Source: Phycisphaeraceae bacterium D3-23 (lineage in GTDB: Bacteria > Planctomycetota > Phycisphaerae > Phycisphaerales > Phycisphaeraceae). Taken from it: a DNA stretch of 64,000 bases. The position numbers and the translations under genes are program-made. The notes beneath the pieces were generated by a model. That model searched no databases. It had not been told where the DNA came from and saw only the letters and a list, made by a program, of their open reading frames with translations. This document shows positions 1-64,000 of this stretch, piece after piece. Position 1 is the stretch's first letter. Each line of letters opens with the position of its first letter. The DNA is taken from NCBI GenBank assembly GCA_039555135.1, contig CP114179.1, positions 3,720,001 through 3,784,000 of the forward strand, written 5' to 3'.

Positions 1-1
1 A

Positions 2-937
2 CGCCTGCACAAGCAGAAGATCGAGGATGTCCTGAGCAGCTTCCCCGGCGTAACCATCGCCGTGAAGATCGTGCAGAGCCAGGTCGTTAGCCGGCACGAC
101 AACCGCATGGCTTACGACAGCCCGGCGGTGAGCCGTGAAAGCAGCACCGAGATGTCGACGACCAATGTCGCGCGTATGGGTGAGCCCGGTGCGCGTCCCA
201 ACACCGGCGCGAGCATCGATGGCGGCGGGGCGACGGGCCAGGAAACCACGAGCACCACTTCCGAGACCGAGTTCAACGCGCCGCTGCAGACATTGGCGTC
301 TAGCGAAACCATCGCCGGCGGCACCATCCGCCTCATCAATGTCTCCGTCGCCATCCCCCGCAGCTACTTTGTCCGTGTTTTCAAGGCCCAGAACCCCGAC
401 GCCGAGGCCCCGAGCGACGAAGACCTCACCGCCCTGATCGACGCCGAGAAGATGAAGATCACCCAGCTCGTCGAGCCGCAGCTTGTGGCGATGCCGACCG
501 AGGGCGAAGGCGAAGAGGTCCGCCCGGGCACGATCAACATCGCGATGGTCTACGACCAGGCCTACCTCGAACCCGTCGAGGCCGGCGCGGGCGGCGGGAT
601 CGGCGCGGTCATGAGCTCGGGCTGGGCGCCGACCGCGATGGTCGCCGGTCTGGCCGTGATCTCGCTGGTGCTGATGCTCGGCATGGTCAAGAAGGCCACA
701 CGCACCGAAGACATGCCGTCCGTCGAAGAACTCGCGGGCGTCCCGCCGACGCTGCCCGGCGATGACGACCTGATGGGCGAGGTCGACGAGATGGACGGCG
801 GGCTCGCGGGCGTCGAACTCGAAGAGGGCGAGCTGCGAAGCCGGCAGATCGCCGAGCAGATCAGCGAGATGGTCAAGGCCAACCCCGAAGAGGCCGGCGG
901 GCTGCTGGGCAAGTGGGTCGGCACGGAAAAACTCTAG
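2..937 (+). CDS. fliF: Flagellar MS-ring protein FliF, C-terminal part (5' end cut by the window)
   Basis: FliF forms the membrane-embedded MS ring on which the flagellar rotor and export apparatus are built. The reading frame is already open at base 2, so only about the last 310 codons are present; a GTG at 62 is internal, not the start. The visible part has the low-complexity Gly/Thr/Ser loop of the second periplasmic region, one membrane segment around bases 620-690 (MVAGLAVISLVLMLGMV), then an acidic cytoplasmic tail (EEGELRSRQIAEQISEMVK) and a final KWVG-type end that in this family binds FliG. fliG follows 49 bp downstream. Identification is firm from the tail, the membrane segment and the fliG-H-I neighbours. 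Confidence 0.93.
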   Translation, partial: RLHKQKIEDVLSSFPGVTIAVKIVQSQVVSRHDNRMAYDSPAVSRESSTEMSTTNVARMGEPGARPNTGASIDGGGATGQETTSTTSETEFNAPLQTLASSETIAGGTIRLINVSVAIPRSYFVRVFKAQNPDAEAPSDEDLTALIDAEKMKITQLVEPQLVAMPTEGEGEEVRPGTINIAMVYDQAYLEPVEAGAGGGIGAVMSSGWAPTAMVAGLAVISLVLMLGMVKKATRTEDMPSVEELAGVPPTLPGDDDLMGEVDEMDGGLAGVELEEGELRSRQIAEQISEMVKANPEEAGGLLGKWVGTEKL

Positions 938-986
938 GCACTCTGGCTCACGCAACACCGGATCACCGCATCGAAACGACTGACCC

Positions 987-2036
987 ATGGCAGACCTCGG
1001 CATGACCGCGACACAGCAGCCCGAATCCCGTGCCCCGGCACTGACGGGCATCAAGAAAGCCGCCGTGCTCTTGCTCGCGCTCGACCAGGAGGCCGCCGCG
1101 CTGATGCTCAAGCAGCTGGGCCAGACCGCCGTCGAAGAAGTCACGCGCGAGCTTGCCGGCATCGGCAGCATCAAGAAAGACGTGCGCGACCAGGTCCTGC
1201 AGGAGTTCTACGACCTCGCCGTTGCGCACAGCTGGGCCCGCGAGGGCGGGCTCGACTACGCCAAGGCCCTGCTCGCGCAGTCGCTCGACCCCGCGGATGC
1301 CGACCGCATCCTCCAGCAGATCAGCCAGCAGGTCCGCAAGACACCGTTCTCGTTTCTACAAAAGGCCGAGTCGAGCAACCTCTTGACCTTTATCCAGGAC
1401 GAGCACCCGCAGACCATCGCGCTGATCGTCTCGCACCTCGCGTTCCACAAGGCCTCGGAGATCCTTGCCGGGCTCCCCACGCCCAAGCAGATCGAAGTCG
1501 TCAAACGCGTCGCGAATATGGAGCAGACCAACCCCGAAGTCATCAGCGAGGTCGAGCGCGGGCTGGAGTCGCGCCTCGCCAATATGCTCAACCAGTCGTT
1601 CGAGAAGATCGGCGGCGTGGACTCCGTCGCCGAGATGCTCAACCTTGTGGACCGCACAACGGAGAAGGGCATCATGGAAGGCCTCGAGGCCGACGATCCT
1701 GACCTGGTCGAAGAGATCCGGCGGCTGATGTTTGTCTTTGAAGACATCTTGCTGGTGGATGACAAGGGGATCCAGGCCGTGCTCAAGGAGATCGAGAACG
1801 ACGAGCTCGCGCTCGCGCTCAAGACCGCGAGCCAGGAGCTCAAGGACAAGGTCTTCAAGAACATGTCCGAACGCGCCGCCGCGATGATCGGCGAAGACAT
1901 GGAGTTCATGGGCCCGGTCCGCGTGAGCGACGTTGAGCAGGCCCAGCAGCGCATCGTCGATATCGTCCGCCGCCTCGAAGACGCGGGCGAGATCATCATT
2001 GCCGGCCGCGGTGGCGACAAGGACATGATCGTTTAG
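987..2036 (+). CDS. fliG: Flagellar motor switch protein FliG
   Basis: FliG is the rotor protein that couples stator ion flow to rotation and sits between FliF and the other switch proteins. At 349 aa it has the family's usual length. The N-terminal domain starts with KKAAVLLLALDQEAAALMLK, the middle domain carries the signature EHPQTIALIVSHL (about residues 139-151), and the C-terminal domain has the charged torque helix (EEIRRLMFVFEDILLVDD, about 240-257) that contacts MotA. The ATG at 987 has no clear Shine-Dalgarno sequence, but it gives the expected N-terminus. It is followed by fliH after 28 bp, as in a typical fliFGHIJ operon. Confidence 0.97.
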   Translation: MADLGMTATQQPESRAPALTGIKKAAVLLLALDQEAAALMLKQLGQTAVEEVTRELAGIGSIKKDVRDQVLQEFYDLAVAHSWAREGGLDYAKALLAQSLDPADADRILQQISQQVRKTPFSFLQKAESSNLLTFIQDEHPQTIALIVSHLAFHKASEILAGLPTPKQIEVVKRVANMEQTNPEVISEVERGLESRLANMLNQSFEKIGGVDSVAEMLNLVDRTTEKGIMEGLEADDPDLVEEIRRLMFVFEDILLVDDKGIQAVLKEIENDELALALKTASQELKDKVFKNMSERAAAMIGEDMEFMGPVRVSDVEQAQQRIVDIVRRLEDAGEIIIAGRGGDKDMIV

Positions 2037-2064
2037 GACGAAATCACCCGCCAGCAGCCTGCCT

Positions 2065-2865
2065 ATGCCCTTACTGAAATCACAGCTTGCCCCGCCCGCG
2101 ATGAAGGAGGCGATCGTTCTCGACCTCGGCGACCTGGGGGCACAGGCCGCGAAGATCCGCATGCGCGCCGAGGCCGAAGCAGAGCGCATCATCGAGGATG
2201 CACACGCCCGTGCCGCCGCGATCGTGACGCAGCGCGAGCAGGAGGCCGACGAACGCGGGTATGCGGCGGGGCTTGAGCGCGGCAGGGCAGAGGGCCAGGA
2301 GCAAGGCAAGGCCCAGGCGCTTGCACAAGCGCATGAGGAGATCGCCCGGCTCACCGCGACGTGGACCGACGTCGCCACGCAATGGGAAACCCAACGCACC
2401 GCGATGCAGCGCGATGCCCGGCAGTCGGTCACCGCGTTCGCCCTGCGCGCCGTCGAAAAAATCGTCCACCGTGTCGTCGAGACCGACACCGACACCGTCG
2501 CTCGGCAGGTCGCCGCGGCGCTCGAACTTGTCCTCTCGCAGCACGACGTCGTTGTCCGCATCCACCCCGACGACCGCGAACGCATCGAAAACACGCTGCC
2601 GCAGATCGTTGAGCGCATCGGCGACCTGGGCCACGTCCTGCTCGCCGACGACCCCGACGTCGGCCCCGGCGGCTGCGCGCTGGCCTTCGGCAGCGGGCAC
2701 ATCGACGCCACCATCGAAACGCAGCTTGAACGTATCACCGACCTCGTCTTGCCCGGCTCGCGCGAGGCGACCGCCGACGACGATGCCAACGAAGCAGGCG
2801 AAAACCATAGCGCGAACGAAACTGAGCCGGCGGATGACGATACGCCCGGGGACCCGGGTGCATGA
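2065..2865 (+). CDS. fliH: Flagellar assembly protein FliH (export ATPase regulator)
   Basis: A 266-aa protein of FliH type, which binds the FliI ATPase, holds it back and links it to the C ring. Residues about 25-130 are a long charged helix rich in Ala, Glu and Arg, including GLERGRAEGQEQGKAQA, the G-rich repeat-like helix typical of FliH/YscL. The C-terminal half (about 140-225) is the conserved globular part (FALRAVEKIVHRVVETD; VRIHPDDRERI). The last 35 residues are an acidic, low-complexity tail. It overlaps fliI by 4 bp (ATGA), suggesting translational coupling. The call rests on position plus the helix and domain pattern, because FliH sequences diverge strongly. Confidence 0.9.
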   Translation: MPLLKSQLAPPAMKEAIVLDLGDLGAQAAKIRMRAEAEAERIIEDAHARAAAIVTQREQEADERGYAAGLERGRAEGQEQGKAQALAQAHEEIARLTATWTDVATQWETQRTAMQRDARQSVTAFALRAVEKIVHRVVETDTDTVARQVAAALELVLSQHDVVVRIHPDDRERIENTLPQIVERIGDLGHVLLADDPDVGPGGCALAFGSGHIDATIETQLERITDLVLPGSREATADDDANEAGENHSANETEPADDDTPGDPGA

Positions 2866-4226
2866 CGCTGCTCGCCGACCAGTTGGGCCTGATCGATGAC
2901 GCCGTGGCCGTGGAGGTCAGCGGGGCGGTCGCGGAGGTGCGCGGGCTTTCCGCGCGGGTGACGGCGTTGCCCGTCCCGATCGGCACGCATGTCACGATCG
3001 CCACGCGACGCGGCCGAGGCCCGACGCTCGACGGCGAGGTCGTCGGCTTCGCGGGCAACCAGGCCGTCGTCATGGCGCTGGGCCCGCTCACCGGCGTCGG
3101 GCCGGGCGACCGCGTCACCGCCGGGCAGCACGCGCAGCAGGTCCGTGTCGGCTCGTCGCTGCTAGGCCGGGTGCTCGACGGCATGGGCCGGCCCATCGAC
3201 GGCCAGGGCCCGCTCCGCGACACCGTCCCGCGGCCGCTCAACCCCAAACCCGTCGATCCGCTCACCCGCCCGCTCATCGACGAGCCCCTCGCCACCGGCG
3301 TCCGCGCGGTCGATGGGATGACCACCCTGGGCAAGGGCCAGCGCCTCGGCGTCTTCGCCGGGCCCGGCTGCGGCAAGTCCACGCTGCTGGGCATGATGGC
3401 CAAGCAGACCGAGGCGGACGTCAGCGTCATCGCGCTCGTGGGCGAGCGCGGCCGCGAGGTCCGCGACTTCATCGACAACGTCCTCGGCCCCGAGGGGCTT
3501 GCACGCAGCGTCGTCGTCTGCGCGACCGGCGACGAGCCCGCGCTGCTGCGTGTGCGCGCCGCGCTGGTCGCGACCTCGATCGCCGAGCACTTCCGGGACA
3601 GCGGGCTCGATACGCTGCTGCTTGTGGACTCGGTCACACGCTTGTGCCAGGCCCAGCGACAGATCGGCCTCGCCGCCGGCGAGCCGCCCGCGACGCGCGG
3701 GTATCCGCCGAGTGTGTTCTCGCTGTTGCCGGAACTGATGGAGCGCAGTGGCCGGACACCGGCCGGCTCGATCACCGCGCTCTACGCCGTGCTCGTTGAG
3801 GGCGACGACCTGACCGAGCCGATCGCCGATGCGTGCATGGGCGTGCTCGACGGGCACGTCCTGCTCTCCCGCAAGCTCGCCGACCGCGGCCACTTCCCCG
3901 CCATCGATGTGCTCGGCTCCATCAGCCGCATCGCCCCGGACGTCACCCCCCCCGAGCACCAGCACGCCCGCCGCGAGGTCCTCCAACTCCTCGCCGCCTA
4001 CCGCGACGTCGAGGATTTACTCAATATCGGCGCCTACGCGGCCGGCAGCAACCCGCAGTTCGATTTAGCGATAGCCGCCAAACCGATGCTCGACCAGTTT
4101 CTCCAGCAGGGCCGGGGCGAAACCACCTCCGCCGGCAACACCCGCGCCGACCTCCAACACACCCAGCAACAACTCGCCGCGATCGTGATGAGCCTGCAGC
4201 AGGCGGGCGCTCAACTCGGCAGGTAG
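2862..4226 (+). CDS. fliI: Flagellum-specific ATP synthase FliI (export ATPase)
   Basis: FliI is the hexameric ATPase of the flagellar type III export apparatus, related to F1-beta. The 454-aa length is standard. The Walker A is FAGPGCGKSTLLG (about residues 165-177); the more usual form is SGVGKS, so the Cys is a small variation. Walker B is TLLLVDSVTRL (about 251-261), followed by the FliI signature QRQIGLAAGEPPATRGYPPS. The C-terminal helical region ends with a Gln-rich stretch. It starts within the fliH stop (ATGA). A perfect palindrome begins right after the stop codon (4227-4246) and may end or trim the transcript here. Confidence 0.97.
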   Translation: MTLLADQLGLIDDAVAVEVSGAVAEVRGLSARVTALPVPIGTHVTIATRRGRGPTLDGEVVGFAGNQAVVMALGPLTGVGPGDRVTAGQHAQQVRVGSSLLGRVLDGMGRPIDGQGPLRDTVPRPLNPKPVDPLTRPLIDEPLATGVRAVDGMTTLGKGQRLGVFAGPGCGKSTLLGMMAKQTEADVSVIALVGERGREVRDFIDNVLGPEGLARSVVVCATGDEPALLRVRAALVATSIAEHFRDSGLDTLLLVDSVTRLCQAQRQIGLAAGEPPATRGYPPSVFSLLPELMERSGRTPAGSITALYAVLVEGDDLTEPIADACMGVLDGHVLLSRKLADRGHFPAIDVLGSISRIAPDVTPPEHQHARREVLQLLAAYRDVEDLLNIGAYAAGSNPQFDLAIAAKPMLDQFLQQGRGETTSAGNTRADLQHTQQQLAAIVMSLQQAGAQLGR

Positions 4227-4246
4227 GACAGGCATTCCTGCCTGTC
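4227..4246. repeat. Short palindrome after fliI
   Basis: GACAGGCA-TTCC-TGCCTGTC is a perfect 8-bp inverted repeat with a 4-base loop directly after the fliI stop. It has no T-run, so it is not a classical terminator. Its core (CAG.CATTCCTG.CTG) matches the arms of the larger palindromic element at 59787-59890, so I read it as a short relative of that dispersed family. A second small hairpin, GCCGGT-GTGAA-ACCGGC, lies at 4309-4325 before the next gene. Confidence 0.7.
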
Positions 4247-4346
4247 ACGGGCCGAAGGCCTGGAGAGGATTATGACGGCGTTGGGCCTGGGTCTAATGAC
4301 ACGCAGGAGCCGGTGTGAAACCGGCATGTGAAGAGAACATACCCAG

Positions 4347-4700
4347 ATGCGCAACCGGATCATATCCGTGGTCTACTTCACGCTTGGCGTTTTAGTCAGT
4401 GCCGCTATCGCCTTCTTTGGGACGCTTTTTGTAGGGATGTCGATTGCTTCGTACGCTACACGCAACCAAGTGGGGCCGAATGACGGCGAGTTGATGGCAG
4501 CGGCCATCATGTGTTTGTTCATTATGCCGCTAGTTTTTATCGTTTGCCTTGTTGTGATGGTCCTGTTGTGGGTTAGGTTTGTACGCCCACGTATTGCACC
4601 GCCACATGAGGGATGCTGCCAACAATGTGGCTACAACCTCACGGGAAACACTACGGGTACTTGTTCGGAATGCGGTGCTACGATTCCTGACCCGGGCTGA
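4347..4700 (+). CDS. Small membrane protein with C-terminal zinc ribbon, unknown function
   Basis: A 117-aa protein with two predicted membrane segments (about residues 5-30 and 48-76) and a C-terminal zinc-ribbon-like motif: CCQQCGYNLTGN followed by TGTCSECG. This CxxCGY(D/N)LxGN...CxECG motif is very common at the ends of small uncharacterised proteins of Phycisphaerae and related planctomycetes (established pattern as I know it). The base composition is clearly less GC-rich than the flanking flagellar genes, and the gene sits between fliI and fliJ, which are normally adjacent. It looks like an insertion into the operon rather than a flagellar part. Function unknown. Confidence 0.75.
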   Translation: MRNRIISVVYFTLGVLVSAAIAFFGTLFVGMSIASYATRNQVGPNDGELMAAAIMCLFIMPLVFIVCLVVMVLLWVRFVRPRIAPPHEGCCQQCGYNLTGNTTGTCSECGATIPDPG

Positions 4701-4771
4701 GTCCGCGAAGCTCCGGGGCTTGGGCCACGGCCGTCCGATAGGCGTGGTCTACTCGTGTAACAGGCCGTATC

Positions 4772-5086
4772 CGTTCGCATCTGTGCCGCAATCGTTCGCA
4801 TCCCGGTCATAAGCGTTCGGATACGCATCGTACACGTTTGCATCCCCACAGGAAACGTTCGGATATGCGGCTTACACGAACGGATACTCGCCATATCCGT
4901 TCGTATCCTCACAAGAAACGTTTGGATACTCGGCGTACACGTTCCCCTCCGCCGTGTAGGGGTTTGCATACGCCGCGTAAACGTTCCCCTACGCTCGATA
5001 AACATTCCCCTACGCCGGGGAGCGGTTCCGATACGCGGCGGAAACGATCCCTTCTTTGTCAGAGGGGTACCCATACGGGCAGGAAG
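4772..5086. repeat. Degenerate 21-bp tandem repeat array, 15 units
   Basis: Units start every 21 bp exactly: 4772, 4793, 4814, 4835, 4856, 4877, 4898, 4919, 4940, 4961, 4982, 5003, 5024, 5045 and 5066. Each starts with a CGTTCGGAT-like core (variants CGTTCGCAT, CGTTTGGAT, CGTTCCCCT, CGATCCCTT), followed by about 12 variable bases that often contain TACAC or GCGTA. The phase never slips although identity between units is modest. Read on the minus strand this gives heptads such as IRTLMTG, MRTIAAQ and IRTFPVG. No ribosome-binding site or family match supports translation, so I record it as a minisatellite-like array between two genes. Confidence 0.85.
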
Positions 5087-5184
5087 AGGGTCCTTCCTCG
5101 CCGTAGCGGCGGTCTTGGTGTGCACCGGCACCGAGTAGCGGTGCGGCTATTGATGCAAGCACGCCACTGCCAGCGTTCGTTGGC

Positions 5185-5230
5185 GTGCCTTCCTTCGTGC
5201 CCTTCGTGCCTTCGTGGTTCAATTTTCCGG
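5185..5230. repeat. Dispersed repeat of the CTTCGTGCC type
   Basis: The stretch CGTGCCTTCCTTCGTGCC (from 5191) continues with CCTTCGTGCCTTCGTGGTTC. On the minus strand it translates to NHEGTKGTKEG-like residues. That peptide pattern turns up in many spurious ORFs across bacterial genomes and marks a widespread intergenic repeat (established pattern as I know it). Nothing here suggests it is expressed. Confidence 0.5.
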
Positions 5231-5247
5231 AGCCCGCCGCGCGATCC

Positions 5248-5255
5248 GCCGATAA
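5248..5255 (+). promoter_or_regulatory. Possible sigma-28 -10 box upstream of fliJ
   Basis: GCCGATAA matches the sigma-28 (FliA) -10 consensus exactly and lies 67 bp before the fliJ start. There is no convincing TAAA at the proper distance upstream, so the assignment is weak. Similar boxes precede motA, fliL and the TolB-like gene. A strong ribosome-binding site (AAGGAGG, about 5309-5315) serves fliJ. Confidence 0.3.
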
Positions 5256-5321
5256 CGCGGTAGGCCTGTCCTCGTCCTTGGGTATCATTCCGGGGGCGGG
5301 CCCTGTGCAAGGAGGCACGTC

Positions 5322-5846
5322 ATGGCTCGATTTCTGTTCCGTTACCAGTCGATCCTGAACCACCGCGAAAAGGCGGAGCAGGTGTGTCAGCGGGCGTTGG
5401 CGGAGCTGATGCATGAGCGCAACCGGCTGATGCAGAAGCTGGCGTCGATGCAGCAGACGATCAGCGCCGTCAAGCGCGACGCGGCCGAGGGTCTTCGGGG
5501 GCGCGTCGATCTACAGGCGGTGGCAGGAATTGCGCGGTACAGCGCAAGATGTACCGACGAGGGGCACGGCCTGGTCCGGCGGGTCGCGGAGCTCGAAACC
5601 CGCGTAGAAATTGCAAGGAAACGGCTGTTGGAGGCGTCGCGCGAGCGGCAGGCACTCGATTTGCTTAGAGACAGGCAACACGAGGCCTGGACGCGGGAGC
5701 AGCGACGCATGGAGGCGAAGCGGCTCGATGACCACACCGCCCAGGTCTACGCCCGAGAGACCCAGGCGGAGCCGACCCCATGCGAACCCTCATCACCGCG
5801 TTCATCCTTGTTGTCGTCGTCAACGTCCTCGCCGCGGTCGGCCTGA
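5322..5846 (+). CDS. fliJ: Flagellar export protein FliJ
   Basis: FliJ is the coiled-coil stalk of the export ATPase, comparable to F1-gamma. The 174-aa protein begins with the family-typical MARFLFRYQSILNHREK and is almost entirely charged helix through about residue 145. The last 28 residues are a Ser/Pro-rich tail read through the start of the next gene: the two reading frames overlap by 67 bp, which is unusually long for this operon. The tail (SSPRSSLLSSSTSS) has no FliJ character, so the ancestral stop may have been lost. A strong AAGGAGG sits at good spacing before the ATG. Confidence 0.9.
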   Translation: MARFLFRYQSILNHREKAEQVCQRALAELMHERNRLMQKLASMQQTISAVKRDAAEGLRGRVDLQAVAGIARYSARCTDEGHGLVRRVAELETRVEIARKRLLEASRERQALDLLRDRQHEAWTREQRRMEAKRLDDHTAQVYARETQAEPTPCEPSSPRSSLLSSSTSSPRSA

Positions 5847-6481
5847 TCGGCTGGCTGGGGTCGAGCGGGCGTCTGAGCAAAGAACGTGTGCACGCGGCGG
5901 TGGATATGTTCCGGCCGACGATCACGGAGCAGGCGAAAAGCGAAGAAGAGGCCGCGGCGGCGCTGGCCGAGCAGGAGCAGGTCGCGGCCAAGGCGCTACG
6001 GATGGAGCAGGTCGCGGGTGGGCCGTTGTCGCCCGAGCAGGTGCTCGAGTCGATCAGCGAAGTTGATGCGTATTACGACCAGATCATCAAGCGGCGCGAC
6101 GCCGAGGTGATGGCGATCCAGCGCCAGCTCGACTCGACGCGGGCGCTGGTCGATGCGCAGTACGCGGAGCTGCAGGAAGAACGTGCCAAATTTGACCAGC
6201 TCGTGGCGGCTTGGGAAGCGTCGAATGCGGACGTTGATTTCCAACAGGCGGTCGCGATGCTTGAGGGGGTGCCATCGCGTCAAGCCAAGCAGATCCTGCA
6301 GCAGTTGTTGTATGAAGACAACGAAAGTCAGGTCGTCGCCTACCTCGCGGCGATGGAGGAGCGTAAGGCCAACGGTGTGCTCAAGGAGTTCAAGGCACCC
6401 GACGAACTCATGCAGGCCGCACGGCTGATCGAGCAGGTCCGGCTGCGTTCGGGGCGTGCGTTAGAAGAGGCAGGGCTCTAA
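5780..6481 (+). CDS. MotE-like flagellar protein with MgtE-N-type domain
   Basis: A 233-aa protein with an N-terminal membrane anchor (residues about 4-27, LITAFILVVVVNVLAAVGLIGWL), a charged coiled coil (about 50-150) and a C-terminal helical domain (about 160-230; VAMLEGVPSRQAKQILQQLL, VVAYLAAMEERKANGVLKEF) that resembles the MgtE N-terminal/FliG-like helical repeat. This layout is that of MotE-family motor chaperones encoded in many flagellar operons between fliJ and fliK. In known cases MotE works with MotC at the stator; here that role is only inferred. It overlaps fliJ by 67 bp and its TAA overlaps the fliK ATG by one base. Confidence 0.78.
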   Translation: MRTLITAFILVVVVNVLAAVGLIGWLGSSGRLSKERVHAAVDMFRPTITEQAKSEEEAAAALAEQEQVAAKALRMEQVAGGPLSPEQVLESISEVDAYYDQIIKRRDAEVMAIQRQLDSTRALVDAQYAELQEERAKFDQLVAAWEASNADVDFQQAVAMLEGVPSRQAKQILQQLLYEDNESQVVAYLAAMEERKANGVLKEFKAPDELMQAARLIEQVRLRSGRALEEAGL

Positions 6482-7869
6482 TGATCGAGGCGATACAGGC
6501 ATTGTTTAGTCACGCGCAGACGGCCGACCCCGCGGGGGGTTTGCGCGCGTCGGCGGTGGGCGAGGCGGAACCATCGTTGGGCGTGTCGTTCCGGGACGAG
6601 CTGTCGGCGCAGACGCGGAAGGGCCGTGAAAACAGCGGCGAAACGCGAGATCGTGTTGCGGGGGTTGAGAAGAAGGCAGACGACGCGCCGCGCGGACATG
6701 ATGAGACGGTGGTTGAGGAATCGCGTGTTGTCGAAGAGGCGGATGGTGCAGCTCAGTCGGACGATCCACGCGAGTTGGAAGAGCAAGAAACCTCGGAACA
6801 AGCGGCGGGCGAGGTGTCCTCGGAAGACGCGGCTGCTGATGACGCGGCGGGTCTCGATGCAGGCGCTGCACAAAAGCAAGGTGGTCCCGCAGCCGCCGCA
6901 GTAGAGGCATCGCCGGTTGCGGCTTCGGCCGCTGCGTCAAGCCAGGCGGGGGGCGAGGCGGCGGTGCTCGCGCAGGAGGTGGCCCGTAACGTAGGCGACG
7001 GCAAGCGTGTTGCGGAGTCTGCGCCGGGTGCGCAGGCGGGCGAGGGTAAGGCGAGGCAGCAGGCAGTAAAAGACACGTCGTCTCTGCCGAGTCCAGCACC
7101 TCAGGCCTCGGGCCGCGCGGACGCGACGACGCAATCGCCTATCGCTTCGACGGCCCAGTCGACGCAGCAGCAGGCGACTGAAACAGCCGATACCAAACCG
7201 CTCGCTGTGCAGACGGTTGCGCAGGCCTCCGCCGCACAATCCGAGCAGGCCGCAGCCGCCACAACAGCAGCAACGCCCACGCCCAGCGCGACCTTGACCG
7301 CTGTCGATTCCGGCCCCGCTTTGCCGACGCCGGTCGGCGCGACGGGCGTCGCCGCGCAGCGTGCCGACGCCGCGGCCGCGCGCGAGGCCGATACCTCGGC
7401 GCTCAACAGCGCACGCCTGACGCGCGGGCTCGCCTCGGCGGTCAACCAGCGCGGCGGGGCGGTGACGCTCCGCCTGACGCCGCCGGATATGGGCACCGTC
7501 CGTATCCAGATGCAGCTCACCGGCGCGATCCTCTCCGCCTCGCTGCACACCGAGACCGCATCCGCGCATCAGCTCTTGACCCAGCAACTCGGCCAGCTCC
7601 GCACGTCGCTCGAGTCGCAGGGGCTCACCGTCGAGCGTCTGCACGTTCAGCCGATGCAGCCCGCGCAGCAGAGCGGCGCGAGCGACCAGAACAACGAAGG
7701 CGATCAGCAGCGACAACACAACGAAGGCCGAAGCCGCGGCCGGCAAGAGGGCGGCGGCAACAACAGCCGTGGCGGTGCCCATGACAACGACGCGCAGCGG
7801 GACGGCCGACCCGACCCGCAGACCTTCGACGACCACCTGACCCAGTCCCCGGCCGACGCGGCCGCGTGA
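6481..7869 (+). CDS. fliK: Flagellar hook-length control protein FliK
   Basis: FliK measures hook length and switches the export specificity of FlhB. Residues 1 to about 310 of the 462-aa protein are low-complexity Ala/Gln/Glu/Thr sequence, as expected for the secreted ruler. The C-terminal hook domain is clear at about 315-395: GGAVTLRLTPPDMGTVRIQM, then LTQQLGQLRTSLESQGL and VERLHVQPM. The tail is rich in Asn, Gln and Arg. Its start overlaps the upstream stop (TAATG), and flgD follows after 22 bp, the usual fliK-flgD-flgE order. Confidence 0.93.
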   Translation: MIEAIQALFSHAQTADPAGGLRASAVGEAEPSLGVSFRDELSAQTRKGRENSGETRDRVAGVEKKADDAPRGHDETVVEESRVVEEADGAAQSDDPRELEEQETSEQAAGEVSSEDAAADDAAGLDAGAAQKQGGPAAAAVEASPVAASAAASSQAGGEAAVLAQEVARNVGDGKRVAESAPGAQAGEGKARQQAVKDTSSLPSPAPQASGRADATTQSPIASTAQSTQQQATETADTKPLAVQTVAQASAAQSEQAAAATTAATPTPSATLTAVDSGPALPTPVGATGVAAQRADAAAAREADTSALNSARLTRGLASAVNQRGGAVTLRLTPPDMGTVRIQMQLTGAILSASLHTETASAHQLLTQQLGQLRTSLESQGLTVERLHVQPMQPAQQSGASDQNNEGDQQRQHNEGRSRGRQEGGGNNSRGGAHDNDAQRDGRPDPQTFDDHLTQSPADAAA

Positions 7870-7891
7870 CCCACGAAAGACGGAGCCCACC

Positions 7892-8548
7892 ATGTCCGCA
7901 GCCCTCGGCAGCGCCGCCGCGTTCGCCCCGCAAAACACGCAGAACGTCCAGCCCAATCAGTCGGGCAACGCCTATGCCGACCTCGAATCGGGCGAGTTCT
8001 TGCAGATCATCCTCTCCGAGCTGAGTAACCAGGACCCGCTCGCGCCCAACGACACCGGCGCGATCCTCGAGCAGCTCTCGAGTCTGCGCAACATTGAGAG
8101 TCAGGCCTCGCTCGAGAGCAAGTTCGAGGCGCTCGTGACGCAGAACGCGATCTCGACCAGCGCGAACATGATCGGCAAGTTTGTCGAGGGGTTGAACTCG
8201 GCCAACAACACCGTCGCCGGCGTCGTGAATTCGCTGGCGATCGAGGACGGCAAGCCCATCCTGCGGCTGAGCGATGGGTCGTCGCTCGATGCGGAGCGTG
8301 TGTTGCAGGTGCGCGATGCCGACGGCGAGGTGGACAACATCGGCGGGCTCCTGGGCGGGATCGATCCTGAATCCGTACTGGGCATGATGGTCGCGGGGAC
8401 GGACAGCGAAGGCGAGGCCGTGACGGGCGTTGTGACGGGAATCCGTTTTGAAGGCGGCGCACCGTTCTTCGAGCTGGATACCGGCCGGGCGATGCCGTTC
8501 AGCGGGCTGCGTGCGATCCGCCCGCTCGATGAATCGTCTGCGGGTTAG
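7892..8548 (+). CDS. flgD: Flagellar hook cap / assembly protein FlgD
   Basis: FlgD caps the growing hook and guides FlgE polymerisation. The N-terminal signature is clear at about residues 38-80: SGEFLQIILSELSNQDPLAP then LEQLSSLRNIESQ, which matches the FLQLLVTQLQNQDPL region of the family. The C-terminal half is beta-rich and less conserved. At 218 aa the length is normal. The gene sits between fliK and a small unknown ORF followed by flgE. Confidence 0.94.
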   Translation: MSAALGSAAAFAPQNTQNVQPNQSGNAYADLESGEFLQIILSELSNQDPLAPNDTGAILEQLSSLRNIESQASLESKFEALVTQNAISTSANMIGKFVEGLNSANNTVAGVVNSLAIEDGKPILRLSDGSSLDAERVLQVRDADGEVDNIGGLLGGIDPESVLGMMVAGTDSEGEAVTGVVTGIRFEGGAPFFELDTGRAMPFSGLRAIRPLDESSAG

Positions 8549-8579
8549 TTTGTTTTGCCATTGATGTGGAGCGAATCGC

Positions 8580-8906
8580 GTGAGTGCGGACCCGGCCAGT
8601 TTGTTGCGGATGCTTGAGCCGGCGATCCGGCCGACGGGCGCAGCGGGAATTGCGCCACGCCGCGCAGCCCCTGCGCCGTTTGAGTCCAAGCCGTTCGATC
8701 AGCTGCTGCACGAGGCCCGCGTGCAATCAGGCGAAGCGAAACAAGCCGACGCTGCCGGCCAGGTGAAAACACCCGACCCGCTCGCAGATTTGGCGGGCAT
8801 CGCGCGGGTCGAGAACGCATCGCTGCGTGAGCAGCTCGAGAAGGCCCGCGCCGCGGCACCGCATTTGCTCAGTGTTTCACCCGAGAATCCATCCACCCCG
8901 GAGTAG
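8580..8906 (+). CDS. Small flagellar-operon protein between flgD and flgE, unknown
   Basis: A 108-aa protein starting at GTG 8580 and ending 3 bp before flgE. Many flagellar operons carry a small gene here (the TIGR02530-type flagellar operon protein). The segment KPFDQLLHEARVQ (about residues 38-50) resembles the early part of that family, but the later conserved FSKHAQ(E)RL motif is absent. The C-terminal part is predicted helical (ARVENASLREQLEKARAA). I can only say that it is a hydrophilic, probably helical, co-transcribed protein that may be a diverged member. Confidence 0.7.
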   Translation: MSADPASLLRMLEPAIRPTGAAGIAPRRAAPAPFESKPFDQLLHEARVQSGEAKQADAAGQVKTPDPLADLAGIARVENASLREQLEKARAAAPHLLSVSPENPSTPE

Positions 8907-8909
8907 GCC

Positions 8910-10622
8910 ATGCCGCTCACTACATCGTTGTTCACCGGCCTGACCGGGATGCAGACCAGCTCGCAGATGCTTGACGTCGTCGGCAACAATATCGCCAACG
9001 TCAACACGACCGCGTACAAAAGCAGCACGATCAATTTCCAGACCCAGGTCTCACAGATCCTGGCGAACGGCTCTGCGCCCAGCGCGCAGCTCGGCGGCAG
9101 CAACCCGGCGCAGGTCGGGCTCGGCGTCCAGCTCGCCGGCATCACGCGCAACTTTTCTGACGGCGGGCTCCAGCCCACCGGCGTCTCGACCAACGCGGCG
9201 ATCGAGGGCGACGGCTTCTTCATCGTCGAAGCCGGCGGTACCCAGCGATTCACCCGCGACGGCACGTTCACCCTCGACCGCGACTTTAATCTCGTTACCG
9301 CCGGCGGCGCACGCGTACAGGGCAACGGCATCGACAGCGACTTCAACGTTGTCCAGGGATTCCTCCAGGACGTCAACATCCCGATCGGCGTGCTCACCAT
9401 CGCCGAGGCGACCGAGAACGTGAACTTCTCGGGCAACCTCAACTCCGACGGCGTGGTGGCGACGCTCGGCTCGATCTCCACCTCCGACCCGTACTACTCC
9501 GATGCCGGGGCGACCACCCCCGCGACGGCGGGCGATGCGCTCGCGTCGCTTTTCGATGGCGCGGGCTCGTCGCTGTTCAACCTCGGCGATGTCCTCACCT
9601 TCACGGGCGTCACCCGCGGCGGCGCGGATGTACCCAACAAGACCTTCGAGATCGGCGCGGCCAACACCACGGCCTCCGACGGCTTCGGCACTACGCTCGC
9701 GGACTTCATGAACTTCCTCCAGGGCATCACCGGCATCGACCCCGGCCAGCCCGGCACGCCCGGCGTGAGTGTTTCGGCGGCGGGCGAGATCGTCGTCGCG
9801 GGCAACCTCGGCACGGGCACCGCGATCGAGGTCGAGACCACCGACATCATCGTCAACCAGGGCACCACCAACGCCCAGCCACTTACTTGGACGCAGACCC
9901 AGCAGGCCACGGGCGAGTCGGCAAGGACCACTTTCGTCGCCTACGACTCGCTGGGCTCGCCTCTCGAGATCGACCTCACTATGGTGCTCGAGTCCGCGAC
10001 CAACTCCGGCACGACCTGGCGTTTTTACACACACGCCGAGGACGATACCGACCTCGAGACCTTTATGGGCAGCGGCACGCTCCAGTTCGACACGAGCGGC
10101 CAGCTCATCGCCTCGACCGACTCGACGATCACCATCGACCGTAACAATACCGGGGCGCTGAACCCCCAACCGATCACGCTGAACTTCACCGACCAGTTCG
10201 GCTCGGTGACCTCGCTCGCCGACCAGGAGAGCCGTATCTCCTCGATCAGCCAGGACGGCACACCGATCGGCACGCTCGCGGACTTCAGCATCAGCCAGGA
10301 CGGCACGATCGTCGGCGTGTTCTCGAACTCGCTGCTGCGCGACCTTGGCCGCATCTCGCTGGCGACGTTCTCGAACAACGAGGGCCTGCTCGAAGTCGGC
10401 GGTAACCTCTACAGCAACACGTCGAACTCCGGCACACCGCAGATCGTCGATGCCGGCAGCGGCGGGGCGGGCCGGGTCATCGGCCGGGCGATCGAGCTGA
10501 GCAACGTCGACCTCGCGCAGGAATTCATCAACCTCATCAGCGCCCAGACCGGCTTCAGCGCCAACTCGCGCGTCATCAGCACCAGCCAGCAGCTCATCCA
10601 GCAGCTGCTGCAGACGATCTAA
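8910..10622 (+). CDS. flgE: Flagellar hook protein FlgE
   Basis: FlgE polymerises into the hook. The 570-aa protein begins with the rod/hook signature (SLFTGLTGMQTSSQMLDVVG, then NNIANVNTTAYKSS) and ends with the conserved C-terminal helix (GRAIELSNVDLAQEFINLIS, then AQTGFSANSRVIS). In between are flagellar basal-body and hook beta domains (GDGFFIVEAGGTQRFTRDG at about 100-118). It is longer than enteric FlgE (about 400 aa), which is common in phyla with expanded hook surface domains. The N- and C-terminal motifs make the assignment firm; a general FlgE/FlgF/FlgG-type label would be less specific than the flgD-flgE-flbD context allows. Confidence 0.95.
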   Translation: MPLTTSLFTGLTGMQTSSQMLDVVGNNIANVNTTAYKSSTINFQTQVSQILANGSAPSAQLGGSNPAQVGLGVQLAGITRNFSDGGLQPTGVSTNAAIEGDGFFIVEAGGTQRFTRDGTFTLDRDFNLVTAGGARVQGNGIDSDFNVVQGFLQDVNIPIGVLTIAEATENVNFSGNLNSDGVVATLGSISTSDPYYSDAGATTPATAGDALASLFDGAGSSLFNLGDVLTFTGVTRGGADVPNKTFEIGAANTTASDGFGTTLADFMNFLQGITGIDPGQPGTPGVSVSAAGEIVVAGNLGTGTAIEVETTDIIVNQGTTNAQPLTWTQTQQATGESARTTFVAYDSLGSPLEIDLTMVLESATNSGTTWRFYTHAEDDTDLETFMGSGTLQFDTSGQLIASTDSTITIDRNNTGALNPQPITLNFTDQFGSVTSLADQESRISSISQDGTPIGTLADFSISQDGTIVGVFSNSLLRDLGRISLATFSNNEGLLEVGGNLYSNTSNSGTPQIVDAGSGGAGRVIGRAIELSNVDLAQEFINLISAQTGFSANSRVISTSQQLIQQLLQTI

Positions 10623-10644
10623 TGAGCCAGCGAAAGCCCGCGTC

Positions 10645-10842
10645 ATGATCACCATCACCCGACTCAACGGCCGCAAGCTCGTGGTCAACGCCGAGCTTAT
10701 CAAGACCGTCGAGTCCAACCCCGACACAACGATCAAGCTCACGACCGGCGACATCATCCTCGCGAAAGAGACGCTCGCCGAGGTGGTCGAGTTGGCGGTC
10801 GATTATGGCCGATCGCTGCGTAAACTCCTTCCACCGAGTTGA
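10645..10842 (+). CDS. flbD: FlbD/SwrD family flagellar protein
   Basis: A 65-aa protein with the typical FlbD (SwrD) sequence: MITITRLNGRKLVVNAELIK, ESNPDTTIKLTTGD and IILAKETLAEVVE. In Bacillus subtilis the family member SwrD supports motor power; elsewhere the role is poorly defined. It follows flgE by 22 bp and precedes motA, exactly as in many spirochaete and Firmicute flagellar operons. The small size and complete motif leave little doubt about the family. Confidence 0.92.
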   Translation: MITITRLNGRKLVVNAELIKTVESNPDTTIKLTTGDIILAKETLAEVVELAVDYGRSLRKLLPPS

Positions 10843-10974
10843 TCCTGCGCAGCGCGAAGGTCCGGTAATGCTGCGCCCGAACGCGGGGTAGGTGCGTCTT
10901 GGCCGTGTTGGTTTTTCGCCTTGTTTACTGCAAGATTCTTCATGCCCGAAATTCGAAGCCCATGCGCATCCCCG

Positions 10975-10982
10975 ACCGATAA
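10975..10982 (+). promoter_or_regulatory. Possible sigma-28 -10 box upstream of motA
   Basis: ACCGATAA differs from the sigma-28 -10 consensus at one base and lies 38 bp before motA, in the 177-bp flbD-motA gap. No good TAAA -35 lies at 15-16 bp. The gap otherwise holds GC-rich sequence with nothing else I recognise. Confidence 0.28.
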
Positions 10983-11019
10983 GCACACAGTCTGACACCC
11001 TCAACCACGGTAGAGATCC

Positions 11020-11790
11020 ATGGACCTCGGCGTACTCTTCGGCTTCATCGGCACCTGGCTGCTGATCATCGCGACCCTGCTCATGGGCGGCAGCATCACG
11101 ACGTACATCGATGTGCCCTCGGCGGTGCTCGTGTTCGGCGCGTCGATCACGATCCTCTTCTTCGCCATGCCCGCGAAGTATGTCAAGGGTCTCGTCGGCG
11201 TCACGAAGAAGGCGTTCTTCTACAAGCCGACACAGATCGACAAGCTCATCGAAGACATGGTCTCGTTCGCCGAGATCGCCCGGCGTGACGGCATCCTCTC
11301 GTTGGAAAACGCGGTCAAAGACATCGACGATCCATTCATCGTGCAGGGCATCCAGATGGCGGTCGACGGCACGGACCCGGAGTTGATCGAGCAGGTGATG
11401 CTCAACGACCTGGACAACCTGGCCGAGCGCCACGAGTCGGGCAAGTTTATCTTCGACACGATGGGCAAGTACGCCCCGGCGATCGGCATGATCGGCACGC
11501 TGATCGGCTTGGTCGCGATGCTCGCCGACCTGTCTGACCCCGCCGCGATCGGCGCGGGCCTCGCGGTCGCGCTGCTGACGACGCTCTACGGCGCGATCGT
11601 CTCGAACGCCGTCGCCGGCCCGATCGCCGACCGATTGTCGAAACGCTCGGCCGAGGAGGTCATGTACAAGACCATCATCGTCAAGGGCGTCATGGCGATC
11701 CAGTCGGGCGACAACCCCCGCGTCGTTGAGCAGAAGCTGCGCACCTTCCTCCCGCCGTCCGAACGCGCCCAGGAAGAAGAGGCGGCGTAA
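11020..11790 (+). CDS. motA: Flagellar motor stator protein MotA
   Basis: MotA forms the rotating pentamer of the stator unit and transmits ion flow to FliG. The 256-aa protein has four membrane segments: about 1-25, 33-52, 148-170 and 180-202. The last two enclose the conserved proline region (GKYAPAIGMIGTLIGLVAML; GAGLAVALLTTLYGAIVSN). The cytoplasmic loop between segments 2 and 3 carries the charged residues expected to contact FliG. motB follows 32 bp downstream. Confidence 0.96.
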   Translation: MDLGVLFGFIGTWLLIIATLLMGGSITTYIDVPSAVLVFGASITILFFAMPAKYVKGLVGVTKKAFFYKPTQIDKLIEDMVSFAEIARRDGILSLENAVKDIDDPFIVQGIQMAVDGTDPELIEQVMLNDLDNLAERHESGKFIFDTMGKYAPAIGMIGTLIGLVAMLADLSDPAAIGAGLAVALLTTLYGAIVSNAVAGPIADRLSKRSAEEVMYKTIIVKGVMAIQSGDNPRVVEQKLRTFLPPSERAQEEEAA

Positions 11791-11822
11791 AGCTGAGTAT
11801 CGACGGCTGAAGGTTCCCCGCC

Positions 11823-12596
11823 ATGCCCAAGAAGACCTGCAAATGTAAAGAGGGCTCGCCCGAGTGGATGACTACGTTCGCGGACATGGTCACGCTGCTG
11901 CTGTGCTTCTTCGTGCTGATCGTGTCGTTCTCCGAGATCAAGAAGGATGAGCAGTTCCAGGCCGTGGTCGAGCACATCCAGCAGGCGTTTGGCATGCACG
12001 GCGGCGGCGGGCGACTCCCCACGGACGATGACCCCGCACTGTCACTGATCGAGCGGCTCGAATCGATCCGAATGCACCAGCAGCGCGTGCCCAACAAATC
12101 GAACGTCAAAGACCCGGGCCAGGTCGGCCGCGAGTCGCGCGTCACGACCGTGCGCGAGGGCACGCAGTACGCGATCGGCGGCGGCGTGCAGTTCGAGCCC
12201 GACTCGGCCGAGCTCACCCCCGAGGCGATGGACGGGCTCATCAGTCTGATCGAGAACAACAACCTCGCCGGCGCGAAGAACAAGATCCACATCACGGGCC
12301 ACGCCGGCGCGATGGAGCTCATGCAGCCCACGGGCGAGCAGGGCGACCTCATGGACCTGAGCTACCGACGGGCTCAGGCGGTCTATCGCTACATGACCGG
12401 CCCCGACATCCCCGCGGAGTACCAACTAGACGCCGAGCGATTCCGCGTCTCGGGCAGCGCCGCGAGCGAGCCCATCAATGCCCGCACGTACACCTCGGGC
12501 GAGGCCCGCGTCAACCGGCGTGTCGAGGTCATCGTGACCGAGGACGTCGTCGAAGACTTCCAGGACGGCCCGCCGCCGGGCGCGGTGGTCCCTTGA
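11823..12596 (+). CDS. motB: Flagellar motor stator protein MotB
   Basis: MotB anchors the stator to peptidoglycan and carries the ion-binding aspartate. In this 257-aa protein a single membrane segment follows a short Lys/Cys-rich N-terminus (PKKTCKCKEGSPEW); Asp21 in WMTTFADMVTLLLCFFVLIV is the predicted ion-binding residue. The periplasmic part (about 115-245) is an OmpA-like domain (VQFEPDSAELTPEAMDGL; ITGHAGAMEL; LSYRRAQAVYRYM; RRVEVIV). The residues near the plug do not let me decide between proton and sodium coupling. Confidence 0.95.
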   Translation: MPKKTCKCKEGSPEWMTTFADMVTLLLCFFVLIVSFSEIKKDEQFQAVVEHIQQAFGMHGGGGRLPTDDDPALSLIERLESIRMHQQRVPNKSNVKDPGQVGRESRVTTVREGTQYAIGGGVQFEPDSAELTPEAMDGLISLIENNNLAGAKNKIHITGHAGAMELMQPTGEQGDLMDLSYRRAQAVYRYMTGPDIPAEYQLDAERFRVSGSAASEPINARTYTSGEARVNRRVEVIVTEDVVEDFQDGPPPGAVVP

Positions 12597-12674
12597 TTTC
12601 GTGAGCGCGGTTCGCGTCGGGTTGAACCCGCCGCGCAATTTTTGCCGATCCGCTTAGGCCCCGTACGCCGTTCG

Positions 12675-12682
12675 GCCGATAA
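12675..12682 (+). promoter_or_regulatory. Possible sigma-28 -10 box upstream of fliL
   Basis: GCCGATAA, a full match to the sigma-28 -10 consensus, lies 48 bp before the fliL ATG in the 133-bp motB-fliL gap. TTAGG (12654-12658) sits about 16 bp upstream as a poor -35. It could start transcription of the fliL-to-flhG block. Confidence 0.35.
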
Positions 12683-12729
12683 GTAGCCGGTGTGGACGGG
12701 CCACCGCCCCGACCTGTTTGAGACTCCCC

Positions 12730-13293
12730 ATGGCAGATGAAGAAACCCCCGAAGTCCCCGAGGACGGCCCAGCCAAGAAGAAGCTGCCGATGATGACCAT
12801 CATCGTCATTCTTGTCGTCATGCTTGTCGAGGGCGCAGTGCTCGGCGGTGTGTTCATGGTGATGAGTTCCTCGCCTGGTGCCGCGCAGGCTGATGAGCCT
12901 GTCGATGACACCCTCGCCGCCGAGGAAGAAGAAGTCGAGGTCATGCTGATCGCGGACAAGTTCCAGAACAGCCGGCAAGGCGCACAGGCCTTCCTCTACG
13001 ACACAACGATCTACGTGCTGGTCAAGCGAAAGAACCTGGGCACGGAAGAAGAGATCGAAGAGGGCGGGGGCTTCGAGGCGACGGTGGCCGGCCACCTTGG
13101 CCGTGTCCGTGGCGAGATGGTGTCGATCTTCGCCCGCGCCGAACCCGCACACCTCAACGAACCCGAGCACCAGACCCTGCGTCGCCAGATCCTCGAAGCG
13201 ATGCGCAAGCGGTTCGGCAACGACCCGGACGGCGAGCCGTACGTTCTCGACGTCGTGATCAGCGATTGGAAACGCTACGACTCGGATAGCTAG
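12730..13293 (+). CDS. fliL: Flagellar basal body-associated protein FliL
   Basis: FliL is a single-pass membrane protein that surrounds or stabilises stator units. I start it at ATG 12730 ([13 protein letters not shown]) rather than a TTG 12 bp earlier; this gives 187 aa. One membrane segment spans about residues 18-43 ([20 protein letters not shown]), followed by an acidic linker and a periplasmic SPFH-like FliL domain ([31 protein letters not shown]). The C-terminus has the expected final beta strand. It stands where fliL is found in most operons, but the next gene is fliN rather than fliM. Confidence 0.88.
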
Positions 13294-13324
13294 GACAAGC
13301 ACCCGCGCTAGCGGTGGAGCAGCG

Positions 13325-13747
13325 ATGAGCGATGAATCGAACGCAGTAGACGACGTGGTAGCCGAGGCCTTGGCCGAGGCGCAGTCGCAGGTGTCCGACT
13401 TGCAGGGCGAGGTCGACGCAGTCACCGGGCTTGACGCCCGGATGCAGACCGGCATCGACATGCTCGGCGATGTGGACCTGCAGGTTACCGTCGAGCTGGG
13501 CCGGACCGAGATGCTTGTCGAAGATGTCTTGCGACTGGGCAACGGCAGTGTCGTCGAGCTCGACAAGCTCGCGGGTGACCCGGTCGACGTGTTTGTCAAC
13601 GGCCGACTCGTCGCTCGCGGCGAGGTGCTGGTCCTGAACGACAACTTCTGTATCCGCATCAGCGAGATCGTCGCGGGTGTGGAAGACGCGCTACCCGCAG
13701 ACGCGGAGGTGGCGATTGCTCCGGCGTCGTCGTCGGGCGAGGGCTGA
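13325..13747 (+). CDS. fliN: Flagellar motor switch protein FliN
   Basis: FliN is the C-ring component at the base of the switch. The 140-aa protein has one SpoA domain at about residues 50-120: [40 protein letters not shown] and [20 protein letters not shown]. It ends in CIRISEIV and an Ala/Ser tail. The N-terminal 45 residues are acidic and helical. There is no CheC-like domain, so it is FliN and not FliY. fliM, which normally lies between fliL and fliN, is not in the window. Confidence 0.94.
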
Positions 13748-13899
13748 TTTTCTTTGTGGATAACCCCCGCAGGGCCAGTAGTCTGGTACGCTGCGGTTCG
13801 TAACAGTTGATGGCTGGGTGGTTTGTGTCGGCAGGAAGCCGACGCGGCCGCGTGAAAACCAGTCGATGACCGCGAGCCAATGGCCATGGAGGGCCGTGC
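13748..13899 (+). other. fliN-fliO gap with possible structured leader
   Basis: This 152-bp gap contains a perfect hairpin, GTCGGC-AGGAA-GCCGAC (13827-13843), flanked by GGTTT and AAACC segments that could extend a longer stem. GGAGGG (13888-13893) is a strong ribosome-binding site 6 bases before GTG 13900. I looked for a c-di-GMP riboswitch pattern and did not find one. A promoter may lie here, but no box is convincing. Confidence 0.35.
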
Positions 13900-14769
13900 G
13901 TGCGGATGAGTAACCCATTTTGCGTGTCGTGGTTTCGCGTCGTGTTGGCGGGCGCTGTCGTTGTGTGTGGGGCGTGGTCTGGTACGGCCGCGGCGCAGGA
14001 CGACGTAGCCGATCGCATCGCCGCGCAGCGCGACCGCGCTGCCGAACAGGCCAGGCCGCCTGCCGATTCAGTCGATACTTCAGCCCGGACAAACGACGCT
14101 GGCGGCGAAGCGTCGCCGGCCAGCGGTGTCGAATCAGACGTCGATCCGGGTGTGACACCGGCCGCCGACAATGCGGAGCTCTCAGATATCCCGCCGACGG
14201 TCCACCCCGAGGAGCTGTTGCCGCTGGGCCCGACCGGCGCAGCCGAGGGCGACGGTGCGGGTGGGCAGCAGGATGCGATGGGATCGGGCTGGGTGATGAA
14301 CACGCTCGGTGCGTTGGGCGTGGTGATCGCACTGATCTTTTTGGTGCGTTGGGTCGCTAAGCGTTGGGGCGTGGGCGGCGGTGTGCGTGTGTCGGCGAGC
14401 CCGATCGTCGAGGTGCTCAGCCGAACAACCGTCGCGCCGCGGAACCATGTCGTGCTGCTGCGCGTCGGCTCGCGCATCCTCGTGGTAAATGACGGCACGT
14501 CTGGCATGCGGACGCTGGCGACGATCGAAGACCCCGACGAGGTCGCGGGGCTGCTGCAGTCCGTACAGGCCGCGGGCGAGTCGAGCATGAGTAACAGCTT
14601 TGGCAAGGTGATGTCGAAGCTGTCGGGCCAGTGGTCCTCAGCCGAGGACGCGGCGGAACTCGGCGGCGACGACACCGAGGTCGTCGTAGACCGCGCCCGC
14701 GGAGCGCTCACGGGGCTGCGCGACCGGCTCAATCTGTCCGCCGACTCACGGGGCGGGGGTGGCGCATGA
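13900..14769 (+). CDS. fliO: Flagellar biosynthesis protein FliO (FliO/FliZ family)
   Basis: FliO helps assemble the FliP ring of the export gate. The start is GTG 13900, chosen because GGAGGG lies 6 bases upstream; ATG 13906 is two codons later. The 289-aa protein has a signal-peptide-like N-terminus (WFRVVLAGAVVVCGAWSGTA), a disordered Asp/Ala-rich periplasmic stretch (about 30-125), one membrane segment (MNTLGALGVVIALIFLVRWV, about 130-150), then the cytoplasmic FliO domain (SPIVEVLSRTTVAPRNHVVL, LRVGSRILVVNDG). The stop overlaps the fliP ATG by 4 bp. Confidence 0.88.
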   Translation: MRMSNPFCVSWFRVVLAGAVVVCGAWSGTAAAQDDVADRIAAQRDRAAEQARPPADSVDTSARTNDAGGEASPASGVESDVDPGVTPAADNAELSDIPPTVHPEELLPLGPTGAAEGDGAGGQQDAMGSGWVMNTLGALGVVIALIFLVRWVAKRWGVGGGVRVSASPIVEVLSRTTVAPRNHVVLLRVGSRILVVNDGTSGMRTLATIEDPDEVAGLLQSVQAAGESSMSNSFGKVMSKLSGQWSSAEDAAELGGDDTEVVVDRARGALTGLRDRLNLSADSRGGGGA

Positions 14770-15818
14770 GCCGTGTTTTACACTTCTTTTTCGTGGCAAT
14801 CGTGGCCGCGCTGTTTTGCATCATGCCGACATCGGCGGCCGCGCAGGGTGCGAACGCGACGGGTGTCTCCGTCGATGACTCCGCTACGACTCAGGAATCT
14901 GACGCCCCCGACACGGTCGATCCCGCAGCCGCGTTCCAGGAAGCGCTCAACCAGACGCGGGGCCAGGCCGGCGTCGACCTCGACAACCCGATCTCGATCG
15001 GGCTCCACGCGGCCGGGGCGTTCTCCGGCATGATGGGCCCGACGCAGGGCACCACCAACGACGATGTACTCTTCGCCCCCGCCGCACCGCCCGGGGTGGG
15101 TGCTGGTGTACCCGGCGCCGGCGCGGCAGGGGAAGAACGGGGCCTCAGCGCGACGCTCTCGATCCTGCTGCTGCTGACTGTGCTCACGATGGTCCCCGCG
15201 ATCCTGGTGATGTGTACGAGCTTCACGCGCATCATCGTCGTCCTCGCTCTCCTTCGCCAGGCGCTGGGCACGCAGCAGCTCCCGCCCTCGCAGGTCATCA
15301 CCGGCCTCGCGCTGTTCCTCACGCTTTTGGTCATGGCCCCGACACTCAACGAACTCAACACGCACGTCATCACGCCGCTCAACGCCGGCGAGATCGACGA
15401 GACCCAGGCGTGGGAAAACGCGAAGCGCCCGCTAAGGCATTTCATGTTCCAGCAGATCGACCGCTCGGGGAACTGGGGCTCGGTCTACACGATTATGGAG
15501 TGGCGCGAGCCGGGCATCACCACCGAGAAGGCCGACCTCAAACGCGAAGATGTCGACATGCTCACGCTGATCCCGGCGTTCATGATCAGCGAGCTAAAAG
15601 TCGCGTTTCTCATGGGTTTTCGGCTGTATCTGCCGTTCCTGGTGATCGACATGGTGGTGAGCAGCGTGCTGATCTCCATGGGGATGCTGATGCTCCCGCC
15701 GGTGATGATCTCGCTGCCGTTTAAGTTGTTGCTGTTCGTCCTCGTCGATGGGTGGAACCTGCTTGTGGCGAACTTGCTGACGAGTTTCGATATGTCGCCG
15801 ATGCCCGCGCCGACGTAG
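14766..15818 (+). CDS. fliP: Flagellar export gate protein FliP with long N-terminal extension
   Basis: FliP builds the core of the flagellar export gate. I start at ATG 14766, which overlaps the fliO stop, giving 350 aa. Residues 1-27 are a signal peptide ending SAAAQ. Residues 28 to about 130 are a Gly/Ala/Pro-rich extension absent from typical FliP of about 245 aa. From there the fold is standard: LSILLLLTVLTMVPAILVMC, TSFTRIIVVLALLRQALGTQ, LPPSQVITGLALFLTLLVM and the C-terminal LMLPPVMISLPFKLLLFVLV. The region LTLIPAFMISELKVAF is highly conserved in FliP. Confidence 0.97.
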   Translation: MSRVLHFFFVAIVAALFCIMPTSAAAQGANATGVSVDDSATTQESDAPDTVDPAAAFQEALNQTRGQAGVDLDNPISIGLHAAGAFSGMMGPTQGTTNDDVLFAPAAPPGVGAGVPGAGAAGEERGLSATLSILLLLTVLTMVPAILVMCTSFTRIIVVLALLRQALGTQQLPPSQVITGLALFLTLLVMAPTLNELNTHVITPLNAGEIDETQAWENAKRPLRHFMFQQIDRSGNWGSVYTIMEWREPGITTEKADLKREDVDMLTLIPAFMISELKVAFLMGFRLYLPFLVIDMVVSSVLISMGMLMLPPVMISLPFKLLLFVLVDGWNLLVANLLTSFDMSPMPAPT

Positions 15819-15879
15819 CAGGCGTGTCGTGGCTGCCGTGTGCGCGTTTTTGAGTGGCGGTTGTTGATGGAGCATTGAG

Positions 15880-16143
15880 ATGATGATGGACAACGCGATC
15901 GATGTGACCCGGGAGATGCTGATGCTGATGCTGGCGCTGAGCGCGCCGATCTTGGGCGCGGCGTTGGTCATCGGCTTGGCGATCAGCGTGCTCCAGGCCG
16001 TGACGCAGATCCAGGAACAGACGCTGACGTTTGTCCCCAAGATCGTGGGCATGGCTTTGGTGACGGTGTTCACGCTGCCTTGGCTCGTGAGCCGGACGCT
16101 CGAGTTCAGCGCGAAGATGTTCGGCCCGTGGATCGCGGGTTAG
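15880..16143 (+). CDS. fliQ: Flagellar export gate protein FliQ
   Basis: An 87-aa two-helix membrane protein of the FliQ/SpaQ family, which packs around the FliP-FliR core of the export gate. The signatures are AIDVTREMLMLMLALSAPIL, then LAISVLQAVTQIQEQTLTFV and PKIVGMALVTVFTLPWLVSR. Length and sequence are standard. It lies 61 bp after fliP and 63 bp before fliR. Confidence 0.97.
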   Translation: MMMDNAIDVTREMLMLMLALSAPILGAALVIGLAISVLQAVTQIQEQTLTFVPKIVGMALVTVFTLPWLVSRTLEFSAKMFGPWIAG

Positions 16144-16206
16144 CGCCTGGAAGATTGACCATAGAAAGGTTGCGCGGTTTGAAGCCGTGTGAAACGAGTG
16201 TGACGA

Positions 16207-17034
16207 TTGCCTGTCGACCTGACACCGCTGCTGCCTTACGTGCCCGTCTGGCTGATGATCCTCTTCCGCCTGACGGGGATCTTCGTGTTTGCGCCGGTGC
16301 TGGGCAGCTCGGCGATCCCCCGGCTGATCAAGGTGTTTCTCGCGCTCGGGCTGTCGTTTGCGATCTGGCCGATGCTGTGGCGCGACCCGGTGGTGGCGGA
16401 GAATCTAAGCGTCGCGATGGGCTCGCTGAACATGTGGTCGCTCGGGCTGCTCGTCGGGTTCGAGTTGATGATCGGCTACCTGATCGGATACGCCGCGACC
16501 CTGCCGCTGGTGGGGATGCAGCTGGGCGGGCACATGATCGATCAGCAGATGGGGCTCGCGGTCGGCGCGATCTTCAACCCCGAGTCGGGGACCGAGTCGG
16601 CGGCGATGGGCCAGCTGCTGTTCATGCTCGCGCTCGCGCTGTTCGTGATGGCGGGCGGGCTCGAGGTGATGCTGACAACACTCGCGCAGTCCTTCCGTAC
16701 CGTGCCGCCCGGCGGGATGACGCATCACGCGCAGATCGCGCAGTTCGTCGTCGGGCTCGTGACCGTGATGTTCGAGCTCGCGATCAAGGTCGCCGCGCCG
16801 GTGCTCTGCCTGATGTTCCTGACCAGCGCGGGGATGGGTTTCATCATGCGGACGGTCCCGCAGATGAACATCCTCAGCGTCGGGTTCTCGATCCGCATCC
16901 TCGCGAGTGTCGCGCTCATGGCCGTGACCATCGGTGCGCTGTCCGGGGCCTACGAAGACAGCGCGACACAAACCTTCCACCGGCTGATGCGGTTCTTCGC
17001 GATCAACCCGCCCTCGTTCCGCAGCGGGCCTTGA
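16207..17034 (+). CDS. fliR: Flagellar export gate protein FliR
   Basis: FliR completes the FliPQR export gate. The predicted start is TTG 16207 (MPVDLTPLLPYVPVWLMILF); no ATG or GTG lies in frame at a suitable position. The 275-aa protein is hydrophobic, with about six membrane segments and the conserved FRLTGIFVFAPVLGSSAIP and GQLLFMLALALFVMAGG stretches. It ends shortly before flhB (26 bp), as in most bacteria. Confidence 0.95.
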   Translation: MPVDLTPLLPYVPVWLMILFRLTGIFVFAPVLGSSAIPRLIKVFLALGLSFAIWPMLWRDPVVAENLSVAMGSLNMWSLGLLVGFELMIGYLIGYAATLPLVGMQLGGHMIDQQMGLAVGAIFNPESGTESAAMGQLLFMLALALFVMAGGLEVMLTTLAQSFRTVPPGGMTHHAQIAQFVVGLVTVMFELAIKVAAPVLCLMFLTSAGMGFIMRTVPQMNILSVGFSIRILASVALMAVTIGALSGAYEDSATQTFHRLMRFFAINPPSFRSGP

Positions 17035-17060
17035 CTTTTTCATTGGAGTAGCACGACACC

Positions 17061-18134
17061 GTGGCTGAGACATCGGGCCAGGAAAAAACCGAAGCCCCTA
17101 CGCCGCGCCGGCTCCGGCAGTCACGCGACGAGGGCAACGTCGCGCGCAGCACGGACCTCACCGCCGCGTGCATGCTCCTCGCGTCGATCCTCCTGCTTTA
17201 TTTCCTCGGCGGGCGGGTGCTCGAAGGCGTCGCCGCATCGCTCAAGACCATGCTTCTCTCGACACATTCTGCCAATCCGACCCGGGCCGACGACCTGCAG
17301 GGCACGCTCGGCTACCTCACGAACATTCTGACGCTCACGGTCGTCCCGTTACTGCTCGCGACTGCGGTGATCGGGCTGCTTTCCTCGGCCGGCCAGGTCG
17401 GCCTGATGCTGACGGGCAAGCCGATCATGCCGCAGTTCAGCCGGATCAACCCGCTGTCGGGCGTGAAGCGCCTGTTCGACGCCCGCGCCGGGATGCGGCT
17501 GGTGATGAGCCTTGCCAAAGTGGGCATCATCGCCGGGGTCGCCACCGCGATCATCATGCTCGACATCGAGACCATCGCCGCGCTCCCGGCGATGGATGTC
17601 TCCGACGCCTTCTTCGCCTCGGCGCACATGGTATTCATGCTCTCGCTCAAGCTCGCCGCGCTTTTGATCATCCTCGCGCTAGCCGACTTCGCGTTCCAGA
17701 AGTGGCAGCACACCCGCGACCAGCGTATGACCAAGCAGGAGGTCCGCCAGGACATGAAGGATATGGACGGCGACCCGATGATGAAGCAGCGCCGCGCCCG
17801 CGTCGCGCGGCAGCTCGCGATGCAGCGCATGGCCCAGCAGGTGCCGACCGCCGACGTCATCCTCACCAACCCGACGCACCTGTCGATCGCGCTGAAGTAC
17901 GACCCCGAGACGATGCGGGCCCCACGCGTTGTCGCCAAGGGTGCGGACTTCATGGCTATGCGCATCCGCCAGATCGCCGCCGCCCACGACATCCCGCTCG
18001 TCGAACGTAAGCCCCTGGCCCGCGCGCTCTACCCGGCCGTCGAGGTCGGCGACGAGGTCCCCGAGAAACACTACGCCGCCGTCGCGGAAATCCTTGCTTA
18101 TGTGTACCGCCTCAGCGGGAAACTTGCTGGCTAA
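17061..18134 (+). CDS. flhB: Flagellar export switch protein FlhB
   Basis: FlhB controls the export switch from hook to filament substrates and cleaves itself at NPTH. The start is GTG 17061. The N-terminus is typical (GQEKTEAPTPRRLRQSRDEG), and four membrane segments follow (about 30-215). The cytoplasmic domain carries NPTH at residues 270-273 (DVILTNPTHLSIALKYD) and the conserved VVAKGADFMAMRIRQIA and VERKPLARALY. The length of 357 aa is standard. It is separated from flhA by 13 bp that contain a short repeat. Confidence 0.97.
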   Translation: MAETSGQEKTEAPTPRRLRQSRDEGNVARSTDLTAACMLLASILLLYFLGGRVLEGVAASLKTMLLSTHSANPTRADDLQGTLGYLTNILTLTVVPLLLATAVIGLLSSAGQVGLMLTGKPIMPQFSRINPLSGVKRLFDARAGMRLVMSLAKVGIIAGVATAIIMLDIETIAALPAMDVSDAFFASAHMVFMLSLKLAALLIILALADFAFQKWQHTRDQRMTKQEVRQDMKDMDGDPMMKQRRARVARQLAMQRMAQQVPTADVILTNPTHLSIALKYDPETMRAPRVVAKGADFMAMRIRQIAAAHDIPLVERKPLARALYPAVEVGDEVPEKHYAAVAEILAYVYRLSGKLAG

Positions 18135-18160
18135 CCGCTAACCGCTCATGGCTAACCGCT
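18130..18160. repeat. Triple GCTAACCGCT at the flhB-flhA junction
   Basis: GCTAACCGCT occurs at 18130-18139, 18137-18146 and 18151-18160. The first two overlap by three bases, contain the flhB stop codon and fill the gap; the third encodes Ala-Asn-Arg-Ser at the start of FlhA. It is probably a small local duplication with no clear function. Confidence 0.6.
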
Positions 18161-20433
18161 CCAACATCACGATCCCCAACTGGGTGCACCGCGTCAACGC
18201 GAACCGTGCGCTCATGGTGCCGATTGGGCTGGTGAGTCTGCTCGGCGTCATCATCGTCCCGCTGCCGCCGATCGTCATCGACCTGCTGCTCACGGCGAAC
18301 TTGGCGCTCGCGGCGTTGATCCTGCTGACAACGATCTTTGTCGAGAGCCCGCTGGACTTCTCGGTGTTCCCGTCGCTGTTGTTGTTTACGACGATGTTCC
18401 GGCTGGTGCTGAACATCGCGACGACGCGCATGATCCTCACCGCCGACGCCGCAACGCCCGGGGAGGCGACGGCCGTGGCGGGCAAGCTGATCCAGTCGTT
18501 TGCCGAGTTTGTCGCGGGGTCGCAGCCGATCGTCGGCGTCATCCTGTTCATCATCCTGATCATCATCCAGTTCGTGGTGATCACGAAGGGCGCGACGCGG
18601 ATCAGCGAGGTCGCCGCGCGGTTTATGCTTGATGGCATGCCGGGCAAGCAGATGGCGGTCGACGCGGACCTCAATGCCGGGCTGATCAACGAGCAGCAGG
18701 CGCGCCAGCGCCGCGAGACGATCCAGCACGAGGCGGACTTCCACGGCGCGATGGACGGTGCGTCGAAGTTTGTGCGCGGCGACGCGGTCGCGGGCATCAT
18801 CATCACGCTCGTCAACATCGTCGGCGGGCTCGCCATCGGCATGTTCATGAAGGGCTGGTCGTTCGGCGACGCGATGATGACGTTCACGAAGCTGACGATT
18901 GGTGACGGGCTGGTCTCGCAGGTGCCCGCGTTCCTGATCGCGATGGCGGCGGGCTTGATCGTGACGCGGTCGTCGAGCCGCAGCGACCTCAACACCGAGC
19001 TGACGCAGCAGCTCACGGGCAAATCCGCGGCGATGGGGATCACGTCGGGGTTCCTCGTCGCCCTTGCGTTTACGCCGCTGCCGACGGTCCCGATGATCGC
19101 GATGGCGCTCGTCGCGGCGGGGCTGGCGTACAACACGTCGCGCAAGAAGAAGCAGGCCGCCCAGCAGGTCGAACGCAAGCAGAAGCAGGCCGAGCACACG
19201 CAAGAGCCCGAGCCGATCGAGCAGGCGATGCAGGTCGATGCGCTCGAACTGGAGGTCGGTTACGGCCTGGTGAAACTCGTCGATACGACGCAGGGCGGCG
19301 ACCTCTTGGAGTGGATCACGAAGACCCGCCGACAGCTCGCGGTCGAGCTCGGCGTCGTGATGCCGCCCGTGCGGATCCACGACAACATGCAGCTCCAGCC
19401 CAACGATTACTACCTCAAGATCCGCGGCAACACCGTCGCGACCGGGCAGGTATACCCCGGCCAATACCTCGCGATGGACGGCGGGCTCGCCTCGCCGGGC
19501 AGTGCGGACCAGTTGCAGGGTCGGCACACCGTCGAGCCGGCGTTTGGGTACAAGGCCGTGTGGATCGACCCGGGTCAGAAGCAGCGGGCCGAGACGCTGA
19601 ACTACATGGTGGTCGCGCCGTCGCTGGTACTGACGACGCACCTGTCGGAGGTGGTGAAGTCTCATGCGGATGAGATGTTGTCGCGCGAAGAGACGAACAA
19701 CCTGATCACGCAGATGCGCGAGAAGGCGCCCAAGCTCAGCGACGAGGTGCTCGGAAAGCCCGCCGCGACAGACCCGCCGCTCGTGCGCGCGGGTGAGCTG
19801 CAGAAGGTCTTGCAGAACCTGCTGCGCGAGCGCGTGCCGATCCGCGACCTCGAGACGGTCGTCGAGACGCTGGGCGACTGGGCGACGCGGACCAAGGACC
19901 TCGATGTGCTCACCGAGTATGTGCGCAACGCGCTTCGCCGCACGATCTGCGGGCTGTATGTGGTCGATGAGCCGACCGACCCGCTCGCGGGCAGCGAGGG
20001 CGGGCCGATGACGAGCAAGCTGTATTGCGTGTCGCTCGACCCCGCGCTCGAAGATCAGATCAACGGCTACATCGAGCGGTCGGCCGAGGGCACGAGCATG
20101 GCCATGCCGCCGCAGGTCGCGAACAAGATCACATCCGGCATTATTGGTGAGGCGAACCGACTGATCCAGAACGGCCGACACCCCGTCGTCCTCGCGTCGC
20201 CGCAGGTCCGGGCCCAGGTCCGCAAGCTTATCGAGCCGCACCTGCCCAGCGCCGCGGTGCTCGGCTACAACGAGATCAGCAAAGGCGTCGTCGTCGAGTC
20301 GCTGGGCATGGTCCAGTTGGACGCACCCGACGCCGCGCCGGCGATGCAAAACCCCGCAACAAACTCAACACCCCGCGCCGCGCCGACACCCGCGGCCGAC
20401 CCTGCATCCTCTCAACCCGTGGGGGCGATCTAA
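18148..20433 (+). CDS. flhA: Flagellar export protein FlhA
   Basis: FlhA is the nonameric export-gate protein that docks chaperone-substrate complexes. At 761 aa it is somewhat longer than the usual 690-700. The N-terminal half has about eight membrane helices (VPIGLVSLLGVIIVPLPPIV to about residue 325) with the FHIPEP signature region (DADLNAGLINEQQARQRRET; DFHGAMDGASKFVRGDAVAG). The cytoplasmic domain spans about 355-700 (LEVGYGLVKLVDTTQGGDLL; RVPIRDLETVVETLGDWATR). The last 40 or so residues form a Pro/Ala/Thr-rich tail absent from standard FlhA. Confidence 0.97.
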   Translation: MANRSNITIPNWVHRVNANRALMVPIGLVSLLGVIIVPLPPIVIDLLLTANLALAALILLTTIFVESPLDFSVFPSLLLFTTMFRLVLNIATTRMILTADAATPGEATAVAGKLIQSFAEFVAGSQPIVGVILFIILIIIQFVVITKGATRISEVAARFMLDGMPGKQMAVDADLNAGLINEQQARQRRETIQHEADFHGAMDGASKFVRGDAVAGIIITLVNIVGGLAIGMFMKGWSFGDAMMTFTKLTIGDGLVSQVPAFLIAMAAGLIVTRSSSRSDLNTELTQQLTGKSAAMGITSGFLVALAFTPLPTVPMIAMALVAAGLAYNTSRKKKQAAQQVERKQKQAEHTQEPEPIEQAMQVDALELEVGYGLVKLVDTTQGGDLLEWITKTRRQLAVELGVVMPPVRIHDNMQLQPNDYYLKIRGNTVATGQVYPGQYLAMDGGLASPGSADQLQGRHTVEPAFGYKAVWIDPGQKQRAETLNYMVVAPSLVLTTHLSEVVKSHADEMLSREETNNLITQMREKAPKLSDEVLGKPAATDPPLVRAGELQKVLQNLLRERVPIRDLETVVETLGDWATRTKDLDVLTEYVRNALRRTICGLYVVDEPTDPLAGSEGGPMTSKLYCVSLDPALEDQINGYIERSAEGTSMAMPPQVANKITSGIIGEANRLIQNGRHPVVLASPQVRAQVRKLIEPHLPSAAVLGYNEISKGVVVESLGMVQLDAPDAAPAMQNPATNSTPRAAPTPAADPASSQPVGAI

Positions 20434-20464
20434 CGCCCTGTCTCGCTAAGGATCGGATTCGCCT

Positions 20465-21919
20465 ATGAAAACATTCACCGCACAATCGATGGCCGAGGCG
20501 ATGCTGCTCGTCCAGCGCACCTTCGGCAACCACAGCGTCATCCTGCACACGCGCAGCTACAAGCGTGGCGGTGTGCTCGGGTTCGGTGCCAAGGCCGTCG
20601 TCGAGATCACCGCCGCCGACGGGCGTGAGCTGGGCAAGCGCTACCGCAAGGAGGCCGAGCGGTCCCCCCGTGCCCAGGCCCTGGCCAGCCGACCCACGGC
20701 GCGTCGGCCCGGCGCGCTGCCCTCCACGCGCGAGCCGGCCCCGCCGCCCGCGCAGGCGTCGGCAGGCGACCTGATTCGTCGGACCTACGCCGCCGCCCGC
20801 GCCGACCTCGGTGCCGGCGCGGCCCAAACCATTTCGCCTCAACAACCAGCCGCCCCGTCAGCCGACGGCTACACACCAAGCGCGCCACCACAACTTGCAC
20901 TCGCCCCGGCCATCGCGGCTCCGGCCGCCGCCGCGCCGCCGGTTGTCCGTGTCGTCCCGCCGCCTGCGGAGAACTACCGCGTCGCCGACGAACTCGCGGC
21001 CGTGCGTCAGCTCGTCACCAAGATGATGCGCCAGCAGCAGGGCCCCGTCGCACAAGCCGACCGCGAATCGGGCGACGAATCAAGGACGACGAACCCCGAC
21101 CTGCCTGACCCGCTCGTCGCGCAGTACCTCAAGCTGCTCGAACAGGAAGTCGCCGAGGAGCTCGCCGACGAGATCGTCCGCAAGGTCGGCCGCTCGCTAC
21201 AAGACGAACAGGCCGAGGACGAGTACGCCTGTCGGCAGGCCGTACACGACGAGATCGCGCGTCGCCTGCCGACCGACGACAGCGCAGGCAAGCTCAAGCC
21301 CACCGACGACGGCCGGCCACGCATCATCGCGCTCGTGGGCCCGACGGGTGTAGGTAAAACCACGACGATCGCCAAGCTCGCCGCGACCTTCAAGCTCAAG
21401 CAAGGCAAGCAGGTCGGCCTCGTGACGATGGATACTTTCCGAATCGCCGCGGTTGAGCAGCTCCGCACCTACGCGGGCATCATCGGGCTCCCGCTGAAAG
21501 TTGCGAACAACAAGGCCGAGCTGCGCGACGCGATCAAGTCGTTCGAGGCCAAGGGCATGGACGCTATCCTGATCGATACCGCCGGCCGATCCCAGCGGGC
21601 CGGCGATAAGCTCGACGAGCTCGCCGAGATCCTGGAGGCCGTCCGCCCGCACGAGTCGCATCTGGTGTTATCATCCACCGCAAATCAGAAGGTCTTGCTC
21701 GAGACCGTCGAACGTTTTTCGTGCATCGCGGTCGATCGGCTCATATTCACCAAGCTCGACGAGGCCGTGTCTTGTGGCGTGCTGCTCAACGTAGCCCGCC
21801 GCGTGGGGAAACGCGTGAGCTACACCACCAATGGTCAAGAAGTACCCCACCAGATCGAGGCCGGCTCCTCCGACCGGCTCGCATCCCTGGTGATGGGCGA
21901 TGAAAGTGGGGACCGATGA
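20465..21919 (+). CDS. flhF: Flagellar biosynthesis SRP-family GTPase FlhF
   Basis: FlhF is an SRP-type GTPase that sets where, and sometimes how many, flagella form. The 484-aa protein has the FlhF N-terminal domain ([20 protein letters not shown]), a long Pro/Ala-rich linker (about 60-190) and a helical N region. The G domain (about 275-475) has P-loop [16 protein letters not shown] (about 294-309), [35 protein letters not shown], and TKLDEA near the end. It overlaps flhG by 4 bp, and the pair is expected to act together in flagellar placement. Confidence 0.96.
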
Positions 21920-22809
21920 TCGCGGATCAAGCACAGCAACTGCGAGGACTTGTCGAGGCGCACCGCGCAGCCGAGCAGTCGGCCCAGCCCGATGCGCCGC
22001 CCGCTGCGGCGCGGGCGCAGACCCTGGCCATCACCAGCGGAAAGGGCGGCGTCGGAAAGACCACCGTCGCCGTGAACCTGGCTGTCGAGCTCGCACGCCT
22101 GGGACGCAAGGTCGTCTTGCTTGACGCCGACCTGGGTACCGCCAACGCCGACGTGATGTGCAACGTCATGCCGGCGACAACCCTCGCGCACGTCGTCGCA
22201 GGCCGACGCGAGATCGAACACGCCGTCGTCCGTGCCCCCGGCGGGTTCGGGCTCATCCCCGGCGCCTCGGGCCTCGCGCAGATGGCCGCGCTGAGTGATT
22301 ACGAACGCGAACGCCTGCTCGAACAGTTCCGAAGACTCGAACAGTCCTACGACGTCTTGCTGATCGACACCGGGGCGGGCGTCGGCCCCAACGTGCTCGG
22401 CTTCCTGGTGGCGACCGAGAGCGTGCTCGTCGTCACCACGCCAGACCCCACCGCGATCACGGATGCCTACGCCGTCATTAAGACCGCGCACCGCCAACGA
22501 CCCGATATCGATGTCCGCCTTCTGGTCAATCTGGCGCAGGATGCGGACGAGGCCCGGCAGGTCTTCGTGCGTGTGTCGAACGTCTGCACAAAGTTCCTCG
22601 GGATGCAGGTGAGCTACGCCGGGTTCTTGCCAAGCGACCCCGAGGTGCGTGCCTCGGTGCGGATGCGGCTGCCTTTTGTGTTGGGTGAACGCACTTCACC
22701 CGCGGCGATCGGGATGAACGCGCTCGCACATCGTCTTGATAAACACGCGGCCGAGCCGCGCCGAAGCGGCGGGCTGCTGCGACGCATGTCGACGTGGCTT
22801 TCGCGTTGA
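21916..22809 (+). CDS. flhG: Flagellar number regulator FlhG (MinD-like ATPase)
   Basis: A 297-aa ParA/MinD-family ATPase of the FlhG/FleN/YlxH type, which restricts flagellar number by stimulating FlhF. The deviant Walker A is [20 protein letters not shown] (about residues 41-60), followed by [17 protein letters not shown] and [15 protein letters not shown]. The MinD-like C-terminal amphipathic helix is Arg-rich ([11 protein letters not shown]) and fits membrane binding. The N-terminal 36 residues contain the Gln/Ala-rich activator segment ([18 protein letters not shown]) seen in FlhG. Start and flhF stop overlap (ATGA). Confidence 0.93.
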
Positions 22810-22841
22810 GAAAAGTGAGCGTTGATCGCGCCGCGCACTTT

Positions 22842-22869
22842 TTGCACTTTTTTCACGAAATCCTATCTT
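22842..22869 (+). promoter_or_regulatory. Candidate sigma-70-type promoter before the small membrane protein gene
   Basis: TTGCAC (22842-22847) and TATCTT (22864-22869) with a 16-bp spacer lie in an unusually T-rich stretch of the 185-bp gap after flhG. It would separate the small membrane protein gene and possibly fliA from the upstream operon. A second possible -10, TACACTATTCT, follows at about 22899. Confidence 0.4.
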
Positions 22870-22994
22870 TCCTACTTTCACTCGGGGCGCGACTCGGTAC
22901 ACTATTCTCGTTATCGTCGGCAAGGAAGCCGTGCGGTACATGCTCGAACGTGTCATTCACCGTAGGCATCCACCGGCAGCAAAGGAGTGCAGCC

Positions 22995-23282
22995 ATGCCC
23001 GCACGCGTCATCGCAACCTGTTTCGCGCTCGCCTGTTTTGCAGCCACCGCAGTGGTCGGGCTCTATAACAGCAACCCGGCGCTGTCCATCATTATCAGCA
23101 GCTTCGTCGTGATGATTGCCGCCTACATCGTCGGCACGATCCTCGGCGCGATCGCGCAGCACGCTGTCGATGAGCACATCAAACAGCACAAGTACAACAG
23201 CCCGATCCCCGGTGAGGGGCTCGTCACCGAAACCGAAAACAACGAATCCATCACGGCCGCAGCCACCGCGCCGCCCGCCTAG
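22995..23282 (+). CDS. Small two-helix membrane protein, unknown
   Basis: The ATG at 22995 is preceded by AAAGGAG (22981-22987), a strong ribosome-binding site, so I use it rather than any upstream start; this gives 95 aa. Two hydrophobic segments (about residues 5-22 and 28-52; ALACFAATAVVGLYN; IIISSFVVMIAAYIVGTILG) are followed by a hydrophilic tail with HAVDEHIKQHKYN and a Thr/Ala-rich end. I do not recognise the family. It lies between flhG and fliA, has its own possible promoter and is followed by a terminator, so it is probably transcribed alone. Confidence 0.72.
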   Translation: MPARVIATCFALACFAATAVVGLYNSNPALSIIISSFVVMIAAYIVGTILGAIAQHAVDEHIKQHKYNSPIPGEGLVTETENNESITAAATAPPA

Positions 23283-23300
23283 TCACATCAATTTTATCCG

Positions 23301-23323
23301 GCCGATGATCTCGGCTGTTTTTC
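23301..23323 (+). terminator. Rho-independent terminator after the small membrane protein gene
   Basis: GCCGA-TGATC-TCGGC (23301-23315) is followed by TGTTTTTC. The stem is short (5 bp) but the T-run is clear and lies 19 bp after the stop codon. Confidence 0.65.
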
Positions 23324-23380
23324 TATCCTCCGCCCGCCTCAAGGAAGAGAGCCGGGCTTGAGCCGGTCAAGGAGCAGACC

Positions 23381-24211
23381 ATGGCACGAGCCAGACGACC
23401 CCACCGACAACCCGTCCGTAAACCTACGCCCGAGCAGCTCGAGGCGATCAAGAAGGTCTGGGTGACTTATAAAAAGAAACCCACGGAGCCGCTGCGCAAT
23501 CAGCTGATGGAGTTCTACCTCCCGCTTGTCAAGTACAACGCCGAACGCATCCACACCAAGCTACCCGACGAGGTCGATGTCGAGGACCTGATGTCGGCCG
23601 GGATCTTCGGGCTCATGGACGCGATCGGCGCGTTCGACATGGAACGCGGCGTGAAGTTCGAGACCTACTGCGCGCCGCGGATCCGCGGCGCGATCCTCGA
23701 CGAGCTGCGTGCGATGGACTGGGTCCCTCGCCTTGTCCGCTCACGGTCCTCGACGGTCAACCATGCGAGCGAGTCGTTCCTGATGGAGAACGGCCGCAAG
23801 CCCACCGACGAAGAGCTCCGCGAGAAGATCGGCGTTGATACCGAGGAGTACGCCAAGATCCGCAAGGACGCGGGCGCGACGCAGACGGTATCGATCACCC
23901 GCAAGTGGTACGAGACCGACTCGAACAAAGACGTCCGCGAGATCGATGTCTTGAAAGACACCCGCCAGGTCAACCCGCTGACCATGGTGCAGAAGCGCGA
24001 CCTCAAAGACCTCATCACCCGCGGGCTCTCGCGGGCCGAACGGCTGATCATCATCCTCTACTACTACGAGGAGATGACGATGAAGGAGATCGGCGTCACG
24101 CTCGACCTCTCCGAGTCCCGCGTCAGCCAGATGCACTCGTCGATCCTCGCCCGGCTCAAGGCGCAGCTCCAGCACCGCAACAAAGAGCTCAGCGAGACGA
24201 CCCGCGCCTAG
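23381..24211 (+). CDS. fliA: RNA polymerase sigma factor for flagellar genes (FliA/WhiG family)
   Basis: A 276-aa sigma-70 family protein of the FliA (sigma-28) group. Region 2 runs through about residues 45-110 (VKYNAERIHTKLPDEVDVED, FETYCAPRIRGAILDELRAM, DWVPRLVRS), region 3 about 120-190, and region 4 about 205-265 (GLSRAERLIIILYYYEEMTM, DLSESRVSQMHSSILARLK). The RIRGAILDELR and D-W-x-P-R signatures are those of FliA/WhiG. AAGGAG (23369-23374) supports the ATG. It is flanked by terminators, so it is probably monocistronic. It should read the GCCGATAA-type promoters, although few good examples are visible here. Confidence 0.93.
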   Translation: MARARRPHRQPVRKPTPEQLEAIKKVWVTYKKKPTEPLRNQLMEFYLPLVKYNAERIHTKLPDEVDVEDLMSAGIFGLMDAIGAFDMERGVKFETYCAPRIRGAILDELRAMDWVPRLVRSRSSTVNHASESFLMENGRKPTDEELREKIGVDTEEYAKIRKDAGATQTVSITRKWYETDSNKDVREIDVLKDTRQVNPLTMVQKRDLKDLITRGLSRAERLIIILYYYEEMTMKEIGVTLDLSESRVSQMHSSILARLKAQLQHRNKELSETTRA

Positions 24212-24265
24212 CCGCAGCAAACCCGACGCCCTCCGCGATGTGTGTACATGCACCCAGCGGTCTAG

Positions 24266-24296
24266 CCGCCCCGAGCGTTTCCCGGGGCGGTTTTTC
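24266..24296 (+). terminator. Rho-independent terminator after fliA
   Basis: CCGCCCCG (24267-24274) pairs with CGGGGCGG (24283-24290), followed by TTTTTC. This is a strong GC-rich stem with a T-run, 55 bp after the fliA stop. It ends the flagellar region. Confidence 0.88.
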
Positions 24297-24318
24297 TTCG
24301 AGCCGCTTATGCCTTCGC

Positions 24319-24377
24319 GCGAAGCCCACCCATTTGATGGGTGGGTGTGTCCCACGGTTGAAAACCGTGGGCTTCGC
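24319..24377. repeat. Cruciform-like double hairpin repeat before argS
   Basis: An outer stem GCGAAG/CTTCGC (24319-24324 and 24372-24377) encloses two perfect 9-bp hairpins: CCCACCCAT-TTG-ATGGGTGGG (24325-24345) and CCCACGGTT-GAA-AACCGTGGG (24351-24371). It is not followed by a T-run. The GAAGCCCAC/GTGGGCTTC part recurs as a perfect palindrome at 55829-55857, so this is a dispersed REP-like element rather than a terminator. Confidence 0.8.
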
Positions 24378-24440
24378 GGAATCTCCAAGCCGTCCTCATT
24401 CGCGGGCCGCGCACGCGGGGCTCGTTATCATGTCTCGCCT

Positions 24441-26222
24441 ATGACCGACCTGACCCAACCTATTGAGAGTGCGCTCCGCGACGCGGTCGTGTCGCTGTTT
24501 GGCGACGCCTTCGCCGACCTCGACCCGCTCGTCCAGCCCGCGAACAACCCAAAGTTCGGCGACTACCAGGCCAACGTCGCGATGCCCCTGGCCAAGCGCC
24601 TGGGCAAAGACGCCGGCAGCCCGCGCGATGTTGCGCAGCAGCTTATCGATGCGCTCAAGCTCGACGACCGCTTCGACACCCCTACGATCGCGGGGCCTGG
24701 CTTTATCAACCTGACGATCAAGCCCGAAGCGCTAGGCACGATCGCCGACGCGCTGCTCGCCGACGGCCGGCTGGGGGTCGCGATAGCCGACGACCCGCAG
24801 ACCGTTGTGATCGACTACTCGAGCCCGAACGTCGCCAAGGAGATGCACGTCGGCCATCTGCGCTCGACCGTCATCGGCGACGCGCTGGCGCGGGTGCTGT
24901 CGTTCCAAGGCCACAGCGTCGTTGCCCAGAACCATGTCGGCGACTGGGGGACGCAGTTCGGGATGCTGATTGCGTATCTTCGTTTGAAGATGCACTCTGA
25001 TATTGTCACTTCAAGGACTGGCGCTGCTTCTGGAGATAACTTTGAGATTGGCGATTTCAATCGCTTCTACAAAGAATCTAAAGTCTGGTTTGATGAATCT
25101 GAAGAGCACAAGGAGATTGCAAGAGATCAAGTCGTGAAGCTTCAGGCCGGAGATGAAGCCGCTATAGCATTATGGCGATTTTTGCGTGAAATCTCTCAAG
25201 ACTACTTTGACGGGATTTACCATCGTCTCGGCATCCGGCTCACGACCGACGACATCTGCGGTGAGAGTTTCTACAACCCCAAACTCCCAGGCGTGATCGA
25301 TCGGCTGCAAGCCGACGGCGCGGCGGTCGAGAGCGAAGGCGCGCTCGTGGTCTTTGTCGATGGCTACACCGACCGAGATGACAAGCCGCTGCCCATGATC
25401 GTGCGCAAGTCGGACGGCGGGTACCTCTACGCGACCACCGACTTCGCCGCGGCGCAGCACCGGATCGAGACGCTCAAGGGCGATCGGCTGATCTACGTCG
25501 TCGGCTCGCCCCAGCGGCAGCACTTCGAGATGCTGTTCGCGACGCTCCGGAAGTACGGCTGGGCCGACGAATCCGTCCGGCTGGACTACGTCCCGTTCGG
25601 CTCGGTGCTGGGCGAGGACGGCAAGATGTTCAAGACCCGGTCGGGCGAGACGGTGCGGCTGGTCGACCTCATCGACGAGGCCGAGCAACGCGCCGCGGCC
25701 GCAGTGAAAGCGAAAAATCCCGACCTCGCCGACGACGCGGAAGCGATCGGCAAGGTCGTCGGCATCGGTGCGCTCAAGTACGCCGACCTCAGCAGCGACC
25801 GGGTGAAGGACTACAAGTTTTCATGGGACCGGATGCTCGCGCTGGAAGGCAATACCGCGCCGTACCTGATCAATGCGTACGTGCGGGTCTGCTCGATCTT
25901 CCGCAAGGCCGAGCTGGACATGGCGGACTACTCGGCGTCGATTGAAGTCGGGCACGACAACGAGAAGGCGTTGGTGTTGAAGCTGATGCAGTTCGGGCCG
26001 ACGGTTGGGGCGGTGGCGGAGTCGCTTGAGCCGCATCGGCTTTGTAACTATCTGTACGACCTCGCGTCGGCGTTCCACAAGTTTTATGAGCATTGCCCGG
26101 TGCTTCGGTCGGATGTGGCCCCGGATGTGCGCGGGAGCCGGCTGGCACTGTGCAAACTGGTTGCGGGGACATTGGAGCAGGGGCTCGATCTACTGGGGAT
26201 CGGTGTGGTCGAGCGGATGTGA
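24441..26222 (+). CDS. argS: Arginyl-tRNA synthetase
   Basis: ArgS charges tRNA-Arg. I start at ATG 24441 (MTDLTQPIESALRDAVVSLF), because the open frame upstream runs through the repeat element; this gives 593 aa, normal for class Ia ArgRS. The HIGH-type motif is KEMHVGHLRSTVIG (about residues 132-145), and the KMSK-equivalent is KMFKTRSGETVRLVDLIDEA (about 395-414). The C-terminal anticodon-binding domain (ALVLKLMQFGPTVGAVAESL; FHKFYEHCPV) is complete. Bases about 24970-25215 fall to roughly 43 percent GC with T/A-ending codons, in a gene otherwise far more GC-rich, yet the protein sequence stays intact. Confidence 0.96.
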   Translation: MTDLTQPIESALRDAVVSLFGDAFADLDPLVQPANNPKFGDYQANVAMPLAKRLGKDAGSPRDVAQQLIDALKLDDRFDTPTIAGPGFINLTIKPEALGTIADALLADGRLGVAIADDPQTVVIDYSSPNVAKEMHVGHLRSTVIGDALARVLSFQGHSVVAQNHVGDWGTQFGMLIAYLRLKMHSDIVTSRTGAASGDNFEIGDFNRFYKESKVWFDESEEHKEIARDQVVKLQAGDEAAIALWRFLREISQDYFDGIYHRLGIRLTTDDICGESFYNPKLPGVIDRLQADGAAVESEGALVVFVDGYTDRDDKPLPMIVRKSDGGYLYATTDFAAAQHRIETLKGDRLIYVVGSPQRQHFEMLFATLRKYGWADESVRLDYVPFGSVLGEDGKMFKTRSGETVRLVDLIDEAEQRAAAAVKAKNPDLADDAEAIGKVVGIGALKYADLSSDRVKDYKFSWDRMLALEGNTAPYLINAYVRVCSIFRKAELDMADYSASIEVGHDNEKALVLKLMQFGPTVGAVAESLEPHRLCNYLYDLASAFHKFYEHCPVLRSDVAPDVRGSRLALCKLVAGTLEQGLDLLGIGVVERM

Positions 26223-26225
26223 TTT

Positions 26226-26328
26226 GTAGGGTGGGTGGAGGAGTCCGCGACGATACCCACCGCGCGCTGCCAATCTTGATGAGTCCCCGTGGTGGGCATC
26301 GCTCGCGAACTCGCTCCACCCACCCTAC
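26226..26328. repeat. 103-bp palindromic repeat between argS and the DUF1802 gene
   Basis: GTAGGGTGGGTGGAG (26226-26240) and CTCCACCCACCCTAC (26314-26328) are perfect 15-bp inverted arms. Inside them CGATACCCACC and GGTGGGCATCG form a second, imperfect stem. The same outer pattern (GTGGAG.GAGTCCG...CGATACCCACC) recurs at 59744-59926, so this is a dispersed family. It fills the gap between the two genes almost completely. Confidence 0.85.
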
Positions 26329-26340
26329 GAGAATACGCTC

Positions 26341-26928
26341 ATGGAACTCGACATCGCGCTCAAGGAATGGTCGGTGGTGTGTGACTTTCTTGCCGAGGGC
26401 AAGTCGTGCCTGCTGCTGCGCAAGGGCGGGGTGCATGAGCATGCCGGGCCCGGGCGGTTTGACCTGGCGTACCAGCGGTTTTTGATGTTCCCGGCCTGGG
26501 AGCACGAACGCCTCGACTGGATCAAGCCCGACTGGTTATCGCCAGCCGCCACGGCGCGACTTGAACAGGATGCTGCGCAAGTCGAGCCCACCGAGATCAC
26601 GTTCCGCAGCTACGGCGAGGTCGCGGGCATCTGGCAGGTGCCGTCGCGCGAAGCGTTCGACCAACTCGACGACCTGCACGGCTGGCTGCCGCCGCAGGTC
26701 GACATGCGGTTTAGCTACAAGCCCGAGCGGCCGCTGTACCTGATCGCGGTGCGTGCGTTGCGTTTGCGCGAGCCAGCGACGGTGGCGTACCGCGAGGCGT
26801 ATGGGGGGTGTGTGAGTTGGGTGCCGTTGCCGCCGAGTGATGCGGTCGATGTCGGCGCGGCGCGGCGGGCGATCCCCGAGGGGGCGTTCGAGTCGATCCT
26901 GGAGCGGGTGGACCGGGCGATGGGGTAG
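26341..26928 (+). CDS. DUF1802 family protein
   Basis: A 195-aa protein of the DUF1802 family, recognised from the N-terminal pattern LKEWSVVCDFLAEGKSCLLL, then RKGGVHEHAG and FLMFPAWEHERLDWIKPDW. The mid part (YGEVAGIWQVPSREAFDQLD) and C-terminal YREAYGGCVSWVPLP also fit the family as I know it. The function of DUF1802 is unknown; it has no signal peptide or membrane segment and should be cytoplasmic. It starts 13 bp after the palindromic repeat. Confidence 0.82.
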   Translation: MELDIALKEWSVVCDFLAEGKSCLLLRKGGVHEHAGPGRFDLAYQRFLMFPAWEHERLDWIKPDWLSPAATARLEQDAAQVEPTEITFRSYGEVAGIWQVPSREAFDQLDDLHGWLPPQVDMRFSYKPERPLYLIAVRALRLREPATVAYREAYGGCVSWVPLPPSDAVDVGAARRAIPEGAFESILERVDRAMG

Positions 26929-27071
26929 GGGGCGGGTTCGGTTTCGGACCGTGCGGTTTGCACCTCTATAGATAGACAGACGATCCGGTGCTTCGCGGAC
27001 TCAGCCGCTCGGCGTGGGGCGGTGGTTGCGCGTTGCGATCGGATTAGGCAAAAAAATCGTCACAAGCGCCC

Positions 27072-27098
27072 TAAGTGCGTGGTGAACTTGTCCGATAA
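27072..27098 (+). promoter_or_regulatory. Candidate sigma-28 promoter upstream of the TolB-like gene
   Basis: TAAG (27072-27075), a 15-bp spacer and TCCGATAA (27091-27098) is the best sigma-28-like promoter in the window (consensus TAAA-N15-GCCGATAA). It lies 86 bp before the lipoprotein gene at 27185. The surrounding 256-bp gap also contains CTTCGCGGACTCAG (26991-27004), a motif repeated elsewhere. Confidence 0.45.
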
Positions 27099-27184
27099 GC
27101 GCCGTAGTGACCCCTGCTCATGGTCCGGGCCGGGGCGTCACGATAGTGCCTGAGCGATGCCCGGCCGACCCTTGAGGGAAAGAT

Positions 27185-28621
27185 ATGCAACTCACACGGA
27201 CTTTGATTGTGCTCGCGGGTGTCTCGGCCTTTGCCGGGCTGCCTGGGTGTACGCAGTACTACAACGGTGCGCTGGGGTTTTCGCGTGAGGACGCCGCGAC
27301 GGCGCAGGCGTACCAGCGCGAGCGGGCGGAGCGTGAGCGTGAGCTTGATGCGCTGCACAGGGCGCTCGGTGGACCACACGAGCCGGCGCGGATCGGATTC
27401 GATGGCGAGTTGCAAGCGGCGCAGGCCCAGGCCGAGTCCGATTGGTTTCCGGTGTATCCGGGCAACAAGCCCGGGCGAGTGTCTGTCGGTGACATGCTCC
27501 AAAACGAAGGTGCACAAGCGGTTGGCCCCGAAGGCGCTGCATCAAACGAGCAGCCGGTTTATGTCACCACCGCCGATGTCGAGGCGGAGGATGCGTCCGG
27601 CGCGCCGCGTCGCAGCGTGACGCCGCCGCGCCGCCCCGTCGGGGTGTACGGCGACCTGCCGGGCATCGGCGCGGGGCTGAGCCCGATGGACACGACCGGC
27701 CAGGTCCAGCGCATCAGCTTCAGCGAAGAGGGCGCGGACTTCGACGTCTCGCTCGACGCGACGCGAGAGTCGCTGGTCTTCAGCTCGACGCGCCACCGCG
27801 AAACCTCGGACATCTACCGCCAGCGCATCGGCGGGCAGGCGGTGACGCAGCTCACCGACGACCCGGGTAACGACGTGATGCCCTGCGTGAGCCCTGACGG
27901 TGAGACGATCGTGTTCGCCTCGGACCGCGGCGGCAACTGGGACCTGTATCTGATGGATGCCCGGGGCGGCGCCGCGGTGCAGCTCACGAATGACTCGACC
28001 CACGACATCCACCCGAGCTTCTCGCCCGATGGCAAACAGCTGGTGTACTGCTCGTTTGGTGAGCGTTCGGGCCAGTGGCAGTTGGTCGTCATCGATGTGG
28101 AAAACCCGGCGACGAAGCGGTACATCGGGCATGGGCTTTTCCCGCAGTGGTCGCCCGTGGGTGACACGATCCTGTTCCAGCGGGCGCGCGAACGCGGGAC
28201 GCGCTGGTTCGGTGTGTGGTCGGTCGAGTTGAACGAAAACGGCGAGGCGGGGAGCCCGACAGAGATCGCATGGTCCCCTGAGCATGCCTGTATCACGCCG
28301 GCGTGGTCGCCGGACGGATTGGCGGTGGTTTTTTGCACGGTGAGCGACCCCGACGCCGATACCCAAGCAGGCCCCGCGTCCAGTGACGTGTGGCTGGTCG
28401 GTGCGGATGGCTCGGGCCGGACCCGTCTGACGCCCGGCCGATTCGCGAATCTCCAGCCGACCTGGTCGGCGGACAACACGGTTTACTTCGTGTCCAACCG
28501 AGGGCGGGCGGACGTCGAAAACATCTGGGCCATCGACGGCAGCGACGCGCTGCGGCTGGTCCTGGGGCAACGCGGGCCGGAGCAGCCGGCCACCGTTGAG
28601 GCCCCGACGCAGAGCGATTGA
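27185..28621 (+). CDS. TolB-like beta-propeller lipoprotein (PD40 repeats)
   Basis: A 478-aa protein with a lipoprotein signal (MQLTRTLIVLAGVSAFAGLP then GCTQYY; lipobox LPGC, Cys22). Residues 30 to about 160 are a charged helix and a low-complexity stretch. From about 175 onward there are at least five TolB-type PD40 repeats (DVMPCVSPDGETIVFASDRG; DIHPSFSPDGKQLVYCSFG; ITPAWSPDGLAVVFCTVSD; LQPTWSADNTVYFVSNRGR). These form a propeller that usually binds partner proteins in the periplasm. GAGGGA (27174-27179) is the ribosome-binding site. A possible sigma-28 promoter lies upstream and a second lipoprotein gene downstream; no Pal or TolA is present, so a Tol role is not implied. Confidence 0.82.
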   Translation: MQLTRTLIVLAGVSAFAGLPGCTQYYNGALGFSREDAATAQAYQRERAERERELDALHRALGGPHEPARIGFDGELQAAQAQAESDWFPVYPGNKPGRVSVGDMLQNEGAQAVGPEGAASNEQPVYVTTADVEAEDASGAPRRSVTPPRRPVGVYGDLPGIGAGLSPMDTTGQVQRISFSEEGADFDVSLDATRESLVFSSTRHRETSDIYRQRIGGQAVTQLTDDPGNDVMPCVSPDGETIVFASDRGGNWDLYLMDARGGAAVQLTNDSTHDIHPSFSPDGKQLVYCSFGERSGQWQLVVIDVENPATKRYIGHGLFPQWSPVGDTILFQRARERGTRWFGVWSVELNENGEAGSPTEIAWSPEHACITPAWSPDGLAVVFCTVSDPDADTQAGPASSDVWLVGADGSGRTRLTPGRFANLQPTWSADNTVYFVSNRGRADVENIWAIDGSDALRLVLGQRGPEQPATVEAPTQSD

Positions 28622-28690
28622 TTCGCTGGCTTGAACTGAATTGAACGTGCGGGCGGAGGCCCGGCACGACACAACCCCCGGCAGGACGCC

Positions 28691-29477
28691 ATGACAAGTG
28701 AACAGGTTCGGTTGATCCTTGCCGCCGTGCTCGTTGTGGCCGGTCCTCTTGTGACCGGTTGCGTGACGACGCGCACGGCCGAGCCGCCCTTGGTTGCGCC
28801 GTATGCGACGCGCCAGGTGTGGGCCGTTGTGCCGTTGCGTAACGAGTCGGGCTCGCGTGGTGCTGATGGTTTCCGCATGGCGGACCGTCTGGTCTACGAG
28901 TTTGAGCAGGTGCAGGGGATCGATGTGCTGCCGGTGAACCGGGTGCTGCAGGCGATGCAGACGCTGGAGCTCGAGGCGGTGCGGACGCGTGAAGACGCGA
29001 TCGCGCTGCGGGAGTTGCTCGGCGTCGATGGCCTGGTGGTCGGTTCGATCACGGCCTACGACCCGTACGACCCCGTGCGGATCGGTCTGGGCGCTCGACC
29101 TCTACACCGACGCGCTCATCCCCGCGAATCCGCTGGATATCCGCGGGCTTTCGTGGGCCCCGACGGCCGACGCCGCGGGCATGCAGCTCCAGACGCTCTA
29201 CCGCACGGAGCAGCCCGTCGCCACGGTGTCGGGTGTGTTCAGCGCGGCCAGCCCGTCGGTGAAACGGCGCATCTCGGCGTATGCCGTGGATCGCGGCACG
29301 TCGGGCAACGCGCGTCACAACGAGCGCATGATGACGATCGACATGAACCTGTACAGCGAATTTGTGGGCCACGAAATGGGCTCACGACTGATGTGGGCCG
29401 AGTGGCAACGCCTGGCCCGGCAACGTGCGCAGGAAGTCTCCAGGCAGGCCGACGCGCAGACACCTGAATCACCGTGA
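28691..29477 (+). pseudogene. CsgG/LpoB-like lipoprotein gene with one apparent frameshift
   Basis: The N-terminal part, read from ATG 28691, has a lipobox (VTGC) and a CsgG/LpoB-like domain (WAVVPLRNESGSRGADGFRM; FEQVQGIDVLPVNRVLQAMQ; LLGVDGLVVGSITAYDPYDP). After VRIGL the frame loses sense, and the protein clearly continues in the next frame: ALDLYTDALIPANPLDIRGL to the stop at 29477. Removing one G from the GGG at 29089-29091 restores a single 261-codon frame (IGLALDLYTD). Both halves look functional, so this is a recent mutation, a sequencing error or, less likely, programmed frameshifting. The role is unknown; relatives are outer-membrane lipoproteins that activate or secrete partners. 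Confidence 0.75.
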
Positions 29478-29517
29478 GCCGCGGCGCGCCGCCGGCCTCA
29501 CTGGCCGGAGCGACCCG

Positions 29518-29820
29518 ATGGCTGACACGCCACAACCTGAATCCACCGACACGACCGGGCAAAAGACCGCGCTGGGCGATGCGCCCGCGCAGGTGGTCGA
29601 GCTGGGCGATGACCAGATCGCGCTGGTCAAGAACGGCAAGCGGCATGTCTTTACTTGTGTGCCCGGCACCGAGGCGGATGTGCTCAACCAGATCGCGCTC
29701 ATGGTCACGGACCCCGCCAACGGGCTGACGTGGTTCGACGCCGCGGTGCTCTCGCACCAGCTGGGCGAACGGATGAGCAAACGACTTGAACAGATGACCG
29801 GCCGACGCAAGTCGGCCTAA
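29518..29820 (+). CDS. Small conserved-looking cytoplasmic protein, unknown
   Basis: A 100-aa protein starting at ATG 29518 (MADTPQPESTDTTGQKTALG). After an acidic, disordered N-terminus of about 25 residues comes a compact domain: VVELGDDQIALVKNGKRHVF, TCVPGTEADVLNQIALMVTD and WFDAAVLSHQLGERMSKRLE. There is no signal peptide and no recognised family. It lies 40 bp after the frameshifted lipoprotein gene and 99 bp before the recombinase gene, so its operon partners are unclear. Confidence 0.7.
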   Translation: MADTPQPESTDTTGQKTALGDAPAQVVELGDDQIALVKNGKRHVFTCVPGTEADVLNQIALMVTDPANGLTWFDAAVLSHQLGERMSKRLEQMTGRRKSA

Positions 29821-29919
29821 CCCCGGCCGGCCGCCGACACGGCGGACCGGACTTTTTTACGCCCCAAGGATTGGGGCATGACTCCGCAGGGATGCGCGAC
29901 GCGCAAGGAACCCTTCTCC

Positions 29920-30906
29920 ATGGCCGACCAGCCCGCACTCGTTCAACAATTCGTCCACTACCTGCGCTACGAGCGGCACTTCAGCCCGTACACCGCGCGC
30001 TGCTACGGCGCGGACCTGCGGCAGTTTGTCCAGTTCCTCGAAGGCGATGAGGCCCCCGTGCCCGTCGCGGTGCAGGTCAACGAGGGCGAAGGCGACTCGG
30101 CCGAGCCGTCGATACAGCGCAAGATCAAGCGGACCGACGCGATGGTGATCCGCGGGTTCCTGGGCCACCTCGAGCCTTTGGGCTACTCGCCCGCCACCAC
30201 CGCACGGAAGATCGCGACCCTCCGCTCGTTCTACAAGTGGATGGCACGCCAGGGCATCGTCGAGACCAACCCGATGCTGATGATCCGCACGCCCAAGCAG
30301 ACCAAGCGGCTGCCCAAGGCCATCAGCGTCGAGCAGGTCGAGAAGCTCCTGAGCGCCCCCGACAACCGAGAGACGCTGGGCGCACGCGACCGCGCGATCC
30401 TCGAGACGCTCTACTCCACCGGCGTCCGCGTCAGCGAGCTGGTCGACCTCAACCGAAACGACCTGGACCACAACGGCCAGACGCTGCACGTCCGGGGCAA
30501 GGGCAAGAAGGAACGCATCGTCCCGCTGGGCTCGCACGCCATGGCCGCGATCCGGCACTACGTCACACTGCTCGAGCCCGACCCCCGCTTCACCGAGCTG
30601 CGCGAGCAGTCGATGCTGCGAAACGACGTGCCGCTCTTCGTGAACAAGAACGGCGGCCGGCTGTCGTCACGCTCGGTCCGCCGCAAGCTCGACAAGTACC
30701 TCAAGGGCATCGGGCTCGACATCACGATCAGCCCGCACACCCTGCGTCACTCGTTCGCGACGCACCTGCTGGACAACGGCGCGGACCTGCGCTCGGTGCA
30801 GGAGCTGCTGGGCCACCAGTCGCTGTCGACGACGCAGGTCTACACGCACCTGTCGACGATGCGGATGCGCACCGCCTACGACGAGGCGCACCCCCGCGCG
30901 GTGTAG
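29920..30906 (+). CDS. XerC/XerD-type tyrosine recombinase
   Basis: A 328-aa site-specific recombinase of the XerC/D family, which resolves chromosome dimers at dif. I start at ATG 29920 (AAGGAA 10 bases upstream); an in-frame ATG at 29878 is less likely. The N-terminal SAM-like domain (FVHYLRYERHFSPYTARCYG) contains an extra loop of about 25 residues (VAVQVNEGEGDSAEPS). The catalytic set is Arg170 (YSTGVRVSELVDLN), His273 and Arg276 (HTLRHSFATHLLDNGADLR), LGHQSLSTTQ and Tyr308 (VYTH). No dif site was recognised nearby. XerC and XerD cannot be told apart here. Confidence 0.92.
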   Translation: MADQPALVQQFVHYLRYERHFSPYTARCYGADLRQFVQFLEGDEAPVPVAVQVNEGEGDSAEPSIQRKIKRTDAMVIRGFLGHLEPLGYSPATTARKIATLRSFYKWMARQGIVETNPMLMIRTPKQTKRLPKAISVEQVEKLLSAPDNRETLGARDRAILETLYSTGVRVSELVDLNRNDLDHNGQTLHVRGKGKKERIVPLGSHAMAAIRHYVTLLEPDPRFTELREQSMLRNDVPLFVNKNGGRLSSRSVRRKLDKYLKGIGLDITISPHTLRHSFATHLLDNGADLRSVQELLGHQSLSTTQVYTHLSTMRMRTAYDEAHPRAV

Positions 30907-30935
30907 GACGGCCACCCAGACAACACAACGAAGCG

Positions 30936-30974
30936 ACAGGCGGCGGAACTCTACGGTCTCGCCGCCTGTTTTTT
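30936..30974 (+). terminator. Rho-independent terminator after the xer gene
   Basis: ACAGGCGGCG (30936-30945) pairs with CGCCGCCTGT (30960-30969), followed by TTTTT. It is a strong 10-bp stem with a T-run, 29 bp after the stop. Confidence 0.9.
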
Positions 30975-30993
30975 GCGCGGGTGCCAGGCGCAC

Positions 30994-31082
30994 GTGTCAC
31001 GGTCGATCCGATGTAGCTGTCGGCCGTGTGTCGGGGCACAGAGCACGGCCGACCGCTCCGTGCAGCGGATCGACCGTGGCAC
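30994..31082. repeat. Nested palindrome between convergent genes
   Basis: Outer arms GTGTCACGGTCGATCCG (30994-31010) and CGGATCGACCGTGGCAC (31066-31082) match except at one position. They enclose a perfect 10-bp stem GTCGGCCGTG/CACGGCCGAC (31019-31028 and 31044-31053). No T-run follows. It sits between two real terminators of the converging xer and prepilin genes, a place where insertions are harmless. Confidence 0.82.
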
Positions 31083-31095
31083 ATGCATGGCGAAG

Positions 31096-31121
31096 AAAAA
31101 CCCCCGCCCAATGGGCGGGGG
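31096..31121 (-). terminator. Terminator of the prepilin-like gene (minus strand)
   Basis: CCCCCGCCC-ATT-GGGCGGGGG followed by TTTTT on the minus strand (hairpin 31101-31121). It lies 33 bp after the stop of the prepilin-like gene. Confidence 0.9.
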
Positions 31122-31153
31122 TTGAAGTTCTGTTTCGTGGACCTGTGTGTGGC

Positions 31154-31984
31154 TTAGAGCCCGTTGATGTCGGCGTCGTCAACACCCATGAGCATCTGGA
31201 GCTCGATGTCGTGTTCGGCGAAGTTAAGCCCATCGTTGAACGGGTCGAAGCCGGCCTGGTGGCGCTGGTCAACGCGTGAGCTGCCGCCGGAGCGTTCGGC
31301 CGAGCCGTCGAACCGCATGACGTTCCAGTAGGGCCGGTGTGTGGAGCCCGGGCCGTTATTGCCGACGTTCTCGGTGCCGATGCCCTGGAGGATGTCGCTG
31401 CCGAGGATCGCGGTGGAGGGCTCATAGAGCCGCGCGGGCATCGCCTGCGTGCCGGTCAGGTTGGTGTCCCAGCGGAAGCTTTTTGTGTCCTCGATCGTGA
31501 ATTTGTGCATCGGGTTGAACTCATACGACGCGCGGGCGATGGTGTCGCCTGCCTCGTAGTAGAACCCGTCGGTGCTGTTACGGCCGGCCTGTCGGAATTT
31601 ATCTTCGGGGCAGTAGAAGGCGTTAGGGTCCTGCACATAATCGAGCTTGACCAGCGAGCCCCAGCCAGCGGAATACTGGCTGGTGGGCCCGAAGTAGCCC
31701 AGCCAGTTGAGCGTCTTGGGCGTGTTGCCCCAAGTGCTCCAGCCGAAGTCGGGGGCGTTGTAGGCGCCGACATCTTGAGCGTCTTTGAAGCGTGAGAACG
31801 AGCCGTTGTTATCCGCCGCGAGCGTGTTCGCGCCGACCGCGAGTTGGTGCTGGTTGGACAGACATGCGGCCATTCGGCCGGCTTCCCGTGCCGCGCTTAG
31901 AGCGGGCAGCAGGATCGCGATGAGCAGGGCGATGATCGAGATCACGACGAGCAGTTCGATGAGGGTAAAGGCGTTCTTCTTCAT
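31154..31984 (-). CDS. Prepilin-type cleavage/methylation domain protein
   Basis: A 276-aa protein with a type IV pilin-like N-terminus: [20 protein letters not shown], then [18 protein letters not shown]. The residue before the Phe is Ala instead of the usual Gly. Expanded families of such proteins, often with a DUF1559-like body, are typical of planctomycetes. The body is rich in Trp, Tyr and Asn and contains FYCPEDKFR and [18 protein letters not shown], like the HxxxWNVxRFDGS end of this family. It would be held in the inner membrane or assembled in a pseudopilus. GGAG lies 7 bases before the ATG. The upstream genes on the same strand are a PEP-CTERM protein and a LacI regulator. Confidence 0.85.
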
Positions 31985-32272
31985 GATTCAACTCCAAACA
32001 AGTGAGGTGGGGTGGCGGTGCGTGGCTGAGAAGATTGTCACGACGAGAGGCGCAATCAGGCCTCGGTGAATACTCTGGCCTATCGACGGTAGTGTAGGCA
32101 TCCTCTATACGTACTATCGTCAGAATTTGCGATTTATTACCGAGGATTACGAAAAACGTGTAGCTGTACGGGTTAGTCTGGATACGCAAGCGGAGGGGAT
32201 TAACCCTAGGCGGAGGTGGAATGCGTGTCCGCCGCGGTAGCGGGGGACGCGCGTTGTGGGGTGCGGGGCCGA
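31985..32272 (-). other. Gap between the PEP-CTERM and prepilin-like genes
   Basis: These 288 bp hold no gene. The part nearest the prepilin gene (about 32080-32180) is AT-rich for this genome and is the likely promoter region on the minus strand, with stretches such as TAATAAATCGCAAATTCTGA. I could not fix -35 and -10 boxes or a LacI-type palindromic operator with confidence. Confidence 0.45.
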
Positions 32273-32938
32273 TCAGCGCCGCCGTCGCAGGAGCGTCAGC
32301 CCACCGAGGCCGAGCAGCGCGAGCGAGCCGGGCTCGGGGACGGGCGAGACATCGATGTAGATGTTATCCACGCGTGAGAACTCGCCTTGGGCGCTGTTGC
32401 TTTCGAGCCGGGCGAAGAGCGTGTTGCCGACCGCTCCGGCGTCGGAGAGCGCGACACCGCTGGCGGATTCGGTCTCCCAGGTGCTGGTCGAGACACGGCC
32501 GCCCGAGTCGAGGGTGGCGATGTCGGTCGCGGTGCCGCCGATCGTGTTGTCGGCGGTGTAGAAGAGGACCAGACGCATGGTGTCGTCGGCGTCCCAGTTG
32601 GCGGCGTCGCGCCAGCTGAACTCCATGTCGAAGCTATCGCCGGCCTGGATCGTGTAGCCGGTGTCGATGCCGAGGATACGGTCGAGGGTGGCGACGTAGT
32701 TGTTCGCGCTGCCCACGCCCTGGGCGTTGTTGGTGCGGAACTGGGGCGCCCCGGTGCCCAGGCTGACCCAAGGCGTGAAGCTGGCGTCGGTCAAGCCGGT
32801 CATGTCACCGGCGAGGACCGCGGCGTCGTGCCCGCCGCCCGCGACGCCGTCGTCGTAGTCCACCAGGATCGCGCCGGTGGCGCAAAGTGGAGCACTGGCC
32901 GCGAGGGCGAGCGCGGTGGTGATTCGTCCGAGTTTCAT
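32273..32938 (-). CDS. PEP-CTERM sorting-domain protein
   Basis: I start at the ATG of MKLGRITTALALAASAPLCA (32938), because AAGGAG lies 7 bases upstream of it; another ATG two codons earlier is too close. The 221-aa protein has a signal peptide, a beta-rich body (FDMEFSWRDAANWDADDTMR; LVLFYTADNTIGG; RVDNIYIDVS) and a classic C-terminal sorting signal VPEPGSLALLGLGGLTLLRRRR-type tail (Pro-Glu-Pro, hydrophobic helix, Arg cluster). Such proteins are exported and processed by exosortase at the envelope; the exosortase gene is not in the window. It follows the LacI regulator by 64 bp on the same strand. Confidence 0.88.
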   Translation of the reverse strand: MKLGRITTALALAASAPLCATGAILVDYDDGVAGGGHDAAVLAGDMTGLTDASFTPWVSLGTGAPQFRTNNAQGVGSANNYVATLDRILGIDTGYTIQAGDSFDMEFSWRDAANWDADDTMRLVLFYTADNTIGGTATDIATLDSGGRVSTSTWETESASGVALSDAGAVGNTLFARLESNSAQGEFSRVDNIYIDVSPVPEPGSLALLGLGGLTLLRRRR

Positions 32939-33002
32939 CTTCATTCTCCTTATCAGGTGGTAATTCGACGGGATCAACAGTGGCCCCGTGCAAAAACGGG
33001 GG

Positions 33003-34046
33003 TTAGTGCGCTTCGATCTCTGGGGCGACCGTTTGGTCAGCGGGCTGTTCGCCCTTGAGGAGTTGGAAGGCCATGCGGGCGGCGGCCTCTCCGATCGCGC
33101 GGGCGCGGATGCGGACGGCGACGCGGCGTTCGCGGGTGCCGACGGGTTTGTCGCCGGACTGGATCGCGGCCTGTGCGAAGCCGGGCGCGACGATGTCGGG
33201 GGCTTCGCTGATGATCTGGGAGATGGCGTTGGCGGGTTGGGTCCCGGGCGAGACGACGGCGTGCAGCGCGGGCCGGTCTTGTAAGAGCCGGTGCGCTAGC
33301 GGGAGCAGGTCGTCCGCCTTGGCGTGCTGGCCCTCTCGCTCGGGCATGACATAGCAGTCGAGCTGCGCCGGCAAGCCCGCTTCGCGCATCGCCCGCTGGT
33401 AGCCGCGGTACATGTCCAAAGCGAACCAAGTCCTCGGGCTGGGTTCTGATAGGTCATCAAAGGGGAAAGGGGACCAGAAAAGGACCTCCTTGAGCCCGGA
33501 CTCGATCAGCTTGACGGTGCTGTTGTAGCCCGCGGCGTCGTAGTCGGAGACGATCGACGGGATGCCGGCCAGGTTTCGACCAAAGACCTCGATCATCGGG
33601 AGCCCTGCGGCGGCGAGATCGAGTATCCGCCGCTGGTTTTCGGGGGTCGAGGTCCGCGGTGCGGTGTTGATGAGCAGCGCATCGACCTGACGGTCGGCGC
33701 AGATTTCGACCGACCGGGCCTCGTGCTCGCGGTCCGGGCAAGAGAAGGTAACCGGGGCGCATTGGTTTTCGGTCGCGACCTGCTGGACGCCGGCGTAGAG
33801 CTCGTAGGCGAGCGCGGCGTTGACGCTGCTGAGCAGGGTGGCGATCAGGTAGGTGCGTTGCTGGCGGAGCCCGCGGGCGAGCATGTTGGGCTTGTAGCCC
33901 AGCGTTTTGGCCGCTTCGAGCACCTTGTTCGCGGTGGTTTCACGGAACAGGTCGGCCTCGCCGAGCAGGACCTTGTTCGCGGTCGAGCGCGAGACCCCGG
34001 CGGCCTGGGCGACTTGTTGGACAGTGACAGGGGGCATCGTCCGCAA
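33003..34046 (-). CDS. LacI-family transcriptional regulator
   Basis: A 347-aa LacI/GalR-type repressor. The helix-turn-helix lies at about residues 7-28 (VTVQQVAQAAGVSRSTANKV), followed by the hinge (ETTANKVLEAAKTLGYKPN, then MLARGLRQQRTYLIATLLSS). The periplasmic-binding-protein-like effector domain fills the rest (LPMIEVFGRNLAGIPSIVSD; QLLKGEQPADQTV). Members normally sense sugars or their derivatives. Here the following minus-strand genes encode surface-type proteins rather than glycosidases. An inverted repeat (CCCCCGT/ACGGGG) follows the stop within the gap to the next gene. The start at 34046 or at the Met three codons later cannot be decided. Confidence 0.9.
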   Translation of the reverse strand: MRTMPPVTVQQVAQAAGVSRSTANKVLLGEADLFRETTANKVLEAAKTLGYKPNMLARGLRQQRTYLIATLLSSVNAALAYELYAGVQQVATENQCAPVTFSCPDREHEARSVEICADRQVDALLINTAPRTSTPENQRRILDLAAAGLPMIEVFGRNLAGIPSIVSDYDAAGYNSTVKLIESGLKEVLFWSPFPFDDLSEPSPRTWFALDMYRGYQRAMREAGLPAQLDCYVMPEREGQHAKADDLLPLAHRLLQDRPALHAVVSPGTQPANAISQIISEAPDIVAPGFAQAAIQSGDKPVGTRERRVAVRIRARAIGEAAARMAFQLLKGEQPADQTVAPEIEAH

Positions 34047-34333
34047 GTATGGACGCGCGATGGCCGGAAGTCAAGTTACCACGAAGTAAATACGCAAAAC
34101 CCGGCGCTCTTGGCCGGGTTGTGGGGCGAAGCCGGGTCGGCGGCTGCCTCTATCGTACGCGAATCGCCAGCGTGATATGTTTCTAATTATTGGAATAGGT
34201 TCTTGATTTCCGCGTTATGCTGGGGAGAATAGGCGCAGACTTGTTTGAGTCTGGCAATCTCTTCCCGTGGCCGGGCGTTTCGTGGCCACGGGTTGTAATC
34301 CCCCCCCCAGGCACTTTTTTCAGGAGCCACCCC
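34047..34333. other. Divergent promoter region between the lacI-type gene and the selenoprotein gene
   Basis: This 287-bp gap holds a hairpin AACCCGGC/GCCGGGTT (about 34099-34121) and then an AT-rich stretch (34175-34215, with TTTCTAATTATTGG and GTTCTTGATTTCCG) that likely carries the promoter for the + gene. TTATGCT (34214-34220) is a possible -10. A C-run (34302-34309) precedes the ribosome-binding site. No gene is visible. Confidence 0.4.
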
Positions 34334-34687
34334 ATGAAACTGTTCAAAACCCCCTTGCTGGCGCTGGCGATGTTCGCCGCGTTGGCCGCATGGTCGATGC
34401 AGCCGGTCTCGGCTGACGACGCCCCCCAAATCCCCGATGACGCCGCCCAGTACCTGATCCAGGTCGAAGGCATGTCGTGAGCCGGCTCGTGCACTCGCAA
34501 GGTCCGTGAGGCCTTGATGGCTCTTGACAATGTCGGCGTTGTTGTCGCCAACTGCTCGCGCGGTACCGCGTTGGTCACCATGACCAGCGCCGAAGCCGAA
34601 CTCTCGCAGGAAGCCGCAGCCGCCGCACTCAGCGGTGCCGGTAGCTACACGATTAAGTCCATGAGCAAGGTCGGCGAAGACGAGTAA
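34334..34687 (+). CDS. Predicted selenoprotein: exported HMA-like metal-binding protein with in-frame UGA (Sec49)
   Basis: ATG 34334 has AGGAG 7 bases upstream. A signal peptide (MKLFKTPLLALAMFAALAAW, cleavage near SA-DD) leads to a heavy-metal-associated (HMA) type domain. Codon 49 is TGA (34478-34480) within VEGMS-U-AGSCTRKVREAL. HMA and MerP-like domains have GMxC-x(2,3)-C here, so UGA falls exactly on the first metal-binding cysteine. After it the frame stays open for 68 codons with the rest of the fold (helix CTRKVREALMALDNV, strands GVVVANCSRGTALVTM, helix AELSQEAAAAALSG, strand SYTIKSMSKV) to TAA 34685. A SECIS-like hairpin follows the UGA. Full product 117 aa. The alternative is a nonsense mutation or error (TGC to TGA). 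selABCD are not in the window. Confidence 0.78.
34484..34513 (+). promoter_or_regulatory. Bacterial SECIS-like hairpin just downstream of the UGA codon
   Basis: In the mRNA, GGC (34484-34486) pairs with GCC (34511-34513), then, past a bulged G110-type base, UCGUG pairs with CGUGA (34505-34509), and ACU pairs with GGU (34501-34503) across one C-C mismatch. The apical loop is CGCAA, with G34497 as its second base, 17 nt after the UGA. Bacterial SECIS elements need a stem-loop starting close to the UGA, with a G among the first two loop bases about 16-37 nt downstream. The hairpin is coding at the same time. Predicted by eye, not by folding software. Confidence 0.55.
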
Positions 34688-34724
34688 CACTCGCCCGACC
34701 CGCCATCGTTAGATACCACGCTTC

Positions 34725-34758
34725 AGCGGCCCGCACGCCCCGGGCCGCTGCTGCTTTT
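34725..34758 (+). terminator. Terminator-like hairpin after the selenoprotein gene
   Basis: AGCGGCCCG (34725-34733) pairs with CGGGCCGCT (34741-34749) around CACGCCC, followed by GCTGCTTTTAA. The stem is strong and perfect, the T-run short. It lies 37 bp after the TAA at 34685, which supports that stop, not the UGA, as the end of the gene. Confidence 0.7.
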
Positions 34759-34788
34759 AATGCAGCGACCTCATTGCCTTCTAGCCGT

Positions 34789-34837
34789 ATCGCTACGCGA
34801 TGCCGGGGCGTCGCTGGGACCGGCATCGCGTAGCGAT
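34789..34837. repeat. Perfect 18-bp inverted repeat upstream of lnt
   Basis: ATCGCTACGCGATGCCGG (34789-34806) and CCGGCATCGCGTAGCGAT (34820-34837) are perfect inverted copies with a 13-base loop. No T-run follows. It overlaps the open frame upstream of lnt but not the start I choose, and looks like another dispersed palindromic element. Confidence 0.82.
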
Positions 34838-34886
34838 GCGCCTAGTGAAAACAGCGTGCTGCCTCCCCCGGTATCCTGCGCGGTGC

Positions 34887-36797
34887 ATGGCCGACGCCCC
34901 CTCACATGACGAACTGCCCAAGGCCACATCGAGCTACCTCCGGCGGTACGGCATCGACTCGGTCTGGGCCCACCTCGCGCTCAATCTGGCGTCCGCGCTG
35001 ATGCTTACGCTCGCGTTCCCCAAGCCCGGGTGGGCGGCGATGGCCTTCTTCGCGCCCGTGCCCATCGGCGTGCTCGCCATGCGCACGACCCGGCTGTGGA
35101 CCCTCGCGTGGACGACGCTGCTCGTCTTCACCGGCTGGTGGTCGCTCCGCGTCGGCTGGCTGGGCGCGGTGTCGCCCGGTGCGCCGTGGGGCATGGGCCT
35201 GTTGTGTGGGACGTACATGATGGTGATGGCGGTCGCGCTCGCGCGGGTGCAGCGCCGGTTCCGCTCAGCATTGACACTGACACTCCCCGTCTTCTGGGTC
35301 GCGCAGGAAGCGGCACGCAGCGCCTGGCCCTGGGGCGGTTTCCCGTGGTTCTCGCTGGGCTCGTCGCAGGCGATGTGGAAGCCCACCGACTCGACCGCCG
35401 TGCCGATCCCCAGCGGGCTGCTCGTGCAGTCGGCGGACCTCTTCGGCGTCCTCACGGTGAGTTTCCTGGTCGCGATGACCGCCGGGCTCATCGTCGATCT
35501 CATCGCGCGTCCGATGACCAAACGCCTGCCCACCGGCAAGGTGCGCGTCCGGCGGACCGTCGTTTTCGCGGTCGCGGGCTGGGTCGTCTGCTTCGCCGGG
35601 GCGCTGGTGTATGGCTACATGTCGTTGGCGGCGCACGATTCGCCATCGACCGGGCCCGAAACGCGCACAGCCACAATCACCGTCATCCAGACCAACGTCC
35701 CCCAGAGCAACAAGATGGAGGGGACCTCGGCGGAACACTATCGCCGACGCATGGCCGACTGGGACCGGCTGTTCGACCTGACCAAGCTCGCGCTCGCGGA
35801 GTCGCCCGACGCGGACCTGGTGGTCTGGCCCGAGACCATGGTTTTGCGGCCGATCAATGATGAGTACGTCGCGATCCTCGACACATGGTTGGCTGTGGGC
35901 GCGCAGGCCGAGGCGGACGGCGTGTTGGCGGAGGATGAAGAACTCGTCGCGCAGGTTGAGCTGGCGACGCGGGAGCGCGCGTTCCGGACGCGCATCGATG
36001 CGTTTGCGGTGCAGTACGACACGCCGATCATCGCGGGCGGCCGGGCGCAGTATGTCGACGAAGACGAGCGGCTGATGAACTCGGCGTTCCTGGTGGTGCC
36101 CGGGGCCGAGTCGTACCCGCGTTACAGCAAGCAGTGGCTCGTGCCGTTTGGCGAGTACGTGCCCGGCCCGCGGTGGACCCGGCAGTGGTTCCACGACAAC
36201 ATCAGCCCGTATGACTACGACTACACCCTGAAGCGCGGCGAGCGGCCGGTGGTGTTTGAGGTAGAGCTGGCACCGGCGTCGCGTCATGACGCGGGGATTG
36301 GGGAGGGTGACGAAGAAGCACCGCGTGCGACAGATACACCGCTGCGTCTCGCGACGCCGATCTGTTTCGAGGACGCGGTCGGGTCTGCCTGCCGGGAGAT
36401 GGTCTACGCCAACGACGGGACCAAGCGGGTCGACCTGCTGGTGAACCTGACCAACGACGGCTGGTTTGCGGGGACGCACCAGGGCTACCAGCACCTGCAG
36501 CTCGCGTCGCTGCGCTGCATCGAGAACCGCGTGCCGATGGCGCGAAGCGTGAACACCGGGGTGAGCGGCTTTATCGACTCCTCGGGTCGCGTGACGCAGG
36601 TCGTCTCCGTCGGCGGCAAGTCGCAGGAGGTCGATGGCCACGCGACCGCACAGGTCCAACTCGACACCCGCAAGACGCTTTACGGCAGGGTCGGCGAGGC
36701 GGGCCCGGTTGGCGTCGGGCTCACGGCGACGCTGCTGCTGCTGGGCACGTGGGTGCCGCGCCGGCTGCTGTCATCTCGCCGACATCGGATAGGATGA
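34887..36797 (+). CDS. lnt: Apolipoprotein N-acyltransferase Lnt
   Basis: Lnt adds the third acyl chain to lipoproteins in the inner membrane. I start at ATG 34887 (MADAPSHDELPKATSSYLRR), because the frame upstream runs through the palindrome; this gives 636 aa, longer than the usual 500-550. Six or so membrane helices occupy residues 25-230. The nitrilase-type domain has the triad Glu316 (VVWPETM), Lys415 (RYSKQWLVPFGEYVPG) and Cys493 (ICFEDAVG). Extra length lies in acidic loops around 340-380 and 455-480. LTNDGWFAGTHQGYQHLQLA is the expected Lnt C-terminal motif. Several lipoproteins in the window would be its substrates. Confidence 0.93.
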   Translation: MADAPSHDELPKATSSYLRRYGIDSVWAHLALNLASALMLTLAFPKPGWAAMAFFAPVPIGVLAMRTTRLWTLAWTTLLVFTGWWSLRVGWLGAVSPGAPWGMGLLCGTYMMVMAVALARVQRRFRSALTLTLPVFWVAQEAARSAWPWGGFPWFSLGSSQAMWKPTDSTAVPIPSGLLVQSADLFGVLTVSFLVAMTAGLIVDLIARPMTKRLPTGKVRVRRTVVFAVAGWVVCFAGALVYGYMSLAAHDSPSTGPETRTATITVIQTNVPQSNKMEGTSAEHYRRRMADWDRLFDLTKLALAESPDADLVVWPETMVLRPINDEYVAILDTWLAVGAQAEADGVLAEDEELVAQVELATRERAFRTRIDAFAVQYDTPIIAGGRAQYVDEDERLMNSAFLVVPGAESYPRYSKQWLVPFGEYVPGPRWTRQWFHDNISPYDYDYTLKRGERPVVFEVELAPASRHDAGIGEGDEEAPRATDTPLRLATPICFEDAVGSACREMVYANDGTKRVDLLVNLTNDGWFAGTHQGYQHLQLASLRCIENRVPMARSVNTGVSGFIDSSGRVTQVVSVGGKSQEVDGHATAQVQLDTRKTLYGRVGEAGPVGVGLTATLLLLGTWVPRRLLSSRRHRIG

Positions 36798-36834
36798 CGC
36801 GACATACGCAGGGCAAACGACCAGGAGCCGCCCC

Positions 36835-38007
36835 ATGACACGACATCGAAACCCCCTTGAAAACCCACTCGCCCACGCCGCTGTCGCGGCGGTGCTGATC
36901 GGCCTGCCATTTGCGGGGTCCGCCACGGCCCAGGCGGCTGAGGGAAACGGTGGGGCGGTCAACGCGCAGCCCGCCGTGTCGCCACGCGCGGCCGTCTTCG
37001 CCGAAGCGCGTGAACAGGCGGTACAGATTGTGCTCGATGCGTCGCGCAGCGACGATGCACGCGAACGCGCCGCGGCGATCGAGGCGATCCAGCACGTGCC
37101 CGATCGCGCACAGACCATGGCGCTGCTCGCGCTCGAAGACGACAACCCCGGTGTCCGCTTCGCTGCGCTGGTCACCATCGGCCAGCTCGAGCTCGAAGGC
37201 CTCGGCACCGCGGCGCTCGACCTCGCCTACGACGACAACATCTCTGTGCGCGGCGCGGCGGTGTTCGCCGCGCAGCGCTGCGGCGTCGACGTCGGCCCGC
37301 AGCTCTCGATCCTCCCACGCATGCTCGCCAGCCAGACGCCCGGCGTCCGCGGCAACGGCGCGATGCTCGTCGGCCTGCTCGGCGGCGAAGGCGCTGTCGA
37401 CATGCTTGAGGAAATGGTCGCGATGCCCATGCCACGCGTCGACCCCACAGAGCGCATCTGGCTCCAGCTCCAGTTCGCCGAGGCGATGCTCCGGCTCGAC
37501 CCCGACAACCAGGACATGCTCGGCGTCCTGCGCTCCTCCGTCTACTCCACGATCGACGATGTCCGCGTCCTCGCGCTGCATGTCGTCGGCGAGGTCGGCG
37601 ACCGCAGCATGATCGCGCCGCTCGAGTCGCTCGTCGCAGACGACAACGACCCGATCCAGATCCGTGTCGCCGGCGGCCGGGCGCTCGCACAGATGGGCAG
37701 CGCCAACGGGCGGCCCGTCTTGATGACCGGGTCGAGCTATTCGTCGGCCGACGTGCTCGACGATGCGACGGACTATCTGCGGTCACGCAATAACAACAGC
37801 CGGGAGGCCGAGCTGATGCGGCAGCTCATCCGGGACACCACGCTGCAGGCCGATATCGCCGCCGATGTGCGGGCCCAGTCGGCCTTCGGCCTGGGCGAGT
37901 TGGACGACGTCGCCTCGGCCCGCCAGCTCGCGTCGATGCTCGACGACCCCCACCCGATCGTCCGCCTCGCGGCGGCGGCGGCGGTGCTCGACGCCCAGAG
38001 CGATTGA
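36835..38007 (+). CDS. Exported HEAT-repeat protein
   Basis: A 390-aa protein with a signal-peptide-like N-terminus (AAVAAVLIGLPFAGSATAQA) followed by about eight helical HEAT-type repeats, for example RAAAIEAIQHVPDRAQTMAL, NPGVRFAALVTIGQLELEGL, TPGVRGNGAMLVGLLGGEGA and DDVRVLALHVVGEVGDRSMI. Each has the Asp/Val-Arg turn typical of PBS-lyase/HEAT repeats. Such proteins are usually scaffolds. It starts 37 bp after lnt on the same strand and is followed by a terminator. No enzyme motif is visible and I cannot name a partner. Confidence 0.8.
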   Translation: MTRHRNPLENPLAHAAVAAVLIGLPFAGSATAQAAEGNGGAVNAQPAVSPRAAVFAEAREQAVQIVLDASRSDDARERAAAIEAIQHVPDRAQTMALLALEDDNPGVRFAALVTIGQLELEGLGTAALDLAYDDNISVRGAAVFAAQRCGVDVGPQLSILPRMLASQTPGVRGNGAMLVGLLGGEGAVDMLEEMVAMPMPRVDPTERIWLQLQFAEAMLRLDPDNQDMLGVLRSSVYSTIDDVRVLALHVVGEVGDRSMIAPLESLVADDNDPIQIRVAGGRALAQMGSANGRPVLMTGSSYSSADVLDDATDYLRSRNNNSREAELMRQLIRDTTLQADIAADVRAQSAFGLGELDDVASARQLASMLDDPHPIVRLAAAAAVLDAQSD

Positions 38008-38066
38008 CGTTCGCACGACCGGCCGGGCTATACCGATTGCATTAGCACGGAGGGGCTTTGCGGCCT

Positions 38067-38090
38067 GCGGGAGGCCTGCCCGGTTTTTTT
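38067..38090 (+). terminator. Terminator after the HEAT-repeat gene
   Basis: CGGG-AGGCCTG-CCCG (38068-38082) is followed by GTTTTTTT (38083-38090), 60 bp after the stop. The stem is short but GC-only, and the T-run is good. Confidence 0.65.
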
Positions 38091-38114
38091 GATCCCGGCC
38101 CGGCCACACAAAGC

Positions 38115-38143
38115 TTGACATCCGGCGGGTTTGCAGGCATCAT
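38115..38143 (+). promoter_or_regulatory. Sigma-70-type promoter upstream of the coiled-coil gene
   Basis: TTGACA (38115-38120), 17-bp spacer and CATCAT (38138-38143): the -35 is perfect and the -10 has three of six consensus bases. It follows a terminator and precedes the gene at 38281 by about 135 bp, leaving a long 5' leader that contains GC-rich hairpins (CCCATGCTGTGTGGG; GGTGGGTCCGCCCACC). Confidence 0.55.
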
Positions 38144-38280
38144 GCTCACTTGAAATAAACGCCCATGCTGTGTGGGCGAGGGTCGGGTGGGTCCGCCCAC
38201 CACCGGGTCAGGCCCGGTGCCAGCGTTGGCTGCCGACGAAACGAACTGAACTCTACTGACCCAAGCATAGGGAGTCCGCT

Positions 38281-39153
38281 TTGAGCCCTCTGACCAAAGC
38301 ATTTGTCGTCTTGACCACGCTGCTGTCCATCGTGATGGTCTCGATGACCGTGGCGCACGTTGCCCGGACCGAAGACTACCGCGCGAAGTACGCGGTGATG
38401 AAGGTCGACCGCGACGCCGCATTGAAGCGCGCCGCCGACGTCGAGGCGGCCGAGGCCGCCACCCAGGCCGAGGACCAGGAACAGCAGAGCGCGATTGCCA
38501 AGATCATCAGTGATGTGGATGGCCAGCTCGCGGGCTTGCAGGGCCAGATCCGATCGAAGGACGAAAGCATCGCCAGCTTGCAGGTCAACCTGGCCCGGGC
38601 CACCGCCGCCCAGCAGGCCATGTCTGAAACGCTCGCTTCGATGACCACCCGTATCGATAACCAGAACGACCAGATTACTTCGCTCATCAGCGACCTCGCC
38701 GACATCTCCCGCCAGAAGGGCGAGGCCGAGCAGGCACTGGTCAACGCGATCGCCGCCCGCAACCGCTACGAAAACGAAGTCCGCCTGCTGAACCAGCGCC
38801 TGCGTGCGATGGAAACCGAGCTGGCCGAGTTGGCGGTCGAGAACGAGCAGTTCCGTGTCGCCATCCAGGGCTTGGAACAGGACCCGGACGAAATCCTTGA
38901 GCGTGGCCGCGACATCCAAATCGCCGGGTCGGTCACCAACGTCGACCAGATCGGCGACGGGCTCACCCTCGTCGAAGTCAACGTCGGCACCCGTGACGGT
39001 GTCCGCGCCGGCATGCCCTTCACCGTCTTCCGGGGCGACCAGTACCTCGGCACGATCCGCATCACCACGGTCGATACCGACAAGGCCGTTGGCGAAGTGA
39101 CCCTCGACCATGCCACGATCCGTGCGACCGACTCGGTCAAGACCGGCGAGTAA
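38281..39153 (+). CDS. Membrane-anchored coiled-coil protein, unknown
   Basis: The start is TTG 38281 (GGGAG 6 bases upstream), giving 290 aa. An N-terminal membrane anchor (MSPLTKAFVVLTTLLSIVMV) is followed by a long coiled coil (about 35-205; QSAIAKIISDVDGQLAGLQG; LLNQRLRAMETELAELAVEN). The C-terminal domain (about 215-290; IAGSVTNVDQIGDGLTLVEV, RDGVRAGMPFTVFRGDQYLG) is beta-rich and resembles the barrel found in MreC-like and FlgT-type proteins. It is probably periplasmic and envelope-associated. It precedes a 61-aa membrane protein gene and mreB, so a cell-shape role is possible but not shown. Confidence 0.72.
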   Translation: MSPLTKAFVVLTTLLSIVMVSMTVAHVARTEDYRAKYAVMKVDRDAALKRAADVEAAEAATQAEDQEQQSAIAKIISDVDGQLAGLQGQIRSKDESIASLQVNLARATAAQQAMSETLASMTTRIDNQNDQITSLISDLADISRQKGEAEQALVNAIAARNRYENEVRLLNQRLRAMETELAELAVENEQFRVAIQGLEQDPDEILERGRDIQIAGSVTNVDQIGDGLTLVEVNVGTRDGVRAGMPFTVFRGDQYLGTIRITTVDTDKAVGEVTLDHATIRATDSVKTGE

Positions 39154-39266
39154 GCAAACCGATATCGACCGACCTCCGACTGCATCCCGCCTGAGCCGAT
39201 GACCGGCCGGCGGACTCCCCACCCCCTTCAACGCCTACGGCCAACCGTACGCAGGAGTGTTTCAAG

Positions 39267-39452
39267 ATGGCATCAGCACGACGCGGCGTCAGCGACAACG
39301 TCTACACCGTCCTCATGTTCGCCACCCTCGTGGCCTTGGGTGCCGGGGTGGGCTACGTCGCCTACCGCAGCAACCAGCTCTTCGAGACCTACAACCCGCT
39401 GGACAAGGGGGCCGAGCTCGTCGGCATGATCCTGCCGATGTTCGGCAGCTAA
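39267..39452 (+). CDS. 61-aa membrane protein, unknown
   Basis: ATG 39267 has AGGAG (39253-39257) at 9 bases. The protein has one membrane helix (about residues 13-34, YTVLMFATLVALGAGVGYVA) and ends with LFETYNPLDKGAELVGMILP. The terminator at 39482 follows 29 bp after the stop, so it likely forms a transcript with the coiled-coil gene 114 bp upstream. I do not know the family; similar single-helix proteins ahead of mreB may occur in related planctomycetes, but I cannot check this. Confidence 0.65.
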   Translation: MASARRGVSDNVYTVLMFATLVALGAGVGYVAYRSNQLFETYNPLDKGAELVGMILPMFGS

Positions 39453-39481
39453 GCCAGCCGGTGTTTGAGTCAACCAAGACG

Positions 39482-39515
39482 CAAGGGCGGCCGATTCGGT
39501 CGCCCTTGTTTTTTT
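39482..39515 (+). terminator. Rho-independent terminator before mreB
   Basis: CAAGGGCG (39482-39489) pairs with CGCCCTTG (39501-39508), followed by TTTTTTT. A strong terminator that separates the small membrane protein gene from mreB. Confidence 0.92.
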
Positions 39516-39742
39516 ACCAGAGGTCCAGATAGACGCGATCCAAATCTGGACCCGCTTCCCGAGGCGAACGAATCGAACAAGCTGCGCCGGCCAGGGTGCA
39601 TACGCTATGGAAAACCGCCGTGGCAGGCCGATGAGTGGAGGGGTTATCGGCCGTTTGCCGCGTCGCCCGTCCAAGCCCGGTACAATCGTCACGGCCACCG
39701 GGCCAGCACCACCAAACGCCAAGAGGCCCCCGATCGGGGGGA

Positions 39743-40804
39743 GTGACCGCATTGATCCTCGATAGTCTTCTAAGCTGTTTCAGCGTCGATATGGGCATCG
39801 ACCTGGGCACGTGCAACACGCTCGTCTGCGTCCGCGGCGAAGGGATCGTGCTCAACGAGCCGTCCGTCGTCGCCGTAAAAAAAGGCACGAATCAAGTCCT
39901 CCAGAACGGCAACGCGGTGGGCTGGGTCGCCAAGGAGATGCTGGGTAAGACGCCCGGTTCGATCACCGCGATCCGTCCGCTCAAGGACGGCGTGATCTCC
40001 GACTTCCAGATCACCGAGGCGATGCTCGGCTACTTCATCCGCAAGGTCAACGGCAAGCGGCCGTTCGTGAAGCCGCGCGTCGTGATCGCCGTGCCCTCGG
40101 GCATCACCGCGGTCGAGAAGCGCGCGGTGCTCGAAAGCGCGGAGCGTGCCGGCGCACGGCGGGTGTACCTCGTCGAGGAGCCCATGGCCGCGGGCATCGG
40201 CGCGAACCTGCCGATCGTCGAGGCGACCGCATCGATGATCGTCGACATCGGCGGCGGCACGACGGAGGTCGCGGTGATGTCGCTGGCCGACATCGCGCAG
40301 TGCGAGTCGGTCCGCGTCGCGGGGGATGATCTGGACGAGTCCATCATCAACCACATGAAGAAGGCGTACAACCTGATGATCGGCGAGCAGACCGCCGAGC
40401 GCGTCAAGATCGAGATCGGCAGCGCCGCGCCCGACGGCGAAGAGCGCACGATGGAGGTCCGCGGCCGAGACATGATCTCCGGGCTCCCGCGCAAGACCGT
40501 CATCACCAGCGAAGAGATCCGCGAGGCGCTGCAAGAGCCGTTGAGCGCGATCATCGAGACCGTGACGCGCACGCTCGAGCGCTGCGAGCCCGAGCTCGCC
40601 GCCGACCTCGTCGACAACGGCATCGTCCTTGCCGGCGGCGGTGCGCTCTTGCGTGGGATCGACACGATCATCTCCAACGCGACAGGGCTGGACTGCCGGA
40701 TCGCCGAAGAACCGCTGACCTGCGTCGCCCGTGGCACCGCGATCTACCTCGAACACCTCGAGGAATGGAAGCAGACCATGGAAAGCGACATGGACGAAAT
40801 GTAG
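39743..40804 (+). CDS. mreB: Cell shape-determining actin homologue MreB
   Basis: MreB forms filaments that guide lateral wall synthesis. I place the start at GTG 39743; TTG 39752 is also possible, since GGGGGGAG lies 9 bases before it and would begin MILDSLLSCFSVDMGIDLGT, closer to other MreB N-termini. The 353-aa protein has the actin-fold phosphate loops (MGIDLGTCNTLVCVRGEGIV; IVDIGGGTTEVAVMSLADI), the EEPMAAGIGANLPI loop, and ENGIVLAGGGALLRGIDTII-like VDNGIVLAGGGALLRG near the end. MreB is kept in Phycisphaerae but lost in some other planctomycetes (established knowledge). Confidence 0.95.
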   Translation: MTALILDSLLSCFSVDMGIDLGTCNTLVCVRGEGIVLNEPSVVAVKKGTNQVLQNGNAVGWVAKEMLGKTPGSITAIRPLKDGVISDFQITEAMLGYFIRKVNGKRPFVKPRVVIAVPSGITAVEKRAVLESAERAGARRVYLVEEPMAAGIGANLPIVEATASMIVDIGGGTTEVAVMSLADIAQCESVRVAGDDLDESIINHMKKAYNLMIGEQTAERVKIEIGSAAPDGEERTMEVRGRDMISGLPRKTVITSEEIREALQEPLSAIIETVTRTLERCEPELAADLVDNGIVLAGGGALLRGIDTIISNATGLDCRIAEEPLTCVARGTAIYLEHLEEWKQTMESDMDEM

Positions 40805-40862
40805 GCGGAAGACGCTAGGGCCTGGGGCCTAGTCGGAGTCAGAAAACTTCAGCCCCCTATGC

Positions 40863-40893
40863 CCACGGCGTGCCGCGTTGCGGCATGCCGAGG
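40863..40893. repeat. Palindromic repeat between mreB and mreC
   Basis: CGGCGTGCCG (40866-40875) and CGGCATGCCG (40881-40890) form an imperfect stem inside CCCACGGCGTGCCG...CGGCATGCCGAGGGG. The same element, better paired, occurs before groEL2 (62343-62374). It fills the mreB-mreC gap together with an upstream GC-poor stretch. Confidence 0.7.
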
Positions 40894-40938
40894 GGTCACG
40901 CGAAAAACAAAATCGCTACCCAACCCCACACCCCCCCC

Positions 40939-41793
40939 ATGCTTACCGACACCACAACCCGGCGCATCCTGATTGCTTTGGGAGTGGTGTTTGTGCTCAA
41001 CAGCCAGCTCAATACCCGGCACATCAAGTGGGTCGGCACGGTGCCCAACGCGATCGTCAAGACGCTCGCCAACCCGCCCGCGTCGCTGATGCGGAGCGCC
41101 GCGACCCTAGTCAAGGGCCGGCCCGCCGAACCGACACACGTGGATGAGGCCCAGGGGCTCGAGGAACGCAACCGGAGCTACGCGCTCGCGGTGCTCGAAA
41201 ACCGCCGATTGTCCGAGGAAAACGCCGAGCTGCGCCGGCAGCTCAGCGCCTACCAGGCCGCCGCGGCCGTGCGGGGCAGCGAGACGATCCGCCTGATCGA
41301 GGCGCACGTCGCGGACAGCAACCCCAGCCGGTCCAACCCGACGATCGAGCTCGACAAGGGCTCGCGGGCCGGCGTGCAGCAGGGCAACCCCGTGATCGTC
41401 GTCGCCGATCTTGTTGGTTTCGTATCGAGTGATGTCGGCACGCTGCGTTCGTCGGTCCAACTGGTGACGATGCCCAAGGCCCGCTACCAGGTGCGCCTGC
41501 TCGCGCCCGAGGCGAGTGTGCAGCCCGACGACGAGCCGGTCTACGTCTACACCGACGCGACAGGCGAGTTTTTCTACTGCGACCTGCCCGACGGCCAGCA
41601 CGATGTCCGCGTCGGCGATATCGCGTCCATGGCCGACGACCTCTACCACCAGGCCTACGGCTACATCCTGGGCGAGGTCACCGAAGTCAACGACGACCAC
41701 CCCGACGACCCGCTCGCGCTCGACCGCATCATCATCCGGCCGTCGGTGCAGTTCGGCCGGTTGCGCGACGTCATGATCCAGGTGCAGGAGTAG
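40939..41793 (+). CDS. mreC: Rod shape-determining protein MreC
   Basis: MreC is the periplasmic partner of MreB and MreD in the elongasome. Starting at ATG 40939 (MLTDTTTRRILIALGVVFVL) gives 284 aa. It has an N-terminal membrane anchor, a coiled coil (about 75-105; AVLENRRLSEENAELRRQLS) and a two-part beta domain (VADSNPSRSNPTIELDKGSR; AGVQQGNPVIVVADLVGFVS) that matches MreC. The sequence is diverged, so part of the confidence comes from its place between mreB and mreD. Confidence 0.82.
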   Translation: MLTDTTTRRILIALGVVFVLNSQLNTRHIKWVGTVPNAIVKTLANPPASLMRSAATLVKGRPAEPTHVDEAQGLEERNRSYALAVLENRRLSEENAELRRQLSAYQAAAAVRGSETIRLIEAHVADSNPSRSNPTIELDKGSRAGVQQGNPVIVVADLVGFVSSDVGTLRSSVQLVTMPKARYQVRLLAPEASVQPDDEPVYVYTDATGEFFYCDLPDGQHDVRVGDIASMADDLYHQAYGYILGEVTEVNDDHPDDPLALDRIIIRPSVQFGRLRDVMIQVQE

Positions 41794-41802
41794 CGTGACG
41801 CG

Positions 41803-42360
41803 ATGAACTGGCTGATCTTCACACTCATCGCATACGGCACGTACGTCCTGCAGGCCGGGCTCGCGCCGGTATGGACGCTGGGCACGCGCACCGAGCCCCG
41901 GCTGCTGCTGATCCTGCTCGTCTACATCGCGATGCAGGCCTCACCGACGACCGTGGCCTTCGCGGCGCTCGTGCTGGGCGCGCTGCACGATATCCGCCAG
42001 ACCAGCGTGCAGGGGCTCATCGGCCCGTGGGCGCTGGGCTACCTCGCGGCCGGCTACGTCCTGCTCCAACTCCGCAACCTGCTTTTCCGCGACTCGGTGT
42101 TTACGATCGCGATCATGTCGCTCGTCGCCGGCGTCTTCGCCTACCTCGTCTCGACCGCGCTCTACGCGCTGCGCGGTGTGTCGTTTTTGCTGGGCCAACC
42201 CGTCGCCGAGTTCTCCGCCGCCAACGCGATGTTCCAGGGGTTCTTCGACCTGCTCTACACGGCCGTCATCGCGATGCCCGTCGGCTACCTGCTGATCAAG
42301 TCGCACGCGGCCTGGAGCTTCCAAGGCGCAAACTTCCACGGCGTCAGCCGATCGCGGTAG
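41803..42360 (+). CDS. mreD: Rod shape-determining protein MreD
   Basis: A 185-aa membrane protein with five predicted helices (MNWLIFTLIAYGTYVLQAGL; PRLLLILLVYIAMQASPTTV; FTIAIMSLVAGVFAYLVSTA; GFFDLLYTAVIAMPVGYLLI). The pattern and position directly after mreC fit MreD, the membrane partner of the elongasome. Sequence identity in this family is always low. A 108-bp palindrome follows 33 bp after the stop. Confidence 0.78.
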   Translation: MNWLIFTLIAYGTYVLQAGLAPVWTLGTRTEPRLLLILLVYIAMQASPTTVAFAALVLGALHDIRQTSVQGLIGPWALGYLAAGYVLLQLRNLLFRDSVFTIAIMSLVAGVFAYLVSTALYALRGVSFLLGQPVAEFSAANAMFQGFFDLLYTAVIAMPVGYLLIKSHAAWSFQGANFHGVSRSR

Positions 42361-42392
42361 CGCGCATCACAATCAGAACGCGCGCGTCCTCG

Positions 42393-42500
42393 GGTGCCAC
42401 ACAACTGGCCTGTCTGCAGGCCTGCTGTGTGCCGTCATGGAATAAAGTCGTTCGCCACCCGCACACAGCAGCCCTCCGAGCAGGGCAGTTGTGTGGCACC
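42393..42500. repeat. 108-bp palindromic repeat between mreD and galE
   Basis: GGTGCCACACAACTG (42393-42407) pairs with CAGTTGTGTGGCACC (42486-42500) perfectly over 15 bp, and inside them CTGCTGTGTGC (42422-42432) pairs with GCACACAGCAG (42461-42471). The element lies between two converging genes. Such TGATQLxC-encoding palindromes appear in many spurious planctomycete ORFs (pattern as I know it). Confidence 0.85.
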
Positions 42501-42511
42501 GGTGGCACCTG

Positions 42512-43524
42512 CTACGCGCCGTACCCATCCGGATGATCCTTGAACCACCCCCACGCGTCCTGCACCATCTGCGTGATGTCGGTGCGTTTGGCCTCCCAGC
42601 CCAGCTCGTTCTTGATCTTGGACGGGTCGGCGTAGAGGGCGGGGGGGTCGCCCGCGCGGCGCGGGCCGACCTCGGCGGGGATCGCGTGGCCCGTGACCTT
42701 GCGGCCGGCCTCGACGATCTGCATCACCGTCGTGCCCTGGCCCGTCCCGAGGTTGTAGAACCGCTGGTCGCCATCCCCGAGTGCGGCGAGCACCGTGACG
42801 TGCGCATCGACCAGGTCCTCGACGTGGATGTAGTCGCGGATGCACGTGCCGTCGGGCGTGTCGTAGTCGCCGCCGAAGATGTTGATCTTCTCGACCTTGC
42901 CCAGCGCGCGCAGTTGAGGACGACGGGGATGATGTGGGTCTCGGGCGTGTGGTCTTCGCCGATCGTGCCCGTGGGGTCGGAGCCCGCGACGTTGAAGTAG
43001 CGCAGCGCCGCGAAGCCGAAGCCGGCGTTCGCTGTGGCGTTATCCATCAGCGCCCGCTCGGTCATGAGTTTCGACCAGCCGTAGGGGTTGATCGGGTTCT
43101 GCGGGAGCGTCTCGCTGATGGGCATCTGGTCCTGCGTCGGCTCGCCATACGTGGCGCAGGTCGAGCTGAAGACGATGCGATTGACACCCGCCCGGCCCAT
43201 CGCGGCGAGCAGCGAGACCGACCCGGCCGTGTTGTTGTCGTAATACCGCAGCGGCTCGTTGACCGACTCGCCGACATACGCCAGCGCCGCGAAGTGGATC
43301 ACGGCCTCGATGCTGTGCTTCTTCAACACCGCCTCGACCGCGTCGGTGTCGCGCAGGTCGACGACTTCGAGCGTCGCCTTGCCGCCGCCCGCCGCCTCGA
43401 CGGCTTCGCGGTGGCCCCGGTCGAGATTGTCGAGCACGGTGACGTGGTGCCCGTCGGTGACGAGGCGTTTGACGCAGTGCGAGCCGATGTAGCCCGCGCC
43501 GCCGGTGACGAGGATGTTTTGCAT
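42512..43524 (-). pseudogene. galE: UDP-glucose 4-epimerase gene with an apparent frameshift
   Basis: GalE interconverts UDP-glucose and UDP-galactose for surface polysaccharides. From ATG 43524 the protein is a clear GalE: Rossmann motif MQNILVTGGAGYIGSHCVKR, the Ser and Tyr-Lys active site (FSSTCATYGEPTQ; NPYGWSKLMTERAL), FAALRYFNVAGSDPTGTIG. After HIIPVVLNCA the frame breaks, and the remainder, LGKVEKINIFGGDYDTPDGT through the stop at 42512 (YNLGTGQGTTVMQIVEAGRK), is in another frame. The break is in GCGCGCGC (42904-42911); removing one CG unit restores about 336 codons. Either the gene decayed very recently or this is a sequencing error. Confidence 0.85.
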
Positions 43525-43542
43525 AGGTCGCCGTGTCCAGAG

Positions 43543-44679
43543 TTATGGCTTCTCGGTCCGGCCTTGCAGCCGATCGATCAGCAGTGTCGCGCTAAGCCCC
43601 AAAACAATCAAACCCAGTGCGCCGCCGATTTGCGGCGCGGTCGGGGCGAAGTAGGCCGTGGGCAGGTCCTCGGCGTCGATCGGCTCGCCGCTGTCGGCGT
43701 ACACCCACCGGCCGAGCATCTGCGCAGTCATCGGGTTCCCTACAGAATCGTCTTCGACCCGCATGACCGCCTGCCCCTTGACGAGCTGACCCTCGACGGG
43801 TGTCGCGGTTTGTTGGAAGGGCCAGAGCCCGACCACCGCGCCGACGAGGAGGCCGAGCAGTACGCCCAGCGTCGCTTTTTCGTAGTGCTGGAGCAGCCAG
43901 CGCAGCAGGTTGCTGACACCGACGACACCGACGAGCACACCGAGCCCGACCGGCAGGACCACGGCCATGCCGACGTCGAGGATGACTGCGGTATCCTTGG
44001 CCTTGAGCCCGTCCTTGAACGCATCGACCCCCGCCAGGATCGGCACGTACACGCCCAGCACCAGCAGCAGGTACCCGCCGCTGACCCCGGGCAGGATCAT
44101 CGCGGACGCCCCGGCGATGCCCGCGAGGAAGAGGAAAACAAATCCGTCACGCTGCGTGTCACCCGCCGCGCCGGAGGACTGGAACAGCGCGAGCGCGGCC
44201 ATCGCGATGAAGCCCACGGCGGCGCCGACCCAGACCACGCGCCCGACGCGCGAGTCGGCGAGATGATTTGCGCTTGACGTACGGATCAGCCGCCAGACGA
44301 CGGGGACGCCGCCCAGGGTCAGGCCGATGAACAAGCTGTACATGACCCAGCGGTGCTCGACGACCAGCCCTTTGACGGTCCCGGCCAGCAGCAGGATCGC
44401 GAGCGCCGCGGCAACGACGACGCTGCCGAGCACGACGAGCGAATGCTTCTTGAACTTGAAGGTAGTGACCTCGCCGATCGCCGCGATGAAGTGCGGGTAG
44501 ACGCCCGCCGCGAGGAGCATCGTGCCGCCGCTGATCCCGGGCACCAGGTTGGCCAGCCCCATGAGCACGCCGCCCAACCCGCCCCGCACCGCCAGCGCGG
44601 GCAGGGGGTCGGCCGAAGCACCGCTGGGCTCAATGGCTTGCGGCGGTGCTTTATCGGATTCACAAGACGCGTCACTCAT
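43543..44679 (-). CDS. popT: DUF368 undecaprenyl phosphate translocase PopT
   Basis: A 378-aa polytopic membrane protein of the DUF368 family, shown in other bacteria (PopT) to return undecaprenyl phosphate across the membrane for envelope synthesis. I start at ATG 44679 (MSDASCESDKAPPQAIEPSG); the open frame upstream overlaps the symporter gene and is a shadow. The family signature appears twice: GLANLVPGISGGTMLLAAGV and GASAMILPGVSGGYLLLVLG, inverted-repeat halves each with PGxSGG. A loop of about 60 residues before the last helix is acidic. It lies 18 bp upstream of galE on the same strand. Confidence 0.88.
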   Translation of the reverse strand: MSDASCESDKAPPQAIEPSGASADPLPALAVRGGLGGVLMGLANLVPGISGGTMLLAAGVYPHFIAAIGEVTTFKFKKHSLVVLGSVVVAAALAILLLAGTVKGLVVEHRWVMYSLFIGLTLGGVPVVWRLIRTSSANHLADSRVGRVVWVGAAVGFIAMAALALFQSSGAAGDTQRDGFVFLFLAGIAGASAMILPGVSGGYLLLVLGVYVPILAGVDAFKDGLKAKDTAVILDVGMAVVLPVGLGVLVGVVGVSNLLRWLLQHYEKATLGVLLGLLVGAVVGLWPFQQTATPVEGQLVKGQAVMRVEDDSVGNPMTAQMLGRWVYADSGEPIDAEDLPTAYFAPTAPQIGGALGLIVLGLSATLLIDRLQGRTEKP

Positions 44680-44711
44680 GCCCGTTCTATCGGCCAGCGG
44701 CCAAGGCGGAA

Positions 44712-47117
44712 TCAGATATCCGCGCCGGTCGTGTCGGGCCCGGTGTGCGGGCCGTCGAAGCCGCCGGCCTTCTGCTTGGCCCAGTAGTCCTTGACCTTCT
44801 GCTTGACGACCTTCGCGAGGATCACGCCGCCGATGATGTTGGGCAGCGCCATGCTCAGCAGCATGACATCCGAGAAGTCGAGCACGGGGCCCAGCGCGGC
44901 GACCGCGCCGATGAAGACACAGGCGACAAACATCAGCCGGAACACGAGCACACTCTTGAGCCCGAACAGGTAGCCCCACGCACGTTCGCCGTAGTAGCAC
45001 CACGAGATCATGGTCGAGAAGGCGAAGAGCATGATGCTGATCGCCAGGACGTAGGGGAACCAGCCCGAGAGCGCGCCGACGGACTTGAACGCGAGCAGGG
45101 TCACGGCCGCGCCTTCGCTCGAACTGCCGGCGAACTGCGGGGCGATGTAGGCGTTGGTGATGAGCACCGTCATGCCCGTCAGGAAGCAGATGACGATCGT
45201 GTCGATGAACGGTTCGAGCGAGGCGACAAAGCCCTCGCGGACGGGCTCGGCGGTCTGCGCGGCCGAGTGGGCGATGGCCGAAGAGCCAAGCCCGGCTTCG
45301 CTGGAGAAGGCGGCGCGTTGGAAGCCGACCATCATCGCGCCCAGCAGCCCGCCGAAGATCGACTTGCCGGCGAAGGCCTCGCTCATCACCAGCCCGATGA
45401 GGTCGGGCAGCATGCCGATGTTGAGGAGGATGACGGTCAGGCAGCCGCCGACATAGAGCACGCACATGGCGGGGACGATCTTGGAGGTCGCCGCGCCGAT
45501 GCGGGTGATGCCGCCGATGACGACGAGCGCGACGACGGCCGAGAGGAGGATGCCGTAGCCGATGGCGAAGCGTTTTTCCTGCGCAGCGCGGCGGTCGCGG
45601 TCCTGCTTGACGGGGTTGACGATGCCCTCGGCCGCAACGAGTTCTTCGTTGCCGATCAGGATCGCGACCTGCTCGGCGGTGATCGTTTCGCGGGCGACGC
45701 CGGCGAGCGCGGCGCTGCGCTCGGCGTCGGTCAAATCGTCGTCGGCCAGCGCGGCCTCCTCGGCGTTGAGCCGGACGAGCTGCGCGTCGGTCAGGTTTTG
45801 GCGGATCGCCTGGGTCGAGAGCGACTTGCGGGCCTCGACCACGCGGAGGTGCGTCTCGATCGCGCCCAGGTCGACCACCTGCATCAGCACCGCCCGGTCG
45901 GCCTTGGCGATCGCGTCCGCCTGTGAAAGCCCCTGGTAGTCGGGGTTTTTGAGGATCAGCCGGCCCACGCGGTCGCTTGCCGCATACCCGCGCAGCTCGT
46001 CGTCGCTCATCGCGGTGGCCGCGGCGAGTGCGACGGAGTCCTCGGCCACGAAGGTCTCGTAGAAGCCCTCGAACGACTGGTTGGACTGGAACATATTGCC
46101 CCCGCCCAAAGACGCGGCCATACAGAACACGGCGAAGACGATGGCGAGCACCTTGCCCAGCCCCGCGAGCGAGGGGGCGTGCTTGGCGATGCCGTCGCGG
46201 AGGTAGTACATCGGCCCGCCGGAGATCGAGCCGTCGGCGTTGGTCGTGCGGAAGGCCTGGGCGAGGGTGGACTCGTGGAACTTCGCGCTCATGCCGAAGA
46301 ACCCGAGGAACATCATCCAGAACAGTGCGCCGGGCCCGCCGGTGACCATGGCGATCGCGACGCCGGCGATATTGCCCAGCCCGACCGTCGCGGACAGCGC
46401 GCTGGTCAGTGCGCGGAAGGGCGGGATGTCGCCCGGGTCGCTCGCGTCGGTGTACTTGCCGCGCACGACATCGACCGAGTGCTTGAACCCGGCGAAGACG
46501 ATCCCGCGGTGCCAGAAGGTAAAGAACACCGCGCCCAGCCCGAGGAAGACGACGAGGAAGGGCATCGCCGGGCCCTCCATCTCGGGGTCGCCCTGCTTGG
46601 TTTCGAGCCCGCCATCGGCGCCGATGCGTTGCACGGTAGCGCCGGCGGGCATCTCGATCAGCACCGGCTCGCCGCGCGCCGAGAAGACAAGCTTGCCGTC
46701 GCCGTCGAGCCGCTGGACCATGGTGTTGGCGGTGAGGTCTTCGGTAACGGGTTCCTGGGTGTAGACGACGTTGCCTTCGAGGTCGAGTTTCTCGTACTTG
46801 AGCCCGCCGAAGGAGAGGTCGAAGAGCAGGTATTTGAAGGCGACGCCGTTGATCGCGCCCAGCGTGCCGTTGAACATGTCGGCGATAGAGGCGGACGATT
46901 CGTCGGGCGGGGCGGCGGCGAACTGGGGGCTGAATCCTGTGGCGACGGCAGTTTCGGGTGCCCGTGCGGGTTCATCGCCCACGCGGCCGGCACTGTCTTG
47001 TGCGTTGAGTGAGGCGGGCAGTGCGAAGAGCACGAGGAGCAGGGCGAGCGTGGCAGGCAGCGCCCCTCGACGGACGGCACGCTGGGGCGACGGGGCTTGG
47101 GGTCGGGCTTCGGTCAT
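44712..47117 (-). CDS. AGCS-family sodium:amino acid symporter with a large inserted domain
   Basis: The AGCS family (alanine or glycine:cation symporters) imports small amino acids with sodium; members are usually 450-550 aa, this one is 801. A signal-like segment (LPATLALLLVLFALPASLNA) and a periplasmic stretch of about 150 residues come first. The transporter core is clear: LTSALSATVGLGNIAGVAIA, FWMMFLGFFGMSAKFHESTL, SGGPMYYLRDGIAKH, then FSSEAGLGSSAIAHSAAQTA and FAFSTMISWCYYGERAWGYL. Between QSNQSFEGFYETF and EKRFAIGYGILLS there are about 170 soluble residues rich in Ala, Asp and Glu, an insertion I do not recognise. Confidence 0.9.
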   Translation of the reverse strand: MTEARPQAPSPQRAVRRGALPATLALLLVLFALPASLNAQDSAGRVGDEPARAPETAVATGFSPQFAAAPPDESSASIADMFNGTLGAINGVAFKYLLFDLSFGGLKYEKLDLEGNVVYTQEPVTEDLTANTMVQRLDGDGKLVFSARGEPVLIEMPAGATVQRIGADGGLETKQGDPEMEGPAMPFLVVFLGLGAVFFTFWHRGIVFAGFKHSVDVVRGKYTDASDPGDIPPFRALTSALSATVGLGNIAGVAIAMVTGGPGALFWMMFLGFFGMSAKFHESTLAQAFRTTNADGSISGGPMYYLRDGIAKHAPSLAGLGKVLAIVFAVFCMAASLGGGNMFQSNQSFEGFYETFVAEDSVALAAATAMSDDELRGYAASDRVGRLILKNPDYQGLSQADAIAKADRAVLMQVVDLGAIETHLRVVEARKSLSTQAIRQNLTDAQLVRLNAEEAALADDDLTDAERSAALAGVARETITAEQVAILIGNEELVAAEGIVNPVKQDRDRRAAQEKRFAIGYGILLSAVVALVVIGGITRIGAATSKIVPAMCVLYVGGCLTVILLNIGMLPDLIGLVMSEAFAGKSIFGGLLGAMMVGFQRAAFSSEAGLGSSAIAHSAAQTAEPVREGFVASLEPFIDTIVICFLTGMTVLITNAYIAPQFAGSSSEGAAVTLLAFKSVGALSGWFPYVLAISIMLFAFSTMISWCYYGERAWGYLFGLKSVLVFRLMFVACVFIGAVAALGPVLDFSDVMLLSMALPNIIGGVILAKVVKQKVKDYWAKQKAGGFDGPHTGPDTTGADI

Positions 47118-47256
47118 GGTGCGGGGGTCCCTGGGGTCGAAGTGCGGCGGCGGGAGGGGGCGACTCGTAGAGATTCAGGCGGTTCGATCCGGGCCTTCCG
47201 CGGACTCAGGCCTCGGCGTGGGGCGTGTGAATCCGCGCGGCGGAGTGGTCGGTGTG

Positions 47257-47868
47257 TCAGTTGTCCGCGCGCACCAGCCGGGGGTAGCCGAGGCGGTCGG
47301 TGACGCGGGAGTTGAGCTGGCGTAGGAGCTGGTTGACTTTTTGTTCGTCGCGGCGGGCGGTGAAGCTGCCGGCGATGCGGGAGAGGCCGAGCAGGTCTTT
47401 GAAGCGTTCGCTGCGGTCGGCGAGGAGGAGGTCGGCCTGCCAGAGACTGCCATTGAGCTGCGAGCTGCCCGGCGTTTCGTCGAGGTACAAAAAGCCCGCG
47501 CCGCTGTAGACGCCGACCTCGCGATAAAAACCCGCCTCGGTCCGACGGTCGGCGAAGACGATGTACTGCACGGTCGCGTTGGTCGCGTCTTCGGACAGCG
47601 GGGTCTTGCCGGCCCGGGGGGTCCAGAACAGGCGGATCGCGGCGGCCTGGGTCGGCGCTTCCTCGGGGCCCGCGATGAGCACGACGGTCACGGCGTTTTC
47701 GCCGTCGAAGGCGTAGTAGGCCGTGTCGAAGTCGCCCTGCAGGCGCGAGCCCGCGTCGTCCCGGCTGGTGACGGCCAGCGCCGAGCCGCGGACCCCGACC
47801 GCCGAGCAGCCGACAAAGAGCGGCAGCGCAAGCAGGACGGCAAGGGCGGCAAGTGCGGGTCGTCTCAC
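47257..47868 (-). CDS. Lipoprotein of unknown function
   Basis: A 203-aa protein with a lipobox (LALPLFVGCSAV, Cys21). The body is beta-rich: FDTAYYAFDGENAVTVVLIA, IRLFWTPRAGKTPLSEDATN, VQYIVFADRRTEAGFYREVG, then a helical C-terminus (DEQKVNQLLRQLNSRVTDRL). I do not recognise the family. The start overlaps the stop of the amidohydrolase-like gene by 4 bp, so the two are co-transcribed. The 139 bp after it contain CTTCCGCGGACTCAG (47195-47209), a recurring motif. Confidence 0.75.
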   Translation of the reverse strand: MRRPALAALAVLLALPLFVGCSAVGVRGSALAVTSRDDAGSRLQGDFDTAYYAFDGENAVTVVLIAGPEEAPTQAAAIRLFWTPRAGKTPLSEDATNATVQYIVFADRRTEAGFYREVGVYSGAGFLYLDETPGSSQLNGSLWQADLLLADRSERFKDLLGLSRIAGSFTARRDEQKVNQLLRQLNSRVTDRLGYPRLVRADN

Positions 47869-48890
47869 GCCGACTCCTCTTGGGGTTGGGGCTCGTCGGT
47901 CGAGGGTTCTTCTTCACCCGCTTCATGGTCTGCGTTGGCTACTGCATCGGCGTCAGCGTCGAGGTCGGGTTCGGGCGGCGTCTGTGCCCGGCCGGCGATC
48001 ACTTCGTCGAGCCCGAGGGTCTTGATCGTGTCGCGCTCGACAATCGTGCGGAGTTGTTCGCGTGGGACGGAGGGAAGCTGCGTGCCCTGCGTCAGCGTGT
48101 TGACGGAGTAGATCGTCTTGATCGCCTGCTCGGGGGTGGTGTGCGGGTAGTTGCTGCCGAAGAGGACCTGGTCGATGGTGTCGAGCTGGTGCGCGGTGAG
48201 CAGGGCGTTGAAGAGCTGCCAAGGCCGGGCGACGAGGGCGGCGATGTCTGCGTAGACGGTGGGGTGCTTGGCCATGAGCGCGACGCACTCGTCGACCCAG
48301 GGCGCCCCGCAGCTGCCGAGGATAATCTTGAGTTGGGGGTACTCGCGTGCGACTTCGTCGAGCAGGACGGGCCGGGCAAACTCCATGCGTGTGTCGCGTG
48401 CGATGAGCGCGCCGGACTCGAAGAGGACGGGGACGCCTTGGTCCTGGCAGGCCTCGAAGAGCGCCATCGCACGGGTGTCGGTGGGGTGGAAGCCGGCGGC
48501 GGCGGGGCTGACGACGACGCCGACAAGGCCGAGCCCCAGCGCGTTGTCGAGCGACATGACCGGGTCGCGTGCCTTGGGGTCGATGCCGGCAAAGCCCAGC
48601 AGCTTGTCGGGGTCGCGCTCGACGTAGCCGGCGACCTGCTCGTGCGAGATGTGCCCGCCGAGTTCCTTGCTTTCAAAACCCAGCACAACCGCGCGGTCGA
48701 CAGGCCCCATCGCGGCGCGGTGGCCCTTGGGGTCGGCGGTGTGGTCGTCCCAGGCATCGACCCGCCTGCGACGCATCTGCGCAGCGACGGGCTTGCCGAG
48801 CTGGTCGATCGAGGTCCAAAGACGGGTATGCAGGTCAACGATCATGCGCGGGGTCGGGCTGGCGGTGTAGGGGGCCGACAAGTCATCCAT
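47865..48890 (-). CDS. Amidohydrolase-2-like protein with altered metal site
   Basis: A 341-aa protein of the amidohydrolase-2 (ACMSD-like) TIM-barrel family: MIVDLHTRLWTSIDQLGKPV, LGFAGIDPKARDPVMSLDNA, IILGSCGAPWVDECVALMAK and DQVLFGSNYPHTTPEQAIKT. Two expected metal or catalytic residues are changed: the HxH near the N-terminus reads His21-Thr-Arg23, and the Asp of the GSDxPH motif is Asn247 (GSNYPH). It may be catalytically dead or use other ligands. The C-terminal 40 residues are an acidic tail (DLDADADAVANADHEAGEEE). Its stop overlaps the lipoprotein ATG. Confidence 0.8.
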   Translation of the reverse strand: MDDLSAPYTASPTPRMIVDLHTRLWTSIDQLGKPVAAQMRRRRVDAWDDHTADPKGHRAAMGPVDRAVVLGFESKELGGHISHEQVAGYVERDPDKLLGFAGIDPKARDPVMSLDNALGLGLVGVVVSPAAAGFHPTDTRAMALFEACQDQGVPVLFESGALIARDTRMEFARPVLLDEVAREYPQLKIILGSCGAPWVDECVALMAKHPTVYADIAALVARPWQLFNALLTAHQLDTIDQVLFGSNYPHTTPEQAIKTIYSVNTLTQGTQLPSVPREQLRTIVERDTIKTLGLDEVIAGRAQTPPEPDLDADADAVANADHEAGEEEPSTDEPQPQEESA

Positions 48891-48934
48891 GACAATATCG
48901 CGATCGTAAGGTTTCTGAACCGTGAAGTGTCAGA

Positions 48935-49315
48935 CTAGTCAGCGTTCTGGGCTGAGTAATCTGCGGCGTTGAGCAGAGACGTGACCTGTTCGGGGTCGCT
49001 GGGCTTGATCTTCAGGATCCAGCCCGCGTCGTAGCAGTCTTCGTTGAGCATCGCGGGGTTGTCGATGACTTCCTGGTTGACTTCGACGACCTCGCCATCG
49101 ATCCCGACGTAGAGCTCGCTCGTGGCCTTGACGGATTCGACCTCGCCGAACGACTCGCCCTTGGCGATCTCGCCCGAGTCTTTCTCGACTTCGAGGTAGG
49201 TGATGTCGGTGAGCTCATCGACGGCGAACTTGCTGATGCCGACGAGCACATGGTCGCCGTCGGGCTTGTGCCACTCGTGGCTGGACAGGTAGTAGCGGTC
49301 TTCGGGTGCGGCCAT
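48935..49315 (-). CDS. gcvH: Glycine cleavage system H protein
   Basis: GcvH shuttles the methylamine group between the P, T and L proteins on a lipoyl arm. I start at ATG 49315 (MAAPEDRYYLSSHEWHKPDG); the longer frame is not supported. The 126-aa protein is of standard length, with the lipoylated lysine Lys63 in FGEVESVKATSELYVGIDGE and the usual NPAMLNEDCYDAGWILKIKP end. No gcvT or gcvP lies in the window, so it is a stand-alone copy. It heads a run of six minus-strand genes down to galE. Confidence 0.95.
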   Translation of the reverse strand: MAAPEDRYYLSSHEWHKPDGDHVLVGISKFAVDELTDITYLEVEKDSGEIAKGESFGEVESVKATSELYVGIDGEVVEVNQEVIDNPAMLNEDCYDAGWILKIKPSDPEQVTSLLNAADYSAQNAD

Positions 49316-49577
49316 CGACCATCCTCTCTTCGTGGGTGATTGCCGGCGATCCGGCGGTGTCCGTCCTTCGCCGGGCATGATAAGTCCGCAGCGAAGGCAG
49401 GACAACGCGCGGCCTCGGTGAGTACGATGCAGCACCGGCAAATTGCCTCTAACATTGGGGGCCCGGCGATGTTCGGCCCCCGACTGGCCGATACAACCCT
49501 GTGAGTACCCGGCCGATGCGCTTGCGCCGTCCGGTAACCATGGACTTGCCCGACCCAACCTCCCCGAGAAACAGGCC
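49316..49577. other. Divergent promoter region between gcvH and cysD
   Basis: 262 bp with no gene. A hairpin GGGGGC/GCCCCC (49457-49462 and 49476-49481) lies in the cysD leader, and TGATTGCCGGCGATCCGGCGGTG-like inverted segments lie near gcvH. I see no clear riboswitch fold, including glycine or SAM types, and no convincing promoter boxes. Confidence 0.4.
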
Positions 49578-50486
49578 GTGAGCCCGCAGAATCTGACACA
49601 CCTCAAGCAGCTCGAAGCCGAGTCGATCCACATCATCCGTGAGGTCGCCGCCGAGTTCGATAACCCCGTCATGCTTTTCTCGCTTGGCAAGGACTCGATG
49701 GTCATGCTCTGGCTGGCGCTCAAGGCCTTCGCCCCCGGCAAGCTGCCGTTCCCGCTGATGCATGTCGACACGACCTGGAAGTTCCAGGACATGTACAAGT
49801 TCCGCGACCAGATCGTCAAGGAATTCGACCTCGACCTGATCCGCTACGTCAACGAAGAAGGCGTCAAAAACAACATCAGCCCCTTCACCGTGGGCTCGGC
49901 CAAGCACACCGACATCATGAAGACCGAGGGGCTCAAGCAGGCCCTCAACAAGTACAAATTCGACGCCGCGTTCGGGGGGGCACGACGCGACGAAGAAAAG
50001 TCCCGCGCCAAAGAACGCGTCTACTCCTTCCGCGACAAGAACCACCGCTGGGACCCGAAGAACCAAAGGCCCGAGCTGTGGAACCTCTATAACTCGACGG
50101 TCAACAAGGGCGAATCGATCCGCGTGTTCCCGCTCTCCAACTGGACCGAGCTCGATGTCTGGCAGTACGTCTACCTCGAGAGCATCCCGCTGGTCCCCCT
50201 GTACTTTGCGGCCGAGCGCCCGGTCGTCGAACGCGATGGCACACTCATCATGGTGGATGACGACCGCATGCCGCTCGAACCCGGCGAGTCACCGATGATG
50301 AAGCAGGTCCGCTTCCGAACGCTGGGCTGCTATCCGCTGACGGGTGCGGTCGAGAGCGAAGCCGACGACCTGCCAAGGATCATCCAGGAGATGCTCGTCG
50401 CGACCAAGAGCGAGCGTGAAGGCCGAGTCATCGACCACGACGCGGCCGCGTCGATGGAGCAGAAGAAGATCGAAGGGTATTTTTAG
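49578..50486 (+). CDS. cysD: Sulfate adenylyltransferase subunit 2 (CysD)
   Basis: CysD makes APS from sulfate and ATP together with CysN. I start at GTG 49578 ([20 protein letters not shown]), giving 302 aa, the usual length. The PP-loop [17 protein letters not shown] (about residues 39-55), [36 protein letters not shown] and [20 protein letters not shown] are all present. It is followed by the fused cysNC gene after a 106-bp palindromic repeat, and both are probably in one transcript. Confidence 0.97.
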
Positions 50487-50494
50487 AAATGACG

Positions 50495-50581
50495 AATGCA
50501 CGAATGGCGAATGGCGAGTTCAGATTCGGCATTGGTCATTGGGCATTCATTCGACATTCGCGCATTCGACATTCGTGCATT
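50495..50581. repeat. Palindromic repeat between cysD and cysNC
   Basis: AATGCACGAATG (50495-50506) and CATTCGTGCATT (50570-50581) are perfect inverted copies. Between them lie several more GAATG/CATTC units (GGCGAATGGCGA; GGCATTCATTCGACATTCGC). GAATG-rich repeats of this kind are scattered in many genomes. It fills the intergenic gap up to the cysNC start. Confidence 0.8.
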
Positions 50582-50592
50582 GACCCAACGCC

Positions 50593-52533
50593 ATGAGCCA
50601 CCAATCTGAACTTATCGAATCCGACATCCTCGGCTACCTCAAGCAGCACGAGCACAAGGAACTCTTGCGCTTCCTGACCTGCGGGTCGGTCGATGATGGC
50701 AAGTCCACGCTGATCGGTCGGCTGCTGTACGACTCGAAGATGGTCTACGAGGACCAGCTCGCCGCGGTCACGGCCGACTCCAAGAAGTTCGGCACGACGG
50801 GGGGCGACTTCGACCCGGCGCTGCTGACCGACGGGCTCAAGGCCGAGCGCGAGCAGGGCATCACGATCGATGTTGCCTACCGCTATTTCTCGACGGCGAA
50901 GCGCAAGTTCATCATCGCCGACACGCCGGGCCACGAGCAGTACACCCGCAACATGGCGACGGGTGCCTCGACCTGCGACCTCGCGATCATCCTGATCGAC
51001 GCGCGGCACGGCGTGCAGACGCAGACCCGCCGGCACTCGTTTATCGCGTCGCTGCTAGGCATCAAGCACGTCGTCGTCGCGATCAACAAGATGGACCTCG
51101 TCGACTTCAGCGAGCAGGTCTACGAAGATATCAAGCGCGACTATTCGGCCTTTACCGCGAAGCTGGAGATCCCGGATATCCGCTTCGTGCCGATGTCCGC
51201 GCTCGATGGCGACAATGTCGTCAACGCCAGCGAGAACACGCCCTGGTACTCGGGCGGCACGCTGATGCACCTGCTCGAAAACGTGCACATCGCCAGCGAC
51301 CGCAACCTCATCGACTTCCGCTTCCCCGTGCAGTACGTCAATCGGCCCGACCTCGACTTCCGTGGCTTCGCGGGGACGATCGCGTCGGGGATGGTGCGCC
51401 CGGGCGACGAGGTGATGGCGCTGCCGTCGCGAAAGACAAGCAGGGTCAAACGCATCGTGACCCGTGAGGGCGATCTCGACGAGGCCAATGCGCCGATGGC
51501 GCCGACGATCGTGCTCGAAGACGAGATCGATGTCTCGCGCGGCGACATGCTCGTCCACCCCAACAACGTGCCCAAGGTCGACCAGGCCTTCGAGGCGATG
51601 GTCGTGTGGATGGCAGAAGAACCGCTGGCGCCCGGCAAGCAGTACCTCGTCAAGCACACGACGCAGACCTCCAACGCGGTCGTCTCCGACCTCCGCTACC
51701 GGATGGATGTCAACACACTGCACCGCGACAAGGATGCCGACCAGCTCGCGCTCAACGAGATCGGCCGCGTCGTCGTCGAGGTCGCCAAACCCCTGTGCTT
51801 CGACCCGTACACGCGCAACCGCTGGACCGGCGGGTTCATTGTGATCGACAAGCTGACCAACAGCACCGTCGGCGCGGGCATGATCCTCAACCGCGACCCC
51901 GACAGCGCCGCGAGCAAGCGCCGGCAGATCGCCGAGCAGCGCGGCACGCAGGTGCGCTGCCACGAGTCGCTTGTCTCGGCCGAGGAACGCGCAACGCGCC
52001 TGGGCCACCAGCCCACGACCGTCTGGCTCACCGGGCTGACCGGCGCGGGCAAGAGCCCGATCGCCTACGCCCTCGAGCGTCGGCTGTTTGATGAGGGCAA
52101 GTCCGCCGCCGTGCTCGACGGCCGAAACGCCCGGCTCGGGCTCAGTTCCGACCTCGATTTCAGCCACGACGACCGGCGCGAGAACCTCCGCCGCGCCGCC
52201 GAGGCCGCGAAGCTCTTCAACGAGTCGGGCCACATCGCCGTGTGTGCGTTCCTCTCGCCCTCGGCCGAGGACCGCGCGATGGCGCGGGACATCGTCGGCG
52301 CCGAGCGGTTCATCGAGGTCTACCTCGACGCCCCCGAGGAGGTCTGCCGCGAACGGGCACGCAGCGAAGAGTTCAAGGGCGCGAAGAAAGAGATGGCCGC
52401 CTTCAGCGACATGGCCGCGCCGTACGAACCGCCGACCGACCCCGCGCTGACGATCGAGACGGACGAACTCACCGTCGATGTCGCGGTGCAGAAGATTGTC
52501 GACCTGCTCACGCAGCGCGGCGTATTGGCGTGA
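50593..52533 (+). CDS. cysNC: Bifunctional sulfate adenylyltransferase subunit 1 / APS kinase (CysNC)
   Basis: A 646-aa fusion. Residues 1 to about 450 are the CysN GTPase: G1 [20 protein letters not shown] (about 29-48), G3 [21 protein letters not shown]4 [12 protein letters not shown], and the EF-Tu-like beta domains. Residues about 470-646 are an APS kinase domain with P-loop [19 protein letters not shown] (about 476-494). This part deviates from active enzymes: the usual DGDNxRxGL reads [16 protein letters not shown], and the KARAGEI...FTGIDxPYE region reads [20 protein letters not shown]. The GTPase looks active; the kinase may be weakened or regulatory. Confidence 0.93.
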
Positions 52534-52626
52534 ACGCCAAGTGAACAGTAAGTAGTGAACGGTGAACAGGTGGAGCCCTCTGGTCCCATCTGTTCACTAG
52601 TCACTGTGAACTGTTTACTTCACGCC
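52528..52626. repeat. Palindromic repeat between cysNC and ggt
   Basis: GGCGTGAA (52528-52535) pairs with TTCACGCC (52619-52626); inside, AAGTGAACAGT (52539-52549) pairs imperfectly with the ACTGTTTACTT-type arm (52603-52620), and GTGAACAG (52562-52569) pairs with CTGTTCAC (52590-52597). It overlaps the last codons of cysNC, so the element supplies the stop codon region. GTGAAC units recur five times. Confidence 0.75.
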
Positions 52627-52640
52627 GTTATCCTGCACGC

Positions 52641-54227
52641 ATGGCCGACGCACCTTTACACTACCCCGCCGCCCGCTCCCCCGTCTATGCCCGACGTGTC
52701 GTCGCGACCTCGCAGCCGCTCGCGGCACAGGCCGGGCTTGATGCGATGCGGCGGGGCGGCAACGCGCTCGACGCCGCGCTCGCCGCCGCGATCACACTCA
52801 CCGTCGTCGAGCCCACCAGCAACGGCATCGGCGGGGATGCGTTCGCGCTGGTGTGGGACGGCGGCCAACTCCACGGCTTCAACGGCTCGGGCAAGTCGCC
52901 CGCCGCGCTGTCGCGCGACCATGTCGCGGGCCGCGACGCGATGCCGACGACGGGCTGGCTCCCGGTGACGACGCCCGGCGCGGTCGATGCGTGGGTCAAG
53001 CTGTCCGAGCGGTTTGGCCGGCTGCCCTTCGCGGACCTGTTTACCGCCGCCATCCGCTACGCGAAGAAGGGCTACGCCGTGGGGCCGATCACCGCGTCGG
53101 CGTGGGCCCGCGCGGCGGCGCGCTACCGCGGGCCCGACTTTGCAGCGTTTACCGCGACCTTCACCGACCAGGGCCGGGCCCCCGCGGCGGGCGAGATGAT
53201 CCGCCTGCCCGACCACGCGGCGACGCTCCGTGACATCGCGATGACGCGCGGCGCATCGTTTTACAAAGGCGAACTCGCGGGCAGAATCGCCGACGCAGCC
53301 GCGATGAACGCCGGGCTGCTCTCGCGCGACGACCTGGCCGAGCACGCGGGGTTCTTTGTCGAGCCGATCCGCGTCGCGTACGGCGGCGTCGAGGTCGCCG
53401 AACTCCCGCCCAACGGTCAGGGCGTCGCCGCGCTCGTCGCGCTGGGTGTGCTCGACCGGCTGAACCTCAAGCAGTACCCTGTCGACTCGGCCGACTCGGT
53501 CCACCTCCAGGTCGAAGCGATGAAAGCCGGCTTCGCGGAACTCACCGCGCACGCCGCCGACCCCAGCGCGATGCGCATCAACCCCAAGCAGCTCATCGCG
53601 ACGGCGGCCCTCGACAGCCACGCCGACGCGATCACGCCCGACCGTGTCAACAAGCCCGCCTCATGCATCGCCCCCGACCACGGCACGGTGTACCTCACCG
53701 CCGCCGATGACGATGGCATGATGGTCTCGTTTATCCAGTCCAACTACATGGGCTTTGGCTCGGGCGTCGTCGTCCCCGGCACGGGTATCGCGATGCAAAA
53801 CCGCGGCGCGGGCTTCACGCTTGAGCAGGGCCACCCCAACGAAGTCGCCGGCGGCAAGCGCCCGCTGCACACCATCATCCCCGCCTTCGTCTTGCAAGAC
53901 GGACAACCGCTACTCAGCTTCGGCGTCATGGGCGGCCACATGCAGCCCCAGGGCCACGTCCAGATGGTCACCCGCCTCCTCGACTACGGCCAAGGCCCGC
54001 AGCAGGCCTCCGACGCCCCGCGCTGGTACGTCGATGAAGAATGGCGCATCCACCTCGAGCCCGGCTGGCCCCCTGACGTTGGCGCGTCGCTCCAAGCGCG
54101 CGGCCACGACGTCGTGATTGAAAAGGACGCCCACCTCTTCGGCGGGGCCCAGCTCATCCGCAAGACCGCCTCGGGCTACTGCGCCGCCAGCGACCACCGC
54201 AAAGAGGGACTCGCCGCGGGCGAATAG
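52641..54227 (+). CDS. Gamma-glutamyltransferase family protein
   Basis: A 528-aa N-terminal-nucleophile hydrolase of the gamma-glutamyltransferase family, which hydrolyses or transfers the gamma-glutamyl group of glutathione-like compounds. Features: GLDAMRRGGNALDAALAAAI, VEPTSNGIGGDAFALVWDGG, and the autocleavage site with Thr349 (CIAPDHGTVYLTAADDDGMM), then SFIQSNYMGFGSGVVVPGTG and MQNRGAGFTLEQGHPNEVAG. There is no signal peptide, as in the cytoplasmic YwrD-like branch. The ATG at 52641 follows the palindrome directly. Substrate cannot be told from sequence; neighbouring sulfur genes make a thiol substrate plausible. Confidence 0.9.
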   Translation: MADAPLHYPAARSPVYARRVVATSQPLAAQAGLDAMRRGGNALDAALAAAITLTVVEPTSNGIGGDAFALVWDGGQLHGFNGSGKSPAALSRDHVAGRDAMPTTGWLPVTTPGAVDAWVKLSERFGRLPFADLFTAAIRYAKKGYAVGPITASAWARAAARYRGPDFAAFTATFTDQGRAPAAGEMIRLPDHAATLRDIAMTRGASFYKGELAGRIADAAAMNAGLLSRDDLAEHAGFFVEPIRVAYGGVEVAELPPNGQGVAALVALGVLDRLNLKQYPVDSADSVHLQVEAMKAGFAELTAHAADPSAMRINPKQLIATAALDSHADAITPDRVNKPASCIAPDHGTVYLTAADDDGMMVSFIQSNYMGFGSGVVVPGTGIAMQNRGAGFTLEQGHPNEVAGGKRPLHTIIPAFVLQDGQPLLSFGVMGGHMQPQGHVQMVTRLLDYGQGPQQASDAPRWYVDEEWRIHLEPGWPPDVGASLQARGHDVVIEKDAHLFGGAQLIRKTASGYCAASDHRKEGLAAGE

Positions 54228-54421
54228 AACTCGCATGGCGTCACCAGTCGCCGTGTCTGCACGGATGCAAGATTCCAAGAGATTACTCGCAACCTCGCGA
54301 CCCTCGGCGGCGTACGATAAGGACCGGCTAAACCGACGCCGTGTCCGTGTCACCCAAACGGGTCGCTTGCGGCAGGTCGGCCCTTCCGGATCGTGCGTGG
54401 TGTCCTATCTGAGAGAATCGC

Positions 54422-55829
54422 ATGCTGAAAGCGTTGCTGTGGGTGGTTGGGATCGTCGCCGTGCTCGGGGCCCTCGCGGGCGTCGGGGTGGTGGCGGTCG
54501 GCAAGCGGATGCAGGCCGCGGCCGACCAGTCGACGACCGTCTGGGTGCAGACGATCACCACCGGCGAGATGGTCGAGACCGTCTCCGCACCGGGCGTGGT
54601 CGAGCCGCTGACCAAGGTCGAGATCAGCGCCCGCGTCTCGGCGCGGATCGTTGAGCTGCCGTACAAGGAGGGCGACGAGGTCTTTGTCGACGGGCCCGAC
54701 GGCCCGGCGCTGCTGGTCGCGCTGGACGACTCGGACATCCAGGCCCAGCTCGAGTCGTCGCAGAAGCGGCGCGACGGCCTGATCGCGTCGGTCGCGGTGG
54801 AGGAGCAGCGGATCGCCGCGTCGACCGCAGCGCTGGCGGGCACACTTACGATGCTGGAAGATGCAAAGCGCGAGCTCGATCGTCAGCAGGCGCTGCGCGA
54901 GACGGGGGATGTCAGCGTCAGGGTGCTCGAACAGGCGCAGCGGACCGTGGACGAGGCCCAGTCGCGCTATGACGCCGAGGGCGCGTCGCTCGAAGCCGCC
55001 CGGCTTGGGCTCGAGGTCAGCCGATTCAACATCGAGGCCGCCGAGGCCGACATCCGTCAGATCGGCGAGCTGCTGAACTACACCACGATCCGCACGCCGA
55101 TCGACGGCGTGGTCACCCGGCTCAACGTCGAGGTGGGCGAGATCGCGATCACCGGCACGATGAACAACCCCGGCACGGTGATGATCGAGGTCGCCGACCT
55201 GTCGCGGATGCTTGTGGTCGCGCGGATCGACGAGGCCAACATCCGCGACGTCGAGCCGGGCCAGCCCGTCAACGTCCGGCTGATCGCCTACCCCGGCAAG
55301 GTCTTCACGGGCTGTGTCCAGAGCGTCGCGCTCTCGGTCGCCAACGCGACGGGTTCGCAGTACTTCGAGACCAAGGTGCTGCTCGACGAGACCGAGGAGT
55401 TCATCCGCTCCGGGCTCAGCGCGGATGTCGAGGTCGAGGTCCGCAATCACGAAGACCAGGTGCTGATCCCAAGCCAGGCGGTGGTGAGCCGGCCCGTGGA
55501 CGGGCTGCCCGCCGAGGTGCGCAAGGACAACCCGCTGATCGACCCGACCCGCGCGAACACGATCGTGGTGTTCCGGATCGAGGACGGCAAGGCCGTGGCA
55601 ACCCCCGTGCGGATCGGCGCGTCGGACAGTCTGAACACGATCGTGCTGGAAGGGCTTGACGCCGATACGCAGATCGTGACCGGCCCCTACGCGGTGCTGG
55701 AATCACTGCAGCACGGCGACGCGATCGAGATCGGCCGGCTGGATGGGGAAGACATCGAACAAGAAACCGACGACGAATCGGGGCGCAGAAACGAGCCCCG
55801 AAGAGACCGCCGACAACACGATCCAATAG
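54422..55829 (+). CDS. MacA-like membrane fusion protein (HlyD family), with apparent frameshift near its end
   Basis: A periplasmic adaptor that links an ABC transporter to an outer-membrane channel. Features are an N-terminal membrane anchor (MLKALLWVVGIVAVLGALAG), two lipoyl-like halves (VSAPGVVEPLTKVEISARVS; TTIRTPIDGVVTRLNVEVGE) around a coiled coil (about 105-215) and a beta-barrel domain (DLSRMLVVARIDEANIRDVE). As given, the frame runs on through 56686 into the ATPase. Dropping one G from GGGG at 55780-55783 gives a natural acidic end, DDESGAETSPEETADNTIQ, with TAG at 55827-55829, so I end the gene there. The fusion reading is Arg-rich nonsense across a palindrome. Confidence 0.85.
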
Positions 55830-55857
55830 AAGCCCACGCTCGCCGAGCGTGGGCTTC
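55829..55857. repeat. Perfect 14-bp palindrome between the macA- and macB-like genes
   Basis: GAAGCCCACGCTCG (55829-55842) and CGAGCGTGGGCTTC (55844-55857) are perfect inverted arms around a single C. The first base is the last of the inferred macA stop codon. It shares GAAGCCCAC/GTGGGCTTC with the element at 24319-24377. No T-run follows. Confidence 0.85.
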
Positions 55858-55903
55858 GTCTGTGCCTTCTGCTTGCTCCATTCTCCTAACGAAAACCACA
55901 GTC

Positions 55904-56686
55904 TTGCTCATCGAACTCAAAGGCATCACGAAGATCTACAAGATGGGCGTCGAGCGTGTCCACGCGCTCGACGGCGTGGATATCAATGTCGACGAAGGCG
56001 AGTACGTCGCGATCATGGGCAGCTCGGGCTCGGGCAAGAGCACGCTGATGAACATGCTCGGGTGTCTCGATCGGCCGACGGCCGGGTCGTACCTCCTCGC
56101 GGGTGACAACACGAGCAAGATGGGCGCGGCCGCGCAGTCGCGGGTGCGCAACGAGCGGATCGGGTTTGTGTTCCAGTCGTTCGAGCTGATGCCGCGGACG
56201 CCGGCGTGGAAGAACGTCGCGCTGCCGATGATGTACAGCCGCAAGGGCTGGGCGGGGATGCGGAAGAAGGCGATGAACGCGCTCGACCGCGTCGGGTTGA
56301 AGGACCGTTCGTCTCACAAGCCCAGCCAGCTCTCGGGCGGGCAGAAGCAGCGTGTGGCAATCGCGCGGGCGTTGATCAATGAGCCGAGCATCTTGCTCGC
56401 GGACGAGCCGACGGGGAACCTGGACTCGAAGACGAGCGACGAGATCCTGGCGCTGTTTGATGAGTTGCACGAGCAGGGCCACACGGTCTTGATGGTGACG
56501 CACGAGGCGGACGTCGCGGCGCATGCGAAGCGTGTGATCCGGATGCGGGATGGGAAGGTCGCGTCGGACCTGCCTGTTGAGGAGGACGAGGTTGCGCCTT
56601 TGATGCCCGCCCGGCCGAGCCCGCTTCAGCGGGCCGGTGAGAACCCAGCTCAGGTGGCCGCACCAGAATCTGGCGGTGGCGCTTGA
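55904..56686 (+). CDS. MacB/LolD-type ABC transporter ATP-binding protein
   Basis: The ATPase of a MacAB-TolC type exporter. I infer a start at TTG 55904 ([20 protein letters not shown]), giving 260 aa; read as given, the frame is continuous with the upstream gene from 54422. Walker A is [20 protein letters not shown] (about residues 35-54), Q-loop [12 protein letters not shown], signature [20 protein letters not shown], Walker [14 protein letters not shown] and the switch His in MVTHEAD. The C-terminal tail is Pro/Ala-rich. It overlaps the permease gene by 4 bp (TTGA). Confidence 0.9.
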
Positions 56687-57948
56687 TTGGGTTTTTGACG
56701 TTCCCGTTCCGCATCTTGCGGTTTGTCTTGGTCAGCTTCCTCCTTGCCGTGGGGCAGATCTGGGCGAACAAGACGCGGTCGATCCTCGCGACGCTGGGCA
56801 TCGTCATCGGCATCGCGTCTGTGACTGCCGTGATCGCGGCGCTCACCGGGCTCAAGTCGCAGGTGCTCTCGGACTTCGAGTCCTTCGGCACCAACAAGAT
56901 GTTCATCTTCCCCGACCAGCCGGATGAGGGCCCCAAGAAGGACGCCGAGTGGAACGTGATCCGCTTCTCGCCCGGCCACTTCGCGGGGATGCTCGAGCAC
57001 ACGCCGTCGGTCGCGTCGTTCACACGCATGGCCGAGAACAACACGGCGATGACGTACGGCGAGAAAACCATCGACAGCGCCTCGCTCAAAGGCATCGATC
57101 CCGCGTGGCACGAGATCGAGGGGCGCAGCGTGACCGTAGGGCGGCCGTTCAGCGTCGTCGACGACTACAACGCCCGACCCGTCTGCCTCATCACCGAAAA
57201 AACGCGCGACGAGCTGCGCCTGCCGCGCAACCCCGTAGGCGAGTCGGTCTACATGCTCAACCGGCGCTACGAGATCATCGGCATGGTCGAAGCGCCCAAA
57301 GACATCGGCGGGATGTTCGGCGGCGGGGGGGTCGCCAGCGAGGTCTTCGTCCCGTTCAAAACACTCTGGGACGCGACCGACCCGTTCATGTACGTCATCG
57401 CCAATGCGCGCAGCCCAGAGGTCGCGGACGAGGCCCGCGCCGAGGTGCGGTTCTTCCTGCGCCAGTCGCGCGACCTTGCGCCCGACGAGCCCGACACGTT
57501 CGAGGTCGAGGTGCTTAGCGCCTATCTCGATCAATTCAACGCGTTGGCCGCGGGTGTCACGGCAGTGGCCGGCGGGATCGTGAGTGTGTCGCTGCTGGTC
57601 GGCGGGATCGGCATCATGAACATCATGCTTGTGTCGGTGAGTGAGCGCACGCGCGAGATCGGCCTGCGCAAAGCGGTGGGTGCAAGGCCCGCCGCGATCC
57701 TGCTGCAGTTCCTCGTCGAGGCGGTGACGCTGTGTTCGCTGGGCGGGCTCATCGGCCTGCTCGGCGGGCAGGGCATGACGATCCTCCTCCAGAAAATCCC
57801 TAACGCCCAGCTTGAACAGGCCCACATCCCCGTCTGGGCGATCATCCTCTCGCTCGGGTTCTCGAGCGCGGTCGGCGTCACCTTCGGCCTGTTCCCGGCG
57901 ATCAAAGCCGCCCGGCTCAACCCCATCGAGGCACTCCGCCATGAATAA
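56683..57948 (+). CDS. MacB-type ABC transporter permease (FtsX-like)
   Basis: A 421-aa permease starting at TTG 56683. One membrane helix at the N-terminus (ILRFVLVSFLLAVGQIWANK, then TRSILATLGIVIGIASVTAV) is followed by a periplasmic MacB-type domain of about 230 residues and three C-terminal helices with the FtsX signature (GGIGIMNIMLVSVSERTREI, GLRKAVGARPAAILLQFLVE, GFSSAVGVTFGLFPAIKAAR, LNPIEALRHE). It belongs to the MacB mechanotransmission class that exports lipoproteins, toxins or antibiotics. Its stop overlaps the tolC-like start by 8 bp. Confidence 0.92.
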   Translation: MIGFLTFPFRILRFVLVSFLLAVGQIWANKTRSILATLGIVIGIASVTAVIAALTGLKSQVLSDFESFGTNKMFIFPDQPDEGPKKDAEWNVIRFSPGHFAGMLEHTPSVASFTRMAENNTAMTYGEKTIDSASLKGIDPAWHEIEGRSVTVGRPFSVVDDYNARPVCLITEKTRDELRLPRNPVGESVYMLNRRYEIIGMVEAPKDIGGMFGGGGVASEVFVPFKTLWDATDPFMYVIANARSPEVADEARAEVRFFLRQSRDLAPDEPDTFEVEVLSAYLDQFNALAAGVTAVAGGIVSVSLLVGGIGIMNIMLVSVSERTREIGLRKAVGARPAAILLQFLVEAVTLCSLGGLIGLLGGQGMTILLQKIPNAQLEQAHIPVWAIILSLGFSSAVGVTFGLFPAIKAARLNPIEALRHE

Positions 57949-59728
57949 TGGAATTGACCCCGACGCGCTCCGGCCTCCCCTCCCTCTTAGGGAGGGGCCG
58001 GGGGAGGGTCGTCGGCTGTCTTGCAAGTGGGCTACGCGAAATCGCAGCGATGGACCCTCCCCCCAGCCCCCTCCCTGGGAGGGAGGGGGAGCCGGAAAGC
58101 CCACGCGCCTGTTTGCCGTTACCGCGCTTCTTCTCGTGTCCGCGGCGCTGTTGCCCGGCTGTCTGCACGACCCGTTCGCCGACGACCCGTTGACCTCGGA
58201 CGAAGTGCGTGACCGCTTGCGGCGCGTTGATCCCGTGCAGCTTGGGGACTATGCAGAACAAGCCGACGACGCTCCATCGCGCAGCGGGCCCGCCGCGCCG
58301 CCGCCGGCGGAGATGGAGATCACGCTGGACCAGTGCCGGGCCTGGGCGCTTGAGCATAACCTGGACTTGCAGGTCGCGCTCGTTGATCCTGCGATCGCCG
58401 AGGCCGGCGTCACCGAGGCCGAGGCCCGCTTCGAGGCGCTGTTTTTCGGCTCGGTCAACTACACCGACACCGAGTCGCCGACCGCCAGCAACCTTGAGGG
58501 CGGGGAGACGACCGGGGCCAACACCAACCTCGGCGTGCGTGTCCCGACGCGCACCGGCGGTTCGGTCACGGTCGACTTTACCGGCAGCCGGTTCGAGACG
58601 GATAACCAGTTCTCGACGCTCAACCCGTCGTTCACCTCCGACATGAGCATCTCGCTGAGCCAGAACCTGCTGCGGAATGCAGGGGTCCGCGTCAACACCG
58701 CGCCGATCCAGATCGCCCGGCTCAGCGCGCAGCAATCCAACGCCCGCACCAAGCTCGAAGTGATCCGCGCCCTGACCGCGGTCGATCGGCTGTACTGGCG
58801 GCTCTACGCGGCGCAGCGCGAGCTGGAGGTCCGCCAGCAGCAGCACGAGCTCGCGATGGCGCAGCTCGAACGCGCGCAGCGCCTGGTCGACGAGGGCGAC
58901 GCCGCCGACATCGAGATCATGCGTGCCGAGTCGGGCGTGGCCGATGGGCTCGAAGCGATCATCGTCGCCGAGAACCAGGTGCGCCAGCGCGAACGCGACC
59001 TCAAGCGCCTGCTCAACGTGCCCGAGCTGCCGATGCGCGGCCCCACCGCGCTGATCCCGCTGACGCCCGCCAACCCGGTCGCCTACGACCTGCCCGAGGA
59101 TGCGCTGCTCGCCGACGCGATGCGGGGCCGGCTCGAACTGCTCGAGCTCGAGCTCGCGCTGGCGCAGGATGCGCTGAACATCGAAGTCGCGCGTAACGGC
59201 ACGCTCCCGCTGGCCGCGCTCGAGTACCGCTACACCCGCAACGGGCTGGGCGACGACTTCGGGGATGCGTTTCGGCAGGACTACGAGGAAAACTTCGACG
59301 GCCACTCGCTCGGGCTCCGCTTCGAAATCCCGCTGGGCAACCAGGCCGCGAAAGCCGCGCTGACCCGCGCGCTGCTCACCCGGCTCCAACGCCTCGCCAC
59401 CGTCGAGCAGCGCGAGACGCAGGTGCGCCAAGAGGTCCTCGACGCGATGGACTCGCTCGACGCGGCCTGGCAGCGCGTCTTGGCAAGCCGGCAGTCGGCG
59501 ATCCTTGCGGCCCGGGTCCTCGCGGCCGAGCAGCGGCAGTTCGACCAGGGGCTCAACACCTCGACGGATGTGCAGGACGCCCAGACCCGGCTGGCCGACG
59601 CGCAGTCCAGCGAGGTCCGGGCGCTGGTCGATTACCAGGTCGCCCAGATCGACCTCGCGTTCGCCACCGGCACAGTGCTCGGCTCGACGCAGGTGCGCTG
59701 GGAGCCGGCGGCGTTGCCGGGGGAGTGA
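57941..59728 (+). CDS. TolC-like outer-membrane efflux lipoprotein with a repeat-encoded N-terminal insertion
   Basis: A 595-aa outer-membrane channel of the TolC family, the third part of the exporter. The first start that overlaps the permease stop is ATG 57941 (MNNGIDPD). Residues about 10-52 are encoded by a 126-bp palindromic repeat (Pro/Gly/Arg-rich, LREGPGEGRRL; QPPPWEGGGAG). Only after it comes the lipoprotein signal (RLFAVTALLLVSAALLPGC, Cys74). The two TolC repeats follow (EITLDQCRAWALEHNLDLQV; TKLEVIRALTAVDRLYWRLY; AALTRALLTRLQRLATVEQR). No ATG, GTG or TTG lies between repeat and signal, so the protein may carry a 50-residue leader that could hinder export. Confidence 0.88.
   Translation: MNNGIDPDALRPPLPLREGPGEGRRLSCKWATRNRSDGPSPQPPPWEGGGAGKPTRLFAVTALLLVSAALLPGCLHDPFADDPLTSDEVRDRLRRVDPVQLGDYAEQADDAPSRSGPAAPPPAEMEITLDQCRAWALEHNLDLQVALVDPAIAEAGVTEAEARFEALFFGSVNYTDTESPTASNLEGGETTGANTNLGVRVPTRTGGSVTVDFTGSRFETDNQFSTLNPSFTSDMSISLSQNLLRNAGVRVNTAPIQIARLSAQQSNARTKLEVIRALTAVDRLYWRLYAAQRELEVRQQQHELAMAQLERAQRLVDEGDAADIEIMRAESGVADGLEAIIVAENQVRQRERDLKRLLNVPELPMRGPTALIPLTPANPVAYDLPEDALLADAMRGRLELLELELALAQDALNIEVARNGTLPLAALEYRYTRNGLGDDFGDAFRQDYEENFDGHSLGLRFEIPLGNQAAKAALTRALLTRLQRLATVEQRETQVRQEVLDAMDSLDAAWQRVLASRQSAILAARVLAAEQRQFDQGLNTSTDVQDAQTRLADAQSSEVRALVDYQVAQIDLAFATGTVLGSTQVRWEPAALPGE
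57970..58095. repeat. 126-bp palindromic repeat inside the tolC-like gene
   Basis: CCGGCCTCCCCTCCCT (57971-57986) pairs with AGGGAGGGGGAGCCGG (58080-58095), and GGGAGGGGCCGGGGGAGGGT (57991-58010) pairs imperfectly with ACCCTCCCCCCAGCCCCCTC (58054-58073). 126 bp equals 42 codons, so the reading frame is kept. Proteins reading GEGR/PSLxREG from this repeat are a familiar spurious-ORF pattern in planctomycetes. Confidence 0.85.
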
Positions 59729-60205
59729 GTGTTCCGCCGTAGGGGGGTGGAGTGAGTCCGTGAACGATACCCACCGGACGTCTTGTCGTGGGGCAGACAT
59801 TCCTGTCTGCCGTTCGGCGAAGCCGAAGCGATTTGCAACGCTTCAAGATCAGGCCTGCGGCCTGTGGCAGACAGGAATGTCTGCCCCACGGTGGCCATCG
59901 TTCGTCGAGTCGCTCCAACCATCCCCACCCCACACCCGCCCGGCAGGATGTCAGCCCTGCGGGGGTATGCCTGCCACCCTGGCAGCGCGGCGGTTGGATC
60001 AATCATTGTGCCGACACCACCCGGCACGACCTAAGCCATTGATTTCAATGAGTTTGTGTCATCCCCGCCGCCCGCCTGCCGCCCGCATTCTCTGGCCCCG
60101 CCGTTGCACTATCCTCTGCCACGCTGATCCGCAGGGGCCCGCCGATTGTGGCGGTCGCTGCCTGAACCTGACCCTCTGACCCGACTAACCGGAGCCGAAA
60201 CGCCC
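59729..60205. other. Gap upstream of groEL1 with repeats
   Basis: 477 bp without a gene. The first 200 bp are a nested palindrome (59744-59926). A second weak palindrome, GGCAGGATGTCAGCCC...GGGGGTATGCCTGCC, lies at 59942-59974. The last 150 bp should hold the groEL1 promoter; TATCCT (60110-60115) is a possible -10. I found no CIRCE operator (TTAGCACTC-N9-GAGTGCTAA), so HrcA control is not indicated. Confidence 0.6.
59744..59926. repeat. Nested palindromic element: one repeat family inserted in another
   Basis: The inner element consists of CGTGGGGCAGACATTCCTGT... (59787-59811) and its perfect 25-bp inverse (59866-59890); each arm is itself a palindrome, GGCAGACA-TTCC-TGTCTGCC. The centre holds TTCGGC-GAA-GCCGAA (59813-59827). 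The flanks GGGTGGAGTGAGTCCGTGAA (from 59745) and CATCGTTCGTCGAGTCGCTC (from 59896) pair with each other and match the 26226-26328 family. The simplest reading is that the inner element landed inside an outer one. Confidence 0.85.
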
Positions 60206-61897
60206 ATGCCAGTCAAAGACCTTGCTTTTGAATCGGACGCCCGCGCGAGCCTGCTCGCCGGCGTGGAAAAACTCGCCAACGCCGTGAAGAGCACGCTGGG
60301 CCCCCGCGGCCGCAACGCCGTGCTCGACAAGAGCTGGGGCGGCCCGACGGTCACCAAGGACGGCGTCTCCGTCGCCGAGGAGATCGAGCTGGCCGACAAG
60401 AACGAGAACATGGGCGCGCAGCTCGTGAAGGAGGCCGCGAGCCAGACGTCGGATAAGGCCGGCGACGGCACGACGACCTCGACCGTCCTGGCCGAGGCGA
60501 TCTTCAAGGAAGGCCTGCGCCAGATCGCGGCCGGCCACGACGCCAACGCGCTGGTCCGCGGCATCAAGCAGGCCGTCGAAGTCGCCGTCGCCGAGATCGA
60601 CAAGCAGGCCAAGAAGATCGACGGCAAGAAAGACATCCAGAACGTCGCCGCCATCTCCGCGAACAACGACGCCGCCATCGGCAAGATCATGGCCGACGCC
60701 ATGGAGACCGTCGGCAAGGACGGCGTCATCACCGTCGAAGAGGGCAAGTCCCTCGAGACCTACGTCGACGTCGTCGAAGGCATGCAGTTTGACCGCGGCT
60801 ACCTCTCGCCCAACTTCATCACCAACCCCGACGAGATGTCGGTCGAGCTGGAGAAGGCCCTCGTCCTTGTCTTCGAAGACAAGGTCGGCAGCATCCAGAA
60901 GCTGATCCCGCTGCTTGAAAAGGTGCAGGAGACCAAGCGGCCGCTGCTCATCATCGCCGAGGATGTCGAGGGCGAAGCGCTCGCGACGCTGGTGATGAAC
61001 AAGCTGCGCGGTGTGCTGAACATCTGCGCCGTCAAGGCCCCGGGCTACGGCGACCGCCGCAAGGCCATGCTCCAGGATATCGCGGTCCTGACAGGCGGCG
61101 AGGCGATCATGAAGGACCTGGGCGTCGAGCTCGACGCGGTCGAGCTCTCGCAGCTGGGCATGGCGAAGAAGGTCACGATCACCGCCGACACGACGACGAT
61201 CATCGAAGGCGCCGGCGAGACGAAGGACATCAAGGGCCGGATCGAGCAGATCCGCCGCGAGATCGACGCGACGACCAGCGACTACGACCGTGAGAAGCTG
61301 CAGGAGCGTTTGGCCAAGCTGGCCGGCGGCGTGGCGCAGATCAATGTCGGTGCGGCGTCCGAAGCCGAGCTGAAAGAAAAGAAGGCCCGTGTCGAAGACG
61401 CGCTGCACGCCACCCGCGCCGCGGTGCAGGAAGGCATCGTCCCCGGCGGCGGCGTCAGCTTCATCCGCGCCGCAACCAAAGTCGCCAAGCTCAAGCTCGA
61501 AGGCGACGCGCAGGCCGGCGTCGATGTGGTCCGCAAGGCCCTGCACGTCCCGCTGCAGACCATCGCCGACAACGCCGGCGAACACGGCAGCGTCGTCGTC
61601 GCCAAGGTCGCCGCGGCCAAGGGCAGCAACGGCTTTGACGCCCTCAAGCTCGAGTACGCCGACCTCATCGAACGCGGCATCATCACCCCCGCCAAGGTCG
61701 ACCGCACCGCGTTGCAGAACGCCGCGTCGGTCGCGACCATCCTCCTGACCTGCGACTGCATCATCACCGATGTGCCCGAAGACGAGCCGGCCGGCGGCGG
61801 GCACGACCACCACGACCACGGGATGGGCGGCATGGGCGGCGGCATGCCGGGCATGGGTGGGATGGGCGGCATGGGCGGGATGCCCGGGATGATGTAA
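60206..61897 (+). CDS. groEL: Chaperonin GroEL, first copy
   Basis: GroEL is the 60-kDa chaperonin that folds proteins in its cavity with GroES. Starting at ATG 60206 ([20 protein letters not shown]) gives 563 aa. Nucleotide-binding motifs are [34 protein letters not shown] and [17 protein letters not shown]; the apical and equatorial domains are complete ([14 protein letters not shown]). The tail is a GGM repeat with a His insertion ([20 protein letters not shown]). The N-terminus differs from the classical MAKxxxF type. The order groEL-groES-groEL is unusual. Confidence 0.96.
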
Positions 61898-61904
61898 CCC
61901 ACGC

Positions 61905-61927
61905 CGCTTGCGGCTTAGCGGCAAGCG
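61905..61927. repeat. Small palindrome between groEL1 and groES
   Basis: CGCTTGC (61905-61911) and GCAAGCG (61921-61927) form a perfect 7-bp stem around GGCTTAGCG. No T-run follows. It could be an mRNA hairpin separating the two genes or another dispersed repeat. GGAG (61982-61985) serves groES. Confidence 0.6.
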
Positions 61928-61995
61928 TGTAGTACTCCGCAATCAGCATTCAACAAACAACCAACACAACCCCCTCGCCACGGAGCGACACCAAG

Positions 61996-62334
61996 ATGGC
62001 TACCAAGACCAAAACCAAGAAGACCACCAAGACCAAGTCCAAGACCACGATCACCCCGCTCGACGACCGCGTCCTCGTCCTGCCCGATACGGCCGAGACC
62101 AAGACCGCCAGCGGGCTCTACCTCCCCGAAGGCGCGAAGGAAAAGCCACAGACCGGCAAGATCGTCGCCGTCGGCCCGGGCAAGCTCACCGACACCGGCG
62201 AACGCGGCGCGCTCTCGGTCAAGAAGGGCGACACCGTCCTCTTCGGCAAGTACGGCGGCAGCGAGATCGAACTCGACGGCGTCGAGCACAAGATCATGCG
62301 CGAGTCCGAACTCCTCGGCGTCATCGAAAAGTAA
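61996..62334 (+). CDS. groES: Co-chaperonin GroES with Lys-rich N-terminal extension
   Basis: GroES is the lid of the GroEL chamber. The 112-aa protein has a Lys/Thr extension of about 17 residues ([18 protein letters not shown]) before the usual start [20 protein letters not shown]. The mobile loop is [16 protein letters not shown] (about 39-54) and the domain ends [20 protein letters not shown]. Length without the extension is standard (about 95). It lies between two groEL genes and probably serves both. Confidence 0.95.
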
Positions 62335-62342
62335 GCCCCATG

Positions 62343-62374
62343 CCCACGGTGTGCCGTCCGCGGCATACCGTGGG
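62343..62374. repeat. Palindromic repeat between groES and groEL2
   Basis: CCCACGGTGTGCCG (62343-62356) and CGGCATACCGTGGG (62361-62374) are 14-bp arms with one G-T-type mismatch and a TCCG loop. It is a better-paired copy of the element between mreB and mreC (40863-40893). Confidence 0.82.
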
Positions 62375-62446
62375 ATCTCCGGACACGCCCCGCGCTGTCC
62401 GCAACTGAACTGATACCCACCCCACCCTCCCACTGGAGCCATCCCC

Positions 62447-64000
<1,554 letters not shown>

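Follow-up and report, generated by a model that had tools for sequence, protein, structure and literature searches.

In overall design, the closest described counterpart of the gene considered here encodes MerP, the periplasmic Hg(II) binding protein (NCBIfam TIGR02052), which likewise consists of a single exported HMA domain. MerP has a C-x2-C motif and is located in mer operons. Selenocysteine (Sec) in HMA domains has precedents. The 74-position model NF041115 (UxxU_metal_bind) describes HMA-like proteins whose members, to judge by its name, can have Sec at ligand positions, and the accessible text of one catalog lists a UxxU metal-binding protein with two Sec (PMC13188914). A second model, NF045683 (MerT_CopZ_Se), covers a heavy-metal selenoprotein, part of which is HMA-like. 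As table entries in the accessible parts of their sources, there are also a cation-transporting ATPase E1-E2 selenoprotein (UxxC), an instance of Sec in a metal-transport protein (PMC13188914), and, in the GOS survey, a selenoprotein named "Mercuric transport protein MerP", with 2 sequences from 1 sample and no Cys homolog (PMC2398784); the latter name suggests a Sec-containing MerP.

The window, a stretch of 64,000 nucleotides from Phycisphaeraceae bacterium D3-23, contains on its forward strand a gene (34334-34687, on the evidence of frame, conservation, and dN/dS) that very probably encodes a selenoprotein with this fold. Its frame opens with ATG 34334, meets an in-frame TGA at 34478-34480 (codon 49), and proceeds for 68 more codons to a TAA at 34685-34687, just as an initial annotation of this DNA had described it; the ribosome-binding site that it reported is seen as AGGAG at 34322-34326. 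With UGA read as Sec the product has 117 aa with Sec at residue 49, whereas the ordinary code gives 48 aa and ends the frame at 34480. The protein reads MKLFKTPLLALAMFAALAAW...VEGMS-U-AGSC..., where U is Sec49. Its N-terminus is hydrophobic (12-residue hydrophobicity of 2.56) over approximately residues 1-28 (34334-34417), and is probably the signal peptide that had been claimed, an identity read from this hydrophobicity, with cleavage presumed.

One HMA domain is present, at residues 42-103 (34457-34642), where Pfam PF00403 scores 28.8 bits, above its gathering score of 24.8 (Sec entered as Cys). The UGA for Sec49 occupies the first ligand position of the HMA motif, as the initial annotation had it, and Cys53 (34490-34492) the second, by sequence and alignments; the resulting spacing of U-x3-C is, however, one residue above the C-x2-C that is usual for HMA domains. 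Since C-x2-C is not needed for the Pfam HMA score, U-x3-C can be regarded as a variant loop. A third cysteine, Cys74 (34553-34555), is common to the window protein and those of genomes G002 and G022 in an alignment of the three, and is not shared by a wider set of 31.

Scores against the known models are low. No NCBIfam model reached its cut-off for P0001, P0002, L021, and six further family proteins. For TIGR02052 (cut-off 92.55 bits), P0002 scored 14.3 bits, P0001 was unlisted at E <= 1, and other family members scored up to 38.2, with one tandem protein at 63.3. Unlike MerP, the window protein has U-x3-C, and no mer family was found among the neighbors scanned. NF041115 (cut-off 95 bits) gave 19.7 and 22.7 bits for the proteins of the genus, up to 42.3 for other members, and 70.5 for a tandem; it models UxxU, in contrast to UxxxC here. 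NF045683, whose HMA-like part is fused to a transporter part, gave 20.3 and 22.2 bits for the genus proteins against a cut-off of 375. The E1-E2 protein, going by its table entry, is a membrane ATPase and differs in that respect, and the GOS MerP can likewise be compared by table entry alone. An exported Ux3C/Ux3U HMA family is absent from the catalogs checked: it is not in the table of 119 prokaryotic selenoprotein families/subfamilies in the accessible part of PMC13188914, nor described in the accessible text of PMC2398784, PMC9312934, PMC4807772 (table S9 excepted), PMC9402790, PMC12013277, or PMC8318568. The word "new" in the initial description of the gene is to be taken with caution, as Sec in HMA-type and related metal proteins is already listed. 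Automatic annotation truncates such genes at UGA, which may be why the family is missing from catalogs.

A profile built from three Sec proteins (A1) was searched against 392 genomes of the phylum Planctomycetota and matched in 82, Cys forms included. Among the matches retrieved, mainly for a reported TGA, TGA stands at the first ligand in 60 HMA domains from 51 loci and 49 genomes, of which 48 belong to the 392 and the other is G022. Two of 62 initial TGA records (L064 and L067) were removed, since in them the TGA ends a Cys form at its C-terminus, and five segments without a recognized motif were left out of the domain set. The motifs are Ux3C (37), Ux3U (9), Ux2C (5), Ux2U (4), and U alone (5), so that 46/60 have Ux3 spacing and 5/60 no second Cys or Sec at the ligand positions; the first domain of L095 fits its motif imperfectly. 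GMT or GMS directly precedes the TGA in 42 of the 60, and no further in-frame TGA lies inside the matched stretches. The spacing is Cx2C in 46 of 48 Cys controls, which are TGA-free matches with loci or inside retrieved stretches, Cys matches without a locus being excluded. Tandem proteins with two Sec are found at L056, L057, L059, and L082. The tandem HMA protein L068 has in-frame TGA at four ligand positions (UGVSU and UGVTU) and possibly contains four Sec.

The initial annotation had named random stops at this site in homologs as evidence against Sec. The retrieved homologs carry TGA or Cys at the Sec49 codon, and the sole other stop among the A1 matches, a TAG in G747, is that gene's own terminator. 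Cys forms with C-x3-C occur at L063, L064, L066, and L067. The Cys form L066 shares 87% identity with the Sec form L101 and retains the SECIS-like hairpin of L101 and L094, Sec forms near-identical to it; this combination suggests, at the level of sequence, that L066 is a recent Sec-to-Cys change. A 98-domain tree, unresolved at most of its forks, calls for at least 4 Sec/Cys changes, most simply 11. With start codons picked by a simple rule, 46/53 first-domain proteins have a strongly hydrophobic start, and 16 of those 46 also have a lipobox-like cysteine. Planctomycetota contain a large Sec-HMA family to which the window gene belongs; most members are predicted from these N-termini to be exported, and some are lipoprotein-like. 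If real, this sizable exported family, some of whose candidate proteins have two to four Sec, would enlarge the selenoprotein set of a phylum in which selenium has received little attention, and would offer a direct system for the role of a selenolate in a well-understood metal-trafficking fold, tighter soft-metal binding versus redox. The A3 profile, built from 31 Sec proteins, matched 236/397 class genomes, many through open frames of ATPase size, and is too general for counting family members. Five TGA-bearing class matches (G030, G110, G311, G357, and G363) were rejected, as their TGA lies outside the domain and their ligands are Cys.

An AlphaFold2 model (31 sequences) has a mean pLDDT of 83.6, rising to 92-97 for residues 41-110, and its secondary structure (E39-45, H52-62, E67-73, E78-83, H92-102, and E106-112) is the beta-alpha-beta-beta-alpha-beta order of the HMA fold, with residue 49 in the loop before helix 52-62. 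Together with the Pfam score, this bears out the earlier suggestion that the codons after the TGA complete an HMA fold. The best PDB match to the model is MerP (1osd), with further matches to CopZ and ATP7B domains. The product would accordingly be pictured as an exported 117-residue HMA-fold protein with Sec as first and Cys as second ligand (Ux3C), which may bind or buffer a soft metal or metalloid in the periplasm in the manner of MerP or CopZ, with a selenolate as ligand. By analogy, binding or buffering of Cu(I), Hg(II), or Ag(I) is the most likely function, one to which we give an even chance, on the strength of the GMT or GMS before Sec and the MerP match. Points against a metal role are the non-canonical x3 spacing, the lack of a second Cys or Sec in five domains, and the neighboring genes. 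At 31 loci, 68 neighbor ORFs were delimited by taking the longest ORF, a simple rule, and none of them matched a mer, HMA, or P-type ATPase family. In these ORFs 50 Pfam families were found, the commonest of which (IMS polymerase and HlyD/CusB membrane-fusion) account for 3/68 each; the CusB/HlyD-type domain is the nearest hint at a metal role, and no conserved operon partner was found.

A redox function is a tentative alternative, with a real though smaller share of our expectation. The HMA fold would then have become that of a selenol-thiol oxidoreductase or peroxidase of the periplasm, with Sec as its nucleophile; the resolving residue would be Cys or another Sec. The five domains with no second Cys or Sec favor redox chemistry, as they suit a single nucleophile over a two-ligand site, and the want of mer or P-type ATPase neighbors fits as well. 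On the other hand, the GMx motif, the fold, and the best structural matches are those of metal carriers, and the 68 neighbor ORFs show no recurring gene for a catalytic partner. We know of no HMA protein that acts as a selenol-thiol oxidoreductase or peroxidase. According to the accessible text of PMC13188914, resemblance to thiol oxidoreductases, or a UxxC/CxxU motif, is common among selenoproteins whose function is unclear. It is possible, if doubtful, that in Planctomycetota the HMA fold has given rise to widespread exported selenoenzymes, with selenium redox chemistry or a selenolate metal site without known counterpart, and that these include the two-Sec domains (Ux3U and Ux2U) and the four-Sec tandem L068.

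Whichever function holds, the proposal that Sec is inserted depends on how the UGA is read. In G002, an independent genome of the same genus, the protein is 80% identical and the TGA lies at the same codon, which makes a sequencing error unlikely; its retention there, and the 60 domains of 49 genomes that have TGA at the corresponding ligand, make a chance TGA very unlikely. Between the window gene and its G002 counterpart, dN/dS after the TGA is 0.276 over 66 codons (approximately 20 synonymous and 22 non-synonymous changes), compared with 0.06 before the TGA and with 1.39 and 2.0 in frames +1 and +2 after it. By this comparison, the post-TGA codons are under purifying selection. Codons 56-64, which contain the hairpin discussed below, are identical in the two genes. 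The source genome (G000) and G002 both have the Sec-HMA gene together with SelB and tRNA-Sec over cut-off; in three further genomes of the genus, G001, G003 (89% complete), and G004 (70% complete), no TGA-bearing match, SelB, or tRNA-Sec over cut-off was found.

The initial annotation had made its proposal conditional on sel genes in the genome, and selA, selB, tRNA-Sec, and a TGA-bearing selD are all present, on the same 4.62 Mb contig as the Sec-HMA gene. In contig coordinates, tRNA-Sec lies at 3629527 (65.3 bits against a cut-off of 47; called tRNA-SeC with anticodon TCA by ARAGORN) and selB at 3626090 (360.6 bits, with a SelB winged helix by Pfam), directly followed by selA. The selD gene (L122, G000 C1:3621249-3622178) has one in-frame TGA, in ..CGGU-AGK... 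This TGA of its own is at the usual Sec motif, and the gene is close to the selB-selA-tRNA-Sec cluster; UxxK is the motif given for SelD in the accessible part of PMC13188914.

Across the phylum, SelB over cut-off was found in 46/48 TGA-HMA genomes versus 189/344 others (Fisher p 2e-9), a test in which related genomes are non-independent. SelB was called from best E-values for the 48 and from the tally of 235 for the remainder, and the 344 are genomes without a TGA-HMA recognized by the A1 profile, which may include missed Sec-HMA genes. The two TGA-HMA genomes with no SelB over cut-off are G708, which is 64% complete and has tRNA-Sec, and G604, which is 88% complete and has a tRNA-Sec match of 45.5 bits, under the cut-off of 47. 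G022, from outside the 392-genome draw, has tRNA-Sec and SelB, the latter as a partial match of 254.4 bits.

Shortly downstream of the UGA, a candidate SECIS hairpin (CAAGGTC-CGTGA-GGCCTTG, 34498-34516) is identical in G002. Its loop begins 24 nt past the UGA and has G at its second position. The published rule for bacterial SECIS elements asks for G at the second loop position and for a loop distance like that of the window hairpin. Taken singly, the window stem is unexceptional against synonymous recoding (p 0.13), and the hairpin is outside the minimum-free-energy fold (z -1.0). Evidence for it comes from the family, in which the stem was read at fixed helix 1 codons in two registers picked after viewing the sequences. 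At least 5/6 pairs form in one of the two registers in 33/60 Sec versus 2/48 Cys domains, one of these two being L066, and pair scores differ between Sec and Cys domains with p 7e-9. Control registers gave at least 5/6 pairs in 6, 1, 1, and 1 of the 60 Sec and in 7, 3, 0, and 3 of the 48 Cys domains. The remaining 27 Sec domains have fewer than 5/6 pairs in both registers, several of them with a good stem elsewhere.

In covariation tests, which sequence kinship can inflate, 75.8% of cells are paired in the main register of the 60 Sec domains versus 63.5% after arm shuffles, none of 2000 of which was as high. Shifts of -2, -1, +1, and +2 gave 31.4, 32.8, 52.5, and 40.0% versus shuffled values of 29.9, 34.6, 51.5, and 38.3%; the second register, which is the +1 shift, is paired yet does not covary over all 60 (52.5% versus 51.5%). 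The main register has no excess in the 48 Cys controls (56.9% versus 56.0% shuffled). Stems surpass synonymous recoding at p < 0.05 in 23/60 Sec and 6/48 Cys domains. Raw folding energy after the codon was tried as a discriminator of Sec from Cys genes and discarded, giving no separation (p 0.70).

Readthrough by a near-cognate tRNA, e.g., for Trp, would also hold the downstream frame under selection. It is nevertheless very improbable as the explanation, given that retrieved motif-bearing homologs without the TGA have Cys at the Sec column, that the trait tracks SelB across the phylum and inside the genus, and that a covarying hairpin follows the UGA. An ordinary stop, as the standard code would have it at 34480, leaving a 48-residue exported peptide or a decaying pseudogene, is the least credible reading of all in view of the purifying selection on the 66 post-TGA codons, the 60 domains whose ligand codon is TGA, and the Sec/Cys exchange between near-identical proteins. 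The selenoprotein reading draws on UGA conservation, post-UGA selection, the sel genes, Sec/Cys exchange, the hairpin that covaries at the family level, and the modeled fold. Insertion of Sec at UGA 34478 is a prediction that is strongly supported by sequence analysis; SelB and tRNA-Sec would decode this UGA, aided by the SECIS hairpin formed by the helix codons that follow it.

The A3 profile also located a second Sec-HMA gene (L136, G000 C1:1357249-1357605, minus strand), which is also in G002 and lies, in both genomes, outside the 60-domain set. Its product is lipoprotein-like with the motif GMT-U-GGC, and the TGA of G000 aligns with that of G002. The hairpins of the two copies, ATCCAC-GGTCC-GTGGAT in G000 and GCCGC-GGTCC-GCGGC in G002, show compensating differences (with pairing judged by eye), and their fold energy against shuffles is unremarkable (z -1.4 in G000 and +0.7 in G002).

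Around the window gene, a divergent LacI-family regulator (Pfam LacI) lies upstream at 33003-34046 on the minus strand. Downstream, the terminator-like hairpin reported earlier is present at 34724-34750 on the plus strand, with 10 pairs and then a T-rich tail, at a level near chance (1 found, 0.6 expected in the region). Next is lnt (apolipoprotein N-acyltransferase, 34800-36797, plus strand; Pfam LNT_N and CN_hydrolase), whose true start is probably 34887; lnt also follows the Sec-HMA gene in G002, where it is 64% identical. Between the terminator-like hairpin and lnt is a long imperfect palindrome (34778-34848), perhaps a REP-like element. Rfam found no family at gathering score at the locus, and five microRNA models fell on this palindrome far below cut-off. 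Farther along, the stretch 39635-42360 holds mreB by Pfam, then ORFs that by position may be mreC and mreD, a guess. On the minus strand at 32273-32977, the encoded protein has the C-terminus VPEPGSLALLGLGGLTLLRRRR, an ending that we take to be a PEP-CTERM-like sorting signal.
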